Part shown: positions 1 to 64,000 of the stretch, one piece after another
Layout of the letters: each line of letters starts with the position of its first letter
How positions within the stretch are numbered: the stretch's first letter is position 1
Assembly: GCA_013821425.1 (NCBI GenBank)
Contig: JACDGV010000016.1
Span: 1 to 64,000 of the forward strand
DNA: 64,000 nucleotides
Origin: Nitrosospira sp.
GTDB lineage: Bacteria; Pseudomonadota; Gammaproteobacteria; Burkholderiales; Nitrosomonadaceae
Direction: 5' to 3'
The notes under the pieces: model-generated
Seen by the model: only the letters and a program-made list of their open reading frames with translations
Told to the model about the DNA's origin: nothing
Databases searched by the model: none
Made by a program: the position numbers and the translations under genes

Positions 1-195
1 TACCAGCAGTTGTTCGAGCAACATATACCTGAAGAGAGTATTAACGCAATCAGAGAGGCGACAAACAAAGCGTGGGTATTGGGAGATGAACGGTTCAAAC
101 GCGGTATTCGAGAGCAATTAAAGAGGCAGGTAAAGCCAGCGGCCAGGGGTGGGGACAGGAAGTCAGTTCAAGATCAATCGAGTCTGACCCCATAG
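1..195 (+). CDS. C-terminal end of a REP-associated tyrosine transposase (RAYT)
   Basis: Open reading frame entering from the left edge, of which 64 codons are visible, ending at TAG 193-195. The motif LGDERFKRGI followed by a basic stretch and RGGDRKS is typical of the C-terminus of RAYT / TnpA-REP proteins, single-copy relatives of IS200/IS605 transposases that act on REP palindromes. The catalytic HUH and tyrosine residues would lie upstream and cannot be checked. The family call rests on a short C-terminal motif, so it is moderately sure. The protein ends only 91 bases before the next gene's preferred start. Confidence 0.6.
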   Translation, partial: YQQLFEQHIPEESINAIREATNKAWVLGDERFKRGIREQLKRQVKPAARGGDRKSVQDQSSLTP

Positions 196-285
196 GTCTT
201 GACGTTCGGGAATTTCCCATCACCTCTCTTCCCCATAACAAGAATTAGAAGCACGAAACCCTCTACTCGACCAAGAAAAATAACT

Positions 286-1656
286 ATGTTGAACGCGAAG
301 GACACCGAACGGGTGCTCGAAAATGCTTTCTCCCTTGAATTCTTGCAAGCAACGCTCACACAAAAACTTAGCGAAGCGCCGGTCATGTATAAGGGGCCAG
401 CGAACATAACGCAACAGGGTGACGGAAGCCTCATATTAAAGCTCTATCATCTATATGAGTCTACAGACGAGCTTGTGAAAGATGCTAACGACCGGCTTTG
501 TGGAATAAAATTTCGACCCGGACTAATAATCGAAGATGAGCATTACTTCGATTTCGAAGGAGTGGACCTTTCTGGCTACATATGGACATCACCCCGTATA
601 TGGGTATCCGGGGACGTTAGCTTCCCCTGCAATGGCAAATTGGTAATGGCAACGCTCCAAAGAATCGAGACTCGTTGGAAGAGTGAAGTCAAACAGCAAC
701 CAGAAACCATTAATGCTCAAGTATATATTCCCGGTAAATTCTGCATTCCGTATACCAAAACTGAACAACGAGAGAATTCTATTTATCTATCTGTTTGCGA
801 ACTTAGCATAGCCGGAAGGCAGTGTGTTCTACAACAACATGATTCTCATCTTGAGATTATTGCTGACTTAACTGGTAAAGCAAATCCAGATGACCATCTT
901 GACCTCATCCTAGAGGGCCTAAGTATTGGCATTGGGTGCCGCCTTCACCCACTTTTGAAAAAGGTAAACGCCTTGGGGCAGCAAATCCAGGTAATCCACT
1001 CTCACGCCAAAAACGAGCGACAGCTAAAGTTGCCATCTCCTATACCTATATCGCAGCCGCATAATGCTACAAATCTCCAAGCCTTCCTTGACAGGTTCAT
1101 TGAGACCATTAGTGATCACCATTCGCCTCTTGTCGGCTACTGGTTTCGTGTACTTCAGGCATTTTCAAACGGTGTCGAGAATAGAGCGCTCGTTCTCACG
1201 ACTGCTATTGAAGGATTGGTAAAGCAGTGCTACCACGCCCTTGAAGCGCCTGACAAAGAATTTATCAAGCAATTAGCCGAGGCCGAACCTCTGATTGAGG
1301 ATTTGCCAGTTGAAATAGAACGTGCAAAAAAATATCTTAAGAACGCGCTGAGCAATGCCAAGAGAAATTCTCCGAAGAACTCCTTGTACGCGCTTGCGCA
1401 GACTAAACTCATCTCAGAAAGCATGGTTATCCGCTGGTCAAAGCTAAGAAACAAGTCAACTCATGCCGATGAATTAAAACTTAAAGCTCACGAACTTCAA
1501 GCTTTCCTTGACGAACTGAACGTTTGTCTTGAGTTATTCTATCGTCTGATACTTGGAATAATCGGGTATTCAGCTCAGATTGTTCAGTACTCAATCATAG
1601 GATGGCCGGAAACGAAACTTAACGTTGTCCTTACACACCATAAAAGGCAAGAATGA
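286..1656 (+). CDS. HEPN-domain protein, ApeA-like; possible abortive-infection RNase
   Basis: 456 residues from the ATG at 286. A TTG at 199 would add 29 residues but has no ribosome site, and the ATG is not well supported by one either. The N-terminal ~270 residues look like a beta-rich sensor region. The C-terminal ~170 are helical, with the HEPN signature R-N-K-S-T-H (RX4H, Arg388 and His393), the active-site pattern of HEPN RNases. The layout matches ApeA-type proteins (N-terminal ApeA domain plus HEPN), some of which give phage resistance by cleaving tRNA. No antitoxin gene is adjacent. The gene reads AT-richer than its neighbours and sits between a transposase remnant and a tRNA, which suggests horizontal acquisition. 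The HEPN call is fairly sure; the defence role is inferred. Confidence 0.65.
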   Translation: MLNAKDTERVLENAFSLEFLQATLTQKLSEAPVMYKGPANITQQGDGSLILKLYHLYESTDELVKDANDRLCGIKFRPGLIIEDEHYFDFEGVDLSGYIWTSPRIWVSGDVSFPCNGKLVMATLQRIETRWKSEVKQQPETINAQVYIPGKFCIPYTKTEQRENSIYLSVCELSIAGRQCVLQQHDSHLEIIADLTGKANPDDHLDLILEGLSIGIGCRLHPLLKKVNALGQQIQVIHSHAKNERQLKLPSPIPISQPHNATNLQAFLDRFIETISDHHSPLVGYWFRVLQAFSNGVENRALVLTTAIEGLVKQCYHALEAPDKEFIKQLAEAEPLIEDLPVEIERAKKYLKNALSNAKRNSPKNSLYALAQTKLISESMVIRWSKLRNKSTHADELKLKAHELQAFLDELNVCLELFYRLILGIIGYSAQIVQYSIIGWPETKLNVVLTHHKRQE

Positions 1657-2031
1657 CTGGGCTATCGGATATGATTCCAGGCATCTGGGCCCTGGTTTGC
1701 GGCGAGCCCCAGGCACAGTCATTTTTCCTCCCAATTATATGCAAATGTCATACTAATAAAAACAGCCCGTACTCTATCAGCACTACGTAAAACAGGGGGC
1801 GGGGGGCCAGATGCGATGGGTCCATAACCCCCTTCGCACTATTGGTGCCTAGGACGCACGAGATTTCTGCATCATCGGTGAAAATTGTTTGACGGAAAAT
1901 CTACATCAATAACACTTGCAGCGACCTACCCCTGGAGGATAGAAAAGCGTATTTCCTAGGAGGCAGAGTGCCCCCCGCGTGCCCCCATATTAATCAGGCT
2001 GATCAATATATGAGGTATGTTGTTGATTTAT
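1657..2031. other. Intergenic stretch between the HEPN gene and tRNA-Thr
   Basis: About 375 bases without a convincing gene. It holds C- and G-rich runs and, close to the tRNA 3' end, two GTGCCCCC motifs at 1968-1975 and 1979-1986. I see no integrase remnant long enough to call. Confidence 0.6.
1968..1986. repeat. Two direct GTGCCCCC repeats beside tRNA-Thr, possible recombinase arm sites
   Basis: GTGCCCCC occurs at 1968-1975 and again at 1979-1986, an 11-base (one helical turn) spacing, 46 bases from the tRNA 3' end. Short phased G/C repeats of this kind are found near attachment sites of integrases that use tRNA genes. Here no integrase is visible, so the role is inferred. Confidence 0.3.
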
Positions 2032-2107
2032 TGGTGCCGACACCAAGATTCGAACTCGGGACCTTCTGATTACAAATCAGCTGCTCTACCAACTGAGCTA
2101 TGCCGGC
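2032..2107 (-). tRNA. tRNA-Thr (anticodon TGT)
   Basis: Read on the minus strand, a complete cloverleaf of 76 nt including an encoded CCA (complement of 2032-2034). The acceptor stem starts GCCGGCA and pairs with TGTCGGC (one G-T pair). The D-loop region AGCTCAGTTGGTAGAGC, the anticodon loop TTTGTAA with anticodon TGT, and the T-arm GTTCGAATC are all present. The 3' end points toward the accessory genes at 1-1656, the usual side for islands integrated at tRNA genes. Confidence 0.95.
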
Positions 2108-2171
2108 GTGGGTGCAATTATAGAGAGTGGGAAGGAGCGGAGCAAACGCCGTGCAGGGGAACAACAGGAAA

Positions 2172-2600
2172 CTATTTGACGATCTGGAAGCGGCGCTTCT
2201 TGAGCGTAACTGCTGACGGGGTTTGCGTTAATGATTTGGGTTTTCCCGGTTCTTCGTCAGTGAATTCCTGCTGGATGGCGTCAGCCTCCTCTTCCAGCGG
2301 GAACAGGAAGCCTTGTGAGGTTTCCTTCGCAAAAACTCCCCTAACGGCACTGACCGGCACGGAAATTTCCCGCGAGACGCCGCTGAACCGGGCGGAAAAC
2401 TGGATCAAATCATTGCCGAGGGTCAGATGATATGCCGCATCATGGCTGATGTTGAGTATGATTTCGCCGTTTTTTACAAATTCTTCCGGTACGCGGGTCT
2501 GGGCATCCACCTTAACCGACAGATAGGGAGTGCAACCGCTGTCGGAGCACCATTCGTAAATGGCGCGGATCAGGTACGGTTTGGTCGATAGCTCCTTCAT
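2172..2600 (-). CDS. sspB: SspB, ClpXP protease specificity-enhancing factor
   Basis: 142 residues. SspB binds SsrA-tagged peptides from stalled ribosomes and delivers them to ClpXP. The N-terminus (STKPYLIRAIYEWC) and the beta-sheet core (HLTLGNDLIQFSARFSG) fit the family. The C-terminal tail is variable and ends with a basic segment rather than a textbook ClpX-binding motif. Its start overlaps the stop of the upstream sspA by 4 bases, so the two are translationally coupled, as in many beta- and gammaproteobacteria. Confidence 0.93.
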   Translation of the reverse strand: MKELSTKPYLIRAIYEWCSDSGCTPYLSVKVDAQTRVPEEFVKNGEIILNISHDAAYHLTLGNDLIQFSARFSGVSREISVPVSAVRGVFAKETSQGFLFPLEEEADAIQQEFTDEEPGKPKSLTQTPSAVTLKKRRFQIVK

Positions 2601-3196
2601 TTGCGCATTGCCTTCTCGGAAGCCGTCAGCGCATCAATAAATGCGGGCCTGCTGAAAAGCCGCTCGGCAAATTTCAACAGCGGCGCCGCCTGCTTGGGTA
2701 GTTGAATGCCGTAGTGATCCATCCGCCACAGCAATGGCGCAATGGCTACATCGAGCATTGAAAATTCATCTCCCAGCATGTATTTCTGCTTGGCGAACAC
2801 GGGCGCGATTACCGTGAGGTTATCGCGAATGGTGGCGCGTGCTTTTTCCGCTGTTTTTGGATTGCCGTGTTCGACCGCATCAATATGGCAGAAAAGTTCC
2901 TGCTCAAAGCGGTGCAGGAACAGCCGTGCCCGCGCGCGCATGACCGGGTCCGCAGGCATCAATTGGGGATGAGGAAAGCGGTCATCGATATATTCATTGA
3001 TGATGTTGGACTCATACAGAACAAGATCGCGTTCCACGAGCACTGGCACCCTGCCATAGGGACTCATGACCGCAAGATCTTCGGGCCTGTTGTGCAGATC
3101 GACATCAATGATCTGAAAATCCATACCCTTTTCGTACAGCACGATACGGCAGCGGTGACTGAACGGGCAGGTTGTGGCTGAGTAAAGCGTCATCAT
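2597..3196 (-). CDS. sspA: SspA, stringent starvation protein A
   Basis: 199 residues with a glutathione S-transferase fold: thioredoxin-like N-terminus (TTCPFSHRCRIVLYEKGM), the cis-proline region GRVPVLVERD followed by LYESNIINEYID, and a helical C-terminal domain. SspA binds RNA polymerase in starvation and acid stress and is not an active transferase in E. coli. It lies 54 bases downstream of petC on the same strand, so petABC-sspA-sspB may be one transcription unit. This arrangement is common in betaproteobacteria. Confidence 0.92.
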   Translation of the reverse strand: MMTLYSATTCPFSHRCRIVLYEKGMDFQIIDVDLHNRPEDLAVMSPYGRVPVLVERDLVLYESNIINEYIDDRFPHPQLMPADPVMRARARLFLHRFEQELFCHIDAVEHGNPKTAEKARATIRDNLTVIAPVFAKQKYMLGDEFSMLDVAIAPLLWRMDHYGIQLPKQAAPLLKFAERLFSRPAFIDALTASEKAMRK

Positions 3197-3250
3197 AACT
3201 TGTTAATTTCCAGCGTAATGGGAAGTGCTCCTTAACAGGTTAGAAAAGGA

Positions 3251-3988
3251 TCAGTGGATGTCTTTCCAGTATTCCTTTTTCAAGGCATACGTCAATCCCA
3301 GCAGGACGAACAGAAAGAGCATCACAATGATTCCGAGTTGCACGCGCTTCGCGGCTGCCGGTTCACCCACATAAACCAGAAAATTTACCAGGTCGGCGAC
3401 ATATGAATCGTATTCGGCTTTCGAAAGCGTGCCCGGTTTTTCCACTTCCAGTTCCTTTATTTCTTGCTCGCCGCCGTGGCCATCGTCTGCAGTCTTTACC
3501 GTCACCGATTGCACTCCCTGTAATTCGAAGAGTACGTGCGGCATGGCAACTTTATCGAACAGCAGGTTATTCCAGCCCGTGGCGGTCGACTCATCCCGAT
3601 AAAATTTGCGAAGATATGTGTACAGCCAATCCGGGCCACGAGAACGAGCGATCACCGAGAGATCGGGGGGCGCGACGCCAAACCATTGGCTGGCCTCTTT
3701 TTTCGTCATGGCAACGGTCATCAGTTCGCCCACCTTTTGACCGGTGAATATCAGATTGTCCCTTATCTGACTTTCGCTGAGGCCGATATCCCGCAGCCGA
3801 TTGTACCGCATGTACTCGGCGCTGTGGCAGGTCAGGCAATAGTTGACGAACGCGTGTGCGCCGCGTTGCAGGGAAAGCTTATCATTCGGTCGGATTGGCG
3901 CTCGATCCAGTTTCATTTCCGGACCACTGGCAAACCCAACAAGTGGGACCAGGCACAATATACACAAAATATATTTTATTTTTCTCAT
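3251..3988 (-). CDS. petC: Cytochrome c1 of the ubiquinol-cytochrome c reductase
   Basis: 245 residues. An N-terminal signal peptide (about residues 1-21) leads to a periplasmic heme domain with the CxxCH motif C51-L-T-C54-H55. A later AMPHVL segment should hold the Met heme ligand. One C-terminal membrane anchor (about 217-237) is followed by KKEYWKDIH. It passes electrons from the Rieske protein to soluble cytochrome c. The start codon overlaps the end of petB by 4 bases. In an ammonia oxidiser this complex would sit between quinol and the terminal oxidase. Confidence 0.95.
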   Translation of the reverse strand: MRKIKYILCILCLVPLVGFASGPEMKLDRAPIRPNDKLSLQRGAHAFVNYCLTCHSAEYMRYNRLRDIGLSESQIRDNLIFTGQKVGELMTVAMTKKEASQWFGVAPPDLSVIARSRGPDWLYTYLRKFYRDESTATGWNNLLFDKVAMPHVLFELQGVQSVTVKTADDGHGGEQEIKELEVEKPGTLSKAEYDSYVADLVNFLVYVGEPAAAKRVQLGIIVMLFLFVLLGLTYALKKEYWKDIH

Positions 3989-5232
3989 CCTGTCACTCTT
4001 GTCGGTTCCGGCCTGGTTTTATCTATCTTGCTGTACCACGGCATAAGAACGAAGAATGCGAAGTATATTACCGTGAATATCTGTGCCAGCAATGTATACA
4101 GCGGCGTGGGCGACTGTGTGCCGAGCCACCCAAGCACAAACACGCTAATGACAAAAAGCGTCAGGGCAATTTTGAAATAAGGCCCTTTATACCGGATCGA
4201 TTTTACCGGGCTGCGGTCCAGCCAGGGCAGCAGGGCAAAGATCGCGACCGAACCGCCCATCAGCACGATACCCCAGATTTTTGCATCCACCCACAGGAAA
4301 TTGACGGTGACTGCTCTCAGCATCGAATAGTAGGGAGTGAAATACCATACGGGCGCGATATGATCCGGCGTCTGCAGCGTATTGGCGGGAATAAAGTTGT
4401 TGTACTCCAGGAAGTAACCACCCATTTCAGGCATGAAAAATATGATGCCGCAGAAAATAATCAGAAATACCACTACCCCGAAAATGTCTTTCACCGTGTA
4501 ATACGGATGGAAGGGAATGCCATCCAATGGAATATGCGTTACGGGATCCTTGATCGCCTTGATTTCTATGCCATCCGGGTTGCTCGACCCGACTTCATGC
4601 AATGCCACGATATGAATGAACACCAGTGCCACGAGCAGCACCGGCAGTGTTACCACATGGTAAGCAAAGAAGCGGTTGAGCGCGGCGTCCGACAGCATGA
4701 AGTCGCCCAATATCCAGTTCGAAAGGGTTTCACCTATCACCGGAATTGCGCCAATCATGCTGACGATGACCTGAGCGCCCCAGTAGGACATCTGCCCCCA
4801 TGGCAGAATGTACCCGGTAAACGCAAGCATCATCAGGACGAAAAAAATCCCCATGCCGATGAGCCAGAGGAGTTCGCGCGGCTTGCGATAGGAGCCATAC
4901 ATCATCCCGCGGAACATGTGCAGGTAGACGACCACAAAGAACATGGATGCGCCGGTAGAATGCATGTATCGGATCAGCCAGCCGAAATCCACGTCCCGCA
5001 TGATATATTCCACAGAGGCGAAAGCCATGCTGGCGTCCGGCTTGTAGTTCATGGTGAGGAAAATGCCGGTGAGTAGCTGATTCACCAGCACGAGTACGGC
5101 GAGCGAGCCGAAGTAGTACCAGAAATTAAAGTTCTTGGGCGCGTAGTATTCGGTAAGATGAGCCTTCCAGGTGGAAGTCATCGGAAAACGCGCGTCTATC
5201 CAGTCGGCCATTGACGCCAGTCGCTTGCTCAT
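3985..5232 (-). CDS. petB: Cytochrome b of the bc1 complex
   Basis: 415 residues, with multiple membrane segments and paired heme-ligand histidines in helices B and D (for example RYMHSTGASMFFVVVYLHMFRG, given only in part here as RYMHSTGA and YLHMFRG, and FFAYHVVTLPVLL). The Qo-site motif, PEWY in many organisms, reads PVWY here, a variant I associate with betaproteobacteria. Quinol is oxidised here and protons are released. The gene begins directly after the petA stop (TAAATG) and overlaps petC by 4 bases. Confidence 0.95.
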   Translation of the reverse strand: MSKRLASMADWIDARFPMTSTWKAHLTEYYAPKNFNFWYYFGSLAVLVLVNQLLTGIFLTMNYKPDASMAFASVEYIMRDVDFGWLIRYMHSTGASMFFVVVYLHMFRGMMYGSYRKPRELLWLIGMGIFFVLMMLAFTGYILPWGQMSYWGAQVIVSMIGAIPVIGETLSNWILGDFMLSDAALNRFFAYHVVTLPVLLVALVFIHIVALHEVGSSNPDGIEIKAIKDPVTHIPLDGIPFHPYYTVKDIFGVVVFLIIFCGIIFFMPEMGGYFLEYNNFIPANTLQTPDHIAPVWYFTPYYSMLRAVTVNFLWVDAKIWGIVLMGGSVAIFALLPWLDRSPVKSIRYKGPYFKIALTLFVISVFVLGWLGTQSPTPLYTLLAQIFTVIYFAFFVLMPWYSKIDKTRPEPTRVTG

Positions 5233-5838
5233 TTATGCGGCCTCCTTGCTATCAGCGCCGATCAACAACTGGTTATCGCTTAAGTAGGTGTGGGGGGGAA
5301 CGACGAGATTGGTGGGCGCCGGAACGCTCTTGTAGACGCGACCTGCCAAGTCGAACTTGGAACCGTGGCAAGGGCAGAAAAAGCCGCCCAGCCAGTCAGC
5401 GCCGAGGTCTGCGGGAGCAATATCCTTGCGATAAACGGGAGAGCATCCCAAGTGAGTGCAAACACCTTCGACCACCAGCAAGGCCGGCTTGATCGAACGG
5501 GTTGCGTTCTGGGCATATTGCGGCTGCTGCGGTTTCTTCGACGTCGGATCGGCAACCTCGCTGTCCAGTTTTTTCAGAGTCGCCAGCATCTCGGGAGTGC
5601 GGTTCAATATCCATACTACCTTGCCGCGCCACTCCACCAGAAGCAGCATGCCAGGTTCAAGCTTGCTGATATTGACCTCAACCGGAGCGCCCGCCGCCTT
5701 CGCCCGTTCGCTAGGCAACATACTCATCACGAAGGGAGTTGCCACCCCTATACTTGCAATTCCGCCCGCAACCGAGGTTGCGGCGATGAGAAAACGTCTT
5801 CTACTATTCGGTTCTTGTTTTTTCTCAAAATCTGCCAT
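5233..5838 (-). CDS. petA: Rieske iron-sulfur subunit of the bc1 complex
   Basis: 201 residues. It starts with a twin-arginine type N-terminus (NSRRRFLIAAT) that doubles as a membrane anchor. The two 2Fe-2S binding boxes, CTHLGC and CPCHGS, are both intact, followed by the proline-rich loop VPAPTNLVVPPHTYL. It is the first gene of the petABC operon, so the promoter should lie in the 5839-6205 gap. Confidence 0.95.
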   Translation of the reverse strand: MADFEKKQEPNSRRRFLIAATSVAGGIASIGVATPFVMSMLPSERAKAAGAPVEVNISKLEPGMLLLVEWRGKVVWILNRTPEMLATLKKLDSEVADPTSKKPQQPQYAQNATRSIKPALLVVEGVCTHLGCSPVYRKDIAPADLGADWLGGFFCPCHGSKFDLAGRVYKSVPAPTNLVVPPHTYLSDNQLLIGADSKEAA

Positions 5839-6205
5839 ATCTTGCAGTCCCGGTTTTCAGTCCGGACCTCTATAAAATTTATGAAAAACTTAACCATTTT
5901 AACATAGCAAGTATTGGAAAATAAAATATTCATTCAGAAAAACTTGTTTGGCGTGGGGTTTATAAATCGCTATAGATCAGCTTTTTACAGTGCCAGACCG
6001 GGTTGAATGGCCGGGTTTCGCTCACTGTTTGCTCCTCCGTACGGCCAGCCGGGTTAGCGTTATCGCATACCGGATCATTTGTATTACATTTATAATTCCC
6101 GTAAGCCAATAAGCCCGTAAGCCCGTAAGCGCAATCTCTGTTCCGGAACCCGCAACCGGATGACAAACTTGTGTGGCACATCAGTATATCTTTGGATTCA
6201 TCGCC
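5839..6205. other. Divergent intergenic region between petA and yacG
   Basis: 367 bases with no gene that I trust. The petA-proximal 120 bases are AT-rich and should hold the petABC promoter, though I could not fix a clear -35/-10 pair. The octamer CCGTAAGC occurs at 6099-6106, 6115-6122 and 6123-6130, a small slippage-type repeat upstream of yacG. Confidence 0.6.
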
Positions 6206-6391
6206 ATGAAACAACGCACCGTCACCTGTCCCCAGTGCGGCAACGCCGTCATCTGGGATGCGGCCAATCCTTACCGCCCGTTTTGTTCGGAGCGTTGCAA
6301 GATGATTGACCTGGGGCAATGGGCTGCCGAAGCCTACCGCGTGCCCGATACCAAAAAACAGGATGACGAGGCGTTAAAAGACGAGAAATAA
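6206..6391 (+). CDS. yacG: DNA gyrase inhibitor YacG, zinc-binding
   Basis: 61 residues from ATG 6206. An in-frame upstream start at 6173 would add 11 unrelated residues. The four zinc ligands are seen as CPQC and CSERC, followed by the family motif [11 protein letters not shown] and an acidic, disordered tail. YacG binds the GyrB C-terminus and blocks gyrase binding to DNA. Confidence 0.93.
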
Positions 6392-6417
6392 AAAGTGATC
6401 GAACGCCGGGCTGCAAA

Positions 6418-6435
6418 GGAAGCCCTGAACAAGTC
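6418..6435. repeat. Solitary IS/MITE terminus
   Basis: An 18-base stretch beginning GGAAGCCCTGAACAAG is identical to the left end of the element at 38072-38397, and the match continues with two mismatches for seven more bases. No partner end is found nearby. It lies between the yacG stop and the end of the convergent Nudix gene, so it looks like a leftover end. Confidence 0.5.
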
Positions 6436-6457
6436 CCACGCGCAAGCTGCTTCAGCC

Positions 6458-7417
6458 TCAGCACGGCTTGATGCTGCCGTGCTTCCAGTCGGCTATACCT
6501 CGCATCAGGGCTATGCCATGGCTGCCATGCTCCCATGCCGTGGTTAAATCCTCAGGACGCAACCCTCCGAGGGCATATACGGGTATCGAGCAACCGCGGA
6601 TGAGCGACGCGAATTTCCGCCAGCCCAATGTCGCCGCGCCGGGATGGCTCAACGTCGGCAATATCGGACCAAGCACGGCAAAATCCAGTCCCAGCCCCTC
6701 GGCCCGGGAAAGTTCCTCTGCATTGTGACATGATGCGCCGCACCAGGCAAAATCGGGGCGCCTGGTCAGGCTCATCAGCTGTGACGACGGAAAATGTATG
6801 CCATCCGCCGCAACTGCACGGCAGAAATCGAGGCTGGCCGTCCCCGTGTTCACCAATACCTTTGCTCCATGAGCTTGCGCGAGATTAATGATTTGACTTG
6901 TAAAAGCCTCTAGCGCTTCCCGCGTTATCGACTTCTCCCTCACCTGAAGCAGCCGAACGCCTTCCTGCAACGCTCGCTCGATCTGTGCAAGCGAAACGTT
7001 TTCCTCTCCTGCGGCGTTGGTAATCGCATAAACAGGGGGCAGATCCAGCGCCCGCAACACGGGCGTATTAGCCGGCAGCATCGGCTCCACCCCGGCGCTA
7101 CCCGCAAATTGCCAGGATAGTTCCTGCTTCTCACAAGGCCTTGGCTCCCCACGCCATTGCATTACCCGGTAAAAATGAAGGCGAACCGTGGCGTGACTGT
7201 AAGTAAACGTACGCGTGATCCATGGATACACGTGCTCGACATTTATGGCCAATTCCTCCCGTAATTCGCGCCTGAGCGCATGCAACATCGGTTCATCGGA
7301 TTCTGCCTTGCCGCCGGGAAACTCCCAGTAGCCTGCGTAAGGCTTGCCCTTCGGCCTGCGGGCAAGAAGAAAGCTGCCGTCCGGGCGAGTAATCACGGCG
7401 GCGGCTACTTCAACCAT
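6458..7417 (-). CDS. Nudix hydrolase fused to a thiamine-phosphate-synthase-like domain
   Basis: 319 residues. Residues 1-130 are a MutT-type Nudix domain with a recognisable Nudix box (GGKAESDEP then RRELREELAI), expected to hydrolyse oxidised nucleotides such as 8-oxo-dGTP. Residues ~133-319 resemble ThiE: LLQVREKSITREAL, ADGIHFPSSQL, GPILPT and ALGGLRPEDL. The ThiE-type Asn-Asp pair is replaced by N-T-G (LVNTGTAS), so the second domain may not make thiamine phosphate. This fusion is known from beta- and gammaproteobacteria. The gene is convergent with yacG. Confidence 0.88.
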   Translation of the reverse strand: MVEVAAAVITRPDGSFLLARRPKGKPYAGYWEFPGGKAESDEPMLHALRRELREELAINVEHVYPWITRTFTYSHATVRLHFYRVMQWRGEPRPCEKQELSWQFAGSAGVEPMLPANTPVLRALDLPPVYAITNAAGEENVSLAQIERALQEGVRLLQVREKSITREALEAFTSQIINLAQAHGAKVLVNTGTASLDFCRAVAADGIHFPSSQLMSLTRRPDFAWCGASCHNAEELSRAEGLGLDFAVLGPILPTLSHPGAATLGWRKFASLIRGCSIPVYALGGLRPEDLTTAWEHGSHGIALMRGIADWKHGSIKPC

Positions 7418-7603
7418 TGTGAGAATAAGATATGGAGGAGCAAAAAGGAGTCATGAAGAGGCTTCGGTGGGCGTATTGCAATGCGCGAGTTCCAATGCAG
7501 GCGTAGGCGGCGCTGAACGCCCGTTATTCGTTGAGTTCCGTTTTTTCGCGGCCGCCAGAATAGGGGATTTAAGGAAGATCCGGTTTTTAACGGTCCGTAG
7601 AAG

Positions 7604-8491
7604 TCATACGCGATCCGGTTCTTCGTGCGCGTCTGTTTTCTGTTTTCCCGCCCAGTCACGCGCGAACTGCCATGCGATCCGTCCGCTGCGGGAACCCCGG
7701 CCCAGCGCCCATTGCAGGGCCGCCTGCTGCGCCCGGGGGTCCATTCCCTCGATGCCAAAGTGGATAAGCCAACGTCTTGCAATTTCCAGGTACTGGTCTT
7801 GATCGAACGGATGAAAAGACACCCATAGGCCAAATCGTTCCGATAACGAAATTTTTTCCTCGACCGTTTCGCTGGGATGAAGTTCGCCATCCACATGCCT
7901 GGTATCCAGATTATCCCGCATGGACTCGGGCATCAGATGACGGCGATTTGAAGTGGCATAGACGAGGACATTTTCCGAAGCAGTGGCGATCGAACCGTCC
8001 AGCACTACCTTTAATGCCTTATAGCCCGGTTCGCCGGACTCGAAGGAGAGGTCGTCGCAATAGAGGATAAAGCGTTCCGGCCGCCTGCATATCTGTTCGA
8101 CTATGTTGTGCAGGTCAGTGAGATCATGTTTTTCCACTTCAATCAAACGTAAGCCCGCGGCCGCATACCTGTTCAGAATTGCTTTCACTAGCGACGACTT
8201 GCCTGTCCCGCGCGCGCCGGTAAGCAATACATTGTTGGCGGGATGGCCCCGCACAAACTGATGGGTATTTTGATCTACCAGGTTTTTTTGGCGTTCGATG
8301 CCTCGCAATGCGTCGAATGTAATGTGATGAGGATGGTTAACAGGTTGAATGAAGCCCTTGGTGCCATGCTTGCGCCAGCGGAATGCCGCGGCGGCATTCC
8401 AGTCCGGGACGGGCTGATCATTACCAAGCAATCCCTCAAGACGGGAGAGTAAGGTTTCAGCGTGGTGGTATAGCTTGTCCCAATCGTTCAT
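7604..8491 (-). CDS. AAA-type ATPase, DUF815 family
   Basis: 295 residues. Walker A is GARGTGKS (about 92-99) and Walker B is near residue 145 (RFILYCDDLSFE). A short N-terminal arm precedes the ATPase core, and the remainder (SERFGLWVSFHPFDQDQYL) matches the DUF815 pattern of predicted AAA+ ATPases. The biological role is not established. In this region it follows upstream of the Nudix gene on the same strand with a 186-base gap, so joint transcription is possible. Confidence 0.85.
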   Translation of the reverse strand: MNDWDKLYHHAETLLSRLEGLLGNDQPVPDWNAAAAFRWRKHGTKGFIQPVNHPHHITFDALRGIERQKNLVDQNTHQFVRGHPANNVLLTGARGTGKSSLVKAILNRYAAAGLRLIEVEKHDLTDLHNIVEQICRRPERFILYCDDLSFESGEPGYKALKVVLDGSIATASENVLVYATSNRRHLMPESMRDNLDTRHVDGELHPSETVEEKISLSERFGLWVSFHPFDQDQYLEIARRWLIHFGIEGMDPRAQQAALQWALGRGSRSGRIAWQFARDWAGKQKTDAHEEPDRV

Positions 8492-8771
8492 GAGGGCTCA
8501 TTATAACAAACGGGAGGCGGAAAGAAGTGACGCAATCGGAAGGACGGTTCGATGCGTTCAACAGGCATTATGTGTGCTATCGTACAGAATCGCTCAGCTT
8601 AACGGGACAAGATTGTAGTGTTGCGGACGTATGCAAGGGCGCCAGGGCACCGGGCCCGACGTAACAAGCAGCCAAAATCGAAAGAGGAAAGATTACTCTA
8701 CTGCGCTACGCAATTGGTAAGCGCCTGCTTTCCGTATTTTGCTCATTTCGAACGACATTGGAGAAAATATC

Positions 8772-9347
8772 ATGAAAAACATACCTACTAAAAAATCAAT
8801 TATCTCTCTCGCCATTGGTTCCGCTTTCGCCACAGCGCTCGGAACCGCATCCATTGCGTCAGCCAGCGAGAATCCGTTCACGGCGCAGTCTTTAGATAAA
8901 GGCTATATGGTAGCGGGGCACCACGAGCATGGCGGCGGCTACGGGGAAAAGACGGACGGGCACGGCGGCATGAAAGATAAGGATAAAAAGTACGGCGAAG
9001 GCAGGTGTGGAATGTCCATGGCGGATACCGACAAGGACGGCCGGGTTAGCAAGGAAGAACATGCTCGCCACAGCGAAAAAATGTTTGAAATGATGGATAA
9101 AAACAGGGATGGGTTTATCGATAAGGATGAGGCCAAAATGATGAAGAAGAAGCACGGCGAATCCCGCAGGTCAGACGATCAATATGGGTCCCGCGACCGT
9201 TCCGGGCAGGGTGACCGTTCCGGGCAGGGTGACCGTTCCGGCTATGGTGACCGTTCAGGGCAGGGCGACCGCTCGGGATATGACGAGCAATACGGGACGC
9301 GGTCAGGTGATCGCGAGTTGCAGCACATGAGGCCGATGGGCGAGTAA
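8772..9347 (+). CDS. Secreted EF-hand protein with bufferin/HvfA-like N-terminus
   Basis: 191 residues from ATG 8772, preceded by GGAGAAAAT; an upstream in-frame start at 8739 would spoil the signal peptide. A Sec signal peptide (about 1-31, ending ASA) is followed by ENPFTAQSL and GYMVA, the NPF...L..GY..A pattern seen in bufferin/HvfA precursors. Then come a His/Gly-rich stretch, the sole cysteine in EGRCG (Cys79), two canonical EF-hand loops (DTDKDGRVSKEE 85-96, DKNRDGFIDKDE 109-120), and five DRSG(Q/Y)G-type repeats before the tail LQHMRPMGE. Probably a periplasmic or secreted metal-binding protein. The EF-hands are clear; the metallophore link is inference. Confidence 0.75.
   Translation: MKNIPTKKSIISLAIGSAFATALGTASIASASENPFTAQSLDKGYMVAGHHEHGGGYGEKTDGHGGMKDKDKKYGEGRCGMSMADTDKDGRVSKEEHARHSEKMFEMMDKNRDGFIDKDEAKMMKKKHGESRRSDDQYGSRDRSGQGDRSGQGDRSGYGDRSGQGDRSGYDEQYGTRSGDRELQHMRPMGE
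9195..9284 (+). repeat. Five 18-base in-frame tandem repeats
   Basis: Five consecutive 18-base units, each encoding a hexapeptide of the type D-R-S-G-Q/Y-G (the last unit ends in D). Units 1 and 2 are identical at the protein level and close at the DNA level. They lie inside the EF-hand gene and are likely to vary in copy number between strains. Confidence 0.8.
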
Positions 9348-9692
9348 AGATGCCGCCCCGGAGCGCTCGCTTGCTTGAAGAGCGTGAGTGAACGGGCGGG
9401 AGCCAGATGAGCGCTGAGGTTGGGTGCTATAGTTGCACGCGATCTCAGTCGCCGTGAGCAACGTCGCGGTTTCGCGGGTTTTTCGATCTAGCGTGGACTG
9501 CCCGTAAGGAGTAAGTGGTTCCGCCTTGGTTCCCTCGGCTCGGGCTCGTGTTGTTGCCCAGGCCAATGCCTCCTATCGGGAGCCGAGTTCTCAATTCATT
9601 GCCCTCGTCAAGGTTATCAATGTATCAGTGTCAGGGTCTCAGCTTGACCGTGCCCGCTTGACCGTGCCCGCGAGGGTTTAAACCGACCCGTA
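9348..9692. other. Gap between the two paralogous secreted-protein genes
   Basis: 345 bases with no gene I support. Near the right end a 14-base unit, CTTGACCGTGCCCG, is duplicated in tandem at 9643-9656 and 9657-9670, just upstream of the second gene and possibly in its promoter or leader. No clear terminator is seen after the first gene. Confidence 0.55.
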
Positions 9693-10106
9693 ATGGCGAA
9701 AATCATGGAAAATTGGTCCGCAAGAATATCGATTATCGCTTTCGCAGCCGGCTCGTCACTCGCTGCAATGCTTGCTATTCCGTCCATCGGGTCTGCCGGA
9801 ACACATACTTTTGCCGGGGGATCTCTTCCTGAAGGCTACGTGGTTGCCCATGCCCACACCGATCACGGGAAGAAGGAAGGGTATGGTCAAAAGAAGGATG
9901 GGCACGGTGAAAAGAAGCACCATGGTCATGGCCACGGCCACGGTCACGGTCACGGCCATGACCAATCCGGTAGGGCTGGCGATCAATATGGATCTGGCGA
10001 GCGTCCCGGCTATAGCGATCGATCGAGGCAGGGCGAGCAATATGAGACGCGGTCGGGCTACCACCGGCAGTTGCAACATATGAAGCCGATGGGTATTGGC
10101 GAATAG
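9693..10106 (+). CDS. Secreted His-Gly-repeat protein, paralogue of the EF-hand protein
   Basis: 137 residues from ATG 9693 (ATG 9705 is an alternative; neither has a strong ribosome site). A signal peptide (about 1-35) is followed by FAGGSLPEGYVVAH, matching the first paralogue's SL..GY.VA pattern, and the protein ends in QLQHMKPMG as the paralogue ends in LQHMRPMG. Between lies a run of HG dipeptides (residues 77-88) within a His/Lys/Gly-rich region (53-90). It has no cysteine and no EF-hand. A role in binding Ni, Zn or Cu outside the cytoplasm is suggested by composition only. The shared ends show it arose by duplication followed by replacement of the middle. Confidence 0.65.
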   Translation: MAKIMENWSARISIIAFAAGSSLAAMLAIPSIGSAGTHTFAGGSLPEGYVVAHAHTDHGKKEGYGQKKDGHGEKKHHGHGHGHGHGHGHDQSGRAGDQYGSGERPGYSDRSRQGEQYETRSGYHRQLQHMKPMGIGE

Positions 10107-10192
10107 GATACTCTGCCAGCGGGGACGGGCTAACCAACCGCATTCCTTGAGGTAGGTACTTGGGCTTGGGGATGCGCCGGGTATGCGCAACA

Positions 10193-11425
10193 CTAGCTTC
10201 GGTACTCCGCGTTAATCTTTATATATTCATAGGACAGATCACAGGTCCAGACGGTTGCTGACGCGTTTCCCCTGTTTAGCAGCACCCGCATCGTGATCTC
10301 GGATTGTTTCATTACGCGCTGCCCCTCCAGTTCCTGATAGCCCGGAGCCCTGCCGCCATTTTCGGCAACCAGGACAGTATCCAGATAAAGTTGCAATTTG
10401 TTGACGTCGATGTCCTCCAGGCCAGCGTAACCAATGGCTGCGAGTATGCGGCCAAGATTGGGATCAGACGCAAAAAAGGCTGTTTTCACCAGCGGGGAAC
10501 GCGCGATGGCGTATGCCGTTTTACGGCATTCATCCCGGGTCTTGCCCCCTTCAACGCGGATAGTAATGAATTTTGTCGCGCCTTCACCATCGCGCACGAT
10601 AGCGTGCGCAAGGCGCACCGCAATCTCGGTTACAGCGTCTCGCAGTTGTGCGAATTCCGCGCTTTCATTATTCTTAATTGCTGGATTGCCTGCATGGCCG
10701 GTTGCAATCAGGACAAAGGCATCGTTTGTTGAGGTATCGCCATCCACAGTGATGCAGTTGAATGAGCAGTCTGCCGCGTAGCGGGCCATTTCTTCCACCA
10801 ATGGCTGGCTCAAGGACCCATCGGTTGCGATGTACCCCAGCATGGTCGCCATGTCTGGGTGGATCATTCCTGAACCTTTGGCAATGCCGGTGATAGTGAC
10901 GGTGGTGCCATTCAGAGAAATCTGTTTCGATACGGCCTTGGGTACAATATCCGTGGTCATGATTGCCCTGGACGCTGCAAACCAGTTATCCGCCTTAAGG
11001 TTTGCTAACGCTGCCGGCAATCCGGCGACAATTTTTTCCAGCGGCAGCGGTTCCATGATGACGCCAGTAGAAAACGGCAACACCTGGGTACTCTCGCAAC
11101 CGAGCAATCGTGCCAGCTCAACGCAGGTAGCGCGGGCATCCGATATTCCTCCTTGGCCTGTGCCCGCGTTTGCATTTCCCGTATTGATCAATAATGCGCG
11201 TATCGTCGAGCCCGGGGTCGAAAGGTGTTCCCGGGCGATCATGACTGGGGCGGCGCAGAAATCATTTTGTGTAAATATACCGCTTATCCTGGCGCTTTCA
11301 TCCAGCACGATGACAAGCAGGTCCGTGCGGCCCGGTTTCCTGATACCGGCTTCGGCAACGCCCAAAGCCATACCTTTTATTGGCAGCAGTTGCTCGGGTA
11401 GCGGAGGCGCAAGGTTGACTGGCAT
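10193..11425 (-). CDS. argJ: ArgJ, bifunctional ornithine acetyltransferase / N-acetylglutamate synthase
   Basis: 410 residues from the ATG at 11425; a TTG at 11449 would add eight. ArgJ moves the acetyl group from N-acetylornithine to glutamate, closing the arginine acetyl cycle. The self-cleavage site preceding the nucleophilic Thr is clear in [12 protein letters not shown], with KGSGMIHP before it. The C-terminus has [15 protein letters not shown] and [10 protein letters not shown]-like [17 protein letters not shown]. It is unlinked to the argDFG genes at 27.7-31.2 kb and is divergent from tusA. Confidence 0.95.
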
Positions 11426-11649
11426 AACGATTGCCTGATGGGCTCTCAATCAGAAAAAGGGTATGATATTTTCGCGCTGTCGGTCGCTTCTGCTGTCGGC
11501 CACTTCTGCTGTCGGTCGCCCGAAACTACGCGTTATCTTAACTCATCCCAAGGGATCTACGAGCAGATTTTCGGAACAACATCGGTTGTAACGCACGGGC
11601 ATGAGCGATCGCGGCAGCACGGTAAATGGTGTCTTTTGGAGAAGAATGG

Positions 11650-11877
11650 ATGAACTGCGACAGAGAACTGGACGTGCGCGGGCTGACTTGTCCCTTGCCT
11701 ATCCTGCGGACCAAGAAATCGCTGGTGGACATGAACACCGGCGAGGTATTAAAAATAATGGCAACCGATCCAGGCTCAGTCATTGATTTTCAGGTCTTTG
11801 CCGATCAGACAGGCCACGAACTGCTCTCCTTGTCCGAAGCAGCCGGGGAATTCATTTTTTTCATGAAGAAGCGATAG
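11650..11877 (+). CDS. tusA: TusA-family sulfur carrier protein
   Basis: 75 residues from ATG 11650, chosen because GGAG at 11638-11641 sits eight bases upstream; a GTG at 11626 is poorer. The sulfur-carrying cysteine is in the family motif DVRGLTCPLPIL. TusA passes persulfide sulfur from a cysteine desulfurase to tRNA thiolation or molybdenum-cofactor pathways. Divergent from argJ with no partner gene nearby. Confidence 0.92.
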   Translation: MNCDRELDVRGLTCPLPILRTKKSLVDMNTGEVLKIMATDPGSVIDFQVFADQTGHELLSLSEAAGEFIFFMKKR

Positions 11878-11933
11878 ATAAGCACGAGCGCGGTAGCTTT
11901 TAATGGCCTGGCTTTCCACCTCGGATTAGCGGA

Positions 11934-12887
11934 TCAAAGTGCCGCGCAGGCATCCGCAGCAGTTGCAAGCTTTCTGTAGCGCGCCAGCCAGGGTAGCGGG
12001 ATGGGAAATTCGGAACCATCCGTCCTGGCTGCATGTGCTGCAGCCAGGGCTCCAAGCATGATTGAGCGGCCGCAGTTGTCTCCCCCCGCGCGGACGTTTG
12101 CTTCAATGGCAGTACGATAATCGGACGCATGTAGCGCGATATGAAAAACGATTGGCAGGCCTTCCGCGACATGACAAGACATGCCAAAACGTTCAGCGAC
12201 TCCCACGCTATCCAGTTGAGGCACGGCAAGTGCTCGGGCAAGCAGGGGTTCCGGGGCGCCTCCCGCAAACGGCAGTGCATCCGCCAGGGCCTGTGCGAGC
12301 GGGATGCCATGCAATAGCTTGAACAAAGCTGCCGAGGCGCACTGTGCAGCGGAGACTGCCAGTTCGTTATTATTGGTTACGCGCACCACTTCCTCGACCC
12401 GGTTCATTAGAGCCGACACGTCACCGGCATGGGTAGCAACTAGCGGCGGAAGCGCAGCAAGAGCTGGATGCTGGTCATCATCCGCCCCGGACGCCGCGGG
12501 AAACTGCCCTGGTTCCAGAGCTAATAGCGTGCGCAACGTCGAGCGCGTGGGGGAGTCTATATATCCGACGAATTCTCCGCCAGGGCCGAAGTGGCCGCGA
12601 TATTCAACCTGATATTCAACGCGACAAAAATCACGGTGTCTGGCCAAATGCTTCAGCATCAGCAGGCAGGTCTCACCATAACTTGTGGATTCACCAGGAG
12701 ATTTTTGCCCGTGCGCAAAGTAACCCTTTACACCATCATAGTCCGTTCCCAAAGGTTGGAGAAATACAAGTCCTTTAGTCGTTTCAATCTCTGCGATACG
12801 AACAGGATCGTAAAGCCAGTGCAGGCCGAGTGTCGCCGAATCGGCGATGAGCGCGCCTAAAATGGCGGCGGTATGAGGTTTCTTCAT
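11934..12887 (-). CDS. ADP-ribosylglycohydrolase-fold protein, J1-crystallin-like
   Basis: 317 residues, all-alpha ARH/DraG fold: N-terminus ILGALIADSATLGLHWLYD, a middle SYGETCLLMLKHL segment, and near the end RAGGDNCGRSIMLGALAAA. In active DraG/ARH enzymes the last motif is GGDTDT, with metal-binding aspartates; here only the first aspartate remains. The HWLYD and GGDN..R features recall the J1-crystallin/selenoprotein J branch. It may bind ADP-ribose-like ligands without the usual hydrolysis. It lies downstream of trm112 on the same strand. Confidence 0.8.
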   Translation of the reverse strand: MKKPHTAAILGALIADSATLGLHWLYDPVRIAEIETTKGLVFLQPLGTDYDGVKGYFAHGQKSPGESTSYGETCLLMLKHLARHRDFCRVEYQVEYRGHFGPGGEFVGYIDSPTRSTLRTLLALEPGQFPAASGADDDQHPALAALPPLVATHAGDVSALMNRVEEVVRVTNNNELAVSAAQCASAALFKLLHGIPLAQALADALPFAGGAPEPLLARALAVPQLDSVGVAERFGMSCHVAEGLPIVFHIALHASDYRTAIEANVRAGGDNCGRSIMLGALAAAHAARTDGSEFPIPLPWLARYRKLATAADACAAL

Positions 12888-12963
12888 TGATCAGGTTATT
12901 TTCCTGTGAAGCGGGCGGAGGGGAGTTTGACATTATCGGCAGATTCGGCAGTTATTCGGGAAA

Positions 12964-13143
12964 CTAGAGTTCCTCTTCCACCGGGAGCCTCCGTGCCTCG
13001 TCTTCCAGCATAACCGGGATGCCATCCTTTATAGGGAAAGCCAGACGGTCCCCTTTGCAGATCAGCTCATTCTCCGATTTCCTGTACAGCAGCGGTGCCT
13101 TGCATAACGGGCACACCAGAATATCAAGCAGTTTTGAGTCCAT
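12964..13143 (-). CDS. Trm112-family zinc-ribbon protein
   Basis: 59 residues from the ATG at 13143. A longer frame to 13266 exists but its extra 41 residues are unlike the family. [38 protein letters not shown] and a short tail fit the Trm112/YcaR family, here with only one full CxxC pair plus one more Cys. The bacterial proteins are thought to assist methyltransferases or other enzymes. In many betaproteobacteria it sits between lpxK and kdsB; neither is next to it here. Confidence 0.9.
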
Positions 13144-13296
13144 GATTTTTCCTCTGTTTCTAAAGGGATTTTTCATCCGGAAAAGCGGCCGGAATTCTCC
13201 CCCAACGAAAATGGCGATGCAAAGTATCCTTCTATTGCCAGCTGCGCCATCCGGAAATTGCTGCACTTCGCTTTGGCGGTAAACTACGGCTGAGCC

Positions 13297-13713
13297 CTAT
13301 TCGGGCTTTTGGGTCATAAAAGTAATGTGATTGTACCCTGCCAGGCGGGCTGCTTCCATGACTGTTATAACGGATTGATGTGTGGCAGCGGCATCTGCGT
13401 TAACGACAATTACGGGATCAGGCCGCCCATCCGCGGCCGTGCGCAGATCCTTGCTAAGCTGCTCGGTGGTGGGGTTCTGGACGGGTGTACCGTTGACCAT
13501 GTAGCTCCCGCTGACGCTGACCGCGACATCTATGATTTCATGGCGATCACTGGTATTGCCTGATGCCGCTTGTGGCAGGTTGATTTCCAGGGCGGAAAAT
13601 TTCGAGTATGTAGTGGTAATTACCAGGAAAATGAGGATCACCAGTAGCACATCGATCATTGGCACCAAATTGATTTCCGGTTCTTCTTTTTGCCTGCCGC
13701 GCTGGAAATTCAT
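13297..13713 (-). CDS. exbD: ExbD/TolR-family biopolymer transport protein
   Basis: 138 residues. One N-terminal membrane segment (about 18-38) carries the functional aspartate in NLVPMIDVLLVILIFL, followed by a periplasmic domain. With ExbB it forms a proton-driven motor that energises TonB-dependent or Tol-type transport. It lies 22 bases downstream of exbB. This is the first of two ExbB/ExbD pairs in the window, and unlike the second it has no TonB beside it. Confidence 0.92.
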   Translation of the reverse strand: MNFQRGRQKEEPEINLVPMIDVLLVILIFLVITTTYSKFSALEINLPQAASGNTSDRHEIIDVAVSVSGSYMVNGTPVQNPTTEQLSKDLRTAADGRPDPVIVVNADAAATHQSVITVMEAARLAGYNHITFMTQKPE

Positions 13714-13735
13714 GTGTCAATGTCTCCCGCGGGAA

Positions 13736-14347
13736 TTATTCCTGCCGCTCGCCGTGAACAATCTCCACCAGTTTCAAGGCCTGCAATTCCATTTCTACCA
13801 CCAGTGCATCTACCTTGCCGCGGAAATAACGGTAGAAGATCATGCTGGGAATGGCAACCAGGATACCGAAGGCCGCATTGTAGAGCGCGACGGAAATTCC
13901 ATGCGCAAGTTGGGCCGGGTTACTGTCACCCATAGGGGAATTTGCTCCGAATATTTCGATCATGCCCACTAAAGTCCCGAACAGGCCCATCAGCGGACTT
14001 ATTGCCGCAATGGTTCCCAGAGTAGTGAGATAACGTTCAAGATCGTGAGCGACGGCACGGCCAGCTTCTTCGATGGCCTCCTTCATGACGTCGCGCGTAC
14101 TTTTGACATTTCTTAATCCGGCGGCAAAGATCTGGCCCAGGGGGGAATGTGTCTGAAGGCGTGTAATCATTCCCGCCGTGACGCCAGTTTCCCTGTACTC
14201 ATGTACCACCTTGGGCAGCAAATCCCTCGGCGTTACCACGGCAAGGCGGAGAGTCCACAAGCGTTCGCCAATAATCCCTACAGCGGCAATGGAAGCGAAA
14301 ATAATTGGCCAGACCGGCCAGCCGGCCGCTTGAATCAAGGCGAACAC
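13736..14347 (-). CDS. exbB: ExbB/TolQ/MotA-family proton channel protein
   Basis: 203 residues with three membrane segments (about 10-28, 112-135 and 155-178). The conserved core includes YLTTLGTIAAISPLMGLFGTLVGM and GISVALYNAAFGILVAIPSM, written here in pieces under the family's known motifs. It partners the downstream ExbD. The gene is divergent from xseA across a 303-base region with DnaA-box-like sequences. Confidence 0.92.
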   Translation of the reverse strand: MFALIQAAGWPVWPIIFASIAAVGIIGERLWTLRLAVVTPRDLLPKVVHEYRETGVTAGMITRLQTHSPLGQIFAAGLRNVKSTRDVMKEAIEEAGRAVAHDLERYLTTLGTIAAISPLMGLFGTLVGMIEIFGANSPMGDSNPAQLAHGISVALYNAAFGILVAIPSMIFYRYFRGKVDALVVEMELQALKLVEIVHGERQE

Positions 14348-14650
14348 CCGTTACCCCTCCATGCGCAAATCAGAGCCGTAATGTATCTTGCCCCTGTGAT
14401 TTCAGCAAGGTTGGAGCAATTTTTTCTTGTCCACAATTGCTGTGGATAAGTTTGTGGATAATCTGCAAATAGAAGCATTAAGTAACCCTGCCATAACAAC
14501 TTTTTCTGATTAGATTAAATTTTGAACTTCAGATTTAATCATTTAATAACAATGTGTTAGTATAACTGAAGGATTCTTCTGGGTTTTGCGGGCACAATTA
14601 TGCATATTTTGTGACGGATGTGGATTATATGGATGTTGTAGAATGTCAAG
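14348..14650. promoter_or_regulatory. Divergent region exbB/xseA with a DnaA-box cluster and AT-rich stretch
   Basis: TTGTCCACA at 14427-14435 and two copies of TGTGGATAA (the complement of the consensus DnaA box TTATCCACA) at 14441-14449 and 14453-14461 fall within 35 bases. An AT-rich tract follows, containing the inverted repeat GATTAAAT (14513-14520) and ATTTAATC (14533-14540). Such clusters bind DnaA and act in origins, titration sites or DnaA-regulated promoters. No dnaA or gidA gene is near, so the site's job is open. Confidence 0.6.
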
Positions 14651-15994
14651 ATGAACTTCGGCATGGAAATGAACATTGCCCGCGCAGTCTTGAGCGTGAG
14701 CGAATTAAACCGTGGCGCCAAGGACTTGCTTGAACAAGCTTTTCCGCTATTGTGGGTTGCCGGGGAAATTTCCAACATCAGGCGCTACGGCTCGGGCCAC
14801 TGGTACTTTACCCTAAAAGATGCAGATGCCCAGGTGCGCTGTGTCATGTTTCGGGAAAGGAATCAGTACCTGGAGTGGCAGCCCCGCGACGGGATGCAGG
14901 TGGAAGTGCGCGCGCTGGTGACGTTGTACACTCCTCGCGGAGACTTTCAATTGAGTGTCGAGGCCATCCGTCGGGCTGGCCTCGGTACGTTTTACGAAGC
15001 TTTCGAGCGGCTCAAGAGCAAACTGGGCGAAGAAGGCTTATTTGATCCCGCCCGCAAGAAACCGGTCCCGTTATTCCCCAGGCAGATAGGCATTGTTACT
15101 TCTCCAGCCGCAGCCGCGCTGCATGACGTCTTGTCTACACTGCGGCGGCGTATGCCTTCCGTCCCCGTGATTATCTATCCAACACCGGTACAGGGCGCGG
15201 GTGCTTCGGTCAAAATGGCGGCGGCTATCCAGAAAGCAGCAAACCGGGGCGAGTGTGATGTCCTGATTTTATGCCGGGGCGGTGGCAGCATCGAAGATTT
15301 ATGGGCATTTAACGAGGAGGTGGTGGCCCGCGCGATCGCTACCTGCGTCATTCCCTTGATCAGCGGCGTGGGGCATGAGACCGATTTTACCATCGCGGAT
15401 TTTGTGGCCGACGTTCGTGCGCCGACCCCTACCGGCGCATCCCAACTTATTTGCCCGGATCGTGAAGAACTGCTGCGCAGCGGGGAAATCCTGTTTGGGC
15501 GCGTGCAGCGCGCGATGCGGCGCAGTCTTGAAAGCCGCATGCAGGATATCGATATGCTCGGAGGACGCCTGGTACATCCCGGCAAACGAATCGACGGACA
15601 GCTTGCACACTTGCAGCGTTTGCGCGAACGGCTCGCGGTTTCCTGGCTGCGGAACGCCCAAGGCCGGGGCTGGCGTCTGCATGAGCTTAATCATCGCATA
15701 ACGGCGGCCCGTCCCGATATTCCACGGTTGGTTGAACGGCAACTTGAGCTCGGCCTGCGCCTTGGCCGAGCCGTGGCCATTCGCCTGGAGACGCTCAGGA
15801 TGAGTTTGCGGCGTGAGCAGGCAAACCTCGTCCATCTTAATCCGAAATCGGTGCTGGAGCGCGGCTACAGTATTGCTTATGCCGCTAACCGAAGCGTGGT
15901 GAGAAGTAGTGATCAAATCCGGATTGGCGCTGCCATCCGGGTCGTGTTTTCTCATGGGTGGGGCAGGGCGGATGTAACAGAAAAGGGGGAGTAA
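14651..15994 (+). CDS. xseA: Exodeoxyribonuclease VII large subunit
   Basis: 447 residues. It has an N-terminal OB-fold (LSVSELNRGAKDLLEQAF, VAGEISNIRRYGSGHWYFTL), a catalytic domain (FPRQIGIVTSPAAAALHD, LCRGGGSIEDLWAFNEE, SGVGHETDFTIADFVAD) and the helical C-terminal region ending GRADVTEKGE. With XseB it degrades single-stranded DNA in repair and recombination. Several ATGs near the start (14651, 14663, 14669) are possible; the first is used. The small subunit gene is not in the window. Confidence 0.95.
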   Translation: MNFGMEMNIARAVLSVSELNRGAKDLLEQAFPLLWVAGEISNIRRYGSGHWYFTLKDADAQVRCVMFRERNQYLEWQPRDGMQVEVRALVTLYTPRGDFQLSVEAIRRAGLGTFYEAFERLKSKLGEEGLFDPARKKPVPLFPRQIGIVTSPAAAALHDVLSTLRRRMPSVPVIIYPTPVQGAGASVKMAAAIQKAANRGECDVLILCRGGGSIEDLWAFNEEVVARAIATCVIPLISGVGHETDFTIADFVADVRAPTPTGASQLICPDREELLRSGEILFGRVQRAMRRSLESRMQDIDMLGGRLVHPGKRIDGQLAHLQRLRERLAVSWLRNAQGRGWRLHELNHRITAARPDIPRLVERQLELGLRLGRAVAIRLETLRMSLRREQANLVHLNPKSVLERGYSIAYAANRSVVRSSDQIRIGAAIRVVFSHGWGRADVTEKGE

Positions 15995-16166
15995 GCCGCT
16001 CTTCATGAAATAAGATGCGTGTGGACATTAGAGGGTTGGTGATGCAGACTTGAAATATGCCTGCCCTCCGCACCGGTTACTACTAGGTTACTACTAGCAA
16101 GGGGCTGTTTGCCTGTGGCTTGGGCGCTCAATTCCACCTATCCCTTTCACCACTATAATATCCCCT

Positions 16167-16541
16167 ATGGCAAGAATCTTTCTCACGTTAGGCGCCATCA
16201 ATGCGTTTCTTTGTGTTGCCTTTGGCGCTTTCGGCGCGCATGGTTTGAAACAACGGCTTTCTACCGACATGCTTGCCGTATATCAGACCGGCGTGCAATA
16301 TCATTTCTATCATGCGCTGGGCTTATTAGCTGTCGGTCTCATGCTGTTGCACTTTCCCGCCTCCAGACCCATAGCGTTTTCCGGGTGGCTTATGCTGGCC
16401 GGAATTGTCCTGTTTTCTGTTAGCCTCTACGCGCTGAGTCTGACGGGAATACGCGGGCTGGGCATGATTACGCCATTTGGTGGCGTAGCGTTCCTGAGTG
16501 CCTGGGCAATGTTCGCTTATGGCTCGTGGGCAGCGAAATAA
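16167..16541 (+). CDS. DUF423 inner-membrane protein
   Basis: 124 residues, almost wholly hydrophobic with four predicted membrane helices. The family pattern GAFGAHGL and YHFYHALGLLAVGLM is present, and GLGMITPFGGVAFLSAWAM closes the protein. Function is unknown in the family (E. coli YgdD). Followed after 96 bases by the RlmL-like methyltransferase on the same strand. Confidence 0.9.
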   Translation: MARIFLTLGAINAFLCVAFGAFGAHGLKQRLSTDMLAVYQTGVQYHFYHALGLLAVGLMLLHFPASRPIAFSGWLMLAGIVLFSVSLYALSLTGIRGLGMITPFGGVAFLSAWAMFAYGSWAAK

Positions 16542-16637
16542 GCCTCCCGGGAGGCGCAGCGCGACGAGACCGGATGGGCAATCCATGGCGGTCGGGACAA
16601 CGCTCGAAGGAAGCGGTGTGGCTGTAATATCAGTTTC

Positions 16638-17834
16638 ATGGTGATGCCTTATCATTTTTTCGCTCCTTGCCCGCGCGGGCTGGAGTCCGCCCTCGTTATT
16701 GAACTGGAGCAACTCGGCGGGTTATCTGTACGTGGGCGCGACGGCGGAGTGCAATTCCAGGGCGATTGGTCCACCTGCTACCGGGCTAATCTGGAAAGCC
16801 GCATTGCCAGCCGCGTTCTCTGGCAAGTCGCCATCGGGTCCTATACCAGTGAGGCCGATGTGTATGATGCAGCTCGCGCATTGCCGTGGAACGAGTGGTT
16901 TGCCCGAGCGCTCACGATCCGGGTGAGCGTCGCAGCCATAAAATGCCCCCTGCGCAGCCTGGATTTTGTCACGCTCAAGATCAAGGACGCGGTTTGCGAT
17001 CAGTTCCGCCAGGCTACCGGCGGGCGACCAAGCGTCGATACGGGGCGGCCGGATATGCGCATTCACGGCTTTCTTGATGCCCGGCAGTTTTCGTTGTATC
17101 TCGACACCTCGGGGGATGCATTATTCAAGCGCGGTCTCAGGAAAAACGCTGGGGAAGCCCCATTAAGAGAAAACCTGGCCGCCGGAATTCTGCAACTGAC
17201 GGGTTGGCAGCCTGGCGTTCCACTGCTTGACCCGATGTGCGGCAGCGGGACATTCCTGCTGGAAGCAGCGCAAATCGCACTGAACATTCCCCCAGGCGCA
17301 GGGCGCAGTTTTGCCTTTGAAAAGCTGGAGAATTTCAGTGTGAAGCAGTGGGACCAGCTCAAGGAAGCGGCACTAGCCCGGCAAAGCCCCAAAACGCCCC
17401 AGCCCATATCTGGCAGTGATCTATATGGCGACATTCTGGCCGTTGCCCGCTCAAATTTAGCCGACGCGGGGTTCTCTAACCTGGTGGCGCTAAAGCAGGC
17501 CAACGTGCTTGAAATTTCCGCCCCGGCTCCTTCCGGCGTAATTATTACCAATCCTCCTTATGGAGTGCGCATGGGCGAGCAGCAGCAGCTTGCTGAGTTT
17601 TATCCGAAACTGGGAGATGTGCTGAAGAAAAGATTCAGCGGCTGGAGCGCGTATATATTCACGGCCGATCCTCTTCTGCCCAGAAATATCCGTTTAACGG
17701 CTTCGCGCCGTATACCCTTGTTCAATGGCGCGCTGGAATGCCGTTTACTGGAATATAGGATGGTGGCGGGCGGTATGCGCAGGGTGAAAAAAACGCAGGT
17801 CGCGCAACAACCGGGTCAGCCACTCGAGGGCTAG
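16638..17834 (+). CDS. THUMP-domain 23S rRNA N2-guanine methyltransferase, RlmL-like
   Basis: 398 residues (ATG 16644 is an alternative start). An N-terminal ferredoxin-like/THUMP RNA-binding region (to about 170) precedes a Rossmann methyltransferase with the SAM-binding LLDPMCGSGTFLLEAA and the catalytic NPPYG of guanine-N2 methyltransferases. It matches the N-terminal half of E. coli RlmKL, which methylates G2445; the RlmK half is absent. The dsbB start follows the stop after two bases. Confidence 0.92.
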   Translation: MVMPYHFFAPCPRGLESALVIELEQLGGLSVRGRDGGVQFQGDWSTCYRANLESRIASRVLWQVAIGSYTSEADVYDAARALPWNEWFARALTIRVSVAAIKCPLRSLDFVTLKIKDAVCDQFRQATGGRPSVDTGRPDMRIHGFLDARQFSLYLDTSGDALFKRGLRKNAGEAPLRENLAAGILQLTGWQPGVPLLDPMCGSGTFLLEAAQIALNIPPGAGRSFAFEKLENFSVKQWDQLKEAALARQSPKTPQPISGSDLYGDILAVARSNLADAGFSNLVALKQANVLEISAPAPSGVIITNPPYGVRMGEQQQLAEFYPKLGDVLKKRFSGWSAYIFTADPLLPRNIRLTASRRIPLFNGALECRLLEYRMVAGGMRRVKKTQVAQQPGQPLEG

Positions 17835-17836
17835 TC

Positions 17837-18340
17837 ATGGCCTATTACCTGAAACCGGGCAGGTGGATTTTTCTCGCCATATTTCTAAGCTGCGCCAGCC
17901 TGATCACCTACGCTCTTTACCTGCAGTTGGTAAGAAATCTATTGCCTTGCCCGCTTTGCGTGGTCCAGCGTATCGCATACTGGCTGGTGGGCTTGACGGC
18001 GCTATTGGCATTTGTCCACTTCCCGCGGCTGCGGAGTCGCAGGATTTATAGCGGTCTCGTGGCCGTCTTTGCTTTATGCGGGGCCGCGGTTGCCTTGCGT
18101 CAAGCCTGGCTGGTTCGATACCCGGAGGCATTCGAGTGCGGGATCAGCGCTGAAGAAACATTCCTGAATGCGCTGGCGCTCGCCCAGTGGTGGCCCACCA
18201 TGTTCGAAGCGAATGGAGACTGTTCCGATGTCACCTGGAAGTTCGCTGCCCTCACTCTTCCCGACTGGTCGGCAATTTTTTTTATTATTCTTGGTGGCCT
18301 GGCGGTGTATGATTTGTTCGCCCACGATGGGCCCCGTTAA
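17837..18340 (+). CDS. dsbB: DsbB, disulfide bond formation protein B
   Basis: 167 residues with four membrane helices. The first periplasmic loop has the redox pair CPLC (after RNLLP), and the second loop holds the other pair, FECG and GDCSD. DsbB reoxidises DsbA and passes electrons to quinone. It begins two bases after the RlmL-like gene. A 15-base tandem duplication (GGCCCCGTTAAAAAA) covers and follows the stop codon at 18338-18340. Confidence 0.93.
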   Translation: MAYYLKPGRWIFLAIFLSCASLITYALYLQLVRNLLPCPLCVVQRIAYWLVGLTALLAFVHFPRLRSRRIYSGLVAVFALCGAAVALRQAWLVRYPEAFECGISAEETFLNALALAQWWPTMFEANGDCSDVTWKFAALTLPDWSAIFFIILGGLAVYDLFAHDGPR

Positions 18341-18501
18341 AAAAGGCCCCGTTAAAAAAAGCCGGGGTGTGTTTCGCCTGAATTGTGCTACCACGGCCGG
18401 GGCCAGAGTTCTTTTCATCCAGCGGAACTGCCGGGTCTTGAAAACGGAACTTGCGACCCTATTTAACCTCTATCTTTTTCACAAGCAACGGGAATGCACC
18501 C

Positions 18502-19386
18502 ATGAAACGAATTGCTCTCTTTATTCTTACCAATCTTGCAATTTTGCTGGTGCTGAGCGTTACCCTGCGCCTGCTTGGGGTGGACCGGATTCTGGATGAG
18601 GAAGGTAGCGGGATCGATTTCAATTCTCTGCTTGTCTTTGCGGCAGTGATAGGGTTCGGCGGCTCGCTGATTTCTCTCGCTATGTCCAAGTGGACGGCAA
18701 AACGCCTGACAGGCGCAGTGGTAATCGACCAGCCTTCCGACCCGATCGAGCGCTGGCTCCTTGAAACCGTTCAGCGCCAGGCCAAGCTTGCGGGGATTGG
18801 GATGCCGGAAGTGGCAATATATGATGCGCCGGATGTAAACGCCTTTGCCACCGGCATGAACCGCAATGATGCGCTGGTGGCGGTGAGCACCGGACTGCTG
18901 CGGAACATGAGTAAAGATGAAATCGAAGGCGTCCTGGCACATGAGGTGAGCCACGTGGCCAACGGCGATATGGTGACGCTTGCGTTGATCCAGGGCGTGG
19001 TCAATACTTTTGTCATCTTCCTGTCACGCGTAATCGGACATTTTGTGGATAGGGTGGTATTTAAAACCGAACGTGGGCATGGGCCGGCTTTCTTGATTAC
19101 TAGCCTGGTGGCGCAGGTTGTGCTGGGAATACTGGCGAGCATGATAGTCATGTGGTTCAGCCGTCAGCGAGAATTTCGTGCCGATGCCGGTGGCGCACAA
19201 CTCGCTGGCCGGAACAAAATGATCGCGGCGCTGGAGCGTTTGAAACAACGGCATGAACCATCACAGCTGCCCGAACGATTGGAGGCTTTTGGCATTTCCG
19301 GAGGAGGTAGTGGCATTCTCAAGAGTCTGTTCATGTCGCATCCGCCGCTTGAAACGCGTATTGCTGCGCTGCGTGCAATGGCTTGA
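18502..19386 (+). CDS. htpX: HtpX, membrane zinc metalloprotease
   Basis: 294 residues from ATG 18502, the family-typical [14 protein letters not shown] start; an upstream ATG at 18451 is ignored. Two N-terminal membrane segments are followed by the zinc site [11 protein letters not shown], then two more membrane segments and the third ligand region [10 protein letters not shown]. HtpX degrades misfolded membrane proteins together with FtsH. It ends just before a strong bidirectional terminator. Confidence 0.95.
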
Positions 19387-19402
19387 TCCATTCCTGGTTT
19401 TA

Positions 19403-19446
19403 AAACAAAAAAGGCGTGGGACCATGGTTCCACGCCTTTTTTGTTT
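19403..19446. terminator. Bidirectional rho-independent terminator between htpX and mlaA
   Basis: Stem GGCGTGG / CCACGCC with flanking A-run on the left and T-run on the right (AAACAAAAAA ... TTTTTTGTTT), which pair too. It serves the plus-strand htpX and the minus-strand mlaA, whose genes converge here. Confidence 0.9.
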
Positions 19447-19539
19447 CGGTTTTTCCCCGATATGGGGAGACATCAATAATCGGAGCGGAAAACTGCCAAT
19501 TCCTTAGGGCTTCCTTAGGGTTTCCTTAGCTTCCGAATC

Positions 19540-20520
19540 TCACTCGATATCGTCGTCCTCTTTGCTCCTGGGCGGATTGCCGTCGTATACCAGGCTGCGC
19601 CGGCGCTGGAAGTATGCGTCACGTATAAACTCGTATTTGTCCAAGGCGGCTTCATCTATTGTTTTCTCCGATTTGAGCAATCCCGCGCGGGTATCAGCGG
19701 CCCGGGTTCCTCCAACTACGGGACCGATGAAAGGGGCTACGAAGAAGCTGCCTAGAAAAACCGGATCGGATGCGATGTCAAGCACGCGGCCGCCAGCGTC
19801 GCGGGCCGAACTGGGGCCGAGGAAAGGGATGACGATATAAGGACCGCTTGCGACACCGTGATATCCCATGGTCTGTCCGAAGTCTTCATCGTGCTTTTCG
19901 AGGCCGATGTCGCTGGCCAGATCAACCAGACCCGCCAGGCCGAACGTGCTGTTGACCACCAGCCGCATACTACTCGTCAGCGCATTGCTGAATTTGAGCT
20001 GCAGAAGGTTGTTGAGCGTTATGGGGATATCGTTCAGATTGGAGAAAACATTTCCTACCACCATAATGATCGGATCGGGCACCAACCACCTGTATCCTTC
20101 TGCCACGGGTCTGAAGAAATAGTCGTCAACCGTCTCGTTAAAACTGAACACCGCACGATTCATTGGCTCCCAGGGGTCTTCTTTACTACGATAGGGCACT
20201 GCGGGATGAGCAGGTGGTGCGACAGTCTTGAATACAGGACCGTTGAACGGCTCCGTTGCGTTTTCTCCATCCGGCGTGCGGACACTACCGGTTGCAGGGG
20301 TTGCAGAAGCACTTGTGTCCGAACTGCTCATGTCGGCGCCGGATTGGATATCGGTGTCAACCAGAGTGTTTCGGTCACCCGAAACGGCCTCAGCTGATGC
20401 ATTCATATCAGTTGAGGTGTTCTTGACAGCCGTGCCGCTCTTGTCAGTTGAAGCACAACCGGTGAGGAAAAATCCCAGGAGTAACGTCAATAAGATAGAA
20501 GGTCTGTCGGGGCGAGTCAT
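19540..20520 (-). CDS. mlaA: MlaA (VacJ) family phospholipid-transport lipoprotein
   Basis: 326 residues. A lipoprotein signal (LLGFFLTGC, lipid-modified Cys about residue 22) is followed by a Ser/Thr/Asp-rich linker of about 80 residues that is longer than usual. The MlaA core follows: DPWEPMNRAVFSFNE, LNDIPITLNNLLQ, NSTFGLAGLVDLASDIGL, DFGQTMGYHGVASGPY. MlaA removes phospholipids from the outer leaflet of the outer membrane and feeds MlaBCDEF; those genes are not in the window. Confidence 0.93.
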   Translation of the reverse strand: MTRPDRPSILLTLLLGFFLTGCASTDKSGTAVKNTSTDMNASAEAVSGDRNTLVDTDIQSGADMSSSDTSASATPATGSVRTPDGENATEPFNGPVFKTVAPPAHPAVPYRSKEDPWEPMNRAVFSFNETVDDYFFRPVAEGYRWLVPDPIIMVVGNVFSNLNDIPITLNNLLQLKFSNALTSSMRLVVNSTFGLAGLVDLASDIGLEKHDEDFGQTMGYHGVASGPYIVIPFLGPSSARDAGGRVLDIASDPVFLGSFFVAPFIGPVVGGTRAADTRAGLLKSEKTIDEAALDKYEFIRDAYFQRRRSLVYDGNPPRSKEDDDIE

Positions 20521-20692
20521 GTTGGAAAGGTATAGATGATTTGCTGTTAGTAAAAATAACCGCCGTTATTATATGGCTAATTCAGGATCAAAATGAACTT
20601 TTTTCTAACGGAAGCGCCTTCATTCACGATTGTTTTGGCCCATCTCCCGGCTTTGATTTGCAGCCCGTATGGAAATTTGCGATGAGAGATGG

Positions 20693-20713
20693 CCTCACGT
20701 AGCGCACGTGAGG
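20693..20713. terminator. Hairpin downstream of murJ
   Basis: CCTCACGT (20693-20700) and ACGTGAGG (20706-20713) form a perfect 8-bp stem with a 5-base loop, 49 bases beyond the murJ stop on the minus strand. It lacks a clear T-run, so it may be a weak terminator or an RNA-stabilising stem. Confidence 0.4.
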
Positions 20714-20761
20714 TTATCGATAAGTATTGGCTCAAGTCTTGTCAGGCCCTCTCGAGACTTC

Positions 20762-22297
20762 TCAGGCGCCTCGTCTGGCGAAATCCTTGAGACGGAAACC
20801 GAGCAACCATAGCATCAGGAAGTAGCTTGCCGCGCCTATTGCAACCACGCCTGCCAGCCGGGTGGCTCGTTCGAAAGTAGAGTCAACCAGCCATGACGCA
20901 TCGCTACCCGAGGCAAGCCAGAGCGCGACGCCCATGGTAATCAGTGCCAGCGATATTTTCGTCATGAAAACTGCCCATCCCGGTTGCGGCTGGTAAATTT
21001 GATGGCTGCGCAATTTGTGATAGAGCATGCCCGCATTGAGGCATGCACCGAGCCCGATCGATAGCGCCAGTCCCGCATGCTGCAAGGGTATGATGAATGC
21101 GAGATTCATCAACTGGGTTGCGACAAGAGTGATAAGGGCAATTTTCACCGGGGTCTTGATATTTTGCCGCGCATAAAATCCGGGCGCCAACACCTTGACC
21201 AGGATGAGTCCCAGCAGGCCGAGGCTGTAAGCGACAAGTGCATCCCGTGTCATCCATACATCGTTGGCGGAAAATTCACCATGATAAAACAAGGTGGCGA
21301 TGAGCGGCGTAGCGAGCAGTGCCAGTGCCAGTGCCGCCGGCAACGTTAACAGCATGGTCAGGCGTAAACCCCAGTCCAGCAGGCGCGAATATTCGCTGGT
21401 GCTATTGTCAGCATAATGCCGGGACAATGACGGCAGCAATATCGTACCGAGCGCCACGCCAAGCAGGCCGGCTGGAAACTCCATTAGCCGGTCGGCATAG
21501 TAAAGCCAGGAAACACTGCCCGTTATGAGAAAAGAGGCGAATATTGTGTTAATCAACAGGCTGATCTGACCGATTGATACGCCGAACACCGCCGGACCCA
21601 TTAATCTGATGACACGCCATGCGCCACTATCGCTGGACTTGAAGCGCGGGAGGGGCATTAACTTGAGGCGCATGAGAAATGGCACCTGGAAGGCCAACTG
21701 GAGCACGCCGCCGATAAATACTGCCCATGCAAGAGCCAGTACTGGCGGGTCCACGAGCGGGGCGAGCCACAGTGAACAGCCAATGAATGACAGATTCAGC
21801 AACGCCGGCGTTAACGCGGGGACTGAAAACTTGCCGAACGTGTTGAGTATCCCGCCCGCCAGCGATACAAGTGATATGAACAGGATATAAGGAAACGTAA
21901 TGCGTAGCAGTTCAATAGTCAGCGCAAGTTTTTCAGGGTTGGCAGTAAACCCTGGTGCACTTGCATAGATTACGAGCGGCGCGGCAATTACGCCTATCAA
22001 CGAAACTGAAAACAGCGCGATAGCAAGCAGCGTGGCCACATGGTTAACCAGCTCCCGCATCTCTTCGAATGTACGGCGGTTTTTATATTCCGCGAGAATA
22101 GGTACAAATGCCTGGGAGAATGCACCCTCGGCAAAGAGTCGGCGCAGTAGATTGGGTATCCGGAAGGCTACAAAGAAAGCATCGGTTTCGATGCCCGCGC
22201 CAAAAATACGGGCAATGAGGACATCCCGCACGAACCCTAAAATACGGGAAATCAATGTCATCCCACTGATGGTAGCGAGGACTTTAAGCAGATTCAT
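20762..22297 (-). CDS. murJ: MurJ (MviN), lipid II flippase
   Basis: 511 residues with about 14 membrane helices. The family start LLKVLATISGMTLISRILGFVRD and the segments RLFAEGAFSQAFVP and LPSLSRHYADN are typical. MurJ moves lipid II across the inner membrane for peptidoglycan synthesis. It is divergent from rpsT, a pairing seen in many proteobacteria. Confidence 0.95.
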   Translation of the reverse strand: MNLLKVLATISGMTLISRILGFVRDVLIARIFGAGIETDAFFVAFRIPNLLRRLFAEGAFSQAFVPILAEYKNRRTFEEMRELVNHVATLLAIALFSVSLIGVIAAPLVIYASAPGFTANPEKLALTIELLRITFPYILFISLVSLAGGILNTFGKFSVPALTPALLNLSFIGCSLWLAPLVDPPVLALAWAVFIGGVLQLAFQVPFLMRLKLMPLPRFKSSDSGAWRVIRLMGPAVFGVSIGQISLLINTIFASFLITGSVSWLYYADRLMEFPAGLLGVALGTILLPSLSRHYADNSTSEYSRLLDWGLRLTMLLTLPAALALALLATPLIATLFYHGEFSANDVWMTRDALVAYSLGLLGLILVKVLAPGFYARQNIKTPVKIALITLVATQLMNLAFIIPLQHAGLALSIGLGACLNAGMLYHKLRSHQIYQPQPGWAVFMTKISLALITMGVALWLASGSDASWLVDSTFERATRLAGVVAIGAASYFLMLWLLGFRLKDFARRGA

Positions 22298-22775
22298 GGA
22301 CGCCTATGTTAACCTTGGTATTTCTGCTGGTTACGGTAAGAAGTTTCGGGGACGCTCTAGTCTCCACCGCGCCGTAGAGGTGTTTGCCGCTAACTTCCGG
22401 CAGGGCAAAGAGGTGCAGCACAACGGGCGCCTGATTTTACCGCAACCTGATGAGGGGGGCCTAAATTACGATCCGCAGAAACGGTGTTTGCGCGGGCTCC
22501 GCTTGTCGAGGCGTCCGCGAATGGACGCCTCGACCGTTTCTGCCGCGTTCATTTCGCATCTTGGCGAAAACGCTGCCTGACACGGGCCGGCTCACCGTTC
22601 GGATCCAGTGCCCGACAAGCATCCGGCCCGCCCCGATGCCGTTAAAGCGACGAGGTGTACCTGATTATCAGGGGAACCCTTCATAGGATGCAGGCGCTTC
22701 TGGTTTTCCTTGCAATGTGCAGGGAACATCCGTAAAATTAAGGACTTTGGCAAACGGTTCATTAAGGAATTTTTT
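22298..22775. other. Long murJ/rpsT divergent region with nested palindromes
   Basis: 478 bases without a gene I trust. It should hold the murJ and rpsT promoters and the S20 leader. Its notable content is a nested inverted repeat at 22475-22543, listed separately. Confidence 0.6.
22475..22543. repeat. Nested palindrome, possible structured RNA or REP-like unit
   Basis: The inner arms GTCGAGGCGTCC (22505-22516) and GGACGCCTCGAC (22523-22534) form a perfect 12-bp stem with a 6-base loop. The outer arms GCAGAAACGGT (22475-22485) and ACCGTTTCTGC (22533-22543) are also perfectly complementary, 11 bp, and overlap the inner arm by two bases, so the two stems compete at the junction. No T-run follows on either strand. 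Confidence 0.7.
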
Positions 22776-23039
22776 ATGGCAAATAGTGCGCAAGCGAGAA
22801 AACGTGCAAGGCAAAATATCAGTCAGCGTGACCGCAACATGAGCCTGCGCTCCGAGTTGCGCACTGCGATCAAGCACGTTAGAAAAGCCATCGACTCCAC
22901 CGATAAATCCATTGCACAGGCTGCGTTCCAGGCATCCATTGCCACGATAGATTCCATTGCGGACAAGGGAATCATCCACAAGAATAAAGCGGCTCGTCAT
23001 AAGAGCCGGCTATCCGCTGCCATCAGGACAATGGCCTGA
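22776..23039 (+). CDS. rpsT: 30S ribosomal protein S20
   Basis: 87 residues from ATG 22776, with AAGGAA at 22764-22769 as ribosome site. [31 protein letters not shown] and [16 protein letters not shown] are diagnostic for S20, which binds the 5' domain of 16S rRNA. A terminator follows directly. Confidence 0.97.
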
Positions 23040-23057
23040 TTGAACAATGCAAACAAT

Positions 23058-23093
23058 GCAAAAAAAGCCCGGGAGTTTCCCGGGTTTTTTTTG
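23058..23093. terminator. Rho-independent terminator after rpsT
   Basis: GCAAAAAAAGCCCGGGA and TCCCGGGTTTTTTTTGC-type arms form a GC stem flanked by A and T runs. It sits 20 bases after the rpsT stop and can also serve the converging minus-strand SPFH gene. Confidence 0.9.
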
Positions 23094-23156
23094 CAATTTA
23101 TCCACATACTCTCCTCAGTACCTGTCGCACGCCGCTATCCCAGGTGCGGGCCGCCC

Positions 23157-23936
23157 TCAGGGTTCTCCCGGAGAAGCCCCGGAGTTGCGAATCTTGAGGG
23201 CTTCGGTTAGCGCCGCCACCAGGTCCATTGGTATCGGAAAAAGAATGGTATTGGATTTATCGCCCGCGATAGTCGTGAGAGTCTGCAGATAGCGCAGCTG
23301 CATGGCCCCGGTTTGCCTGGAAAGAATTTGAGCAGCCTGCATCAGTTTGTCCGATGCCTGCAATTCACCCTCGGCGTGAATCACTTTTGCCCGCCGCTCG
23401 CGCTCTGCCTCGGCTTGGCGGGCAATTGCCCTTACCATCGACTCATCAATATCCACATGTTTGATCTCGACATTGGAGATCTTGATACCCCAGGCGTCGG
23501 TCTGGACATCCAGCGCCTTCTGTATGTCCATGTTGAGTTTCTCGCGTTCAGCCAGCATTTCGTCAAGCTCATGCTTGCCTAGTACAGAGCGCAAGGTGGT
23601 CTGCGCGAACTGGCTGGTAGCCGCAAGAAAGTTTTCTACCTGAATGATGGACTTTTGCGGATCGACCACGCGAAAATAGACGACGGCATTGACTTTTACC
23701 GAGACATTATCACGTGAGATCACATCCTGGCTAGGTACATCCATAACTACCGTGCGCAGGTCAACCCGAACCATTTTCTGGATACCCGGAATGATTACGA
23801 TCAAACCCGGACCTTTTACCTTGTAGAACCGGCCAAGCAGGAACACCACGCCGCGCTCATATTCGCGCAAGATTCGGAATATGGTAAACAGCGCCAGGAG
23901 GATAATGATGAGAGTACCAAAACCTAAATTAAGCAT
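23157..23936 (-). CDS. SPFH/stomatin-like (slipin) membrane protein
   Basis: 259 residues. One N-terminal membrane segment (about 4-22) is followed by [13 protein letters not shown] and the Band-7 core ([25 protein letters not shown], quoted as its two halves [11 protein letters not shown] and [10 protein letters not shown]), then coiled-coil helices ([19 protein letters not shown]). Slipins form membrane rafts and pair with NfeD proteins. The gene lies 15 bases downstream of an NfeD-type protease, matching that known pairing. Confidence 0.92.
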
Positions 23937-23951
23937 GATTGTCTCCTCTGG

Positions 23952-25349
23952 TTATTTCTCTGCCGAAGTTACATGTAAAACAAGACCGTCTATTCCCGTT
24001 ACGCGTACTTTCTGTCCGCGCGCCAGAGGTTGCGCAGAATGCACGCTCCACAACTCACCATGGACCCGCGCCATGCCATCGCCCGACGTGTTGTCCTCCA
24101 GCATTTCTCCTAAGGCACCGACTAGTTCTTCGCGACCGCTGACAACAGGCTTGTGCCGCGATTTTATCGCCATGCCAATGACGGAAACCAGGAATAAGGC
24201 ACTGGCGAGGGAAATTCCGGCAATCAAGGGCCAGGGGATGCCGTAGCCGGGTATATTGCTGTCGATTAGCATCAGCGAGCCAACGGCGAACGCAATAATG
24301 CCGCCGATGCCGAGCGCGCCGAAACTGGGTAAAAAGGCTTCGGCGACCATGAAAGCTATGCCAAGCAGGATGAGGGCAAGGCCGGCGTAACTCACAGGCA
24401 ATAACTGGAATGCGTACATCGCGATAAGCAGGCAGATTGCCCCGACTACACCGGGCAATACAAAGCCGGGGTTGGAAAACTCGAAAAATAACCCGTAGAT
24501 GCCGATAAGCATGAGTATATAGGCCACACTGGGATCGGTAATGATGCCGAGAAGTCGAGTACGCCAGTCGGGCTCGATGATCTCCACTGTGGTTGAAGCC
24601 GTTTCGAGAGTACGGTCTTCTCCCAGCACGTTCACTATCCGGCCATTCGCCTGAGTTAACAGATCGGGCACATCGGCAGCGATATAATCGATGACTTTAA
24701 GGTTGAGCGCTTCTGCCGCCGATAGACTTACCGCTTCGTGCACAGCAAGTTCCGCCCATTCCGCGTTGCGCCCGCGCATCTGCGCGAGGGCACGAATGTA
24801 TGCGGCAGCGTCGTGGATCATTTTGCGCGACATGGCATCTTTTGGCGGCACCTTTTCGTGTTCGGCGCTATTCCCGTCACTCTCGTCCGGTCGCGTTCCA
24901 GGGGTATCCGGCGCAGTCTTCGGCCTGGTTTTGCGTTCGGGCTCGAATTCCGGCGTACCCCCGATCGCAACCGGCGTAGCCGCGCCAAGATTGGTGCCCG
25001 GCGCCATCGCCGCGATGTGGCTGGCATACAGGATATACGTTCCGGCGCTGGCTGCGCGTGCGCCGCTGGGCGCAATGAAAACCGCAACCGGCACGGATGA
25101 CGCTATCATGTCGCGTATGATCTGTCGCATCGACGTATCGAGACCGCCGGGGGTATCCAACTGTAGTATTACGAGCGACGCACCCTCATCGGCGGCGCGA
25201 ATCAGGCCGCGCTGGATGAAATCAGCGCTCGCCGGGGCAATGGGGCCAGCTACTTTCAACACCATCACCGGCGCAGCAAGGACGAGAGCGGGCAACAGAA
25301 GAAGCACTGCGGCCACGAGATGCTGCAGCGCGGAGATAAGCAGTTTCAT
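23952..25349 (-). CDS. NfeD-type membrane serine protease (ClpP-class)
   Basis: 465 residues from the ATG at 25349 (an upstream frame start at 25367 adds six). A signal/membrane segment leads to a ClpP-like domain with LQLDTPGGLDTSMRQI and the catalytic serine in ARAASAGTYI. A Pro/Glu-rich insertion (~130-165) precedes four or five membrane helices and a C-terminal OB-like NfeD domain (GALGEMLEDNTSGDGMARVHGE). The partner SPFH gene is directly downstream; these pairs cleave stomatin-like proteins in archaea. Confidence 0.9.
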   Translation of the reverse strand: MKLLISALQHLVAAVLLLLPALVLAAPVMVLKVAGPIAPASADFIQRGLIRAADEGASLVILQLDTPGGLDTSMRQIIRDMIASSVPVAVFIAPSGARAASAGTYILYASHIAAMAPGTNLGAATPVAIGGTPEFEPERKTRPKTAPDTPGTRPDESDGNSAEHEKVPPKDAMSRKMIHDAAAYIRALAQMRGRNAEWAELAVHEAVSLSAAEALNLKVIDYIAADVPDLLTQANGRIVNVLGEDRTLETASTTVEIIEPDWRTRLLGIITDPSVAYILMLIGIYGLFFEFSNPGFVLPGVVGAICLLIAMYAFQLLPVSYAGLALILLGIAFMVAEAFLPSFGALGIGGIIAFAVGSLMLIDSNIPGYGIPWPLIAGISLASALFLVSVIGMAIKSRHKPVVSGREELVGALGEMLEDNTSGDGMARVHGELWSVHSAQPLARGQKVRVTGIDGLVLHVTSAEK

Positions 25350-25598
25350 GTTGTTACTATAGACCAATTTGCTTTGGACAGCTTTTGGGCAAACAATTCA
25401 GTTTGCAGTTTGAAGGTGTACCCTTGTTCCGCCTCCCACCCCTTTTATTCTTCCTGGGTTCCGCGGCTCTAAACTGGAACCCGCTGTCGCATCCGTGCCG
25501 GAATCCGCTCTTTCCAGATGTTCGTTAAACTTGAACCGCCTTGCATTCAATGTCGTTTTAGCGCATAAAAGCGATTTTTCAGTTTGGAAGCGGCCTTC

Positions 25599-27578
25599 AT
25601 GAAAAGACCAGTAAGCCGGATACTTATTATCAATGATGAGAAATTGATATTAAGGGAACTGATCAAGGGTTTGAATGCTGCGGCCAAGTCCCTCGAAAAT
25701 CCCTTGGGTATTACTTTTGGAGGCGTGACCACCGCTCGCGAAGCATTGCAAGCAATTCAGGATGACGGAGAAATCCAGTCGGTACTAGTGGATGACACGC
25801 TCTACAGCCTGAAAAACGGCGAAAGGGGTTCTCGCAACCTTCAAATGACTGCGTTAAGGCTGGTACAGGAAATTACACGTTTTCGTCCAGAGCTAGATAT
25901 TTATATTCTAATTGCACAGGAAAAAGAAGACGAAGTGGTCGACGCGCTCTTTTCTGAAACTGTGGATGGCTACTTCTATCGTGAGGAGCGTGATTACAGA
26001 GGTATGTATCGTATCCTGAACGCACAGCTTCAGGAAAAAGCACGCACACCATTCTATGATCAGCTTAAAACCTACGTATTGATGGCAAAGGATGCGTGGC
26101 ACACGCCGGGGCACTCATCAGGAGATTCCCTTCGCGACAGCCCCTGGGCCAGCGATTTCTACGAGTTTATTGGCGAGCATATTTTTCGCGCCGACCTGTC
26201 TGTATCGGTGCCCATGCTCGATTCGCTGATGGAACCTTCAGGAGTCATTGCCGAAGCGCAGAAGGTTGCCGCAAAAGCATTCGGCGCTCGACGCACCTTT
26301 TTTGCCACTAACGGTACTTCCACCGCAAACAAGGTAATATTCCAGACGCTGCTCGCTCCTGGCGAGAAGTTGTTGCTGGATCGGAACTGCCATAAGTCAG
26401 TGCATCACGGAGTCGTATTATCCGGTGCGTATCCAGTGTATCTGGACTCATCGGTCAATAAGCAATTCAGCGTTTACGGACCGGTCCCGAAAAAGACCCT
26501 GTTCAGGGCCATTGAGGAAAATCCCGATGCGCAGGCGCTTATACTCACGAGCTGTACATACGACGGTCTTCGCTATGATCTGCCCCCGATTATCCAGGCA
26601 GCGCACGCCAGGGGCATTAAAGTCATCATAGATGAAGCTTGGTACGGTTTTGCCCGCTTCCATCCTGCTTTCCGGCCGACTGCCCTCGAAGCAGGCGCCG
26701 ATTACGCGACCCAGAGCACGCACAAAGTGCTGTCGGCGTTCTCCCAATCCAGCATGATCCATGTCAACGACCCGGATTTCAACGAACATCTGTTCCGGGA
26801 AAATTTCAATATGCACACTTCGACCAGCCCGCAGTACAGCATGATTGCAAGCCTGGATGTAGCCCGTAAACAGGTGATGCTGGAAGGATACAAGTTGCTT
26901 TCGCGGACGCTGGAGCTGGCGAAGGAAGTTCGTGTGCAGATAAATTCGACTGGCGTATTCCGTGTGCTGGAGCTCGCCGATCTGATCCCCGACGAAGTAA
27001 GGCATGACAATATTCAGCTCGATTCCACCAAGGTGACGGTCGACATTTCGCGCTGCGGCTTTACCGTAGAGGATCTAATTCGTGAATTATTCGAGCGCTA
27101 TAATATTCAGGTGGAAAAATCCACGTTCAATACGCTCACGCTGCTTCTCACCATCGGCACCACCCGCAGCAAAGTCTCGCGTCTTTATGATGCGTTAATG
27201 CGTATCGCTCGCGAAGGTCGGGCGCCGAGGCGCCTCTACCAGATTCCCGAGCTTCCTGGTTTCACGGAGCTGAGATATCTGCCGCGCGACGCCTTCTACT
27301 GTGGCGGGGAATTGATGCCGTTGCTGGATGAACAGGAACGAGTAAGCGAGGACCTGAATGGCAGGGTTTGCGCCGACCAGATCACTCCATACCCGCCAGG
27401 TATTCCGGTGCTGGTGCCAGGGCAGACCATTACAAACGAGGTCATGCAATATCTGGTGAGCATGCTGCGCTCGCAAAAACGGGTTGAAGTACACGGGATT
27501 GTTTATGACGGTTATCTGCCGTGTGTGCGGCTGCTGACCGCCGGTGAGGAAAAAGGCTTGAAAAAGCTGGTAAAATAG
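25599..27578 (+). CDS. Orn/Lys/Arg decarboxylase, PLP-dependent (fold type I)
   Basis: 659 residues from ATG 25599, with GGAAG at 25586-25590. Residues 1-125 form the receiver-like wing domain of inducible basic amino-acid decarboxylases. The PLP core follows, with DAWHTPGHSSGD, TNGTSTANKV, IIDEAWYGFARFHP and the Schiff-base lysine in STHKVLSAFSQSSM. The C-terminal domain ends near YDGYLPCVRLLT. It releases CO2 from ornithine, lysine or arginine; which one is not readable. The argDFG genes downstream make an ornithine or arginine link to polyamines plausible. Confidence 0.92.
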   Translation: MKRPVSRILIINDEKLILRELIKGLNAAAKSLENPLGITFGGVTTAREALQAIQDDGEIQSVLVDDTLYSLKNGERGSRNLQMTALRLVQEITRFRPELDIYILIAQEKEDEVVDALFSETVDGYFYREERDYRGMYRILNAQLQEKARTPFYDQLKTYVLMAKDAWHTPGHSSGDSLRDSPWASDFYEFIGEHIFRADLSVSVPMLDSLMEPSGVIAEAQKVAAKAFGARRTFFATNGTSTANKVIFQTLLAPGEKLLLDRNCHKSVHHGVVLSGAYPVYLDSSVNKQFSVYGPVPKKTLFRAIEENPDAQALILTSCTYDGLRYDLPPIIQAAHARGIKVIIDEAWYGFARFHPAFRPTALEAGADYATQSTHKVLSAFSQSSMIHVNDPDFNEHLFRENFNMHTSTSPQYSMIASLDVARKQVMLEGYKLLSRTLELAKEVRVQINSTGVFRVLELADLIPDEVRHDNIQLDSTKVTVDISRCGFTVEDLIRELFERYNIQVEKSTFNTLTLLLTIGTTRSKVSRLYDALMRIAREGRAPRRLYQIPELPGFTELRYLPRDAFYCGGELMPLLDEQERVSEDLNGRVCADQITPYPPGIPVLVPGQTITNEVMQYLVSMLRSQKRVEVHGIVYDGYLPCVRLLTAGEEKGLKKLVK

Positions 27579-27621
27579 ATAAAGATATCAGATTTTTACA
27601 ACACTACCACTCATCAAGGCG

Positions 27622-27643
27622 CACGGCGGCTTATGCCGCCGTG
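27622..27643. terminator. GC-rich hairpin between the decarboxylase and argD
   Basis: CACGGCGGC (27622-27630), loop TTAT, GCCGCCGTG (27635-27643): a perfect 9-bp stem, 44 bases after the decarboxylase stop and 34 before argD. It is followed by TCGCTTT rather than a T-run, so it could be a weak terminator or a leader structure for argD. Confidence 0.55.
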
Positions 27644-27677
27644 TCGCTTTCCAACCCAGGCAAACAGGGCAATACTT

Positions 27678-28850
27678 ATGTCGCATTTGATGAACACCTA
27701 CCTGCAACTGCCCGTTACTTTTGCCAGAGGGGAAGGCGTGTGGCTCTGGGACGAAGCCGGTAAACGCTATCTCGATGCGCTGGCTGGCGTTGCGGTATGC
27801 GGCCTCGGGCATTGCCACCCGAAGCTCGTTGCCGCAATTTGCCGCCAGGCTGGTGCGCTTATCCATACTTCCAATCTTTACCATATCGGAAAGCAGGAGC
27901 AGTTGGCCACAAGGCTTGCCCTCTTGTCAGGCATGGATAATGCGTTTTTCTGCAACTCAGGCGCGGAAGCCAATGAGGCCGCGATCAAGCTCGCAAGGCT
28001 GTACGGACATGGCAAAGGCATAGACCTGCCAACCATTATCGTAATGGAGAAGTCGTTCCACGGACGTACCATGGCAACCTTGACCGCAAGTGGCAATCGA
28101 AAGGTGCAGGCAGGTTTCGAGCCGTTACTTACCGGTTTTGCGCGAGTTCCCTATAATGACCTGGACGCCGTGACACAAGTGGCGGTGCACAACAAGAACG
28201 TTGTCGCCATCCTGGTTGAACCTTATCAGGGCGAAGGAGGCGTCAACGTACCGCAGGCCAGCTATTTGCAGGGTTTACGCCATCTCTGTGATCAGAATGG
28301 CTGGCTGCTGATGCTGGATGAGGTCCAGTGCGGAACCGGCCGCAGCGGCAAATGGTTTGCGTTCCAGCATAGCGGTATCGTTCCTGACGTGATAACGCTT
28401 GCCAAAGGTTTAGGTTCCGGTGTGCCCATTGGCGCGTGCCTGGCGAGAGGCGCCGCGGCGAAGGTATTCAAGCCGGGTAATCATGCCTCTACTTTCGGAG
28501 GCAACCCGCTGGCTTGTGCTGCCGCACTCACTACGCTTCAGGTGATTGAGGAAGACGGATTGCTAAGGAATGCTTGGGAACTGGGCGATTTCATACGGGC
28601 GAGGTTTAAAGCGCAGCTCGCCGGCTTATCCGGTGTTCAGGAAATTCGTGGGCAAGGGTTGATGATTGGCATAGAGCTTTCCAAGCCGTGCGTCGGCCTT
28701 GCCGAAGAAGCATTGAGAAAAGGGCTCTTGGTTAACGTCACCTCGGACAAGGTCGTGCGGCTTCTGCCGCCGCTGGTTATCCAACGGGCCGAGGCGGAGC
28801 AGGTGGTCAATACCTTGTCTGACATAGTGAAGGAATTCTTGATGGCTTGA
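27678..28850 (+). CDS. argD: Acetylornithine aminotransferase
   Basis: 390 residues from ATG 27678; an ATG at 27633 would add 15 residues including part of the upstream hairpin. The fold-type I aminotransferase features are clear: NSGAEANEAAIKLARLYGH, LDEVQCGTGRSGKWFAF and the PLP lysine in TLAKGLGSGVPIGA. It makes N-acetylornithine and may also serve lysine synthesis. First of three arg genes in a row (argD-argF-argG). Confidence 0.95.
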   Translation: MSHLMNTYLQLPVTFARGEGVWLWDEAGKRYLDALAGVAVCGLGHCHPKLVAAICRQAGALIHTSNLYHIGKQEQLATRLALLSGMDNAFFCNSGAEANEAAIKLARLYGHGKGIDLPTIIVMEKSFHGRTMATLTASGNRKVQAGFEPLLTGFARVPYNDLDAVTQVAVHNKNVVAILVEPYQGEGGVNVPQASYLQGLRHLCDQNGWLLMLDEVQCGTGRSGKWFAFQHSGIVPDVITLAKGLGSGVPIGACLARGAAAKVFKPGNHASTFGGNPLACAAALTTLQVIEEDGLLRNAWELGDFIRARFKAQLAGLSGVQEIRGQGLMIGIELSKPCVGLAEEALRKGLLVNVTSDKVVRLLPPLVIQRAEAEQVVNTLSDIVKEFLMA

Positions 28851-28930
28851 TGGTGGGAGGTTGTGGCCGTGAAAGGTGATGCGGGGCATTGTCGCGTTTC
28901 ACGTTTGATTCATCCCTGAGCCAGGATATT

Positions 28931-29854
28931 ATGCAAATCAGGCATTTTTTACAGTTCAATGATTTTTCCCGGGACGAATTCGAATATCTGTTTGAGCGTA
29001 CGCGCTGGATCAAGCATGAGTTCAAGCAATACCGTCGCTATTGGCCCTTGGAGGATCGTACGCTTGCCATGATTTTTGATAAGCACTCGACACGCACACG
29101 GTTATCGTTTGAAGCGGGAATGCATCAGCTCGGCGGCGCCGCGATCTATCTCTCCACCCGGGATACCCAGCTGGGCCGGGGCGAGCCTGTGGAAGATGCG
29201 GCGCGTGTGATTTCGCGCATGGTCGATATCGTGATGATCCGTACCTACGAGCACGACATCATCAGACGCTTCGCGGCTCATTCACGGGTGCCTGTAATCA
29301 ACGGATTAACTGACGAGTATCACCCCTGCCAGATCATTGGAGATATTTTTACTTTTATCGAGCAGCGCGGAAGTATTTCCGGCAAGACCGTGGCATGGAT
29401 TGGAGATTCGAACAATGTTTGCAATACCTGGCTCCAGGCGGCGGAGGTGTTCGGTTTCAACGTGCATGTATCCACTCCCCCGGGTTACGAAGTCGAGCCG
29501 GAACGCGCGGGCCTCTATGGCACGAGCCACTATGAGGAATTCGCTGATCCGCATGATGCGGTGAAAGATGCCGATCTCGTGACTACAGATGTCTGGACGA
29601 GTATGGGTTTCGAAGCGGAAACCGAGGAGCGGAAAAAAGATTTCGCCAATTTTCGAGTGGACGCCGAAATGATGTCTTGTGCCAAGAAAGACACGCTTTT
29701 CATGCATTGCCTCCCTGCTCACCGGGGCGAAGAAGTCGCCGCGGAAGTTATAGACGGACCTCAGTCAGTGGTATGGGAGGAAGCCGAGAACCGGTTACAT
29801 ACGCAAAAGGCACTGATGGAGTATTTATTGTTGGGAGCAGATAGGGATGGTTAA
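28931..29854 (+). CDS. argF: Ornithine carbamoyltransferase
   Basis: 307 residues from ATG 28931. The carbamoyl-phosphate motif STRTR (in KHSTRTRLSFE), HPCQIIGD, and the ornithine/catalytic HCLPAHRGEE are all intact. Makes citrulline from ornithine and carbamoyl phosphate. It lies 80 bases after argD and 74 before argG. Confidence 0.96.
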   Translation: MQIRHFLQFNDFSRDEFEYLFERTRWIKHEFKQYRRYWPLEDRTLAMIFDKHSTRTRLSFEAGMHQLGGAAIYLSTRDTQLGRGEPVEDAARVISRMVDIVMIRTYEHDIIRRFAAHSRVPVINGLTDEYHPCQIIGDIFTFIEQRGSISGKTVAWIGDSNNVCNTWLQAAEVFGFNVHVSTPPGYEVEPERAGLYGTSHYEEFADPHDAVKDADLVTTDVWTSMGFEAETEERKKDFANFRVDAEMMSCAKKDTLFMHCLPAHRGEEVAAEVIDGPQSVVWEEAENRLHTQKALMEYLLLGADRDG

Positions 29855-29928
29855 GACTTTGGCGATAGCATTACGGGTCTTGACCTCATGTACGGCCTAA
29901 AAGCGTGAAAAAAGCAAAAAGGGTTGAT

Positions 29929-31158
29929 ATGCCTGAAATCAGCAAGATTGTCCTAGCCTTTTCCGGCGGACTGGATACGTCGGTAATCTTAAAATGGCTA
30001 CAGGACACGTGGGGTTGCGAGATCGTCACGTTCACTGCCGACATTGGACAGGGCGGTGAAGTTGAGCCTGCGCGCGCCAAGGCTCGGCAACTGGGCGTAC
30101 GCGAAGTTTTTATCGAGGATCTGCGCGAAGAATTCGTGCGTGATTTTGTTTTTCCCATGTTTCGCGCCAACACCGTGTATGAAGGGGAATACCTCCTCGG
30201 AACCAGTATTGCCCGTCCACTGATTGCCAAGCGGCAAATTGAGATTGCGCGTGAAACCGGAGCAGAGGCGGTTTCTCATGGTGCAACGGGAAAAGGCAAT
30301 GACCAGGTGCGCTTCGAGCTCGGTTACTACGCGCTTCAGCCTGACATCCGCGTGATCGCTCCGTGGCGTGAATGGGATCTTACGTCCCGGGAAAAGCTTT
30401 TGAAATATGCGGAGAAGCACAGCATCCCGGTGGAGATGAAGAAAAAGAACGGCTCCCCTTACAGCATGGACGCCAACCTGCTGCATATTTCCTATGAAGG
30501 ACGTATTCTGGAAGACCCTGCGCAGGAGCCGGAGGAATCGATGTGGCGTTGGAGCGTGTCACCGGAAAAGGCGCCCGATACTGCGGAATACCTCGAACTG
30601 GAGTACAAGCAGGGCGATATCATTGCATTAAATGGCAAAAAGCTCTCCCCCGCGCGGGTACTCGCCAAACTGAATGAGTTAGGGGGCAAGCACGGGATTG
30701 GCCGTCTGGATCTGGTTGAGAATCGCTACGTTGGCATGAAGTCCCGCGGTTGTTATGAAACGCCCGGGGGAAGCATCATGCTGCGCTCTCATCGCGCCAT
30801 CGAATCCATTACCCTCGACCGCGAAGTAGCTCATCTGAAGGACGAACTGATGCCGCGCTACGCTGCGCTGATCTACAATGGTTATTGGTGGAGCCCGGAA
30901 CGTGAAATGATGCAAACCATGATCGATGCATCCCAAGCGCATGTGAACGGATGGGTTCGAGTAAAGCTCTACAAAGGGAATGTGATAGTGGTGGGGCGGG
31001 ATTCCAAAACGGATTCACTGTTCGATCCCCACATTGCTACCTTTGAGGACGACCAAGGGGCGTATAACCAGGCTGACGCGGCGGGTTTTATCAAGCTGAA
31101 TGCACTACGGATGCGGATAGCGGCGAATTTGAAAAAGAGAAAGAATACCGAGCTATAA
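29929..31158 (+). CDS. argG: Argininosuccinate synthase
   Basis: 409 residues from ATG 29929, which has AGGG close upstream and gives the family-typical N-terminus with the ATP-binding P-loop [13 protein letters not shown] at 29905 would add eight residues. [18 protein letters not shown] and the C-terminal [12 protein letters not shown] fit. Joins citrulline and aspartate using ATP. argH is not in the window, so the pathway is split. Confidence 0.97.
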
Positions 31159-31175
31159 TTCAGAGGTTCTAAAAC

Positions 31176-31661
31176 ATGCCATCATTCGATATTGTTTCGG
31201 AAGTCGACAAGCAGGAGGTCAGAAATGCGGTTGACCAGGTGAACAAGGAAGTAAGCACCCGCTTCGATTTCAAGGGCTCGGATGCAAGGGTCGAACAAGC
31301 CGATTATAAGCTCGTCATTTTTGCCGATGATGAGTTCAAGCTGGGCCAGGTGCTGGACATTCTCATGGCCAAGCTCGCGAAGCGCAGTGTTGACGTACGG
31401 TGCCTGGACAAGGGTGAGACGGAAAAAATCAGCGGCAATAAAGTCAAGCAGCAAGTTACGATTAAAACAGGCGTCGAAACCGAGCTGGCAAAAAAAATCA
31501 TCAGGCTTATCAAGGACAGCAAACTCAAGGTCCAGGGCAGCATACAAGGGGATGCGGTGCGCGTTTCAGGGGCGAAGCGCGACATCTTGCAGGAGGCTAT
31601 ACAACTGGTCAGAAAATCCATCACCGAATTTCCGCTCCAGTTTCAAAATTTCCGGGACTGA
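31176..31661 (+). CDS. yajQ: YajQ-family nucleotide-binding protein
   Basis: 161 residues. [32 protein letters not shown] and the C-terminal [14 protein letters not shown] are diagnostic. Family members bind cyclic di-GMP or RNA and affect virulence gene expression in Xanthomonas. It follows argG after 17 bases, so it may be transcribed with the arg genes. Confidence 0.95.
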
Positions 31662-31763
31662 CCTGCAACGTCTGGTCTCGGCGTCCAGTCTGTCGCGCTA
31701 CGTTCCATATTAAGTAGCGTGACATCTGGATGTCATCAGTTAAGGTTAAGGCCATCATCGTCT

Positions 31764-31782
31764 TTCCCCACGCAAGCGGGAA
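31764..31782. repeat. REP-like palindrome
   Basis: TTCCC (31764-31768) pairs with GGGAA (31778-31782) around CACGCAAGC, inside the longer string CTTTCCCCACGCAAGCGGGA. It resembles the dispersed CCCGC..GCGGG palindromes common in betaproteobacteria. It lies in the gap between yajQ and the converging amidotransferase gene. RAYT proteins, one of which ends at the left edge of the window, mobilise such units. Confidence 0.5.
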
Positions 31783-31793
31783 CCCACGAATTT

Positions 31794-32498
31794 TTAACTC
31801 TGTAGACCGGAAACCCACTTTTCGTACAAACGATCAGCAACATGGTTCAGCGCCGACACGCGCTCAGCCAGATTCGCTTGTATCGTTTCTACCGGCTGTA
31901 CCGATGGGCCTGGACTGGCAGCTATTTCCTCGGCTCCCGTACTGCACCAGGCTTTGACCATTTCTTCAGTCATTTCGATATGACATTGCAGGGCCAGGTG
32001 CCTGCCTAGGGCGAATGCCTGATTCTGGCAATACCTGCTGGAAAGCAGAAGGGTTGAGTTCTTCGGTAGGGTAAACGTCTCTCCATGCCAGTGGAACACC
32101 TCAGACGTTGCCGCTTCTCCAAACCATTCGCGGGCGAGAGAGTTATCCGCGATGCTAACTTCGCCCCAACCGATTTCCTTGACGGGTCCTGTAGTCACGG
32201 ATCCTCCCAAGGCCTTTGACATCAACTGTCCGCCGAGACAATGACCCAGTACCGGGATATTGCTCGTTACCGCCTCCCGGATTAATGCGAGTTCCGGAGC
32301 AATCCATGGCAAATTATCGTTCACGCTCATCGGCCCGCCCATGAATACCAATCCACTGAAGTAATGGGCGCTGGAGGGGACAGTTTCGTTGGCGTCGATT
32401 TCGACAAGCCGCCAGGGAACGCGGTAAAAATCAAGAAAGGGGGCCAAGTAACCTGGGCCCTCTGTGGGAAAATGCCTGAAGATGGCGACCGGTTTCAT
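31794..32498 (-). CDS. Class I glutamine amidotransferase-like protein
   Basis: 234 residues. The nucleophile elbow GHCLGGQ, FHWHGETFTLP and a late HIEMTEEM supply the Cys-His-Glu triad. It resembles the GMP-synthase-like stand-alone amidotransferases (E. coli YfeJ-type). The acceptor is unknown and no synthase partner is adjacent. Confidence 0.88.
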   Translation of the reverse strand: MKPVAIFRHFPTEGPGYLAPFLDFYRVPWRLVEIDANETVPSSAHYFSGLVFMGGPMSVNDNLPWIAPELALIREAVTSNIPVLGHCLGGQLMSKALGGSVTTGPVKEIGWGEVSIADNSLAREWFGEAATSEVFHWHGETFTLPKNSTLLLSSRYCQNQAFALGRHLALQCHIEMTEEMVKAWCSTGAEEIAASPGPSVQPVETIQANLAERVSALNHVADRLYEKWVSGLQS

Positions 32499-32673
32499 GT
32501 GCTTCGCTCGTCTTCAGCTTAGTGTTCGCACATGGACCGAAAATCGGAAAAAGCCTGGAGACAAGCCCCGCTCGGAGGGATGCAGTCACGGAACGCGTCA
32601 GGGGGAGCCGTAGTCGAGTACACCCGAGGTTGGTTAAACCGTGCGTCAATTGAAGAAAAGCACGCAAAGGCTA

Positions 32674-33195
32674 CTACCGTCCAGAACGCCACGGGGCTAC
32701 AGCCGCTTCGGAGATCATCCGTTGATTGGTGATGCGGATCCCGTCGAAATCCACCCCTTCCTGCGCGCCAACCAGGTACGTTCCCGACTCCACCTGGATT
32801 TCTACCTGGCCATCAGCCACCGCAACAGTGCCGCCGTTTGCACGCTTAATGACGCTAAATCGGGTACCCGTATCCGTTATTTGTGTAGTACCCACCTTCA
32901 CCTGGAGTTTGCCGGCGCCTTCCCCCCTGACGTCAAAATAAGCGTTGCCTCGCAATAGCTCTATCCGGGGCGGCTCGGTGTTGCTCACGGCGACACTGCT
33001 ATCAGCATCCAGGCTGATCTCGATATTGGGGGCTGCAGTAACGGTCACACGCTGGCCCGGCACAGTTTCGTAGAGCCGGATTGCCAAAGGCTTGGCAATG
33101 AACCACGACAAGAAACCCAGCCCCAGGGCCGTTGTAGCAATGAGCCCATGCAGCAGGAAGCGTTGCCAGATACGGGGCCGGGCTATGGTTGACAT
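32674..33195 (-). CDS. FecR-domain protein without the N-terminal anti-sigma part
   Basis: 173 residues from the ATG at 33195; a longer frame to 33234 exists. One membrane segment near residues 13-33 is followed by a FecR core: VPGQRVTVTAAPNIEISLD, ELLRGNAYFDVRG, TQITDTGTRFSV and VAVADGQVEIQVESG. The cytoplasmic helical anti-sigma region of FecR (about 80 residues) is absent, and no ECF sigma gene is adjacent. It is the last gene after thioredoxin-like/tonB/exbB/exbD and lies 95 bases beyond exbD. Confidence 0.8.
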   Translation of the reverse strand: MSTIARPRIWQRFLLHGLIATTALGLGFLSWFIAKPLAIRLYETVPGQRVTVTAAPNIEISLDADSSVAVSNTEPPRIELLRGNAYFDVRGEGAGKLQVKVGTTQITDTGTRFSVIKRANGGTVAVADGQVEIQVESGTYLVGAQEGVDFDGIRITNQRMISEAAVAPWRSGR

Positions 33196-33289
33196 GTGAA
33201 TATGACCACGACGGCTTCTGGCCGTTCCACGCACGCGTTATTGATATAGGCGAACATCCTGCTTAACTTCTATGTCCCTGGTGTTAGCG

Positions 33290-33709
33290 TTACTGTTGCG
33301 AAGGATCGGTAACGAACCCGATCCGGACTAATCCGGCTTTTGCCGCAATGGACATCACGTGCGCCACGTGCTCATAATGAACACGTTTGTCCGCGCGGAT
33401 GTGCAGCTCGACATTCGGGGTCTGTTTTGCAGTCGCCGCGAATCGCGGGGCCAGTTGGTCCATGGATACCGGCTCCCCATTCCAGTAAAGGCTGGAGTCT
33501 TCGCGAAGCGCGAACTCGATATGGTCAGGCTGAGTGATGTTCGGGCTGCTTGATGCTTTGGGCAAATCGACCTTGACCGAATGGGTCAGTAACGGTGCGG
33601 TAATGATGAAGATTACCAGCAGTACCAGCATTACGTCCACTAGCGGCACTACATTGATTTCGGTCATCGGGGTCGGTCGACTGCCACTATCCATGCTGCC
33701 AAATGCCAT
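33290..33709 (-). CDS. exbD: ExbD/TolR-family protein of the tonB operon
   Basis: 139 residues. The membrane segment has NVVPLVDVMLVLLVIFI with the working aspartate, and a periplasmic domain follows (VELHIRADKRVHYEHVA). Its ATG overlaps the exbB stop by one base (TGATG), with a perfect AGGAGG five bases upstream. Together with ExbB and TonB it drives iron or other TonB-dependent uptake. Confidence 0.94.
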   Translation of the reverse strand: MAFGSMDSGSRPTPMTEINVVPLVDVMLVLLVIFIITAPLLTHSVKVDLPKASSSPNITQPDHIEFALREDSSLYWNGEPVSMDQLAPRFAATAKQTPNVELHIRADKRVHYEHVAHVMSIAAKAGLVRIGFVTDPSQQ

Positions 33710-34479
33710 CAGGACCTCCTTTCGCCAGGGCCAACCGCAGGATTCACCACGGGCGCAACTACGCGAAGCGGACGCTCATCTCCGGTGGAAGCAGAACTAT
33801 TGGTTTTAGCCCCGACAGCGACTAACACAAAGAGATCATGAGCGAAGGCATCCAGGCGCGCCAGCCATATGCGATTGCGGCGGACAAATGCGTTATAGGC
33901 CAAAACAGCTGGAATGGCTACCGCAAGGCCCAGTGCGGTCATGATCAACGCTTCACCCACCGGACCAGCTACTTTATCCAGTGTGCCCTGCCCGGATAAT
34001 CCGATTTGCACGAGGGCGTGGTAAATGGCCCAGACTGTTCCAAATAAACCGATGTAAGGTGCGGCGGAGCCTGCCGAGGCTATAACGGTGAGGCCATTTT
34101 CGACGCGGGTGGCTTCCTGGTCAAGGCCATTGCGTAGTACTCGCGTGAGGAACTCGCTTGCTCCACCTGCCGCGGCCAGCTTCTGCAGACCGTGCTTTTC
34201 GGAGTCGGCTGCGGCCCCAACCGCGAGTTGTGCAAGTTGTGCAAACGCATTATCGCCGGAAGTGTCTTTCAACGTCGAATTTACCTCCTGTAGCGAACCG
34301 GCGCTCCAGAAACGTTTGAGAAAAGTGTCCGCCCGGCGAGCCGCCAGAAAGTTGGAAATACTCTTCGTGAGTATGAGATACCAGCTCGCCACCGAAAGCG
34401 CAAGTAATAGCACCAGCACGGCAATGCCGACACCATCGAGTTGAGTGAGAAAATTTGAGAAGCCGAGGCTTTGTTCCAT
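33709..34479 (-). CDS. exbB: ExbB proton channel of the tonB operon
   Basis: 256 residues from the ATG at 34479, four bases after the tonB stop; a longer frame to 34641 overlaps tonB and is rejected. Three membrane segments are present, with LRNGLDQEATRVENGLTVIAS and AAPYIGLFGTVWAIYHALVQI. The last shared motif is GLAVAIPAVLAYNAFVRRN. Confidence 0.94.
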   Translation of the reverse strand: MEQSLGFSNFLTQLDGVGIAVLVLLLALSVASWYLILTKSISNFLAARRADTFLKRFWSAGSLQEVNSTLKDTSGDNAFAQLAQLAVGAAADSEKHGLQKLAAAGGASEFLTRVLRNGLDQEATRVENGLTVIASAGSAAPYIGLFGTVWAIYHALVQIGLSGQGTLDKVAGPVGEALIMTALGLAVAIPAVLAYNAFVRRNRIWLARLDAFAHDLFVLVAVGAKTNSSASTGDERPLRVVAPVVNPAVGPGERRS

Positions 34480-34483
34480 TGGA

Positions 34484-35137
34484 TCAATCTCCTTGCAATA
34501 CAAAGTTGAAGGGCTGCAGAGCGATAGCCCGGACTGGCTGGCCGCCGCGCGTGGGCGGATTGCAGTGCCAGGTTTTGACGGCAGCGATGGCAGCTTCGTC
34601 AAGACGTTTATAACCGCTGCTGTTAACCACCTGTGCAACATTCACCTGACCGTTTTCATCCAGTTCCACTCGCAGCACCAGCTTGCCCTCCTCGCCCAGC
34701 CGGCGCGAAAGCGAAGGGTACGTGGGTGCATTCAATTGGGGACACGCTACGGATAGCTCAGAGGAAAGAGTGACGGGTCCAGCCGGCATCTGTGGCTGTG
34801 GCGCGGGGGGTGTTTCCGCCATCACAATTGGTTCGGGTTCAGGTTCGGGCTCGGGTGGGGCCGCGACCGGCTCGGTTACGGACAGAACCGGCGTTTCCGC
34901 CACTAACTGGCGCGCCTGCGGTTTCTTTACGGGCTGAGGTTTGGGTGCGGGAGGGGGAGGTTCAGGTTTTGATTCTTCCTTCGGCTTCATTGCAGGAACA
35001 AAATTGACGAACAGTGTTGCCAATTGTTCTGGCGGGGGGAGCAATTGCTGTCTGAAGAGGAAATAAAGCAGCGCGCCATGAGCCGCAAGGACAAACATCA
35101 GGCTAGGCAAAAAAACCGGATTACGCTTGATTAACAT
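34484..35137 (-). CDS. tonB: TonB energy transducer
   Basis: 217 residues. The N-terminal membrane segment is PSLMFVLAAHGALLYFLF. It is followed by a long Pro/Glu/Lys-rich periplasmic spacer (about 55-125) and the C-terminal TonB fold with YPSLSRRLGEEGKLVLRVELD and SSGYKRLDEAAIAAVK. It couples ExbBD to outer-membrane receptors. It begins three bases after the thioredoxin-like gene. Confidence 0.95.
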   Translation of the reverse strand: MLIKRNPVFLPSLMFVLAAHGALLYFLFRQQLLPPPEQLATLFVNFVPAMKPKEESKPEPPPPAPKPQPVKKPQARQLVAETPVLSVTEPVAAPPEPEPEPEPIVMAETPPAPQPQMPAGPVTLSSELSVACPQLNAPTYPSLSRRLGEEGKLVLRVELDENGQVNVAQVVNSSGYKRLDEAAIAAVKTWHCNPPTRGGQPVRAIALQPFNFVLQGD

Positions 35138-35140
35138 ACT

Positions 35141-35707
35141 TCAAAGTTCCGGTCCGGATACGGCGTTTCGCGCCAGCCATTGTTCAAAAAAATCCTTGCT
35201 GACCAGGCCGCTCCTGACCTCGCGCTGGTGCTTTCGATCATAGAAATAAGTTCGCGGCACTTCGCCGTACCAGCGGCCATCGATCTCCAGACGCAAGCGT
35301 TCAGGTATATCCTCTGCGAAGACCCATTGCTCGACCTGGCCCAATCCATAGCTTTTCGCCCGGGAAACGAGCTGTGGCGCATCATCTACAGTGTCCGTGG
35401 CAACAAGCACGACATCCAGGTTGGGGTGGCTACGCTTGAGTTCACTTAAAATTCTCAGTTCAGTTGGGCAATATTGACAATCAAGCGACCACATCACGAG
35501 AATGAAAGGCTTCCCCTCGCGATTAGCAAGAACCTGCCCTAGACTTCCTGACGTGAAAGGGCGTATTGTTTCAGCTGCGCTGGCAATGCTCATGCCTAAC
35601 AGCGTCAGCACGAAAACAAAATGGCGTAACACCGAACGAACCGAGACGGGCAATATGTCTTCTGAATCAGGATTTGCGCTTGAGGGATAGGGCATTAGTA
35701 ATAACAT
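35141..35707 (-). CDS. Thioredoxin-like (TlpA-type) protein upstream of tonB
   Basis: 188 residues. A hydrophobic N-terminal segment (about 24-44) should export or anchor it. The thioredoxin fold has the active pair CQYC in VMWSLDCQYCPTEL, then DVVLVATDTVDD and the cis-Pro region EVPRTYFYD. Probable periplasmic thiol-disulfide role. First gene of the tonB operon. Start is uncertain: several codons near 35640-35707 would do. Confidence 0.8.
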   Translation of the reverse strand: MLLLMPYPSSANPDSEDILPVSVRSVLRHFVFVLTLLGMSIASAAETIRPFTSGSLGQVLANREGKPFILVMWSLDCQYCPTELRILSELKRSHPNLDVVLVATDTVDDAPQLVSRAKSYGLGQVEQWVFAEDIPERLRLEIDGRWYGEVPRTYFYDRKHQREVRSGLVSKDFFEQWLARNAVSGPEL

Positions 35708-36220
35708 TAGTAATGTGAATCTAATTGAGAATCAGTTGCACTCCACAAATGCATTTTACCACGAACCTGTAAACAGGGAAAAGTGGCGCAAGCGAAACCA
35801 GAATAATCTTCTGGCCGGTTCTGGCCGGCCCCGGCCCTGCTTGAAACCATGATAGGCGCGAAAACCCGATATCACAATGCGACAAATTGTCGCAGGCATA
35901 GATATGAAAGCTGCAATCGGATTAGGGAAGCCGCAGTGCTGACCGTACTTTGGGTGCCCATTTCGCAAAAGTTCGCATCTGAATCAACTCTCGGTTTCCG
36001 CCGCAGAGTCGATTGCAGCTCTTGAATCGCTGAACGTGAAATACAAAACCCTCCCTTTTCGCGATCTGGCATGTATTTCTGGCAAGAGATTCTCGTGGCT
36101 CGCAAAATTTGCTAACATGACGGGGGGCAGGGGGTCTCGAATACACTTCAGCCTGCAGAAATTTGATCATGCGGTCCTTGAAGTCTGCTTCCATTTCTCT
36201 CTTTCCATCGGCAATTTGTC
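35708..36220. other. 513-base divergent region between the tonB operon and the sigma gene
   Basis: No gene that I can support; the open frames look random. It should contain the promoter of the tonB operon. The perfect palindrome at 35878-35894 is listed separately. A CTGGCCGG repeat lies near 35810-35830. I did not find a clear Fur box by eye. Confidence 0.55.
35878..35894. promoter_or_regulatory. Perfect palindrome, possible operator
   Basis: TGCGACAAATTGTCGCA: 8-base arms around one central base, about 170 bases upstream of the tonB-operon start. The symmetry and size suit a dimeric repressor. The regulator is unknown. Confidence 0.4.
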
Positions 36221-36793
36221 CTGGCTACCCAACAGGAATTCTCTGATTTTCTGGCGGAAACCGAACGGCGCGCATACAAGCAGGCTTTGTTTGCCGTGCG
36301 AGATGAGCATTTGGCGCTTGATATTGTTCAGGAGTCCATGACTAAGCTTGTCGAAAAGTATGCCGCCAAGCCAGCAGGTGAATTACCCCTCCTGTTTCAG
36401 CGTATCCTGCAAAATTCCATACGGGATTTCTACCGCCGGCAGAAAACCCGGTCCTTATGGACTACGCTGTTTTCCTCGTTCCTGCCCTCTCAACGGGAAA
36501 AAGAAAACGAAGATTACGATCCACTAGAAACTTTGCAGCTAAAGGGGCCATCCGATTTTGATGATCCTTATAAACAACTGGAGCAATCGCAGCTTGTCTT
36601 TTTGCTTGAGAAAGCCATTGAAACTCTCCCTGGACGTCAACGGGAAGCTTTTCTTCTGCGTTACTGGGAGGAGATGGACGTGACGGAAACCGCAAAGATC
36701 ATGGGATGTTCCGAAGGAAGTGTAAAAACCCACTGTTCTCGTGCAACCCATGCTCTTGCCACCTTGTTAAAGAAAAAGGGAATCGCGTTATGA
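36221..36793 (+). CDS. ECF-type RNA polymerase sigma factor
   Basis: 190 residues if it starts at CTG 36221. No ATG, GTG or TTG lies upstream in frame (a stop lies at about 36178), and the first such codon, TTG 36287, would cut sigma region 2. Residues 1-75 fit region 2 (TQQEFSDFLAETERRAYKQ, DEHLALDIVQESMTKLVEKY). Region 4 has LPGRQREAFLLRYWEEMDV and MGCSEGSVKTHCSRATHAL. It is followed by DUF3619, DUF3106 and RDD genes, a set common in betaproteobacteria; DUF3619 probably acts as its anti-sigma factor. Confidence 0.85.
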   Translation: MATQQEFSDFLAETERRAYKQALFAVRDEHLALDIVQESMTKLVEKYAAKPAGELPLLFQRILQNSIRDFYRRQKTRSLWTTLFSSFLPSQREKENEDYDPLETLQLKGPSDFDDPYKQLEQSQLVFLLEKAIETLPGRQREAFLLRYWEEMDVTETAKIMGCSEGSVKTHCSRATHALATLLKKKGIAL

Positions 36794-37164
36794 ACCAGGA
36801 CGAAGTAGGGGAGACTGTAGCCCGGCTATTGGATAGAGGTTTGGGCGATATCAGGCAAGGCACATCAAGCCGTCTCCAACTCGCTCGCAGAACTGCCCTT
36901 AAAAGTTACGATATGGCCCAGACAAGGATTAGAGCCGGTCAGGGCGCCCTTGCGCAGAGTGGGCCCGAATGGCGTCTTGCAACCGGACAGCGGCTTTCTG
37001 TCGTCGCACTGCTGGTTGCTCTCGCGGGAATTCTCTATTGGCCAGGGTTGCAGCAGGTGGATGAAAACGAGGAAACCGACATAATGCTGCTTACCGATGA
37101 CCTGCCAGTCGAGGCTTATCTGGACAATGAGTTAGATACATGGTTAGATCCTTCCTGGCAATAG
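36790..37164 (+). CDS. DUF3619 membrane protein, putative anti-sigma factor
   Basis: 124 residues from ATG 36790, overlapping the sigma stop by 4 bases (ATGA). A soluble N-terminus (VARLLDRGLGDIRQGTSSRL) is followed by a single membrane segment (about 75-92) and an acidic tail rich in Asp/Glu. The coupling with a sigma gene and the topology suggest an anti-sigma role. This is inference; the family is uncharacterised. Confidence 0.85.
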   Translation: MNQDEVGETVARLLDRGLGDIRQGTSSRLQLARRTALKSYDMAQTRIRAGQGALAQSGPEWRLATGQRLSVVALLVALAGILYWPGLQQVDENEETDIMLLTDDLPVEAYLDNELDTWLDPSWQ

Positions 37165-37529
37165 CATTGTGCCTGTGCTTGTTGTTTTCCCCTCCGGCTT
37201 TAGCTGAAGCCGCTCAGCCTTCCTGGGACGAACTCACGACTCAACAAAGGGAAGTCCTGGCTCCGCTTGCGGAAGCATGGAACAGTATGGATCCGGCAAA
37301 AAAAAAGAAATGGCTCGGCATCGTTAAACGCTATCCGGGGATGACTCCTTCAGAGCAGCGCCGCACCCAGACACAGATGCGGGAGTGGTATTCGCTTACG
37401 CTTGAGCAACGCGATTTCGTTCGCGAGAAATATAAAATGATCAACAAGCTTCCTCCCGAGAAGCGTCAGGAAATAAAGCGAAAATGGCGCGACCATAAGC
37501 GGGATTTTGAAGGCCGGACGCCGGAATAA
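37140..37529 (+). CDS. DUF3106 exported protein
   Basis: 129 residues, overlapping DUF3619 by 25 bases. A signal peptide (about 1-22, ALA) is followed by a helical domain with repeated W-x and P motifs: PSWDELTTQQREVLAPLAEAW, KKWLGIVKRYPGMTPSEQRR, LPPEKRQEIKRKWRDHK. Function unknown. A periplasmic partner of the sigma/DUF3619 pair is possible. Confidence 0.85.
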   Translation: MVRSFLAIALCLCLLFSPPALAEAAQPSWDELTTQQREVLAPLAEAWNSMDPAKKKKWLGIVKRYPGMTPSEQRRTQTQMREWYSLTLEQRDFVREKYKMINKLPPEKRQEIKRKWRDHKRDFEGRTPE

Positions 37530-37615
37530 TCGCTATAACGCGGCCACCCGATGTTCATTAGCGCCGAACCTACAAAAAAGACCAAAGCGTCGCCTTAAAT
37601 GAATTCCTCGATAGG

Positions 37616-38032
37616 ATGAGAACCGCCGCATCTGGATTCTGGCGACGACTGTTGAGCATGATTTACGAATCGCTGATATTGACCGCAGTTCTGTTTATTG
37701 CCGGTTTCGTTTTTCATCTCGTATTCAGGGATACCAGTTCCATTCTTTTCCGCCCCGTATTTCAGCTCTATGTCCTGATGGTTGCGGGTATTTATTTCAC
37801 CTGGTTCTGGACCCATGGCGGACAAACCCTGCCGATGCAGACCTGGAATCTCCGTGTAGTCAGTGCCGACGGGCAGAGAGTTTATTTAAAGCAGGCAGTC
37901 GCGCGTTATTTGTTTGCGGTAGTGGGCTTTTTTTTCTTTGGCTGCGGTATATTGTGGGCGTTAATCGACCGGGACCGGCTTTTCCTGCATGACCGGCTAG
38001 CGGGTACCCGCATCGTAAGAGTGGAGGGGTAA
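37616..38032 (+). CDS. RDD-family membrane protein
   Basis: 138 residues with three to four membrane helices. The RDD signature reads GFWRRLLSMIYESLILTAVLF, with an R but no D-D in the first helix region; GGQTLPMQTWNLRVV and DRDRLFLHDRLAGTRIV match well. Family function is poorly known. Last gene of the sigma-factor operon; the MITE-like element follows 40 bases later. Confidence 0.85.
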   Translation: MRTAASGFWRRLLSMIYESLILTAVLFIAGFVFHLVFRDTSSILFRPVFQLYVLMVAGIYFTWFWTHGGQTLPMQTWNLRVVSADGQRVYLKQAVARYLFAVVGFFFFGCGILWALIDRDRLFLHDRLAGTRIVRVEG

Positions 38033-38071
38033 GTCAGGTATAAATTGCGAGATCCAGGTAAAGGTCGTTAG

Positions 38072-38397
38072 GGAAGCCCTGAACAAGTCTCACGTGGGCG
38101 GGGTCCTTCTGGGTCCTTAGGAGATGGGGCGCGAAAGGCGACAACGCGAATGGTTGCGACCGCGCAGGGTGGAGCAGTATCTTCCGAAGGAAGAGGCGCA
38201 GGCGCCACAGAGACGTCAACCCGGCCCAGGCATCCCGCCGCTGTCCCGTCCCCGCTTGGCGGGCTCGCCGACAATGCTATGGGCAGGGCGCTGTGTTGCA
38301 CTCCTTGGATCGTAGACCCAGCTACGACCTGTGCCGTGCGCCTTGTGATCATTCCGATTCTACCGCAACCGCTCCAGAGGGCTTGTTCAGGATTTCC
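38072..38397. mobile_element. MITE-like element, IS5-group type ends
   Basis: The left end GGAAGCCCTGAACAAG (38072-38087) and the right end, read on the complement, GGAAATCCTGAACAAG (38382-38397), are 16-base inverted repeats with two mismatches. Both are flanked by TTAG (38068-38071 and 38398-38401), a YTAR target duplication as made by IS5-group elements. The 326 bases inside have no transposase frame. A matching solitary left end lies at 6418-6435. Confidence 0.7.
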
Positions 38398-38502
38398 TTA
38401 GGTAACCCTCCCTATAGGACAAACAGCATGCCAGGGAAAATTGGGCGGACAGGCTCGGCGTGTAAGCGGTCTTTCTTTTTTTAAAGCTTTCCTGCCAGTC
38501 CC

Positions 38503-39963
38503 TTAGGCCGTTCCTCCGACCGTTAGCCCATCTATACGCAGCGTGGGCTGACCCACCCCTACAGGCACGCTTTGACCTTCTTTGCCACATGTGCCAACGC
38601 CGGGATCCAGCGACATATCGTTGCCTATCATTGAAACGCGCGTAAGCACATCGGGACCATTGCCAATCAGCGTCGCCCCTTTTACCGGATAGGAAATTTT
38701 CCCATCTTCGATCATATACGCTTCCGCTGCGGAAAAGACAAATTTGCCGCTTGTGATATCCACCTGGCCGCCCCCAAAATTTACCGCATACAGGCCATGT
38801 TTGACCGAAGCAATGATCTCCTCAGGACTCTTGTCCCCGTTCAGCATATAAGTGTTAGTCATGCGCGGCATAGGAATATGAGCAAATGATTCGCGTCTCG
38901 CATTACCAGTAACAGGTACGTTCATCAGGCGTGCATTGAGACTGTCTTGCAAGTATCCCTTGAGAATCCCATTTTCGATCAGCACCGTGCACTGGGTAGG
39001 ATTGCCCTCATCATCAATATTAAGCGATCCACGACGCCGTGCAATAGTGCCATCGTCGACCACAGTCACGCCCGCCGCGGCAACCCGCTCACCGATGCGA
39101 CCGGAAAATGCGGAACTGCCCTTGCGGTTGAAATCTCCTTCCAATCCGTGGCCGATAGCCTCATGCAGCAGTATGCCGGGCCATCCGGCACCCAGCACAA
39201 CTGTCATCGTACCCGCTGGCGCCGGTTTCGCACTCAGATTGACGATCGCCTGATGCACCGCTTTGGCAGCATAGTCGCGCAGCACGTCATCCGTAAAATA
39301 CGCGTAATCGAAGCGTCCTCCGCCACCAGCCACGCCTTGTTCACGATTGCCGTTTTCCTCGGCAATGACCTGCAACGAAACTCGCACGAGCGGCCGCACG
39401 TCGGCGGCCACCAGCCCGTCGCTGCGCGCCACCAGTATCACCTCATATTCTCCCGCGAGAGATGCCATGACCTGGATAACACGTTTATCAATGGCACGAG
39501 CGTAACTTTCGAGCTTTTCAAGCAGCGCCACCTTGTCCGTATCCTTGAGACTGGCAATAGGATCTTGGGGCAAATAAAGTTCGCGGCCTTTGCTGCGTCT
39601 CACTGCCTGTACCGATTGCGAAACGCCATGGCGTGCAATCGCGCGAGTGGCCTGCGCCGCGGAGGCTAGTGCCGGCATGCTGATATCATCAGAATAAGCG
39701 AACGCGGTTTTATCGCCGCTAACGGCACGCACACCTACTCCCTGATCAATGTTAAAGCTCCCCGATTTGACTATGCCTTCCTCCAGTGCCCAGCCTTCGG
39801 CACGGGTATACTGAAAATACAGATCAGCGTACTCGACATGGTGTGCAAGCATTTGGCCGAACACCTTCTGTAACCCGGCTGTATCTATCTCGTGCGGCAT
39901 CAATAGGCAACGGTTAGCAGTGGCGAAAAGGTCCTCGGATTGGATAGTAGGTTCTGTAATCAT
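38503..39963 (-). CDS. tldD: TldD, metalloprotease of the TldD/TldE pair
   Basis: 486 residues from the ATG at 39963; an upstream TTG at 39996 would overlap the nitrilase gene. The zinc motif [11 protein letters not shown], the segment [15 protein letters not shown] and the C-terminal [20 protein letters not shown] mark TldD. With TldE (PmbA, not in the window) it degrades unfolded peptides and matures microcins and CcdA. The nit and yhdP genes upstream form a conserved betaproteobacterial run. Confidence 0.95.
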
Positions 39964-39992
39964 ATGTTCCGCCAAAAATGTGTGCGAGAGAC

Positions 39993-40856
39993 TCAACAGT
40001 GATGTAGGGTGCGATGGTTCAACGCCGGCAAACTATTACGCAAGCTTGCCTGATACTCTGCCTTGATATCCGCAATCACCACCCCGGATCCGCGCGGAAG
40101 GCGGTCGAGAACCACTCCCCAGGGGTCGACTATCATGCTATCCCCATGCGTTTCGCGGCCATTGCTGTGATATCCGCCCTGAGCGGGCGCGACGACATAC
40201 GCGAGGTTTTCAATGGCGCGGGCGCGAATCAGTGTTTCCCAGTGGGCCTTCCCGGTAATTGCGGTAAAAGCTGCCGGGGCGAAAATGATATCGACTTGCC
40301 CCATAGAACGGTAAAGCTCCGGGAAACGCAGGTCATAGCAAATGGAAAGACCGATCCGACCGAACGGAGAGTCAACGGCAACGACACCGCAGCCGGCTTC
40401 GATGGTTTCTTCCTCGGCATAGCGTTCTTGGCCCAGCTCCAGGCCGAATAGATGAATTTTGTCATAACGCGCAACCTGCTCGCCTTTGTCGTCATAAACC
40501 AGGCAGCTATTTCTCACTTTATCCGGTCTGGATGACGCCAATGGCACAGAGCCGCCTACGAGCCAGATACCCAGACGTCTAGCGATATTACCCAGGAACT
40601 GCTGTATCGGTCCCAGATTAACTTCTTCGCGCGCCTCTAGCCGGTCGGCATCGCTCATTCCCATAAGGCAAAAATATTCCGGCAACGCTGCCAGCTTCGC
40701 CCCTTGTGATGCTGCCATTTCAAGCAGTCGGGCGGCTTCCTCCAGATTTTGGCGAACATCGGGCCCCGCTGCCATCTGGATTGCGGCGACGCGAGTGGAT
40801 CCGGGGCGTATTCCCTTGTGCATGGATTCGTTGCCAGCTGTTGCGTTATCACGCAT
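39993..40856 (-). CDS. Carbon-nitrogen hydrolase (nitrilase superfamily, Nit1-like)
   Basis: 287 residues. The catalytic triad is present: Glu in LPEYFCLMG, Lys in RYDKIHLFG and Cys in [14 protein letters not shown]. It most resembles Nit1/Nit2-type amidases that hydrolyse deaminated glutathione. An in-frame MHKGIRPG start (12 residues in) is possible. It lies between yhdP and tldD on the same strand. Confidence 0.92.
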
Positions 40857-41088
40857 GTTTAGAGGCGAGTACCATAGTTAGCTAATCAGACCTGTAGGCT
40901 ACGCGCACCGGACACAAAAGAAAAGGAGCGGCGTCAAAGGAAGCAGCGTAACCGAAAACGATGTATTAATAAACCCTCGAGGAGGCCGGCTGGTAAAAAT
41001 CACGCCGGTGCCACCAGGACGGTAGCGTTGACGCATAATGTATTCCAGTCCGCTTCAATGAAGCTCAGCCGGCTGCGCTGGAAATATT

Positions 41089-44000
41089 TTACCGCTCATC
41101 CTGGCCCGATTCCCGCGGCCACCGCGATAACTTGGTTACGACGGGATCGGTCCAGGTGCCGGTAACGTTGTATTCACTGGATGTAACCGGATTCTGGAAG
41201 GCCGTACTTGCGATCACCGAAGCCATGCCCACGACGGGAGCGGCCAATCCATACGACGGGGTAACTTTAATATGCAGTTCTTGGGTTTCTGCTTCAAGAT
41301 TCAGCTCGCCATTCATGACAACCTTTGCCGCGGGCCCGTCAACTTTGAGATCATCAGTGGAGGCAACGCCTTGGGCAATCCTGACGTCTCCCGAGATGTC
41401 ATCGAAACCGAAACCTTCACTAAACACATCGTGAAAGTCCAGTGTAATTCTTCGAGGAAGCGCGCGGAGATCGAAAATTCCGAACAGCCTGCCAATTCCA
41501 GGTTCGAATTTGGGAAACTGGCCTCGCTTCGCATTTATTTTGAAGCTCCCGGACAAAGTTGCATAATCAATCGACAAGGGGCTGCCATGCCAGGACAATA
41601 CGCCTTCAATTTTGCCGCTGCCGCGTTTCACGCGCTCAGGATGGCCAAGGCGGGTCAGGAACTTGCCAATATTGCTCGCTTCCAGTGTAAGAGCAACCTG
41701 TACGCGCGGAGGTGCGGCGCGGCTTTGCCACAAGCCCCGCGCGGTAATAGAGCTATCCGGACTGGTTATATGCAGTTTCTGGATACGCCAATTCTGTTCC
41801 TGTGGCTTGGCCGTCAATTCCAGTTTCCCCAGATTTTTCCCCCCGACGAGAAAGATGTCGGCGGTCACATCAAGAATGGGCAAGTTTTTTTCCTGCTGCT
41901 GCGGTAGCGTTTCAGGGCTCGATTTGGGAGAAGATCTCCCGGGAATCACCAATCTGTTCAATCGCGCGACCAGCTTTCCATCTGCAGATGGATCCCAGTG
42001 GACGTCACCGCTGACCTCATTGCTTGCAATGCTGGAGTGCCACCCCCGGTCTTCCTTGCGGGCGTTCAGAGTCAGATTATCGAAGCGCCTGCCGAGAAAT
42101 TCAACAGCGCCAATGTCCAGGTTAATGTTCGTCAAATTGGATGAAAACGTGGAGCCATCATTTAGCTGCATCAGCAACCCACGCCATCGATCCAGGTTAA
42201 GCGAGGACAGCCTACCCTGTACGGATATGCCTGGCTTCCCGGTTAGGGAAAGGGGTGTTCCGCCGAAAGTCACAATGCCATGTTCCGTTTGATACTTTCC
42301 CGCTTCATCTTGAATACGCGCGAGTTTCGCGGTTACGACGTTTCCATACCTGAAGGTGAGTTCATCCCTATCGGGGCCTACGGCTTTCCGTTCAAACCGA
42401 AGCAATGCGCTATCGGTGGAAGCCTTCGAAAAAGGCTCGGGCAGATCCGAGGTTATGCCCCGCAATGATGATTCGATCGACACATCCACCAAAGTCTCCT
42501 TTACGTTGATGGCGGCTCGCCAGTCCGCGCTGCCGCGTAAACGCCTTGTCCATGACTGTGCGGCAGGGGGGTCTCCTCGCTGCCAGGACAGGTCCGAATT
42601 ATCGAGGTTGATCCTGCCATGCGCGGACAGGCGCGTACTTCCGTCTGGCATATCAACGGAATTGATGCTTGCCGGTCCCCCGAGCAACCGCGCAGTCACA
42701 TTCTCCATCCGGATTCCGGCTTCAGTAAAAGTCACCGTGCCATTAATCGAATCCGCGCCGGGTATTTTCGGGCCCAGATGGACCTCATTATCGATGAATT
42801 GATAACTACCCGAAAGCTTCATTGCCCCCGGGTGATGCAAGGGGATATCCAGCTGAAGCTGCAGCTGCCCGTTTCCCGTAACGCTAATATCGTTGACAAG
42901 ACCTTCGTAACGATTTGGCGCCATATTTTGTGCAGCAAGTCGCATGAACTCCCCGGTTGCGCCGCTTGCTTCGACTTCGCCTTTCATCAAGGCGTCGGCC
43001 GCGGTAATGTCGGCAATGTATACCTTCCCCCTGCTTAAATTCGCTCCCTGAATGGTGGCGTGTGAAGTGTCGAATTCCATGCGGCCGCGATGAAACTGCA
43101 AATGTCCCGATATATTCTCTATACGCGGCCATTGCGGAATATTATCCAGCGTCACCTCTGACGCTTTCGCGTGCAAGCGGAAAATCCCGTTTCGCCGGAC
43201 GAACGGGAAGTTGGAGAGGTCTCCCTTCAGATGGAGCCGGATATCCGAAAATTCCCCCCCCGCAATAGAGTTCTCAAGCCAATCGCGAGAGCGGCTATTT
43301 GTTCCCTGGGGCAGATGATGCACGAGATAGCGGGCATCCGCACGTGTCACATGACCTGCCAGATCGAGGACACCCGGGCCGTGGGAAGTGCTACGGTAAC
43401 TTCCGTAAGCTGATCCGGCAGCGTGATCATTGGAGAAAGAAATATTGCTGAACTTGAATACCAGGGAATCGTTATCGGCCAAACGATTCCAGCTGGCCTG
43501 TCCGGTTAGGGTCTCCAGCTTCAACGGCTCTTTGAATACATGAGAAAAATCCAGAATGGCGTTTTGAGAATTCAGGCTCAGCGTGCCGCCGTGTTCGCCA
43601 ATGTCTGCATTGCCCGTAATGCCGCGAAACGCCGGCAACGCGCCAGATTCCTTCATGCCCAGGTTAGTGAATCCCCCTTTCGCGCTAAAAGTGGTGGGAG
43701 TGGACCATTCGTCACGCCATTTTGCCCGGATATGGTGGACTTGACCGCGCGGTGAAAGTTTGTGAAGCCTCTCGCGTAGTGGCGCGTCCAATGGGAAGTA
43801 TTTAGCAAGACCGACAACGGATTCCAGATTCAGGGTGTCGAGGCTCAATTTCCCGCTACCGGGTTTCCCGCGTTGGCTGGGGATTAACTGCAGCGAAAAA
43901 TTCAGGGGCCGTAATTCCTGCTTGTTACGCAGAGAAGCGCTCAGGCCCTTGGAGAATATTTCAATACCTTCCGTCGATCCGTGGCGTATTTGTCGCCATC

Positions 44001-44937
44001 CCACTCTACCTCGCAAATGAGCGACGCTCAATTCCGGCAAATCCGATGCCAGCCGTGTTTTGACATCACGTAGACGCATATCCACCGTGATTTTCTTTAT
44101 GTCTTCGCCGTCTATTCCTGCCCACATGCGGAGCGCTCCCCCACCCCTGCTCAACTTTATTTCCGGAGGAAAAGGGAGCCAGAGGCTCAACGCGGCGACA
44201 TCAGCGTGATCGATTTGTGTGAACAGCCGGCCTTGCCACAGCGCAGGGTTGTCGAATGATACGCTAGTGAAATCACCGCGGATATCCAATCGGGTGGCAA
44301 GCTCGGCAGGAGCAACCGCATTTAAGCCAAAGCGATGGTGGCTTCCGCGATTCTCAAGCCGCAGGTTGACCAGCAGATCCAGTTCCGGAGCGCCGCGCTG
44401 GTCGTCCTGCCAGAGGATACTGGCGTTGTTGATCAGGACTCGTCTCTGGTTCAATAACCAGTCAGATAATCCGTTTTCGTTTCCCGTCCATTCTTTGTTG
44501 AGTGCGAATCCCGCCACGTGGATCATGCCTTCGGCGTCACGTCGCACAATCAGGTCGGGCTGGTCGATCTCGATTTCGCGGAAATGCAACTTTCCATGTA
44601 CTATTGAACGCCAGGAAAGCGTGCCTTCCAATCGATGAAGCAGTAGCATGATGTCACCATCTTTATCATGCACCCTTATGGCGCGCATCATCATATGAGG
44701 GCGAAATCCGTCCCAATTCGCGCTGATCTTACCTATGGTGACGTATTGCCCGGAAGCATGGCTGATGGCGGAAGCAATGCTTTCGCGGTATTGCTCAATT
44801 TCCGGTAGCAGCCAGTAGCGCAGTGACAACAGCAGCAGCGAAAATGAGGCCGCAACGGCAATTACCACCCAAGTCAACAGCCGGAGCAGCAGGAGCCCGC
44901 CCGGTCGCGCTGGGCGAAAAATTGCTGATAAGTCCAA
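41089..44937 (-). CDS. yhdP: YhdP-family AsmA-like membrane protein
   Basis: 1282 residues. An N-terminal membrane segment (about 13-38) is followed by a very long, repetitive beta-rich region and a C-terminal domain (RRITLDFHDVFSEGFGFDDISG, VDGPAAKVVMNGELNLEAETQ). The length and the conserved ends match YhdP, one of the AsmA-like proteins that carry phospholipids from the inner to the outer membrane. Divergent from glnE. Confidence 0.93.
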   Translation of the reverse strand: MDLSAIFRPARPGGLLLLRLLTWVVIAVAASFSLLLLSLRYWLLPEIEQYRESIASAISHASGQYVTIGKISANWDGFRPHMMMRAIRVHDKDGDIMLLLHRLEGTLSWRSIVHGKLHFREIEIDQPDLIVRRDAEGMIHVAGFALNKEWTGNENGLSDWLLNQRRVLINNASILWQDDQRGAPELDLLVNLRLENRGSHHRFGLNAVAPAELATRLDIRGDFTSVSFDNPALWQGRLFTQIDHADVAALSLWLPFPPEIKLSRGGGALRMWAGIDGEDIKKITVDMRLRDVKTRLASDLPELSVAHLRGRVGWRQIRHGSTEGIEIFSKGLSASLRNKQELRPLNFSLQLIPSQRGKPGSGKLSLDTLNLESVVGLAKYFPLDAPLRERLHKLSPRGQVHHIRAKWRDEWSTPTTFSAKGGFTNLGMKESGALPAFRGITGNADIGEHGGTLSLNSQNAILDFSHVFKEPLKLETLTGQASWNRLADNDSLVFKFSNISFSNDHAAGSAYGSYRSTSHGPGVLDLAGHVTRADARYLVHHLPQGTNSRSRDWLENSIAGGEFSDIRLHLKGDLSNFPFVRRNGIFRLHAKASEVTLDNIPQWPRIENISGHLQFHRGRMEFDTSHATIQGANLSRGKVYIADITAADALMKGEVEASGATGEFMRLAAQNMAPNRYEGLVNDISVTGNGQLQLQLDIPLHHPGAMKLSGSYQFIDNEVHLGPKIPGADSINGTVTFTEAGIRMENVTARLLGGPASINSVDMPDGSTRLSAHGRINLDNSDLSWQRGDPPAAQSWTRRLRGSADWRAAINVKETLVDVSIESSLRGITSDLPEPFSKASTDSALLRFERKAVGPDRDELTFRYGNVVTAKLARIQDEAGKYQTEHGIVTFGGTPLSLTGKPGISVQGRLSSLNLDRWRGLLMQLNDGSTFSSNLTNINLDIGAVEFLGRRFDNLTLNARKEDRGWHSSIASNEVSGDVHWDPSADGKLVARLNRLVIPGRSSPKSSPETLPQQQEKNLPILDVTADIFLVGGKNLGKLELTAKPQEQNWRIQKLHITSPDSSITARGLWQSRAAPPRVQVALTLEASNIGKFLTRLGHPERVKRGSGKIEGVLSWHGSPLSIDYATLSGSFKINAKRGQFPKFEPGIGRLFGIFDLRALPRRITLDFHDVFSEGFGFDDISGDVRIAQGVASTDDLKVDGPAAKVVMNGELNLEAETQELHIKVTPSYGLAAPVVGMASVIASTAFQNPVTSSEYNVTGTWTDPVVTKLSRWPRESGQDER

Positions 44938-45138
44938 TAAACAGTTCCAGTAATATACCTGCGCGGAGGGGCATCTCTACCGCTACGGTTGGCCGCGAGC
45001 TCTGCGATCTTATGATCCGGAGAGATCTGAAAGCGAATTAGATACAGCAGGCGATGCTTCGTTCAATCCCCGGAAAAAGAGGAAACATGTCGTCTGGATA
45101 TCCTTTTGTGACTTTATTGTAACCCCGAAACCTCAACC

Positions 45139-47928
45139 ATGCATCCTGATCGCCCGGCTGAAGTAATAATCGACTCGATTCTTTCGCTCAGCCGCTACGC
45201 GCGGCACCTGCTCGAGAGCCAACCTGAATTGCGGGCTGACTTGACGCAGAGCTTGCAGCGACCTTTTCTCGGGGACGAGATGCAGGCGTTCCTGAACGCT
45301 AATTTCAATGTCCCAAAAGATGAGCCTGGTCTGGAAAGGGTTTTGCGTAGCTTGCGCAAACGAGTAATGTTGCGTCTGGCTAGCCGTGATCTGGGTGGAT
45401 TGGCCGATCTCCCCGAGGTCATGAAAACCATGACCGACCTCGCAGAAGCAGCTATCGCGTTCGCACTCAAATATCAACAGGCGTGGTTAACCGCCCCTGG
45501 CCGCTTTGGCCAGCCTGAAGGCGGCGAGAGCGGAGCCATCCAGCAAATGCTCGTGATCGCAATGGGGAAGCTGGGTGGCGGTGAACTGAATGTGTCTTCC
45601 GATGTGGACCTGATTTTTGTTTATCCGGAAGATGGCAAGACTACCGGACACAGATCCATTTCCAATCATGATTTTTTCGCCCGGCTTGGCCGAAAGCTGA
45701 TTTCCAGTCTGAACGATATCACGCCTGATGGTTATGTGTTCCGGGTGGATATGCGGTTGCGTCCATACGGCGAAAGCGGTCCCCTGGCGATGAGTTTCGC
45801 CATGCTTGAAGAGTATTTCATCGCCCAGGGGCGCGAATGGGAACGCTATGCCTGGATCAAGAGCCGTGTAATAGCTGGTGAACCCGGGGAAGGAGTTGCA
45901 CTTCTGGAGCAGGTAACGCAGCCGTTCGTATTCCGAAAATACCTGGACTTTGGCGCATACGAATCCATGCGGAATCTTCATGCACAGATACGTCAGGAAG
46001 TGGGCCGCCGGGAAATGCATGAAAACATCAAGCTCGGGCCGGGTGGAATCCGTGAGATCGAGTTCATTGCACAGGTGTTTCAGCTAATCCGAGGTGGGCG
46101 GGATGCGGATTTGCGTGTCCGTCCCACCCTTGCCGTATTGGAGCAGTTGCGGAACAAACAGCAGCTATCGGCAAGAGTTGTCACAGAACTTGCAGAGGCC
46201 TATTACTTCCTGCGCGATCTTGAACATCGCCTGCAGTATCTGGACGATCAACAGACACAATCGCTACCGGACAACGCGGCAGATCAGGAACTGATCGCTA
46301 TTTCCATGGGTTTCTCTTCCTATGGCGAGTTCCTGCAGCGACTCGACTTGCACCGTGGCAACGTAACCCGTCAGTTCGAGAAGATATTTTCCCCGAGGAA
46401 ATCGAAAGCGCGTGATACGCTTGCACGTTTGTGGCAGGAGGAAGGAGATGGAGCGGAACGCGAGGCTGTCTCCGTACAACTCGCTAGAATGGGATTTTCC
46501 AGTCCTGAAAAAATTTGGGAGCGCCTGCAGCAATTTCGCGCAGGCATGCGTTATCGGCAATTGCCCCAATCCAGTAAAATGCGAGTGGATGGGGTTGTCC
46601 CTGGCCTGATTGAAGTTGCTGCCAAATTCCCATCCTCGGACATCACGCTAGAGCGTTTATTGCAGTTACTGGAGAGCGTGACCCGCCGCGCAGCGTATCT
46701 GGCCCTGCTGAGGGAACATCCGCAGGCGCTGGAACGGGTGGCCAAGCTTGTCAGCGCGAGTCAGTGGGCAAGCGAATACCTGTCTCGCCACCCGATTTTA
46801 CTGGACGAGTTGCTTAATCCCGCGGATTTTCAAAGCCCTTCCGATTGGTCCCGATCCAGGAACAGCTTAATTCAGCAGTTACATGACGCGGGCGGCACAT
46901 CCGGCAATGATATCGAGCAACAAATGGATGTGCTGCGCAACTTTCAGCATGCCCACGTATTTAAATTATTAGCCAGGGATGTGGAAGGGTTGCTGCCGGT
47001 GGAAACTTTGGGTGACCACTTGACCGATCTTGCGGACCTGGTGCTTGGTAAGGTGTTGCACCTTGCTTGGGCAGGATTAAGGAGGAAGCACAGGGATGAA
47101 CCCGTTTTTGCCATCATCGGCTATGGCAAACTGGGTGGAAAGGAGTTGGGGTATGCATCGGACCTTGACATCATTTTTCTTTATGACGATCCTCATCCTG
47201 ATGCGCCGGAAATTTATGCCAGGCTGAGCCAGCGCATCAACTCGCGGCTTACCAGCTACACATCAGCGGGATTGTTATACGAAACCGATTTACGTTTGCG
47301 CCCCAACGGAAGCAGCGGTCTACTGGTTAGCTCTATCGATGCCTTCGACCGGTATCAAAGGAGCCAGGCCTGGGTCTGGGAGCATCAGGCCTTGACGCGC
47401 GCGCGTTTCGTAGCAGGGGATGCCCGTGTGGGAGAAACTTTCGAGCGTGTTCGCAAAGAAGTCCTTTGCCAACGGCGTGACCCGGCAATGCTGAAGCGCG
47501 AGGTGTTGGCAATGCGGCAGAAGATGGCCGAAGCCCATCCCAATTCGAGCGGCTTGTTCGACGTGAAGCATGATCGCGGCGGCATTATTGATGTGGAGTT
47601 CATAGTGCAATATCTGATCTTGCGCTACGCTTCCGAGTATCCGGAACTGACGAATAATATCGGCAACATCGGGCTGCTCAAGCTTGCCGGGAACCTCGGG
47701 CTTATCAGTAGGGAAACGGGTCAACGGGCACTCAGCGCATACCGGGAGTTTCGCCGAGTCCAACACCGGCTAAGATTGAGCGGGGCCTCGGACCCAGCGG
47801 GGATACCCTTTACAGATAGCGGATCAAAAAGGTTTGCGCGGGTTGAGGCAGATTATCTGCGAGATGATGTCAAAGCTGTACTGCAATTATGGAAGGAGGT
47901 ATTCGGCGCCAAAAACAACTCCAGTTGA
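45139..47928 (+). CDS. glnE: Glutamine synthetase adenylyltransferase / deadenylase
   Basis: 929 residues, full length. Two nucleotidyltransferase domains are seen: the first with GKLGGGELNVSSDVDLIFVY and the second with GKLGGKELGYASDLDIIFLY. The first removes and the second adds AMP on glutamine synthetase in response to PII and glutamine. Start ATG 45139 agrees with the divergent yhdP promoter region. Confidence 0.97.
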   Translation: MHPDRPAEVIIDSILSLSRYARHLLESQPELRADLTQSLQRPFLGDEMQAFLNANFNVPKDEPGLERVLRSLRKRVMLRLASRDLGGLADLPEVMKTMTDLAEAAIAFALKYQQAWLTAPGRFGQPEGGESGAIQQMLVIAMGKLGGGELNVSSDVDLIFVYPEDGKTTGHRSISNHDFFARLGRKLISSLNDITPDGYVFRVDMRLRPYGESGPLAMSFAMLEEYFIAQGREWERYAWIKSRVIAGEPGEGVALLEQVTQPFVFRKYLDFGAYESMRNLHAQIRQEVGRREMHENIKLGPGGIREIEFIAQVFQLIRGGRDADLRVRPTLAVLEQLRNKQQLSARVVTELAEAYYFLRDLEHRLQYLDDQQTQSLPDNAADQELIAISMGFSSYGEFLQRLDLHRGNVTRQFEKIFSPRKSKARDTLARLWQEEGDGAEREAVSVQLARMGFSSPEKIWERLQQFRAGMRYRQLPQSSKMRVDGVVPGLIEVAAKFPSSDITLERLLQLLESVTRRAAYLALLREHPQALERVAKLVSASQWASEYLSRHPILLDELLNPADFQSPSDWSRSRNSLIQQLHDAGGTSGNDIEQQMDVLRNFQHAHVFKLLARDVEGLLPVETLGDHLTDLADLVLGKVLHLAWAGLRRKHRDEPVFAIIGYGKLGGKELGYASDLDIIFLYDDPHPDAPEIYARLSQRINSRLTSYTSAGLLYETDLRLRPNGSSGLLVSSIDAFDRYQRSQAWVWEHQALTRARFVAGDARVGETFERVRKEVLCQRRDPAMLKREVLAMRQKMAEAHPNSSGLFDVKHDRGGIIDVEFIVQYLILRYASEYPELTNNIGNIGLLKLAGNLGLISRETGQRALSAYREFRRVQHRLRLSGASDPAGIPFTDSGSKRFARVEADYLRDDVKAVLQLWKEVFGAKNNSS

Positions 47929-48107
47929 TACAAACTCTTCTTCTGCCGATTGGTAATGCCGTCATCACGGATTTACTGTTCACGTCAAACGATACCAGCC
48001 TGCAACTCACCCCTTAGGGGAGCCTAAGCGTTTTACCGCCCCGGGCCGTCATTTTCCTCAGAAAAATGCGTTAGAATACGCGCATTCCAATTTTTCCGGA
48101 GTTCTGA

Positions 48108-49028
48108 ATGTCAATGGCTGACCGCGATGGCGTGATCTGGAGCGATGGAAAAATTATTCCGTGGCGCGACGCTACCACACATGTGCTTACCCACACTTTG
48201 CATTACGGGATGGGAGTTTTCGAGGGTTTGCGTGCTTACCAGACACCCCGGGGCGCAGCGATTTTCCGTCTTGGGGAACATACCGAGCGGTTATTTAATT
48301 CAGCGCATATTTTCATGATGAAAATACCTTATGACAAGGCGACGCTGATGCAAGCCCAAATGGATATGGTGAGGGAGAACAAGCTGCAATCATGTTACAT
48401 CCGGCCGATCGTTTTTTATGGCTCCGAAGCCATGGGCATTTCAGCCAAGACGCTTTCGGTGCATGTGGCTGTCGCCGCGTGGCCCTGGGGCGCGTATCTG
48501 GGGACCGAAGGTCTCGAAAACGGCATACGGGTCAAGACTTCCTCATTTACGCGCCATCATGTTAACGTCAACATGTGCCGTGCAAAGTCTGTCACCACCT
48601 ACGCCAATTCCATTCTCGCTCATCAGGAAGTGGCTCATGACGGGTACGATGAAGCGCTGCTTCTGGATGTGGATGGCTATGTGGCGGAAGGCGCGGGGGA
48701 AAACATATTCATCATTAACCACGGCAAACTCTATACCCCCGACTTGACTTCCTGTCTGGGGGGTATCACCCGCAGTGCGATCATAGAACTTGCGGGAGAA
48801 ATTGGAATCCCGGTAATCGAGAAGCGAATCACTCGCGATGAGGTCTACTGTGCCGACGAGGCCTTTTTCACCGGTACTGCCGCGGAGGTTACACCGATTC
48901 GCGAACTGGATAATCGCAAGATCGGGAGCGGGGGGCGGGGTCCGATCACCACCACACTGCAAGGGATGTTTTTTGATTGTGTCAGCGGCAAGAGGGAGAA
49001 TCACGCCACCTGGCTTACTTACGTATGA
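48108..49028 (+). CDS. ilvE: Branched-chain amino acid aminotransferase
   Basis: 306 residues, ATG 48108 with GGAG seven bases upstream. Fold-type IV features: LHYGMGVFEGLRAYQTPRG, the PLP lysine in NMCRAKSVTTYANSILA, and GITRSAIIELAGE. Catalyses the last step in Leu, Ile and Val synthesis. A candidate -10 element TAGAAT is at 48072-48077. Confidence 0.95.
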   Translation: MSMADRDGVIWSDGKIIPWRDATTHVLTHTLHYGMGVFEGLRAYQTPRGAAIFRLGEHTERLFNSAHIFMMKIPYDKATLMQAQMDMVRENKLQSCYIRPIVFYGSEAMGISAKTLSVHVAVAAWPWGAYLGTEGLENGIRVKTSSFTRHHVNVNMCRAKSVTTYANSILAHQEVAHDGYDEALLLDVDGYVAEGAGENIFIINHGKLYTPDLTSCLGGITRSAIIELAGEIGIPVIEKRITRDEVYCADEAFFTGTAAEVTPIRELDNRKIGSGGRGPITTTLQGMFFDCVSGKRENHATWLTYV

Positions 49029-49067
49029 TTACGTTCCGTTTCATGTCCTGTATAAATTGAGGAACAG

Positions 49068-49277
49068 ATGGAGAACCCTGCCACTGATAACAAACAGCGG
49101 TACATTGAGGTAACCGCCGATGATTTGCCGCTTCATTGTCCGATGCCCTCCATGCTGTTGTGGAATTCGCATCCCAGGGTGTTCCTCCCGATAGAAAACA
49201 CGGGTGAAGCTCTCTGTCCATACTGCGGGACGCGCTACGCGCTTAAAGGCGGTGCAACGGTGGGCGGCCATCATTGA
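49068..49277 (+). CDS. Small zinc-finger protein (NDUFS6/Zf-CHCC type)
   Basis: 69 residues. The zinc ligands are seen as HCPMP early and CPYCGTRY plus a C-terminal His pair (GGHH). The family is related to the zinc subunit of complex I, but in proteobacteria the role is unknown. It follows ilvE after 39 bases on the same strand, a neighbourhood common in betaproteobacteria. Confidence 0.9.
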   Translation: MENPATDNKQRYIEVTADDLPLHCPMPSMLLWNSHPRVFLPIENTGEALCPYCGTRYALKGGATVGGHH

Positions 49278-49464
49278 CGTCGGGGAGTTTCTGAACCCGG
49301 ATGAGGGGGGAAAGGTTTTAACGAACGGACCTGTCGGTCATTCCAAGCGTTGCTTTTCCAGCATTCCGTTGAACACAAAAAAACCGGTCATCGGTCGAGG
49401 TGAGCATCACGCCCTTTCGTATCGCTAGCCATTCAAAAATATTGTCACCAGACTTTCGGATCTT

Positions 49465-50841
49465 ATGCACGTATTTCCACCAGAAATTTTCAAGGCCTAT
49501 GATATCAGGGGCGTCTTCGGAAAAACGCTGACTGCTGAAACCGTTGAAGCTATCGGTCATGCTATCGGCTCCGAAGCCTGTGCACGTGGAATCTCATCGA
49601 TAGCAATAGGCCGAGACGGTAGATTATCGGGTCCCGAACTTGCGCAGGCACTGGCCAGGGGATTGCAGAAAAGCGGAACTGACGTCATGGATGTTGGCAT
49701 GGTCGCCACTCCCATGCTCTACTTTGCTGCGCATACCTTGTGCAATTCTTCCGGTGTAATGGTAACGGGTAGCCATAATCCCCCGGACTATAACGGCCTG
49801 AAGATGGTTCTGGGCGGGGAAACCCTGGCCGCCGAGGCGATCCAGGCCTTACGCCTGCGTCTCGAAAAGGACGATTTCACGTACGGTCGCGGCGGTTACA
49901 GCAAGCACGACATTGCCGAGACCTATCTAGACCGCATAGCCGGAGATGTCAAGCTGACGCGCCCGATGAAGATCATCGTTGACTGCGGCAACGGTGTGCC
50001 AGGCAGGTACGCGCCTGCACTATACCGCAGGCTCGGCTGCGAGGTTACCGAACTGTTTTGTGAGGTCGATGGGACCTTTCCTCATCATCACCCAGACCCG
50101 TCCGTTCCCGAGAATCTCGAAGACCTGATCCAGGCACTCAAAACTACCGGCGCGGAAATAGGGCTTGCCTTCGACGGGGACGGCGATCGCCTGGGCGTGG
50201 TTACCAAAAGCGGAACCATTATTTACCCTGACCGCCAGTTGATGCTGTTTGCCGCGGACGTATTATCAAGAAATCCCGGCGGACGGATTATTTTCGATGT
50301 CAAATGTACGCGCAATTTGGCCCCATGGATCGAGCAGCACGGCGGCGAGCCTATCATGTGGAAGACCGGACATTCGTTCATCAAGCGCAAGTTAAAGGAA
50401 ACGGGGGCGCTGCTGGCTGGGGAAATGAGCGGCCACATCTTTTTTAATGAACGATGGTATGGGTTCGATGATGGGCTTTATGCAGGCGCCCGCCTGCTAG
50501 AGCTACTGAGCTCCCACGCGGATATCAACGTTTCGCTCAATGCAATTCCGGATACGCTCAGTACGCCGGAACTGCAGATCAGATTGCGGGAAGGTGAAAA
50601 CTACACGGTTATCGCACAGTTACAGAACACCGCGCGTTTTGATGATCCGGAGCGGATCATCACCACCGATGGACTAAGGGTAGAGTATAAGGATGGTTTC
50701 GGGCTGGCCCGTTCATCCAATACAATGCCGGTTATCGTGCTACGATTCGAGGCGGACAACGAGGCTGCGTTAAAACGTATCCAGGAGGATTTTCGTAGAG
50801 TAATTTTGCAGGTCATACCGGATGCGGCGCTGCCGTATTAA
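49465..50841 (+). CDS. Phosphomannomutase/phosphoglucomutase
   Basis: 458 residues of the alpha-D-phosphohexomutase family, AlgC type. The phosphoserine loop is TGSHNPPDYNGLK, the metal loop AFDGDGDRLG, the sugar loop GEMSGHIFF and the phosphate-binding region RSSNTMPV. Interconverts mannose- or glucose-1-phosphate and 6-phosphate for LPS and exopolysaccharide precursors. Confidence 0.94.
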   Translation: MHVFPPEIFKAYDIRGVFGKTLTAETVEAIGHAIGSEACARGISSIAIGRDGRLSGPELAQALARGLQKSGTDVMDVGMVATPMLYFAAHTLCNSSGVMVTGSHNPPDYNGLKMVLGGETLAAEAIQALRLRLEKDDFTYGRGGYSKHDIAETYLDRIAGDVKLTRPMKIIVDCGNGVPGRYAPALYRRLGCEVTELFCEVDGTFPHHHPDPSVPENLEDLIQALKTTGAEIGLAFDGDGDRLGVVTKSGTIIYPDRQLMLFAADVLSRNPGGRIIFDVKCTRNLAPWIEQHGGEPIMWKTGHSFIKRKLKETGALLAGEMSGHIFFNERWYGFDDGLYAGARLLELLSSHADINVSLNAIPDTLSTPELQIRLREGENYTVIAQLQNTARFDDPERIITTDGLRVEYKDGFGLARSSNTMPVIVLRFEADNEAALKRIQEDFRRVILQVIPDAALPY

Positions 50842-51000
50842 GGCTGCTGGTCTGCTGGGAGGAAACAGCCGCACCGCATTTTGAGCAAGGTATAATCCGT
50901 TCTGCTGATCCACTCCATATCAAGACAAGAGGATAAGCCGAATGGTGCAATTCCTCGTCGGCGCAAGAAAATGAAATTTCAAATCACGTTCTGAATAACC

Positions 51001-51519
51001 ATGATGAGCCGGGAAGAAGTTGATAAAGTTAATGTATTGTTTATCTGCATGGGTAATATCTGTCGCTCACCCACAGCGGAAGCCGTGTTCAGGTATCAAG
51101 TCACGACTGCCGGCTTTGAGAAAGCCATTCACATTGATTCTGCCGGTACTCATGATTATCACGTCGGCGCCCCACCGGACGAAAGAGCCCAGAAGGCGGC
51201 GATTCGTCGAGGCTACGATCCCAAGGGGTTAAGAGCGCGTCGGGTGAATGAAAACGATTTCGAGTTTTTTCATTACATCCTGGCAATGGACCGGGCTAAT
51301 CTCGCCGTACTTGAGCGTGAATGCCCGCCCCAGCATAACCATAAGCTTGGGTTGCTGATGCGGTACAGCGAGCGATTCTCGGAGGGCATGGAAGAAGTGC
51401 CTGATCCGTACTTTGGAGGAAACCAGGGATTCGAACATGTGCTGAATATGGTGGAGGAAGCGGGGCGCGGGCTGCTCGACCAAATTCAACGCAGATTGGC
51501 GAAAATCGAGAGAGTCTAA
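51001..51519 (+). CDS. Low-molecular-weight protein tyrosine phosphatase
   Basis: 172 residues; ATG at 51001 or 51004. The P-loop C-M-G-N-I-C-R-S (CX5R) is near the N-terminus, and the general acid aspartate is in EVPDPYFGG. Such enzymes dephosphorylate tyrosine kinases of polysaccharide export, fitting the adjacent phosphohexomutase. The end of the gene is followed by a short tandem copy of AGAGAGTCTA. Confidence 0.93.
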   Translation: MMSREEVDKVNVLFICMGNICRSPTAEAVFRYQVTTAGFEKAIHIDSAGTHDYHVGAPPDERAQKAAIRRGYDPKGLRARRVNENDFEFFHYILAMDRANLAVLERECPPQHNHKLGLLMRYSERFSEGMEEVPDPYFGGNQGFEHVLNMVEEAGRGLLDQIQRRLAKIERV

Positions 51520-51796
51520 GAGAGAGTCTAATAAGGATCGAATCCCCTAGAGTCAAAAATAAGGAATTCAACGCCTGTCGATATCGGGATCACAATGCCA
51601 GATGCCAGGCGGCCATCATGCAGGAAGTAATTGATTGCCTGCTTTGACGGCTGGAGCCTGCCGCGGCTCCCCTGACCTCGACCTGGCGAGTCTGCTCGTG
51701 CGAACCCCGTATGTCACGTGGCGTGGGAGGGGCGTAGGCAGCGACAACCGCGCTGCCCTCTGCCGGTTGCGCCAGCGTATTCCAGCGTATTACGTA

Positions 51797-54595
51797 TTAC
51801 TTATGCGTTTCGATTTGTACTAACGGTTCATCCTGTTGTATCGTGGCTGGCGGAGGGACCCTTTTCCGGCGGGGTTGCGGCACTACCGATGCTGCCTCGG
51901 TTCCTGCCTCGGCCGGCTTTATTTTTTCCGGAGCGGTTTCAACCATAATCAAAGCGCTCGTGCCAACGTTGGGCTCGTCCGTAATATCCCCTGGCTCCGA
52001 CGCTTCGTATTCATATTCAACCTGTCCGGATACAGCGACACCTTCCCGAAGCGCGATAGCGGGTACTTCCTGTGTTATTAAGACGGCTTCCACTTCGACC
52101 GCATCGACCGTGACTGTGAGTGGGGGAGATTGCCCACCGGCATCTTCCTTGTCAGATTCCTCCACGCGTTGTTCTTCCTCCGCTTTGGTTTCGTGCCGGA
52201 TTACTTCTGGTGCCGTTTGCGTTACCGCCGATGCCGCCGATGCAATTTCCGATACCATGTCATTGCTATCCGGAGCCTCGGAAAGAGAGCTTGCAGGCTC
52301 CCGAGGCATCTCTCCTTCCTGCGGCAAAGGAAGAGTCAGAACAAGAGCGGGCGTTGCCTGCGCCGTTGGGGAAATGAGATCCTGCGCGGGTAGCTCCTGC
52401 GCGGGTATTTCCTCGCGCGCTACCTCATCAGCCTTTTCGCGATCATCTGTTGCTGAGGCCTGTTTATTCTCGCGCTGAGTTCGTTCTGAACGTTCGCCCC
52501 GATCGCGCTGTCTTCCCGCGCGGCGTCGGCGGCGCCCTCCGTCTTCGCCTTGCTGCGAGGCGTCCGGGGCGGTCGAGGGTTGCCCTTCTGGCGATGATTT
52601 CAGGTCGGACTGCGTTTTTTCTTCGCGTGGCGTCCGCGCATGCTTTTTCTGAGTAGCCCGTTCACCCTGTGGCTTTGCCTCTCCGCGTTCGAGGCGCTGA
52701 GGCACGGCCTCCTGCGCCTGGTTCAATGCAGCGCCGACTTCGCCCCCCCGCTCGCTCCGATCCGCGTGCCCCCGTTTGGTGACCAGAGGGGTCTTTTCAT
52801 ATTCGTCGCGTCCCGAACGTCCATAATCCCGCCGCACGCGCCCCCGCTCAGGACGTTGGGGACTGAGCGCCTTTTCGGACCGCGCTTCCCGTTCTACTCC
52901 TCCCATCTGCTTGAACCAGTCAAGTACTTTGTCCAGGAAGGAAAGCTGCGCCGGTTCCCGTAGCGGCTTTTCTCCGCCCATTGGGGCCGGCTGCGACGGG
53001 GTGATGCCCCGAACCGCGGCTTGTTGTCGCTCCGGTTTGATTTCCTGCCCAACGGAGGGCAAGACTATATCCTGGGCCGGTTTTTCCACCATCTGGTAGC
53101 TTGTCTGAATTTCACCCAGCTTTACATCATCATGACGCAAGCGAGTAATGTTGTAGTTCGGCGTTTCCAGATGGATGTTGGGTATCAGTACCACATTAAC
53201 TTTCAGCCGGGATTCGATTGCATGAATTTCCGCGCGCTTTTCGTTCAGCAGGTAGGTGGCCACGTCTACCGGTACCTGGGCATGAAGCACAGCGGTGTTT
53301 TCTTTCATCGCTTCTTCCTGGATGATCCTGAGGATGTGCAGCGCAGAGGAATCAGTTCCGCGAATATGCCCCGTCCCGTGGCAACGGGGGCAAGAAATGT
53401 AACTGCTCTCCCCCAGAGAAGGGCGCAAGCGCTGACGTGATAATTCCAATAAACCAAAACGGGAAATTTTGCCCATTTGCACACGAGCGCGATCGTAACG
53501 CAATGCCTCATGCAGCCGGTTTTCCACCTCGCGCTGATTACGACCGATCTCCATATCGATAAAATCAATCACCACCAAGCCGCCCAGATCACGCAGGCGC
53601 AATTGACGGGCAATTTCGTCCGCCGCCTCAACATTTGTATGGAGAGCCGTTTGTTCGATATCGGAGCCGCGCGTGGCGCGCGCCGAATTTACGTCGACTG
53701 ATACCAGTGCCTCGGTGTGGTCGATGATTATGGCCCCGCCTGAAGGCAGCGTGACCTGGCGCGAGTAGGCCGTCTCAATCTGGTGCTCAATTTGAAAACG
53801 GGAAAATAATGGAACATCGTCACGGTAGAGCTTGACGCGGCTTACGTTGGCCGGCATGACGTGGCTCATGAACTGGCAGGCCTGCTCATAGATACTTTCG
53901 GTGTCAATCAGGATTTCGCCGATCTCCTGATGAAAGTAGTCGCGGATGGCGCGTATGACAAGGCTGCTCTCCTGGTATATCAGGAAGGCCCCGCTCTGAA
54001 TTTTGGAGGCGTCTTCAATTGCACGCCAGAGTTGGAGCAAATAATTAAGATCCCACTGCAGCTCTTCCTCGCTGCGGCCGATGCCAGCGGTGCGAGCAAT
54101 AATGCTCATGCCGGCAGGAATGCTCAGTTTTGACATCACATCGCGCAGTTCCGCCCGATCTTCGCCCTCTATGCGGCGCGATACTCCTCCACCGCGCGGA
54201 TTGTTAGGCATCAGAACAAGATAACGGCCTGCCAGCGAGATATAGGTCGTGAGTGCGGCGCCCTTGGTCCCTCGTTCATCCTTGTCCACCTGGACAATGA
54301 GTTCCTGGCCCTCGTGAAGCGCATCCTGAACGCGGACACGGGGTAGCTCTCCATTTTCCTTGAAATTTAAACGGGAAATTTCCTTGAACGGAAGAAAGCC
54401 ATGCCGCTCTCCGCCGTACTCGACAAAAGCGGCCTCGAGGCTGGGCTCAAGCCGTGTGATGACTCCCTTGTAGATATTGCTCTTGCGTTGTTCCTTGCCA
54501 GCCGACTCGATATCGAGATCAATAAGCTTTTGACCATCAACAATCGCGACACGGAGTTCTTCCGGCTGTGTCGCGTTAAATAACATGCGTTTCAT
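51797..54595 (-). CDS. rne: Ribonuclease E
   Basis: 932 residues. The N-terminal ~520 residues are the catalytic half: S1 domain ([21 protein letters not shown]), the metal site in [13 protein letters not shown] and IDFIDM, and the zinc-link CPRC ([13 protein letters not shown]). The rest is low-complexity, rich in Arg, Glu, Gln and Pro, as in the degradosome scaffold half. RNase E starts mRNA decay and processes rRNA and tRNA. Divergent from rluC, the usual arrangement. Confidence 0.96.
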
Positions 54596-54999
54596 TATAT
54601 GCCTCCCGCGCTCTGGTCACGGGTAGACAGCCTACGGCGAAGATGTCCTTCGCACGTATAAGAGAATATTTAGTCAGGCAACTTGTTCATGGTGTCGGGC
54701 TGCGTATAAAAGATGACTATGACTATTTCTCTGGCTTGTCACTGGGCCCTGCTCTTCTTCGAAGCAGAACCGGGAAATTAAGTTTCAATCAGGTTTCGAC
54801 TAGGGCTGCCCGCGAACAGGCGCTACGAAACTGAAAACTGAAATCGACGTGTGCTTTGAGCGCGTAAATCCATTACTATCGCTACTTTACTGGTGAGCGA
54901 CGTTAACCAGACTTTCGGGGTTTGCCTTGTCCCTGTTAGACGAATCCCATCAACAGCGCCACCTTGCGCACCGGATAAAGGATAGACTGGACCTCCGAA
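54596..54999. other. rne/rluC divergent region with the rne leader
   Basis: 404 bases without a gene. It should hold the rne promoter and its leader RNA, which in E. coli is the target of RNase E autoregulation. A small stem is at 54637-54653 (GCGAAG / CTTCGC with a 5-base loop), within the likely rne leader. Confidence 0.5.
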
Positions 55000-56055
55000 T
55001 TGGTAAGTATAAGTAGAATTAAGGATTTAGGCAAAAAAATTCCTGCAAGCGCCGCAGTCACGGAAATCATAGGTGAGGACAGCAGCGGGCAGCGGATTGA
55101 TAATTTCCTGATCAAGCGCCTGAGAGACGTGCCTAAAAGCCACATCTACCAAATGTTGCGCAGCGGGCAGGTGAGACTCAACAGTAAGCGGGTGCGTGCA
55201 AAGCACCATCTTCAGCTGGGCGACGCCGTAAGAATACCACCCTTGAGAATGACCGAAAGAAGTTCGCCGGTCAGAAAGAATCTCGTCACAGCCCGGTTTA
55301 TCCCGTTCGACGTTTTGTTTGAAGACGAAGCGCTGGTCGTCATCAACAAGCCTTCGGGAGTCGCGGTCCATGGTGGAAGCGGCGTGAGCTTTGGCGTCAT
55401 AGAACAACTGCGCGCCCAGCATCCTGAATGGAAATTTCTGGAACTGGTCCACCGTCTCGACAGGGGCACATCCGGCGTTCTGCTGCTCGCGAAAAGCCGT
55501 AGCGCGCTTGTCGAGTTGCACCGGCAGATTCGCGCGGGAACAATAGAAAAGCATTATCTGACGCTGGTGACAGGCAAATGGCGCAACGCGCGGCAAATCG
55601 TGAAATTGTCTCTTAATAAATATGTCACAGCCGCAGGGGAGCGGCGAGTGGCTGTCATGCCAGGCGACAACGAAGGGAGTGGAATGCCCGCCCATACCAT
55701 TTTTACCCTTCGCAAATCCTGGCCGGACTTCAGTCTGCTGGAAGCGGAACTTAAAACTGGCCGCACTCATCAAATACGCGTACATTTAGCTCATCTGGGT
55801 TTTCCCATAGCGGGCGACGACAAGTATGGAGATTTCGCTTTAAACAAGGAACTGGCCAGACGCGGACCCGGACCAACTCTGGCCCGCATGTTTCTGCATG
55901 CGTCTGTGGTTGAGTTGACGCATCCCTCGTCCGGTGAGAGGCTTCGGCTGAGTGCCCCGGTGGCGGAAGATTTACAGGCATTCCTGGGCGGGCTGGATAT
56001 CCCGGACAGGGGGTTTTGCGTCAGCGGGAGTGCGCCGGGTGCTGAGGGTGTATAA
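55000..56055 (+). CDS. rluC: RluC, 23S rRNA pseudouridine synthase
   Basis: 351 residues from TTG 55000, the only nearby start. Its ribosome site is poor. An S4 RNA-binding domain (QRIDNFLIKRL, LRSGQVRLNSKRV) is followed by the synthase core with the catalytic aspartate in LVHRLDRGTSGVLLLAK and GRTHQIRVHLAHLGFPIAGD. In E. coli RluC makes pseudouridines 955, 2504 and 2580. Confidence 0.94.
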   Translation: MVSISRIKDLGKKIPASAAVTEIIGEDSSGQRIDNFLIKRLRDVPKSHIYQMLRSGQVRLNSKRVRAKHHLQLGDAVRIPPLRMTERSSPVRKNLVTARFIPFDVLFEDEALVVINKPSGVAVHGGSGVSFGVIEQLRAQHPEWKFLELVHRLDRGTSGVLLLAKSRSALVELHRQIRAGTIEKHYLTLVTGKWRNARQIVKLSLNKYVTAAGERRVAVMPGDNEGSGMPAHTIFTLRKSWPDFSLLEAELKTGRTHQIRVHLAHLGFPIAGDDKYGDFALNKELARRGPGPTLARMFLHASVVELTHPSSGERLRLSAPVAEDLQAFLGGLDIPDRGFCVSGSAPGAEGV

Positions 56056-56124
56056 ATTCGGGACTTTTTCGGGGGCGTTCGCACTATCAGGAGTTGCTCG
56101 CTGTAACCATTCGGGAGAAATAGT

Positions 56125-56244
56125 ATGCGTATGACCGAATGGAACGACAGGGCCGCGCAGCGGAGAGCGGAGTTCGGCCCCGCCCGCGTCATCTACGCCG
56201 TTTCATCTTACATTGAAGGATTGGACTACTCATGGGTGATTTAG
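56125..56244 (+). CDS. Possible small ORF translationally coupled to sppA
   Basis: 39 codons from ATG 56125 with a strong ribosome site (GGGAG at 56113-56117, seven bases before). The stop TAG at 56242-56244 overlaps the sppA start by 13 bases. The product starts MRMTEWNDRAA and ends EGLDYSWVI; no motif is recognised. It may be a leader peptide regulating sppA translation or a remnant of a gene lost between rluC and sppA. Confidence 0.35.
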   Translation: MRMTEWNDRAAQRRAEFGPARVIYAVSSYIEGLDYSWVI

Positions 56245-57182
56245 AGAACCCGCCCGAAGGCTGGGAGAAGCAGGTGCTTGAAAAACTGGTGCTCTCGTCT
56301 TTGCAGGAACAGCGGAGAGCGCGGCAATGGGGCATATTTTTCAAATCACTCACTTTTATTTACCTGTTTATTCTTTTATTTCTGGCCACGGACTGGTTTG
56401 GCGGGGATGAAATGTCCATGTCGCGCAAACATACCGCCCTGGTTGAGTTGAGAGGTGTAATCTCCGCTGACAGCGTTAGCAGCGCCGATAACGTAAACGC
56501 TGGCTTGCAGGAAGCGTTCAAGGATGCCAAAACCCAGGGTGTGATCCTTCGTATCAACAGTCCCGGAGGCAGTCCTGTACAGGCGGGTTACATTAACGAC
56601 GAAATCCGCCGCCTTCGTGCCGAGTATCCTCAAATTCCGCTGTATGTAGTGGTCGAGGACGTTTGCGCTTCAGGTGGTTATTATATCGCCGCTGCCGCGG
56701 ACAGGATTTACGTGGATAAGGCCAGTGTAATCGGTTCAATTGGCGTACTGATGAATGGGTTCGGCTTTACTGGTGCAATGGAGAAGCTCGGCGTCGAGCG
56801 CCGGCTGATCACGGCGGGGGAACACAAGGCCTTTCTTGATCCTTTCTCTCCCCCCGATGCCGAGGAGGAGGAATATGCCAGAAAAATGTTGAGCGATATC
56901 CACCAGCAATTCATTCGAGTGGTGCAGGAAGGCAGAGGGGAACGGCTGAAGGACGCACCGGAGATATTCAGCGGCATGGTATGGACGGGTCAGAAAAGCG
57001 TAGAACTGGGGCTTGCCGACGCCATGGGCAGCGCGGAATATGTCGCGCGGGAAATTATCCAGGCCGAACATATTGTCGATTACACTACCCGGGAAGGGTT
57101 TGCGGAGAGATTCATAAGACGCTTCGGCGCTGTGGCGGCGGAGGCGCTGGTTAATACGGGAAGTGCCTGGGGTTTGAGATAA
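56232..57182 (+). CDS. sppA: SppA-type signal peptide peptidase (S49 family)
   Basis: 316 residues. One N-terminal membrane segment (about 39-58) precedes the S49 domain: LRINSPGGSPVQAGYINDEI, the catalytic serine in VCASGGYYIAAAADRI, IGSIGVLMNGFGF and the Lys region that follows. It is the short, single-domain form. It cleaves leftover signal peptides in the membrane. Convergent with the RsmI-like gene. Confidence 0.94.
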   Translation: MGDLENPPEGWEKQVLEKLVLSSLQEQRRARQWGIFFKSLTFIYLFILLFLATDWFGGDEMSMSRKHTALVELRGVISADSVSSADNVNAGLQEAFKDAKTQGVILRINSPGGSPVQAGYINDEIRRLRAEYPQIPLYVVVEDVCASGGYYIAAAADRIYVDKASVIGSIGVLMNGFGFTGAMEKLGVERRLITAGEHKAFLDPFSPPDAEEEEYARKMLSDIHQQFIRVVQEGRGERLKDAPEIFSGMVWTGQKSVELGLADAMGSAEYVAREIIQAEHIVDYTTREGFAERFIRRFGAVAAEALVNTGSAWGLR

Positions 57183-57202
57183 GTTTCGCTTTCCTGGTTC
57201 GG

Positions 57203-57910
57203 TTAACCATGCAGCAAAAAAACGGAGGGCTTGTTGTCGAGATCAGGCAGGGCATGTTTCCATTTCCCGACCGTTCTGGTTGAAACAAATTGATCCGCGA
57301 GGGTGAGGTTGCATGCAACGCAGAGAGCGGTGCCATCCTGGCAAGTAAGCGTGATGGATTCCAGCAATTTCTGGTTGCGGTATGGGGTTTCTATGAATAT
57401 CTGGGTCTGATCAAGGACTATTGAGTTCTTTTCCAGTTCCCGGATTTTTTTGACACGGCTGTCATTTTCCACCGGCAAATAGCCGTGAAACACGAAGCGC
57501 TGGCCATTCAATCCTGATGCCATGAGTGCCAGCAGGATGGACGACGGCCCCACTAATGGCATTACCCGCACATTCTTTTGGTGGGCAAGACGCACCAGCC
57601 CCGCGCCCGGATCGGCTACTGCCGGGCAACCGGCGTCCGATAATAGCCCAACATCGTTGCCGGATAGCAGCGGCGCAAGCAGATTTTCAAATTCTTTGGC
57701 TGGAGTGTGTTCGTCCAGTACCTGCATGCTGATTCCCTGTATTGGCAGCATGCAGCCGATCTGCTTCAAAATCCGCCTTGCGGTCCTGGGGTGCTCGACT
57801 ATAAAATGATCAATTCCTGCTACGCACTGCCGCACGGCAGCGGGTACTGTCCAAGCGGCATCGCCTGTGCCAAGCGGAGCAGGTATGAGGTAGAGAGTTC
57901 CTGAAGTCAC
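57203..57910 (-). CDS. SAM-dependent methyltransferase, RsmI-like
   Basis: 235 residues of the tetrapyrrole-methylase fold: [49 protein letters not shown] and [15 protein letters not shown]. Similar to RsmI (16S C1402 2'-O-methylation) but shorter; it may be a paralogue with a different target. Its start overlaps the Maf stop by 4 bases. Confidence 0.88.
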
Positions 57911-58503
57911 ACTATCTCGATACCTTCGCTTGTCAGCATTTCCACCAGGGAAATCAACGGTAACCCGATCAGTGCGCTGGGGTCGTCACTTGTTACACGT
58001 TCAATTAATGCAATTCCCAATCCCTCGCACTTGGCGCTTCCCGCGCAGTGATACGGCTGTTCCCTGTCCAGATAGTTTTCAATCTGCTGGTTGCTTAATT
58101 CCCTGAATTTGACGCGACAGGGGATAAGCCGTGACTGCATGCTGCCAGTTTGACTGTTGAGCAGGCTCAACGCGGTATAAAACACCACTTCTTTTCCCCG
58201 GACGAGCTGCAACTGCCGGGTTGCATTCATACGATTCAGCGGTTTGCCGAGCTGGATGCCTTCCAGCACCGCTACCTGATCGGCACCGATAATCAAGGCG
58301 CCGGGATGAGTTACTGCTACCGCGCGCGTCTTTGCGGCCGACAAGCGGGCAGCGGTAACGTCAGGACTCTCATCGGCCATGGGAGTCTCATCGATGTGGG
58401 GGTTCGAGACTTCAAATGGAATCTGCAGGCGCTGGAGGAGTTCGCGGCGGTAAATGGAACTTGACCCCAATACAAGCTGCTGGGTAGCTTTTTGTGTTTT
58501 CAA
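57907..58503 (-). CDS. Maf-family nucleotide pyrophosphatase, YceF type
   Basis: 198 residues. [58 protein letters not shown] and [15 protein letters not shown] fit YceF closely, the m7GTP pyrophosphatase subgroup. It removes modified nucleotides. Divergent from yceD, so Maf and the fatty-acid cluster share a control region (58504-58761). Confidence 0.93.
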
Positions 58504-58761
58504 ATATTTTCAACAGTTGCCGTTTCGAGCTTTTGACACCCGGGGACAAAGAATATATTATGCGCGCCGTATACGCCGTATAGATACGGTTGAACAGGTA
58601 CGTCTGAAATTCTAATACCAAATGGGTGCATTTATCAATTGTGTCAAGAGCGTGATATAAAGTGCTGGTTCTCGCGGCAATGAAAAGCAACATCAACTCG
58701 TGGCGGGCGGCGGCACCGTCATCACATGCTTGCAATTTCATTTACAGGGATACTGCCATAC

Positions 58762-59262
58762 ATGCCGGAACGTCTCGTCATAGATGCCCTTGATTTTGCC
58801 AATAACGCGGGGGCGCATCATGGTAAAATTACACTTCCCGAGCTGGAGCGCTTGCAGGATTACCTGGCCGCCGATTGCGGGGAGTTGCAGTATTCAATCA
58901 CGGGGGCGCGGGAAGGAAACGCGAGGCCGATCTTGCGAATTGCCGTCCAGGGAACGATAAAACTCCGATGCCAGCGTTGTCTGGATGAAGTGCCGTACGT
59001 GCTGGACCTGCGCGCGGAGTTGCTGCTGGCCGAAAATGAACATGAACTCCTGCGTCTTGAGGAAGATGAATCGGTTGATTGTATTCTGGCAAGCCACGCT
59101 ACGGATGTTCTGGCGCTGATCGAGGACGAAGTCATTCTGAGTCTGCCGATTTCTCCACGTCACACGGAAGGCGAATGCTCGATCGGTGAGTTGAATGGCG
59201 ACAATGCAGCAGGAGATAAACCCCTCTTTGCCACCCTGGCGGCACTGAAAAAATTTCACTGA
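58762..59262 (+). CDS. yceD: YceD (DUF177) protein
   Basis: 166 residues from ATG 58762, which gives the family-typical MPERLVIDALDFA; an upstream start at 58726 adds 12 residues. The metal-binding CQRCL motif (KLRCQRCLDEVPY) and the acidic VDCILA segment are seen. YceD is implicated in 23S rRNA accumulation and is nearly always upstream of rpmF, as here. Confidence 0.93.
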   Translation: MPERLVIDALDFANNAGAHHGKITLPELERLQDYLAADCGELQYSITGAREGNARPILRIAVQGTIKLRCQRCLDEVPYVLDLRAELLLAENEHELLRLEEDESVDCILASHATDVLALIEDEVILSLPISPRHTEGECSIGELNGDNAAGDKPLFATLAALKKFH

Positions 59263-59284
59263 ATATATTTGAGGAATTGAACGT

Positions 59285-59464
59285 ATGGCAGTCCAACAGA
59301 ACAAAAAATCTCCCTCCAAGCGCGGTATGCACCGCTCGCATGATTCTTTGCCCGGTTTGCCGTTGACGGTGGATCCTGGCACCGGTGAAGTACATCTACG
59401 TCACCACATCAGCCCCAACGGTTACTATCGCGGCAGGAAGGTTATCAAGACAAAAGAAGACTAA
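59285..59464 (+). CDS. rpmF: 50S ribosomal protein L32
   Basis: 59 residues, too short for most automatic cut-offs. [20 protein letters not shown] is diagnostic. GAGGAA at 59271-59276 is the ribosome site. The zinc-ligand cysteines seen in some L32 proteins are missing ([13 protein letters not shown]), the cysteine-free form. It sits between yceD and plsX, the standard order. Confidence 0.96.
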
Positions 59465-59526
59465 GCTGATTTCGCCCCATCGTTCTGGGGATATCGGAAT
59501 TTATCCCTGCCTCAAGGGCGTTAAAA

Positions 59527-60585
59527 TTGAATATTACCGTAGCCGTAGACTGCATGGGCGGCGATCATGGCCCCCATGTAACGGTGCCCGCAGTCGTCAA
59601 TTATCTTAACCGTAATCCTGAGGCCAGCATCGTTCTGGTAGGGTTGCCCGATGTAATAGAATCAGAATTGCAGGCTCTCAAGTTTGCACCCACCCACCGG
59701 TTGAAGGTTCATGCCGCAAGTGAGGTAGTTGGCATGGATGAGTCGCCTGCCCTGGCATTGCGCGGAAAAAAAAATTCTTCGATGCGGGTGGCACTCGACC
59801 TGGTAAAAAGTGGCGAAGCCCAGGCATGCGTCAGCGCGGGAAACACTGGAGCATTAATCGCAACTTCAAGGTTTGTGCTCAAGACACTTCCGGGTATTGA
59901 CCGGCCCGCTCTCGCCGTGGTATTGCCTACGATAAGGGGGCACACTTATGTCCTCGATCTGGGCGCTAATGTGGATTGCAGTGCGGAGCATCTGCTTCAA
60001 TTCGGGGTAATGGGAGCCACCCTGGTATCTACGGTCGAAAACAAGGACAGGCCCAGCGTCGGATTGCTGAATATAGGCGAGGAAGAGATCAAGGGCAACG
60101 AAGTAGTAAAAAGAGCCGCGGAATTACTACGTGAAAGCGGACTTAATTTTTACGGCAACATCGAGGGCAACGACATCTATAAAGGAACAACAGACGTAGT
60201 TGTGTGCGACGGTTTCGTCGGCAATGTGGCATTGAAGACTTCAGAAGGTGTGGCGCAGATGCTTTCCACTTACCTGCGCGAGGAATTCAAACGCAACCTC
60301 CTTACAAAATTTGCGGGACTCGTGGCGTTGCCGGTCATCAAAGCATTCAAGCGCCGGGTGGATCACCGCAGGTACAACGGCGCGAGCTTGCTGGGTTTAC
60401 GCGGCATTGTCATCAAGAGTCATGGCTCTGCTGACAGCCATGCGTTTCGTTTCGCCATTATGCGGGCGGTAGATGAAGTTCGCGGCGGAATGCTTGGTCA
60501 TATGAGCGCTCGCGTGGCGCAGTTGCCGCATCACCTGAATCCATCTTCGCAACTCCCGCCCATAGGGGAAGAGAACCCGCTATGA
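59527..60585 (+). CDS. plsX: PlsX, phosphate acyltransferase
   Basis: 352 residues starting at TTG 59527, the only start that keeps the conserved N-terminus [46 protein letters not shown] (shown in part as IEGNDIYKG) and [14 protein letters not shown] fit. Converts acyl-ACP to acyl-phosphate for phospholipid synthesis. Overlaps fabH by 4 bases. Confidence 0.96.
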
Positions 60586-61541
60586 CGTACTCGAGAGTGA
60601 TTGGCACCGGTAGCTATTTACCGGAAAAAGTGCTGACAAACCATGACCTCGAGAACATGGTGGATACGAGTGATGAGTGGATACGCAGCCGTACCGGTAT
60701 TGTCCAGCGGCATATCGCAGCCGCCAATGAAACAGCGAGCGACCTGGCGCTCCACGCGAGCCGCGAGGCAATGAAGGCGGCAGGTGTCACTGCAGGAGAG
60801 ATCGACCTGATAATCGTGGCCACCACCACGCCGGATATGATTTTTCCGAGTACAGCGTGCATCCTGCAGGATAAGCTGGGTGTAAGAGGTTGTCCAGCAT
60901 TCGATGTACAGGCGGTATGCAGCGGGTTTATTTATGCGCTTGCTACTGCGGACATGTTTATCCGCTCGGGAAGATGCCGTGGGGCACTGGTGGTGGGTAC
61001 GGAAATCTATTCGCGTATACTCGACTGGAACGACCGCAGCACGTGCGTGCTATTTGGTGACGGCGCAGGCGCAGTGGTGTTAACCAAAAGCGCCCGGCCC
61101 GGAATTCTCTCAAGCCATTTGCACGCCGACGGCAGCCATAAAAACATCCTCTCGGCGCCCGGTAACATTTGTGATGGCAAGATCCAGGGCCGGCCATTCG
61201 TCATGATGGAAGGCAATACTGTTTTCAAATTTGCGGTAAAAGTGCTTGAGGAAGCCGTTCTTGAGGCTGTCGCCGAAAATAATTTGCAGATATCCGATAT
61301 CGATTGGCTGATTCCCCATCAGGCCAATATCCGTATTATTATTTCCACGGCAAAAAAACTAGGCCTGCCGATGGAAAAGGTAGTGGTCACTTTGGACAGG
61401 CATGGCAACACTTCCGCCGCCTCTATTCCGCTGGCGCTGGATACTGCCCTGCGCGATGGGCGCATCAGACCAGGCCAACATGTGCTTCTGGAAGGGGTGG
61501 GAGGCGGGTTCACCTGGGGAGCAGTATTGATTCGCTGGTAG
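60582..61541 (+). CDS. fabH: FabH, beta-ketoacyl-ACP synthase III
   Basis: 319 residues. The triad is Cys in [13 protein letters not shown], His in [11 protein letters not shown] and Asn in [10 protein letters not shown]. It starts fatty-acid synthesis by condensing acetyl-CoA with malonyl-ACP. ATGA overlap with plsX shows translational coupling. Confidence 0.97.
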
Positions 61542-61716
61542 ACAGGATCACCGGCTCCTTTCGAGTTCGTGGCGGGCCTCATTTGCCAATCTCCTGTCTG
61601 CATGATCCTTGAGGTATTTATCCGTTCCTGGCTTCTTTCGCGGTCCGGGCTGATCATGGATGCATCAGATATTTTGCTTTGTCATCATCGCCGCTAAAGA
61701 CGTAAAAAAGCGCTAT

Positions 61717-62712
61717 ATGGGAACCCCGATCTATTTCACTCCAGACGGCGATAACGCACCGACGAGGGGCCCTGGAAAATTTGCTTGTGTATTTCCTGGT
61801 CAAGGATCGCAATCGGTTGGCATGGTGAAAGGATATGGCGATTTTCCCGTCGTGCGCGAAACTTTCGCCGAGGCGTCTGACATTCTCAGGGAGGATTTCT
61901 GGACGCTGGTCAATGATGGTCCGGCCGATAAACTTAATCTGACGGTGAATACTCAACCGCTGATGATGATAGCCGGTATTGCGGTATATCGCGCCTGGCA
62001 AAGCCTGGTTGAAGTTAGACCGGCATACATGGCCGGCCATAGTTTAGGCGAATACACAGCTTTGGTCGCTTCAGGGGCGCTGATCTTTGCGGATGCGCTG
62101 CCGCTGGTGCGCTTTCGGGCGGAAGCAATGCAACGGGCGGTTCCGGAAGGAATGGGTGCCATGGCGGCGATTCTCGGGGTTGACGATGAGATGGTGCAGC
62201 GAATATGCGACGAAGTCACGAGCAATTCGGGCGGAGAATTGCTGGAACCGGCGAATTTCAATTCGCCAGGTCAGGTAGTGGTGGCAGGGCACAAAAAAGC
62301 GGTATTGCAAGGTATGGAGCTAGCCAGGTCAAAAGGCGCAAAACGCGCATTAATGCTGCCTGTGAGTATACCTTCGCATTGCTCCTTGATGCGCGTAGCG
62401 GCCGACGAAATGTACCAGCGGCTGAAGTATGTAACTATGCGCGCGCCAGGAATACCGTTATTGCATAATGTCGATGTGCAGCAGCACGAAAGCCCCGGCG
62501 CCATAAAAAAATACCTGACGAAGCAATTGACCAGCCCCGTACGTTGGTCGGAAACTATTCGCGCTTTCGCCGCTGCTGGCATTATCCATGTGGTGGAGTG
62601 TGGTCCCGGCAAGATATTGACCGGCCTGAACAAGCGTATAGACTCGAATTTACAGAGCCTGTCACTGACAGATAGTGCGGCGCTTCGAGAGGCCGTCACC
62701 GCAATCGCTTAG
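61717..62712 (+). CDS. fabD: FabD, malonyl-CoA:ACP transacylase
   Basis: 331 residues from ATG 61717; an upstream frame start at 61660 adds 19 hydrophobic, unlike-family residues. FVFPGQGSQSVGM-type start (here CVFPGQGSQSVGM), the active serine in GHSLGEYTALVA and the His in IPSHCSLM are present. The N-terminus is about 15 residues longer than typical. Confidence 0.96.
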   Translation: MGTPIYFTPDGDNAPTRGPGKFACVFPGQGSQSVGMVKGYGDFPVVRETFAEASDILREDFWTLVNDGPADKLNLTVNTQPLMMIAGIAVYRAWQSLVEVRPAYMAGHSLGEYTALVASGALIFADALPLVRFRAEAMQRAVPEGMGAMAAILGVDDEMVQRICDEVTSNSGGELLEPANFNSPGQVVVAGHKKAVLQGMELARSKGAKRALMLPVSIPSHCSLMRVAADEMYQRLKYVTMRAPGIPLLHNVDVQQHESPGAIKKYLTKQLTSPVRWSETIRAFAAAGIIHVVECGPGKILTGLNKRIDSNLQSLSLTDSAALREAVTAIA

Positions 62713-62778
62713 TTCGCAAAGCACATGGGTTTCACGGCAGAGTTTGCCGTATTGATCAATTGAATTGCCTGGAAAATA

Positions 62779-63516
62779 ATGCAAAATCAAATAGCATTGG
62801 TAACCGGCGCCAGCCGGGGCATTGGACAGGCCATCTCGCTCGAGCTGGGGAGGAAAGGCGCCACCCTGATTGGGACCGCAACGACTGAGGCTGGTGCTCA
62901 GGCGATCGGCAGTTACCTGAAGGAGGCCGGCATAAAAGGCACCGGGATGACGCTGAACGTAAATGATCCTGTTCAGCTTCAAAGCGTTCTTGGAGCAGTG
63001 TGCGAGAAATACGGGGATATCGCAATATTGGTGAATAATGCAGGCGTAACCCGCGACAATCTGCTTCTTCGAATGAAAGATGAGGAATGGGACGAGATTC
63101 TGGAAACTGACCTGAAATCAGTATTCCGTCTGAGCCGTGCCGTGTTGCGAGCAATGATGAAGGCGCGTTACGGGCGCATAATCAACATTTCCTCCGTGGT
63201 GGGGGCGACCGGTAATGTAGGGCAGGCTAATTATGCCGCAGCCAAGGCCGGAATAATCGGTTTTAGCAAATCCCTGGCGCGTGAAGTGGGCAGCCGCAAC
63301 ATTACCGTTAATTGTATCGCGCCTGGTTTCATAGAGACCGACATGACACGCGCCCTTACTGAAAAACAGCAGCAATATTTAATCCAGCAGGTGCCGTTGG
63401 GCAGGTTGGGGCACCCCCGGGAGGTGGCGTCAGCAGTGGCGTTTATTGCTTCGCCCGCCGCGGCGTATATCACAGGCGCGACACTTCATGTCAATGGGGG
63501 AATGTATATGGATTAA
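62779..63516 (+). CDS. fabG: FabG, 3-oxoacyl-ACP reductase
   Basis: 245 residues, short-chain dehydrogenase fold. NADPH site TGASRGIGQA, NNAG, the catalytic Ser in NISSVVG and YAAAK for Tyr and Lys. It reduces 3-oxoacyl-ACP in the elongation cycle. Confidence 0.96.
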   Translation: MQNQIALVTGASRGIGQAISLELGRKGATLIGTATTEAGAQAIGSYLKEAGIKGTGMTLNVNDPVQLQSVLGAVCEKYGDIAILVNNAGVTRDNLLLRMKDEEWDEILETDLKSVFRLSRAVLRAMMKARYGRIINISSVVGATGNVGQANYAAAKAGIIGFSKSLAREVGSRNITVNCIAPGFIETDMTRALTEKQQQYLIQQVPLGRLGHPREVASAVAFIASPAAAYITGATLHVNGGMYMD

Positions 63517-63735
63517 AGCGTTTCCATGTATCCTGCAGCAACTCCATGGCAAAGGCTATAGCTTCACGGCTGAGCTTATGGTTTTTCCGGTTTTTCCGTC
63601 AAGGCGTTTCTGATAGGGGATTTGTTCAGAACTTTTGTAACCGGGTTAGCAGTAATGGCGCTGGGAGCTTCACGAACCAGCCTGGTTTTTGTCTTTGCTC
63701 TTTGCAAGCGTTAGATTTTAATAATACCGAAAACT

Positions 63736-63744
63736 TGCTAGAAT
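63736..63744 (+). promoter_or_regulatory. Possible extended -10 promoter of acpP
   Basis: TGCTAGAAT carries an extended -10 (TG plus TAGAAT at 63739-63744), about 36 bases before the acpP ATG. No strong -35 was seen. A separate acpP promoter would fit its high expression. Confidence 0.3.
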
Positions 63745-63779
63745 ATCGGCGTTTTTCTTATCGGAGAAGAGGTATCTAG

Positions 63780-64000
63780 ATGGAAAATGTAGAACAGCGT
63801 ATAAAAAAAATCGTGGCCGAGCAGTTGGGGGTGAATGAGGCCGACGTCAAAAGCGAATCTTCTTTCGTGGATGACCTGGGTGCAGATTCGCTTGATACCG
63901 TGGAGCTGGTTATGGCACTGGAAGAGGAATTTGAATGTGAGATTCCTGACGAACAGGCAGAGAAAATAAATACCGTTCAGCAAGCTATAGATTATATCAA
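63780..64000 (+). CDS. acpP: Acyl carrier protein (cut by the window end)
   Basis: 73 complete codons are visible from ATG 63780, with an AGAAGAGG ribosome site upstream. The phosphopantetheine serine is in [13 protein letters not shown], and the acidic helix II and [20 protein letters not shown] follow. The stop lies beyond 64000. It carries growing acyl chains for the enzymes encoded upstream. Confidence 0.96.

Follow-up and report, generated by a model that had tools for sequence, protein, structure and literature searches.

We propose that ORF A of Nitrosospira sp. encodes a captophorin-type (bufferin/oxazolin-like) RiPP precursor of the EGKCG plus EF-hand kind, which lies off the biosynthetic locus and is matured in trans. 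This is the reading that we favour and consider fairly probable. For A we infer modification at Cys79, copper binding, calcium binding and regulation by stress. ORF A and its paralogue ORF B stand in tandem on the + strand of the window (the whole stretch of DNA that was analysed, 64,000 nucleotides), lying between two - strand genes, that for DUF815 and argJ. The features discussed below are as follows.

8569-8589, + strand: conserved motif TATGTGTGCTATCGTACAGAA, which has 0 mismatches to the genus motif and stands 203 bases ahead of the start ATG of A
8772-9347, + strand: ORF A, secreted EGRCG and EF-hand precursor protein, 191 aa
8772-8864, + strand: signal peptide of A, residues 1-31, assigned by eye and well conserved
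8868-8915, + strand: leader ENPFTAQSLDKGYMVA of A, residues 33-48, common to MNIO-locus precursors
8997-9011, + strand: EGRCG core of A, residues 76-80
9006-9008, + strand: codon of Cys79 of A, the candidate MNIO target
9024-9059, + strand: EF-hand loop 1 of A, DTDKDGRVSKEE, from Pfam and alignment
9096-9131, + strand: EF-hand loop 2 of A, DKNRDGFIDKDE, from Pfam and alignment
9195-9271, + strand: 18-bp repeats of A coding for GDRSG[Q/Y], within a fast-evolving linker
9318-9344, + strand: C-terminal tail LQHMRPMGE of A; the tail pattern occurs in 23/23 genus genomes
9693-10106, + strand: ORF B, paralogue of A with neither Cys nor EF-hands, 137 aa, with an alternative start at 9705 (second ATG)
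9918-9959, + strand: HHGHGHGHGHGHGH run of B, 8 His in 14 residues, written in mixed synonymous codons
10071-10094, + strand: C-terminal tail LQHMKPMG of B

The initial annotation had described A and B as two tandem secreted paralogues with shared motifs at both ends, and all of these motifs are present. A carries ENPF, SLDKGYMVA, EGRCG and the terminal LQHMRPMGE, and B carries SLPEGYVVA, the HHGHGHGHGHGHGH run and the end LQHMKPMGIGE, with no Cys. The signal peptide is evident by eye in both proteins, and B has the signal peptide, GYVVA and the tail in common with A. The likeness goes beyond chance, as judged from the N-terminal profile described below and from a DNA pattern of the tail, which at <=1 mismatch gave 2 matches in the 3.14-Mb genome (A and B) and 0 in the controls. 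A was also correctly described as having a single cysteine in EGRCG and two EF-hands, since Cys79 is its sole Cys and both EF-hands were found by Pfam (PF13202, 8.3e-11; PF00036, 2.6e-11; two stretches each). Its hexapeptide repeats correspond to the 18-bp tandem array at 9195-9271. In a PDB sequence search, the EF-hand part of A resembled mostly troponin C and other EF-hand proteins including lanmodulin, among the best 60 of 64 matches. On B, Pfam found no EF-hand.

The maturase genes that had been proposed for a search of the genome were both found. PF05114 matches once in the own genome, on contig C44, and A is on contig C61. The C44 MNIO belongs to the HvfB family (NF003818, 436 bits against a cut-off of 360) and the next gene is HvfC (NF050145, 264 bits against a cut-off of 142). 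Directly before the HvfB gene lies a third precursor, P, with a signal peptide, DPFAMKTLEEGYMIA, EGKCGMSAADANKDGK and EF-hands. P carries a single EGKCG core and is 43% identical to A (E 2.3e-19), and the core and EF-hands of the two proteins are alignable besides the N-terminus. With an N-terminal profile of 46 positions, 37 first-look candidates of the own genome were scored and 3 passed at E 0.01, namely A (1.1e-27), P (3.7e-13) and B (4.1e-7). The suggested link to bufferin/HvfA-type precursors thus holds in the form of an N-terminal similarity specific to the MNIO-locus precursor P. This profile joined A and B to P, and the family models named for checking the link did not match: DUF2282 (PF10048) had no match in A, B or the whole own genome, and the NCBI HvfA repeat model (NF050137, KCGExKCG twice) had none to A or B at E 10, and reached 10.6 of the 19.5 bits of its cut-off with P. 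The identities of DUF2282 bufferin and, for A and B, of HvfA repeat protein were rejected on these grounds. The idea that the metal-binding core had been swapped for EF-hands or poly-His fits B, which has the His run and neither Cys nor EF-hands; it is not supported for A, where EG[KR]CG is kept beside the EF-hands.

A is present in all 23 genus genomes examined (G000-G022, the Nitrosospira group), and every one of these genes has EG[KR]CG, an EF loop and a tail H[M/L][K/R]xM[G/D]. MNIO and A co-occur in 23/23 genus genomes and lie at separate places in 23/23. An MNIO-locus EF-hand precursor with Cys-Gly before the loop was likewise found in 23/23, and in 12 of the 23 one such precursor reads EGRCG, like A. 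A further conserved His/Met tail, [PS]H[GA]xMKK, closes many of the MNIO-locus precursors (e.g. L002:8912-9310). In an alignment that covers 20 A proteins, all of the 23 but L009, L011 and L073, the Cys is invariant. Across these 20 proteins pN/pS was lowest in the core (0.11) and rose through the EF-hands (0.18), signal peptide (residues 2-32, 0.22), tail (0.25), leader (0.27) and spacer (0.39) to the linker (0.52); synonymous sites are near saturation, so the rank order alone of these values is meaningful. The conserved signal peptide of A fits a role of the signal peptide in maturase recognition within this class, for which a preliminary result on bufferin 1 is given in the accessible text of PMC12452194.

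A tree was built from 71 precursor rows and 118 columns, and many of its forks are weak. In it the A proteins formed one clade (100/99) of 22 rows plus one from G072, separate from the MNIO-locus precursors; the tree omits one of seven proteins of the sister genus g4 (L157) and the H[Q/K]C-type proteins. Most named relatives of A (17 of 21 loci) belong to the ammonia-oxidising betaproteobacterial genera Nitrosospira and Nitrosovibrio. The remaining loci are L103, filed as Nitrosomonas eutropha, and L106-L108, weak matches elsewhere to the EF-hand only, which were dropped from the set. The order DUF815-A-argJ is kept in 15 of the 18 named loci, the exceptions being L098, which stops after A, L088, with argJ and without DUF815, and L103, without both. 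One A protein (L025:1222-1863, G005) carries the module of EGxCG and EF-hand pair twice and has 5 Cys.

Among known systems, the closest is one already published, the second type among the Buf_EGKCG precursors, which have a signal peptide, a short EGKCG stretch and two EF-hand_5 (PMC12452194, accessible text). Since the N-terminal profile reaches A, P and B and P stands at the MNIO locus, A is read as a trans-encoded 'Buf_EGKC|EF-hand_5' precursor. Like the members of this type, A has an EGKCG-type core without 17-residue repeats and two EF-hand_5; the signal peptide or hydrophobic helix usual at their N-terminus has its counterpart in the apparent signal peptide of A, read by eye. Adjacency to MNIO and DUF2063 genes was found for P and not for A (C61 against C44). 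Such adjacency is usual and not strictly defining, because stand-alone precursor genes, with possible modification from another locus, are discussed in the same paper. A differs from the published proteins in lying outside the MNIO locus in 23/23 genomes, in forming its own clade, in its His/Met tail and in its stress-type upstream motif; B, without Cys and EF-hands, lacks both the core and the EF-hand_5 of the type. Oxazolin/HvfA, fontiphorin and other captophorins, as presented in the accessible parts of PMC12668002, share EG[K/R]CG and a locus of HvfB-type MNIO and HvfC, whereas A has one core per protein rather than EGKCG repeats, and fused EF-hands. Bufferin 1 (DUF2282) belongs to the Sec-exported, MNIO/DUF2063-dependent class (PMC12452194, accessible text), of which A would also be a member, and A and B are without DUF2282. 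Lanmodulin (NF053806) is also a bacterial EF-hand protein, but A matches its model with 25.7 bits against a cut-off of 135, the matching stretch is just the core and EF-hand (80-129) and the N-terminus is different; membership was rejected as sub-threshold.

Upstream of A, the motif TRTGTGYGCTAWCGWACNGAA was found 165-224 bases before the start in 18 of 19 regions with <=3 mismatches (L103 is the miss). It was found in 0 of 12 upstream regions of P genes, with 7 mismatches at best; these regions represent 12 of the 23 MNIO loci and some of their start codons are approximate. As the motif was derived from the A alignment, its presence before A is circular, and the independent evidence is the P genes and the genome count, which was 17 sites in the own genome against 4 for the reversed pattern. 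When 300-bp stretches were drawn at random from the window, 398 of 400 had >=6 mismatches and 2 had none; the latter must overlap 8569-8589, the sole motif site in the window. The motif is palindrome-like at 8569-8589 and at the 16 further sites (L110-L125). At 7 of these 16 sites Pfam identified DUF4142, beta/gamma-crystallin, KGG stress repeat, hemerythrin, CBS, alpha-amylase, DUF1264 and M23/LysM proteins. Other sites are near genes not obviously stress-related (a Crp-like and an FAD-dependent protein, by eye), and L116 and L117 have no convincing gene nearby. The genes identified by Pfam, several of them of stress type, may form a stress regulon, and the motif could mark where an unnamed general-stress regulator of Nitrosospira acts. 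It is kept before A in G002 despite the absence of DUF815 there, so it probably belongs to A.

The relatives outside the genus bear on the relation between the Cys and the MNIO. The sister genus g4 comprises 8 genomes within the family set of 125, and PF05114 was unmatched in 6 of the 8 (G025, G031, G034 and G061, 92-99% complete; G063 and G064, 72-79% complete). The MNIOs of the other two, G028 and G062, scored 306 and 317 bits against 342-357 in the genus, with HvfC matches below cut-off. In all 7 g4 precursors examined (all but that of G062) the Cys is replaced by Tyr (EDKYG, GGGYG, GGKYG) and the EF-hands are kept; 6 of these 7 genomes are without MNIO, G028 being the exception. The [PS]H[GA]xMKK tail is kept in some of the Cys-less g4 proteins. 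The g4 losses may be one event. Elsewhere, G076 (99% complete) keeps GEGKCG with no PF05114 or HvfC match, and G072 (80% complete), where an MNIO match is likewise missing, has EAPCG, which still includes the Cys, and no tail. The A protein of G017 has lost NPF and GY of the leader and retained the Cys, which indicates that leader and Cys are not strictly tied. Nitrosomonas-type genomes contain His-rich EF-hand relatives in which H[Q/K]C replaces EGKCG, with an MNIO or without (no PF05114 at L163, L164, L166, L170 and L171; PF05114 at L180-L187 and L086). Given G076, G072, G017 and the H[Q/K]C relatives, the link between Cys and MNIO across the relatives is suggestive. The stronger rule that Cys retention always needs an MNIO was rejected, as it is at odds with G076 and with the g3 EF-hand proteins of H[Q/K]C type. 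The precursor-type signal peptide and leader were also matched in G028 (L072:6504-7061), G067 (L160:185-817), G066 and G134; the G028 and G067 matches, tested by Pfam, are LTXXQ (Spy/CpxP-type) proteins, and G066, G067 and G134 have no PF05114 match, which for G134 follows from its not being among the genomes listed as positive.

By analogy with characterised systems, A would work as follows. It would be made with its Sec signal peptide and ENPF...GYMVA leader, and the HvfC and HvfB-type MNIO encoded on C44 would bind to this N-terminal signal and oxidise the Cys79 within EGRCG, the product being probably 5-thiooxazole. In the characterised systems, HvfC presents the precursor to HvfB, and the Cys of EG[K/R]CG is converted to a 5-thiooxazole that binds Cu (PMC12668002 and PMC12538549, accessible parts). 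After modification, A would be exported by Sec and its signal peptide cleaved. Once in the periplasm, A would bind Cu(I) through its single modified Cys, perhaps together with the conserved His/Met tail, which general metal chemistry suggests as a Cu(I) ligand. The EF-hand pair beside the core would bind Ca2+ and order the core. Expression of A would be under the stress-type motif, and since this stands before A and not before P, one maturase would serve two differently controlled precursors. Any metal binding by B would be unmodified, via the His run and the shared tail.

The alternative nearest to this proposal is that A is an ex-precursor, that is, a periplasmic Ca2+-binding EF-hand protein of RiPP descent whose Cys is a plain thiol (for metal or disulphide) and sees no MNIO. 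A never lies at the MNIO locus (0/23 genus genomes), G076 keeps EGKCG with neither MNIO nor HvfC matched, and the Nitrosomonas-type relatives keep H[Q/K]C irrespective of an MNIO. In addition, the characterised relative FonBC required two repeats and did not modify a one-repeat substrate, which counts against maturation of A with its one Cys; the same enzyme tolerated Arg for Lys in EGKCG, and on the two-repeat FonA peptide a mass loss of 8 Da was recorded (PMC12668002, accessible parts). But P, whose gene immediately precedes that of the MNIO, also has just one EGKCG core, which suggests that the Nitrosospira enzyme accepts single sites. Moreover, the entire EG[KR]CG and not just the Cys is kept in 23/23 A proteins, the same as in the MNIO-locus precursors of the genus, and it is the most constrained part of A, which we count in favour of maturation in trans. 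The change from Cys to Tyr in the 7 g4 proteins examined, in a genus where 6 of 8 genomes are without MNIO, counts in the same direction, while G076, G028 and the possibility of a single g4 event count against it. We regard the ex-precursor explanation as unlikely.

Two further points weigh against the captophorin-type reading of A: the HvfA model does not match it, and the same N-terminus on LTXXQ proteins, some in MNIO-less genomes, is perhaps not a maturase signal. At the extreme, the resemblance to bufferins and HvfA could be a generic signal peptide alone, as its composition is common to signal peptides and A and B match neither DUF2282 nor the HvfA model. This is regarded as very unlikely and was rejected, since in the own genome the N-terminal profile picks out A, P and B and no other protein, and A and P align over the core and EF-hands too. 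Trans maturation of a captophorin-type precursor A is the reading retained.

B cannot be an MNIO substrate of A's kind, because it has no Cys, and it may be either functional or decaying. That it is a functionless duplicate in decay, with a His run produced by repeat drift, is a serious possibility. The B gene was seen in at least 2/23 genus genomes (own and G002), its ribosome-site region reads GGCG against GGAG in A, its leader has degenerated (33/70 N-terminal positions identical to A, 47%) and it sits on a very long branch. Yet the frame is open for 137 codons and indels relative to A are in frame. The comparison of A with B gives a pN/pS of 0.37 over the whole length and of 0.27 for the C-terminal part, values that average the two branches; the tail remains intact, and the histidines of the run are encoded by a mixture of synonymous codons. 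The G002 B has EGRSG for EGRCG and deleted EF-hands, and over the N-terminus it agrees with its own A at 58/71 positions (82%). In a tree of 19 A and 2 B rows, without L009, L010 and L022, the closest relatives of the window's A, the G002 B grouped with the A of the same genome (support 95/93), and forcing the two Bs into one clade gave a worse fit (p-AU 0.042). A single shared duplication is thus weakly disfavoured, the case being weak because of the long branch of the window's B and the three missing A rows. There is moderate evidence for two separate origins of the Cys-less copies.

A wider scenario can be put forward tentatively, as possible and doubtful. One Nitrosospira MNIO/HvfC pair would serve at least two Ca2+-linked copper-binding precursors that are controlled independently, P as part of the biosynthetic operon and A, encoded in trans, through the stress-type motif. 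The tail of A would be an extra metal ligand or docking element, and Cu(I) at the modified Cys would be coupled to Ca2+ in the EF loop six residues off. A would more than once have been the parent of Cys-less paralogues (B) that need no maturation and hold metal via histidines.

Ammonia oxidisers rely on copper enzymes. Our literature search for MNIO/DUF692 or EF-hand proteins in ammonia oxidisers (Nitrosospira, Nitrosomonas) found none, and the main text of the MNIO survey has no word beginning with 'Nitroso'. The genus-wide trans-encoded clade, the tail of A, the upstream motif, the g4 Cys loss and the Cys-less paralogues are not described in the accessible text of PMC12452194. The conserved exported A is probably turned into a modified, copper-binding peptide that has calcium-binding loops fused to it. 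The family offers a clean system to ask if one MNIO modifies substrates in trans and what links a modified Cys to the adjacent EF-hand, with the mostly maturase-less and Cys-less g4 as a natural comparison. The Cys-less paralogue B gives an example of how a RiPP precursor may leave its maturase.
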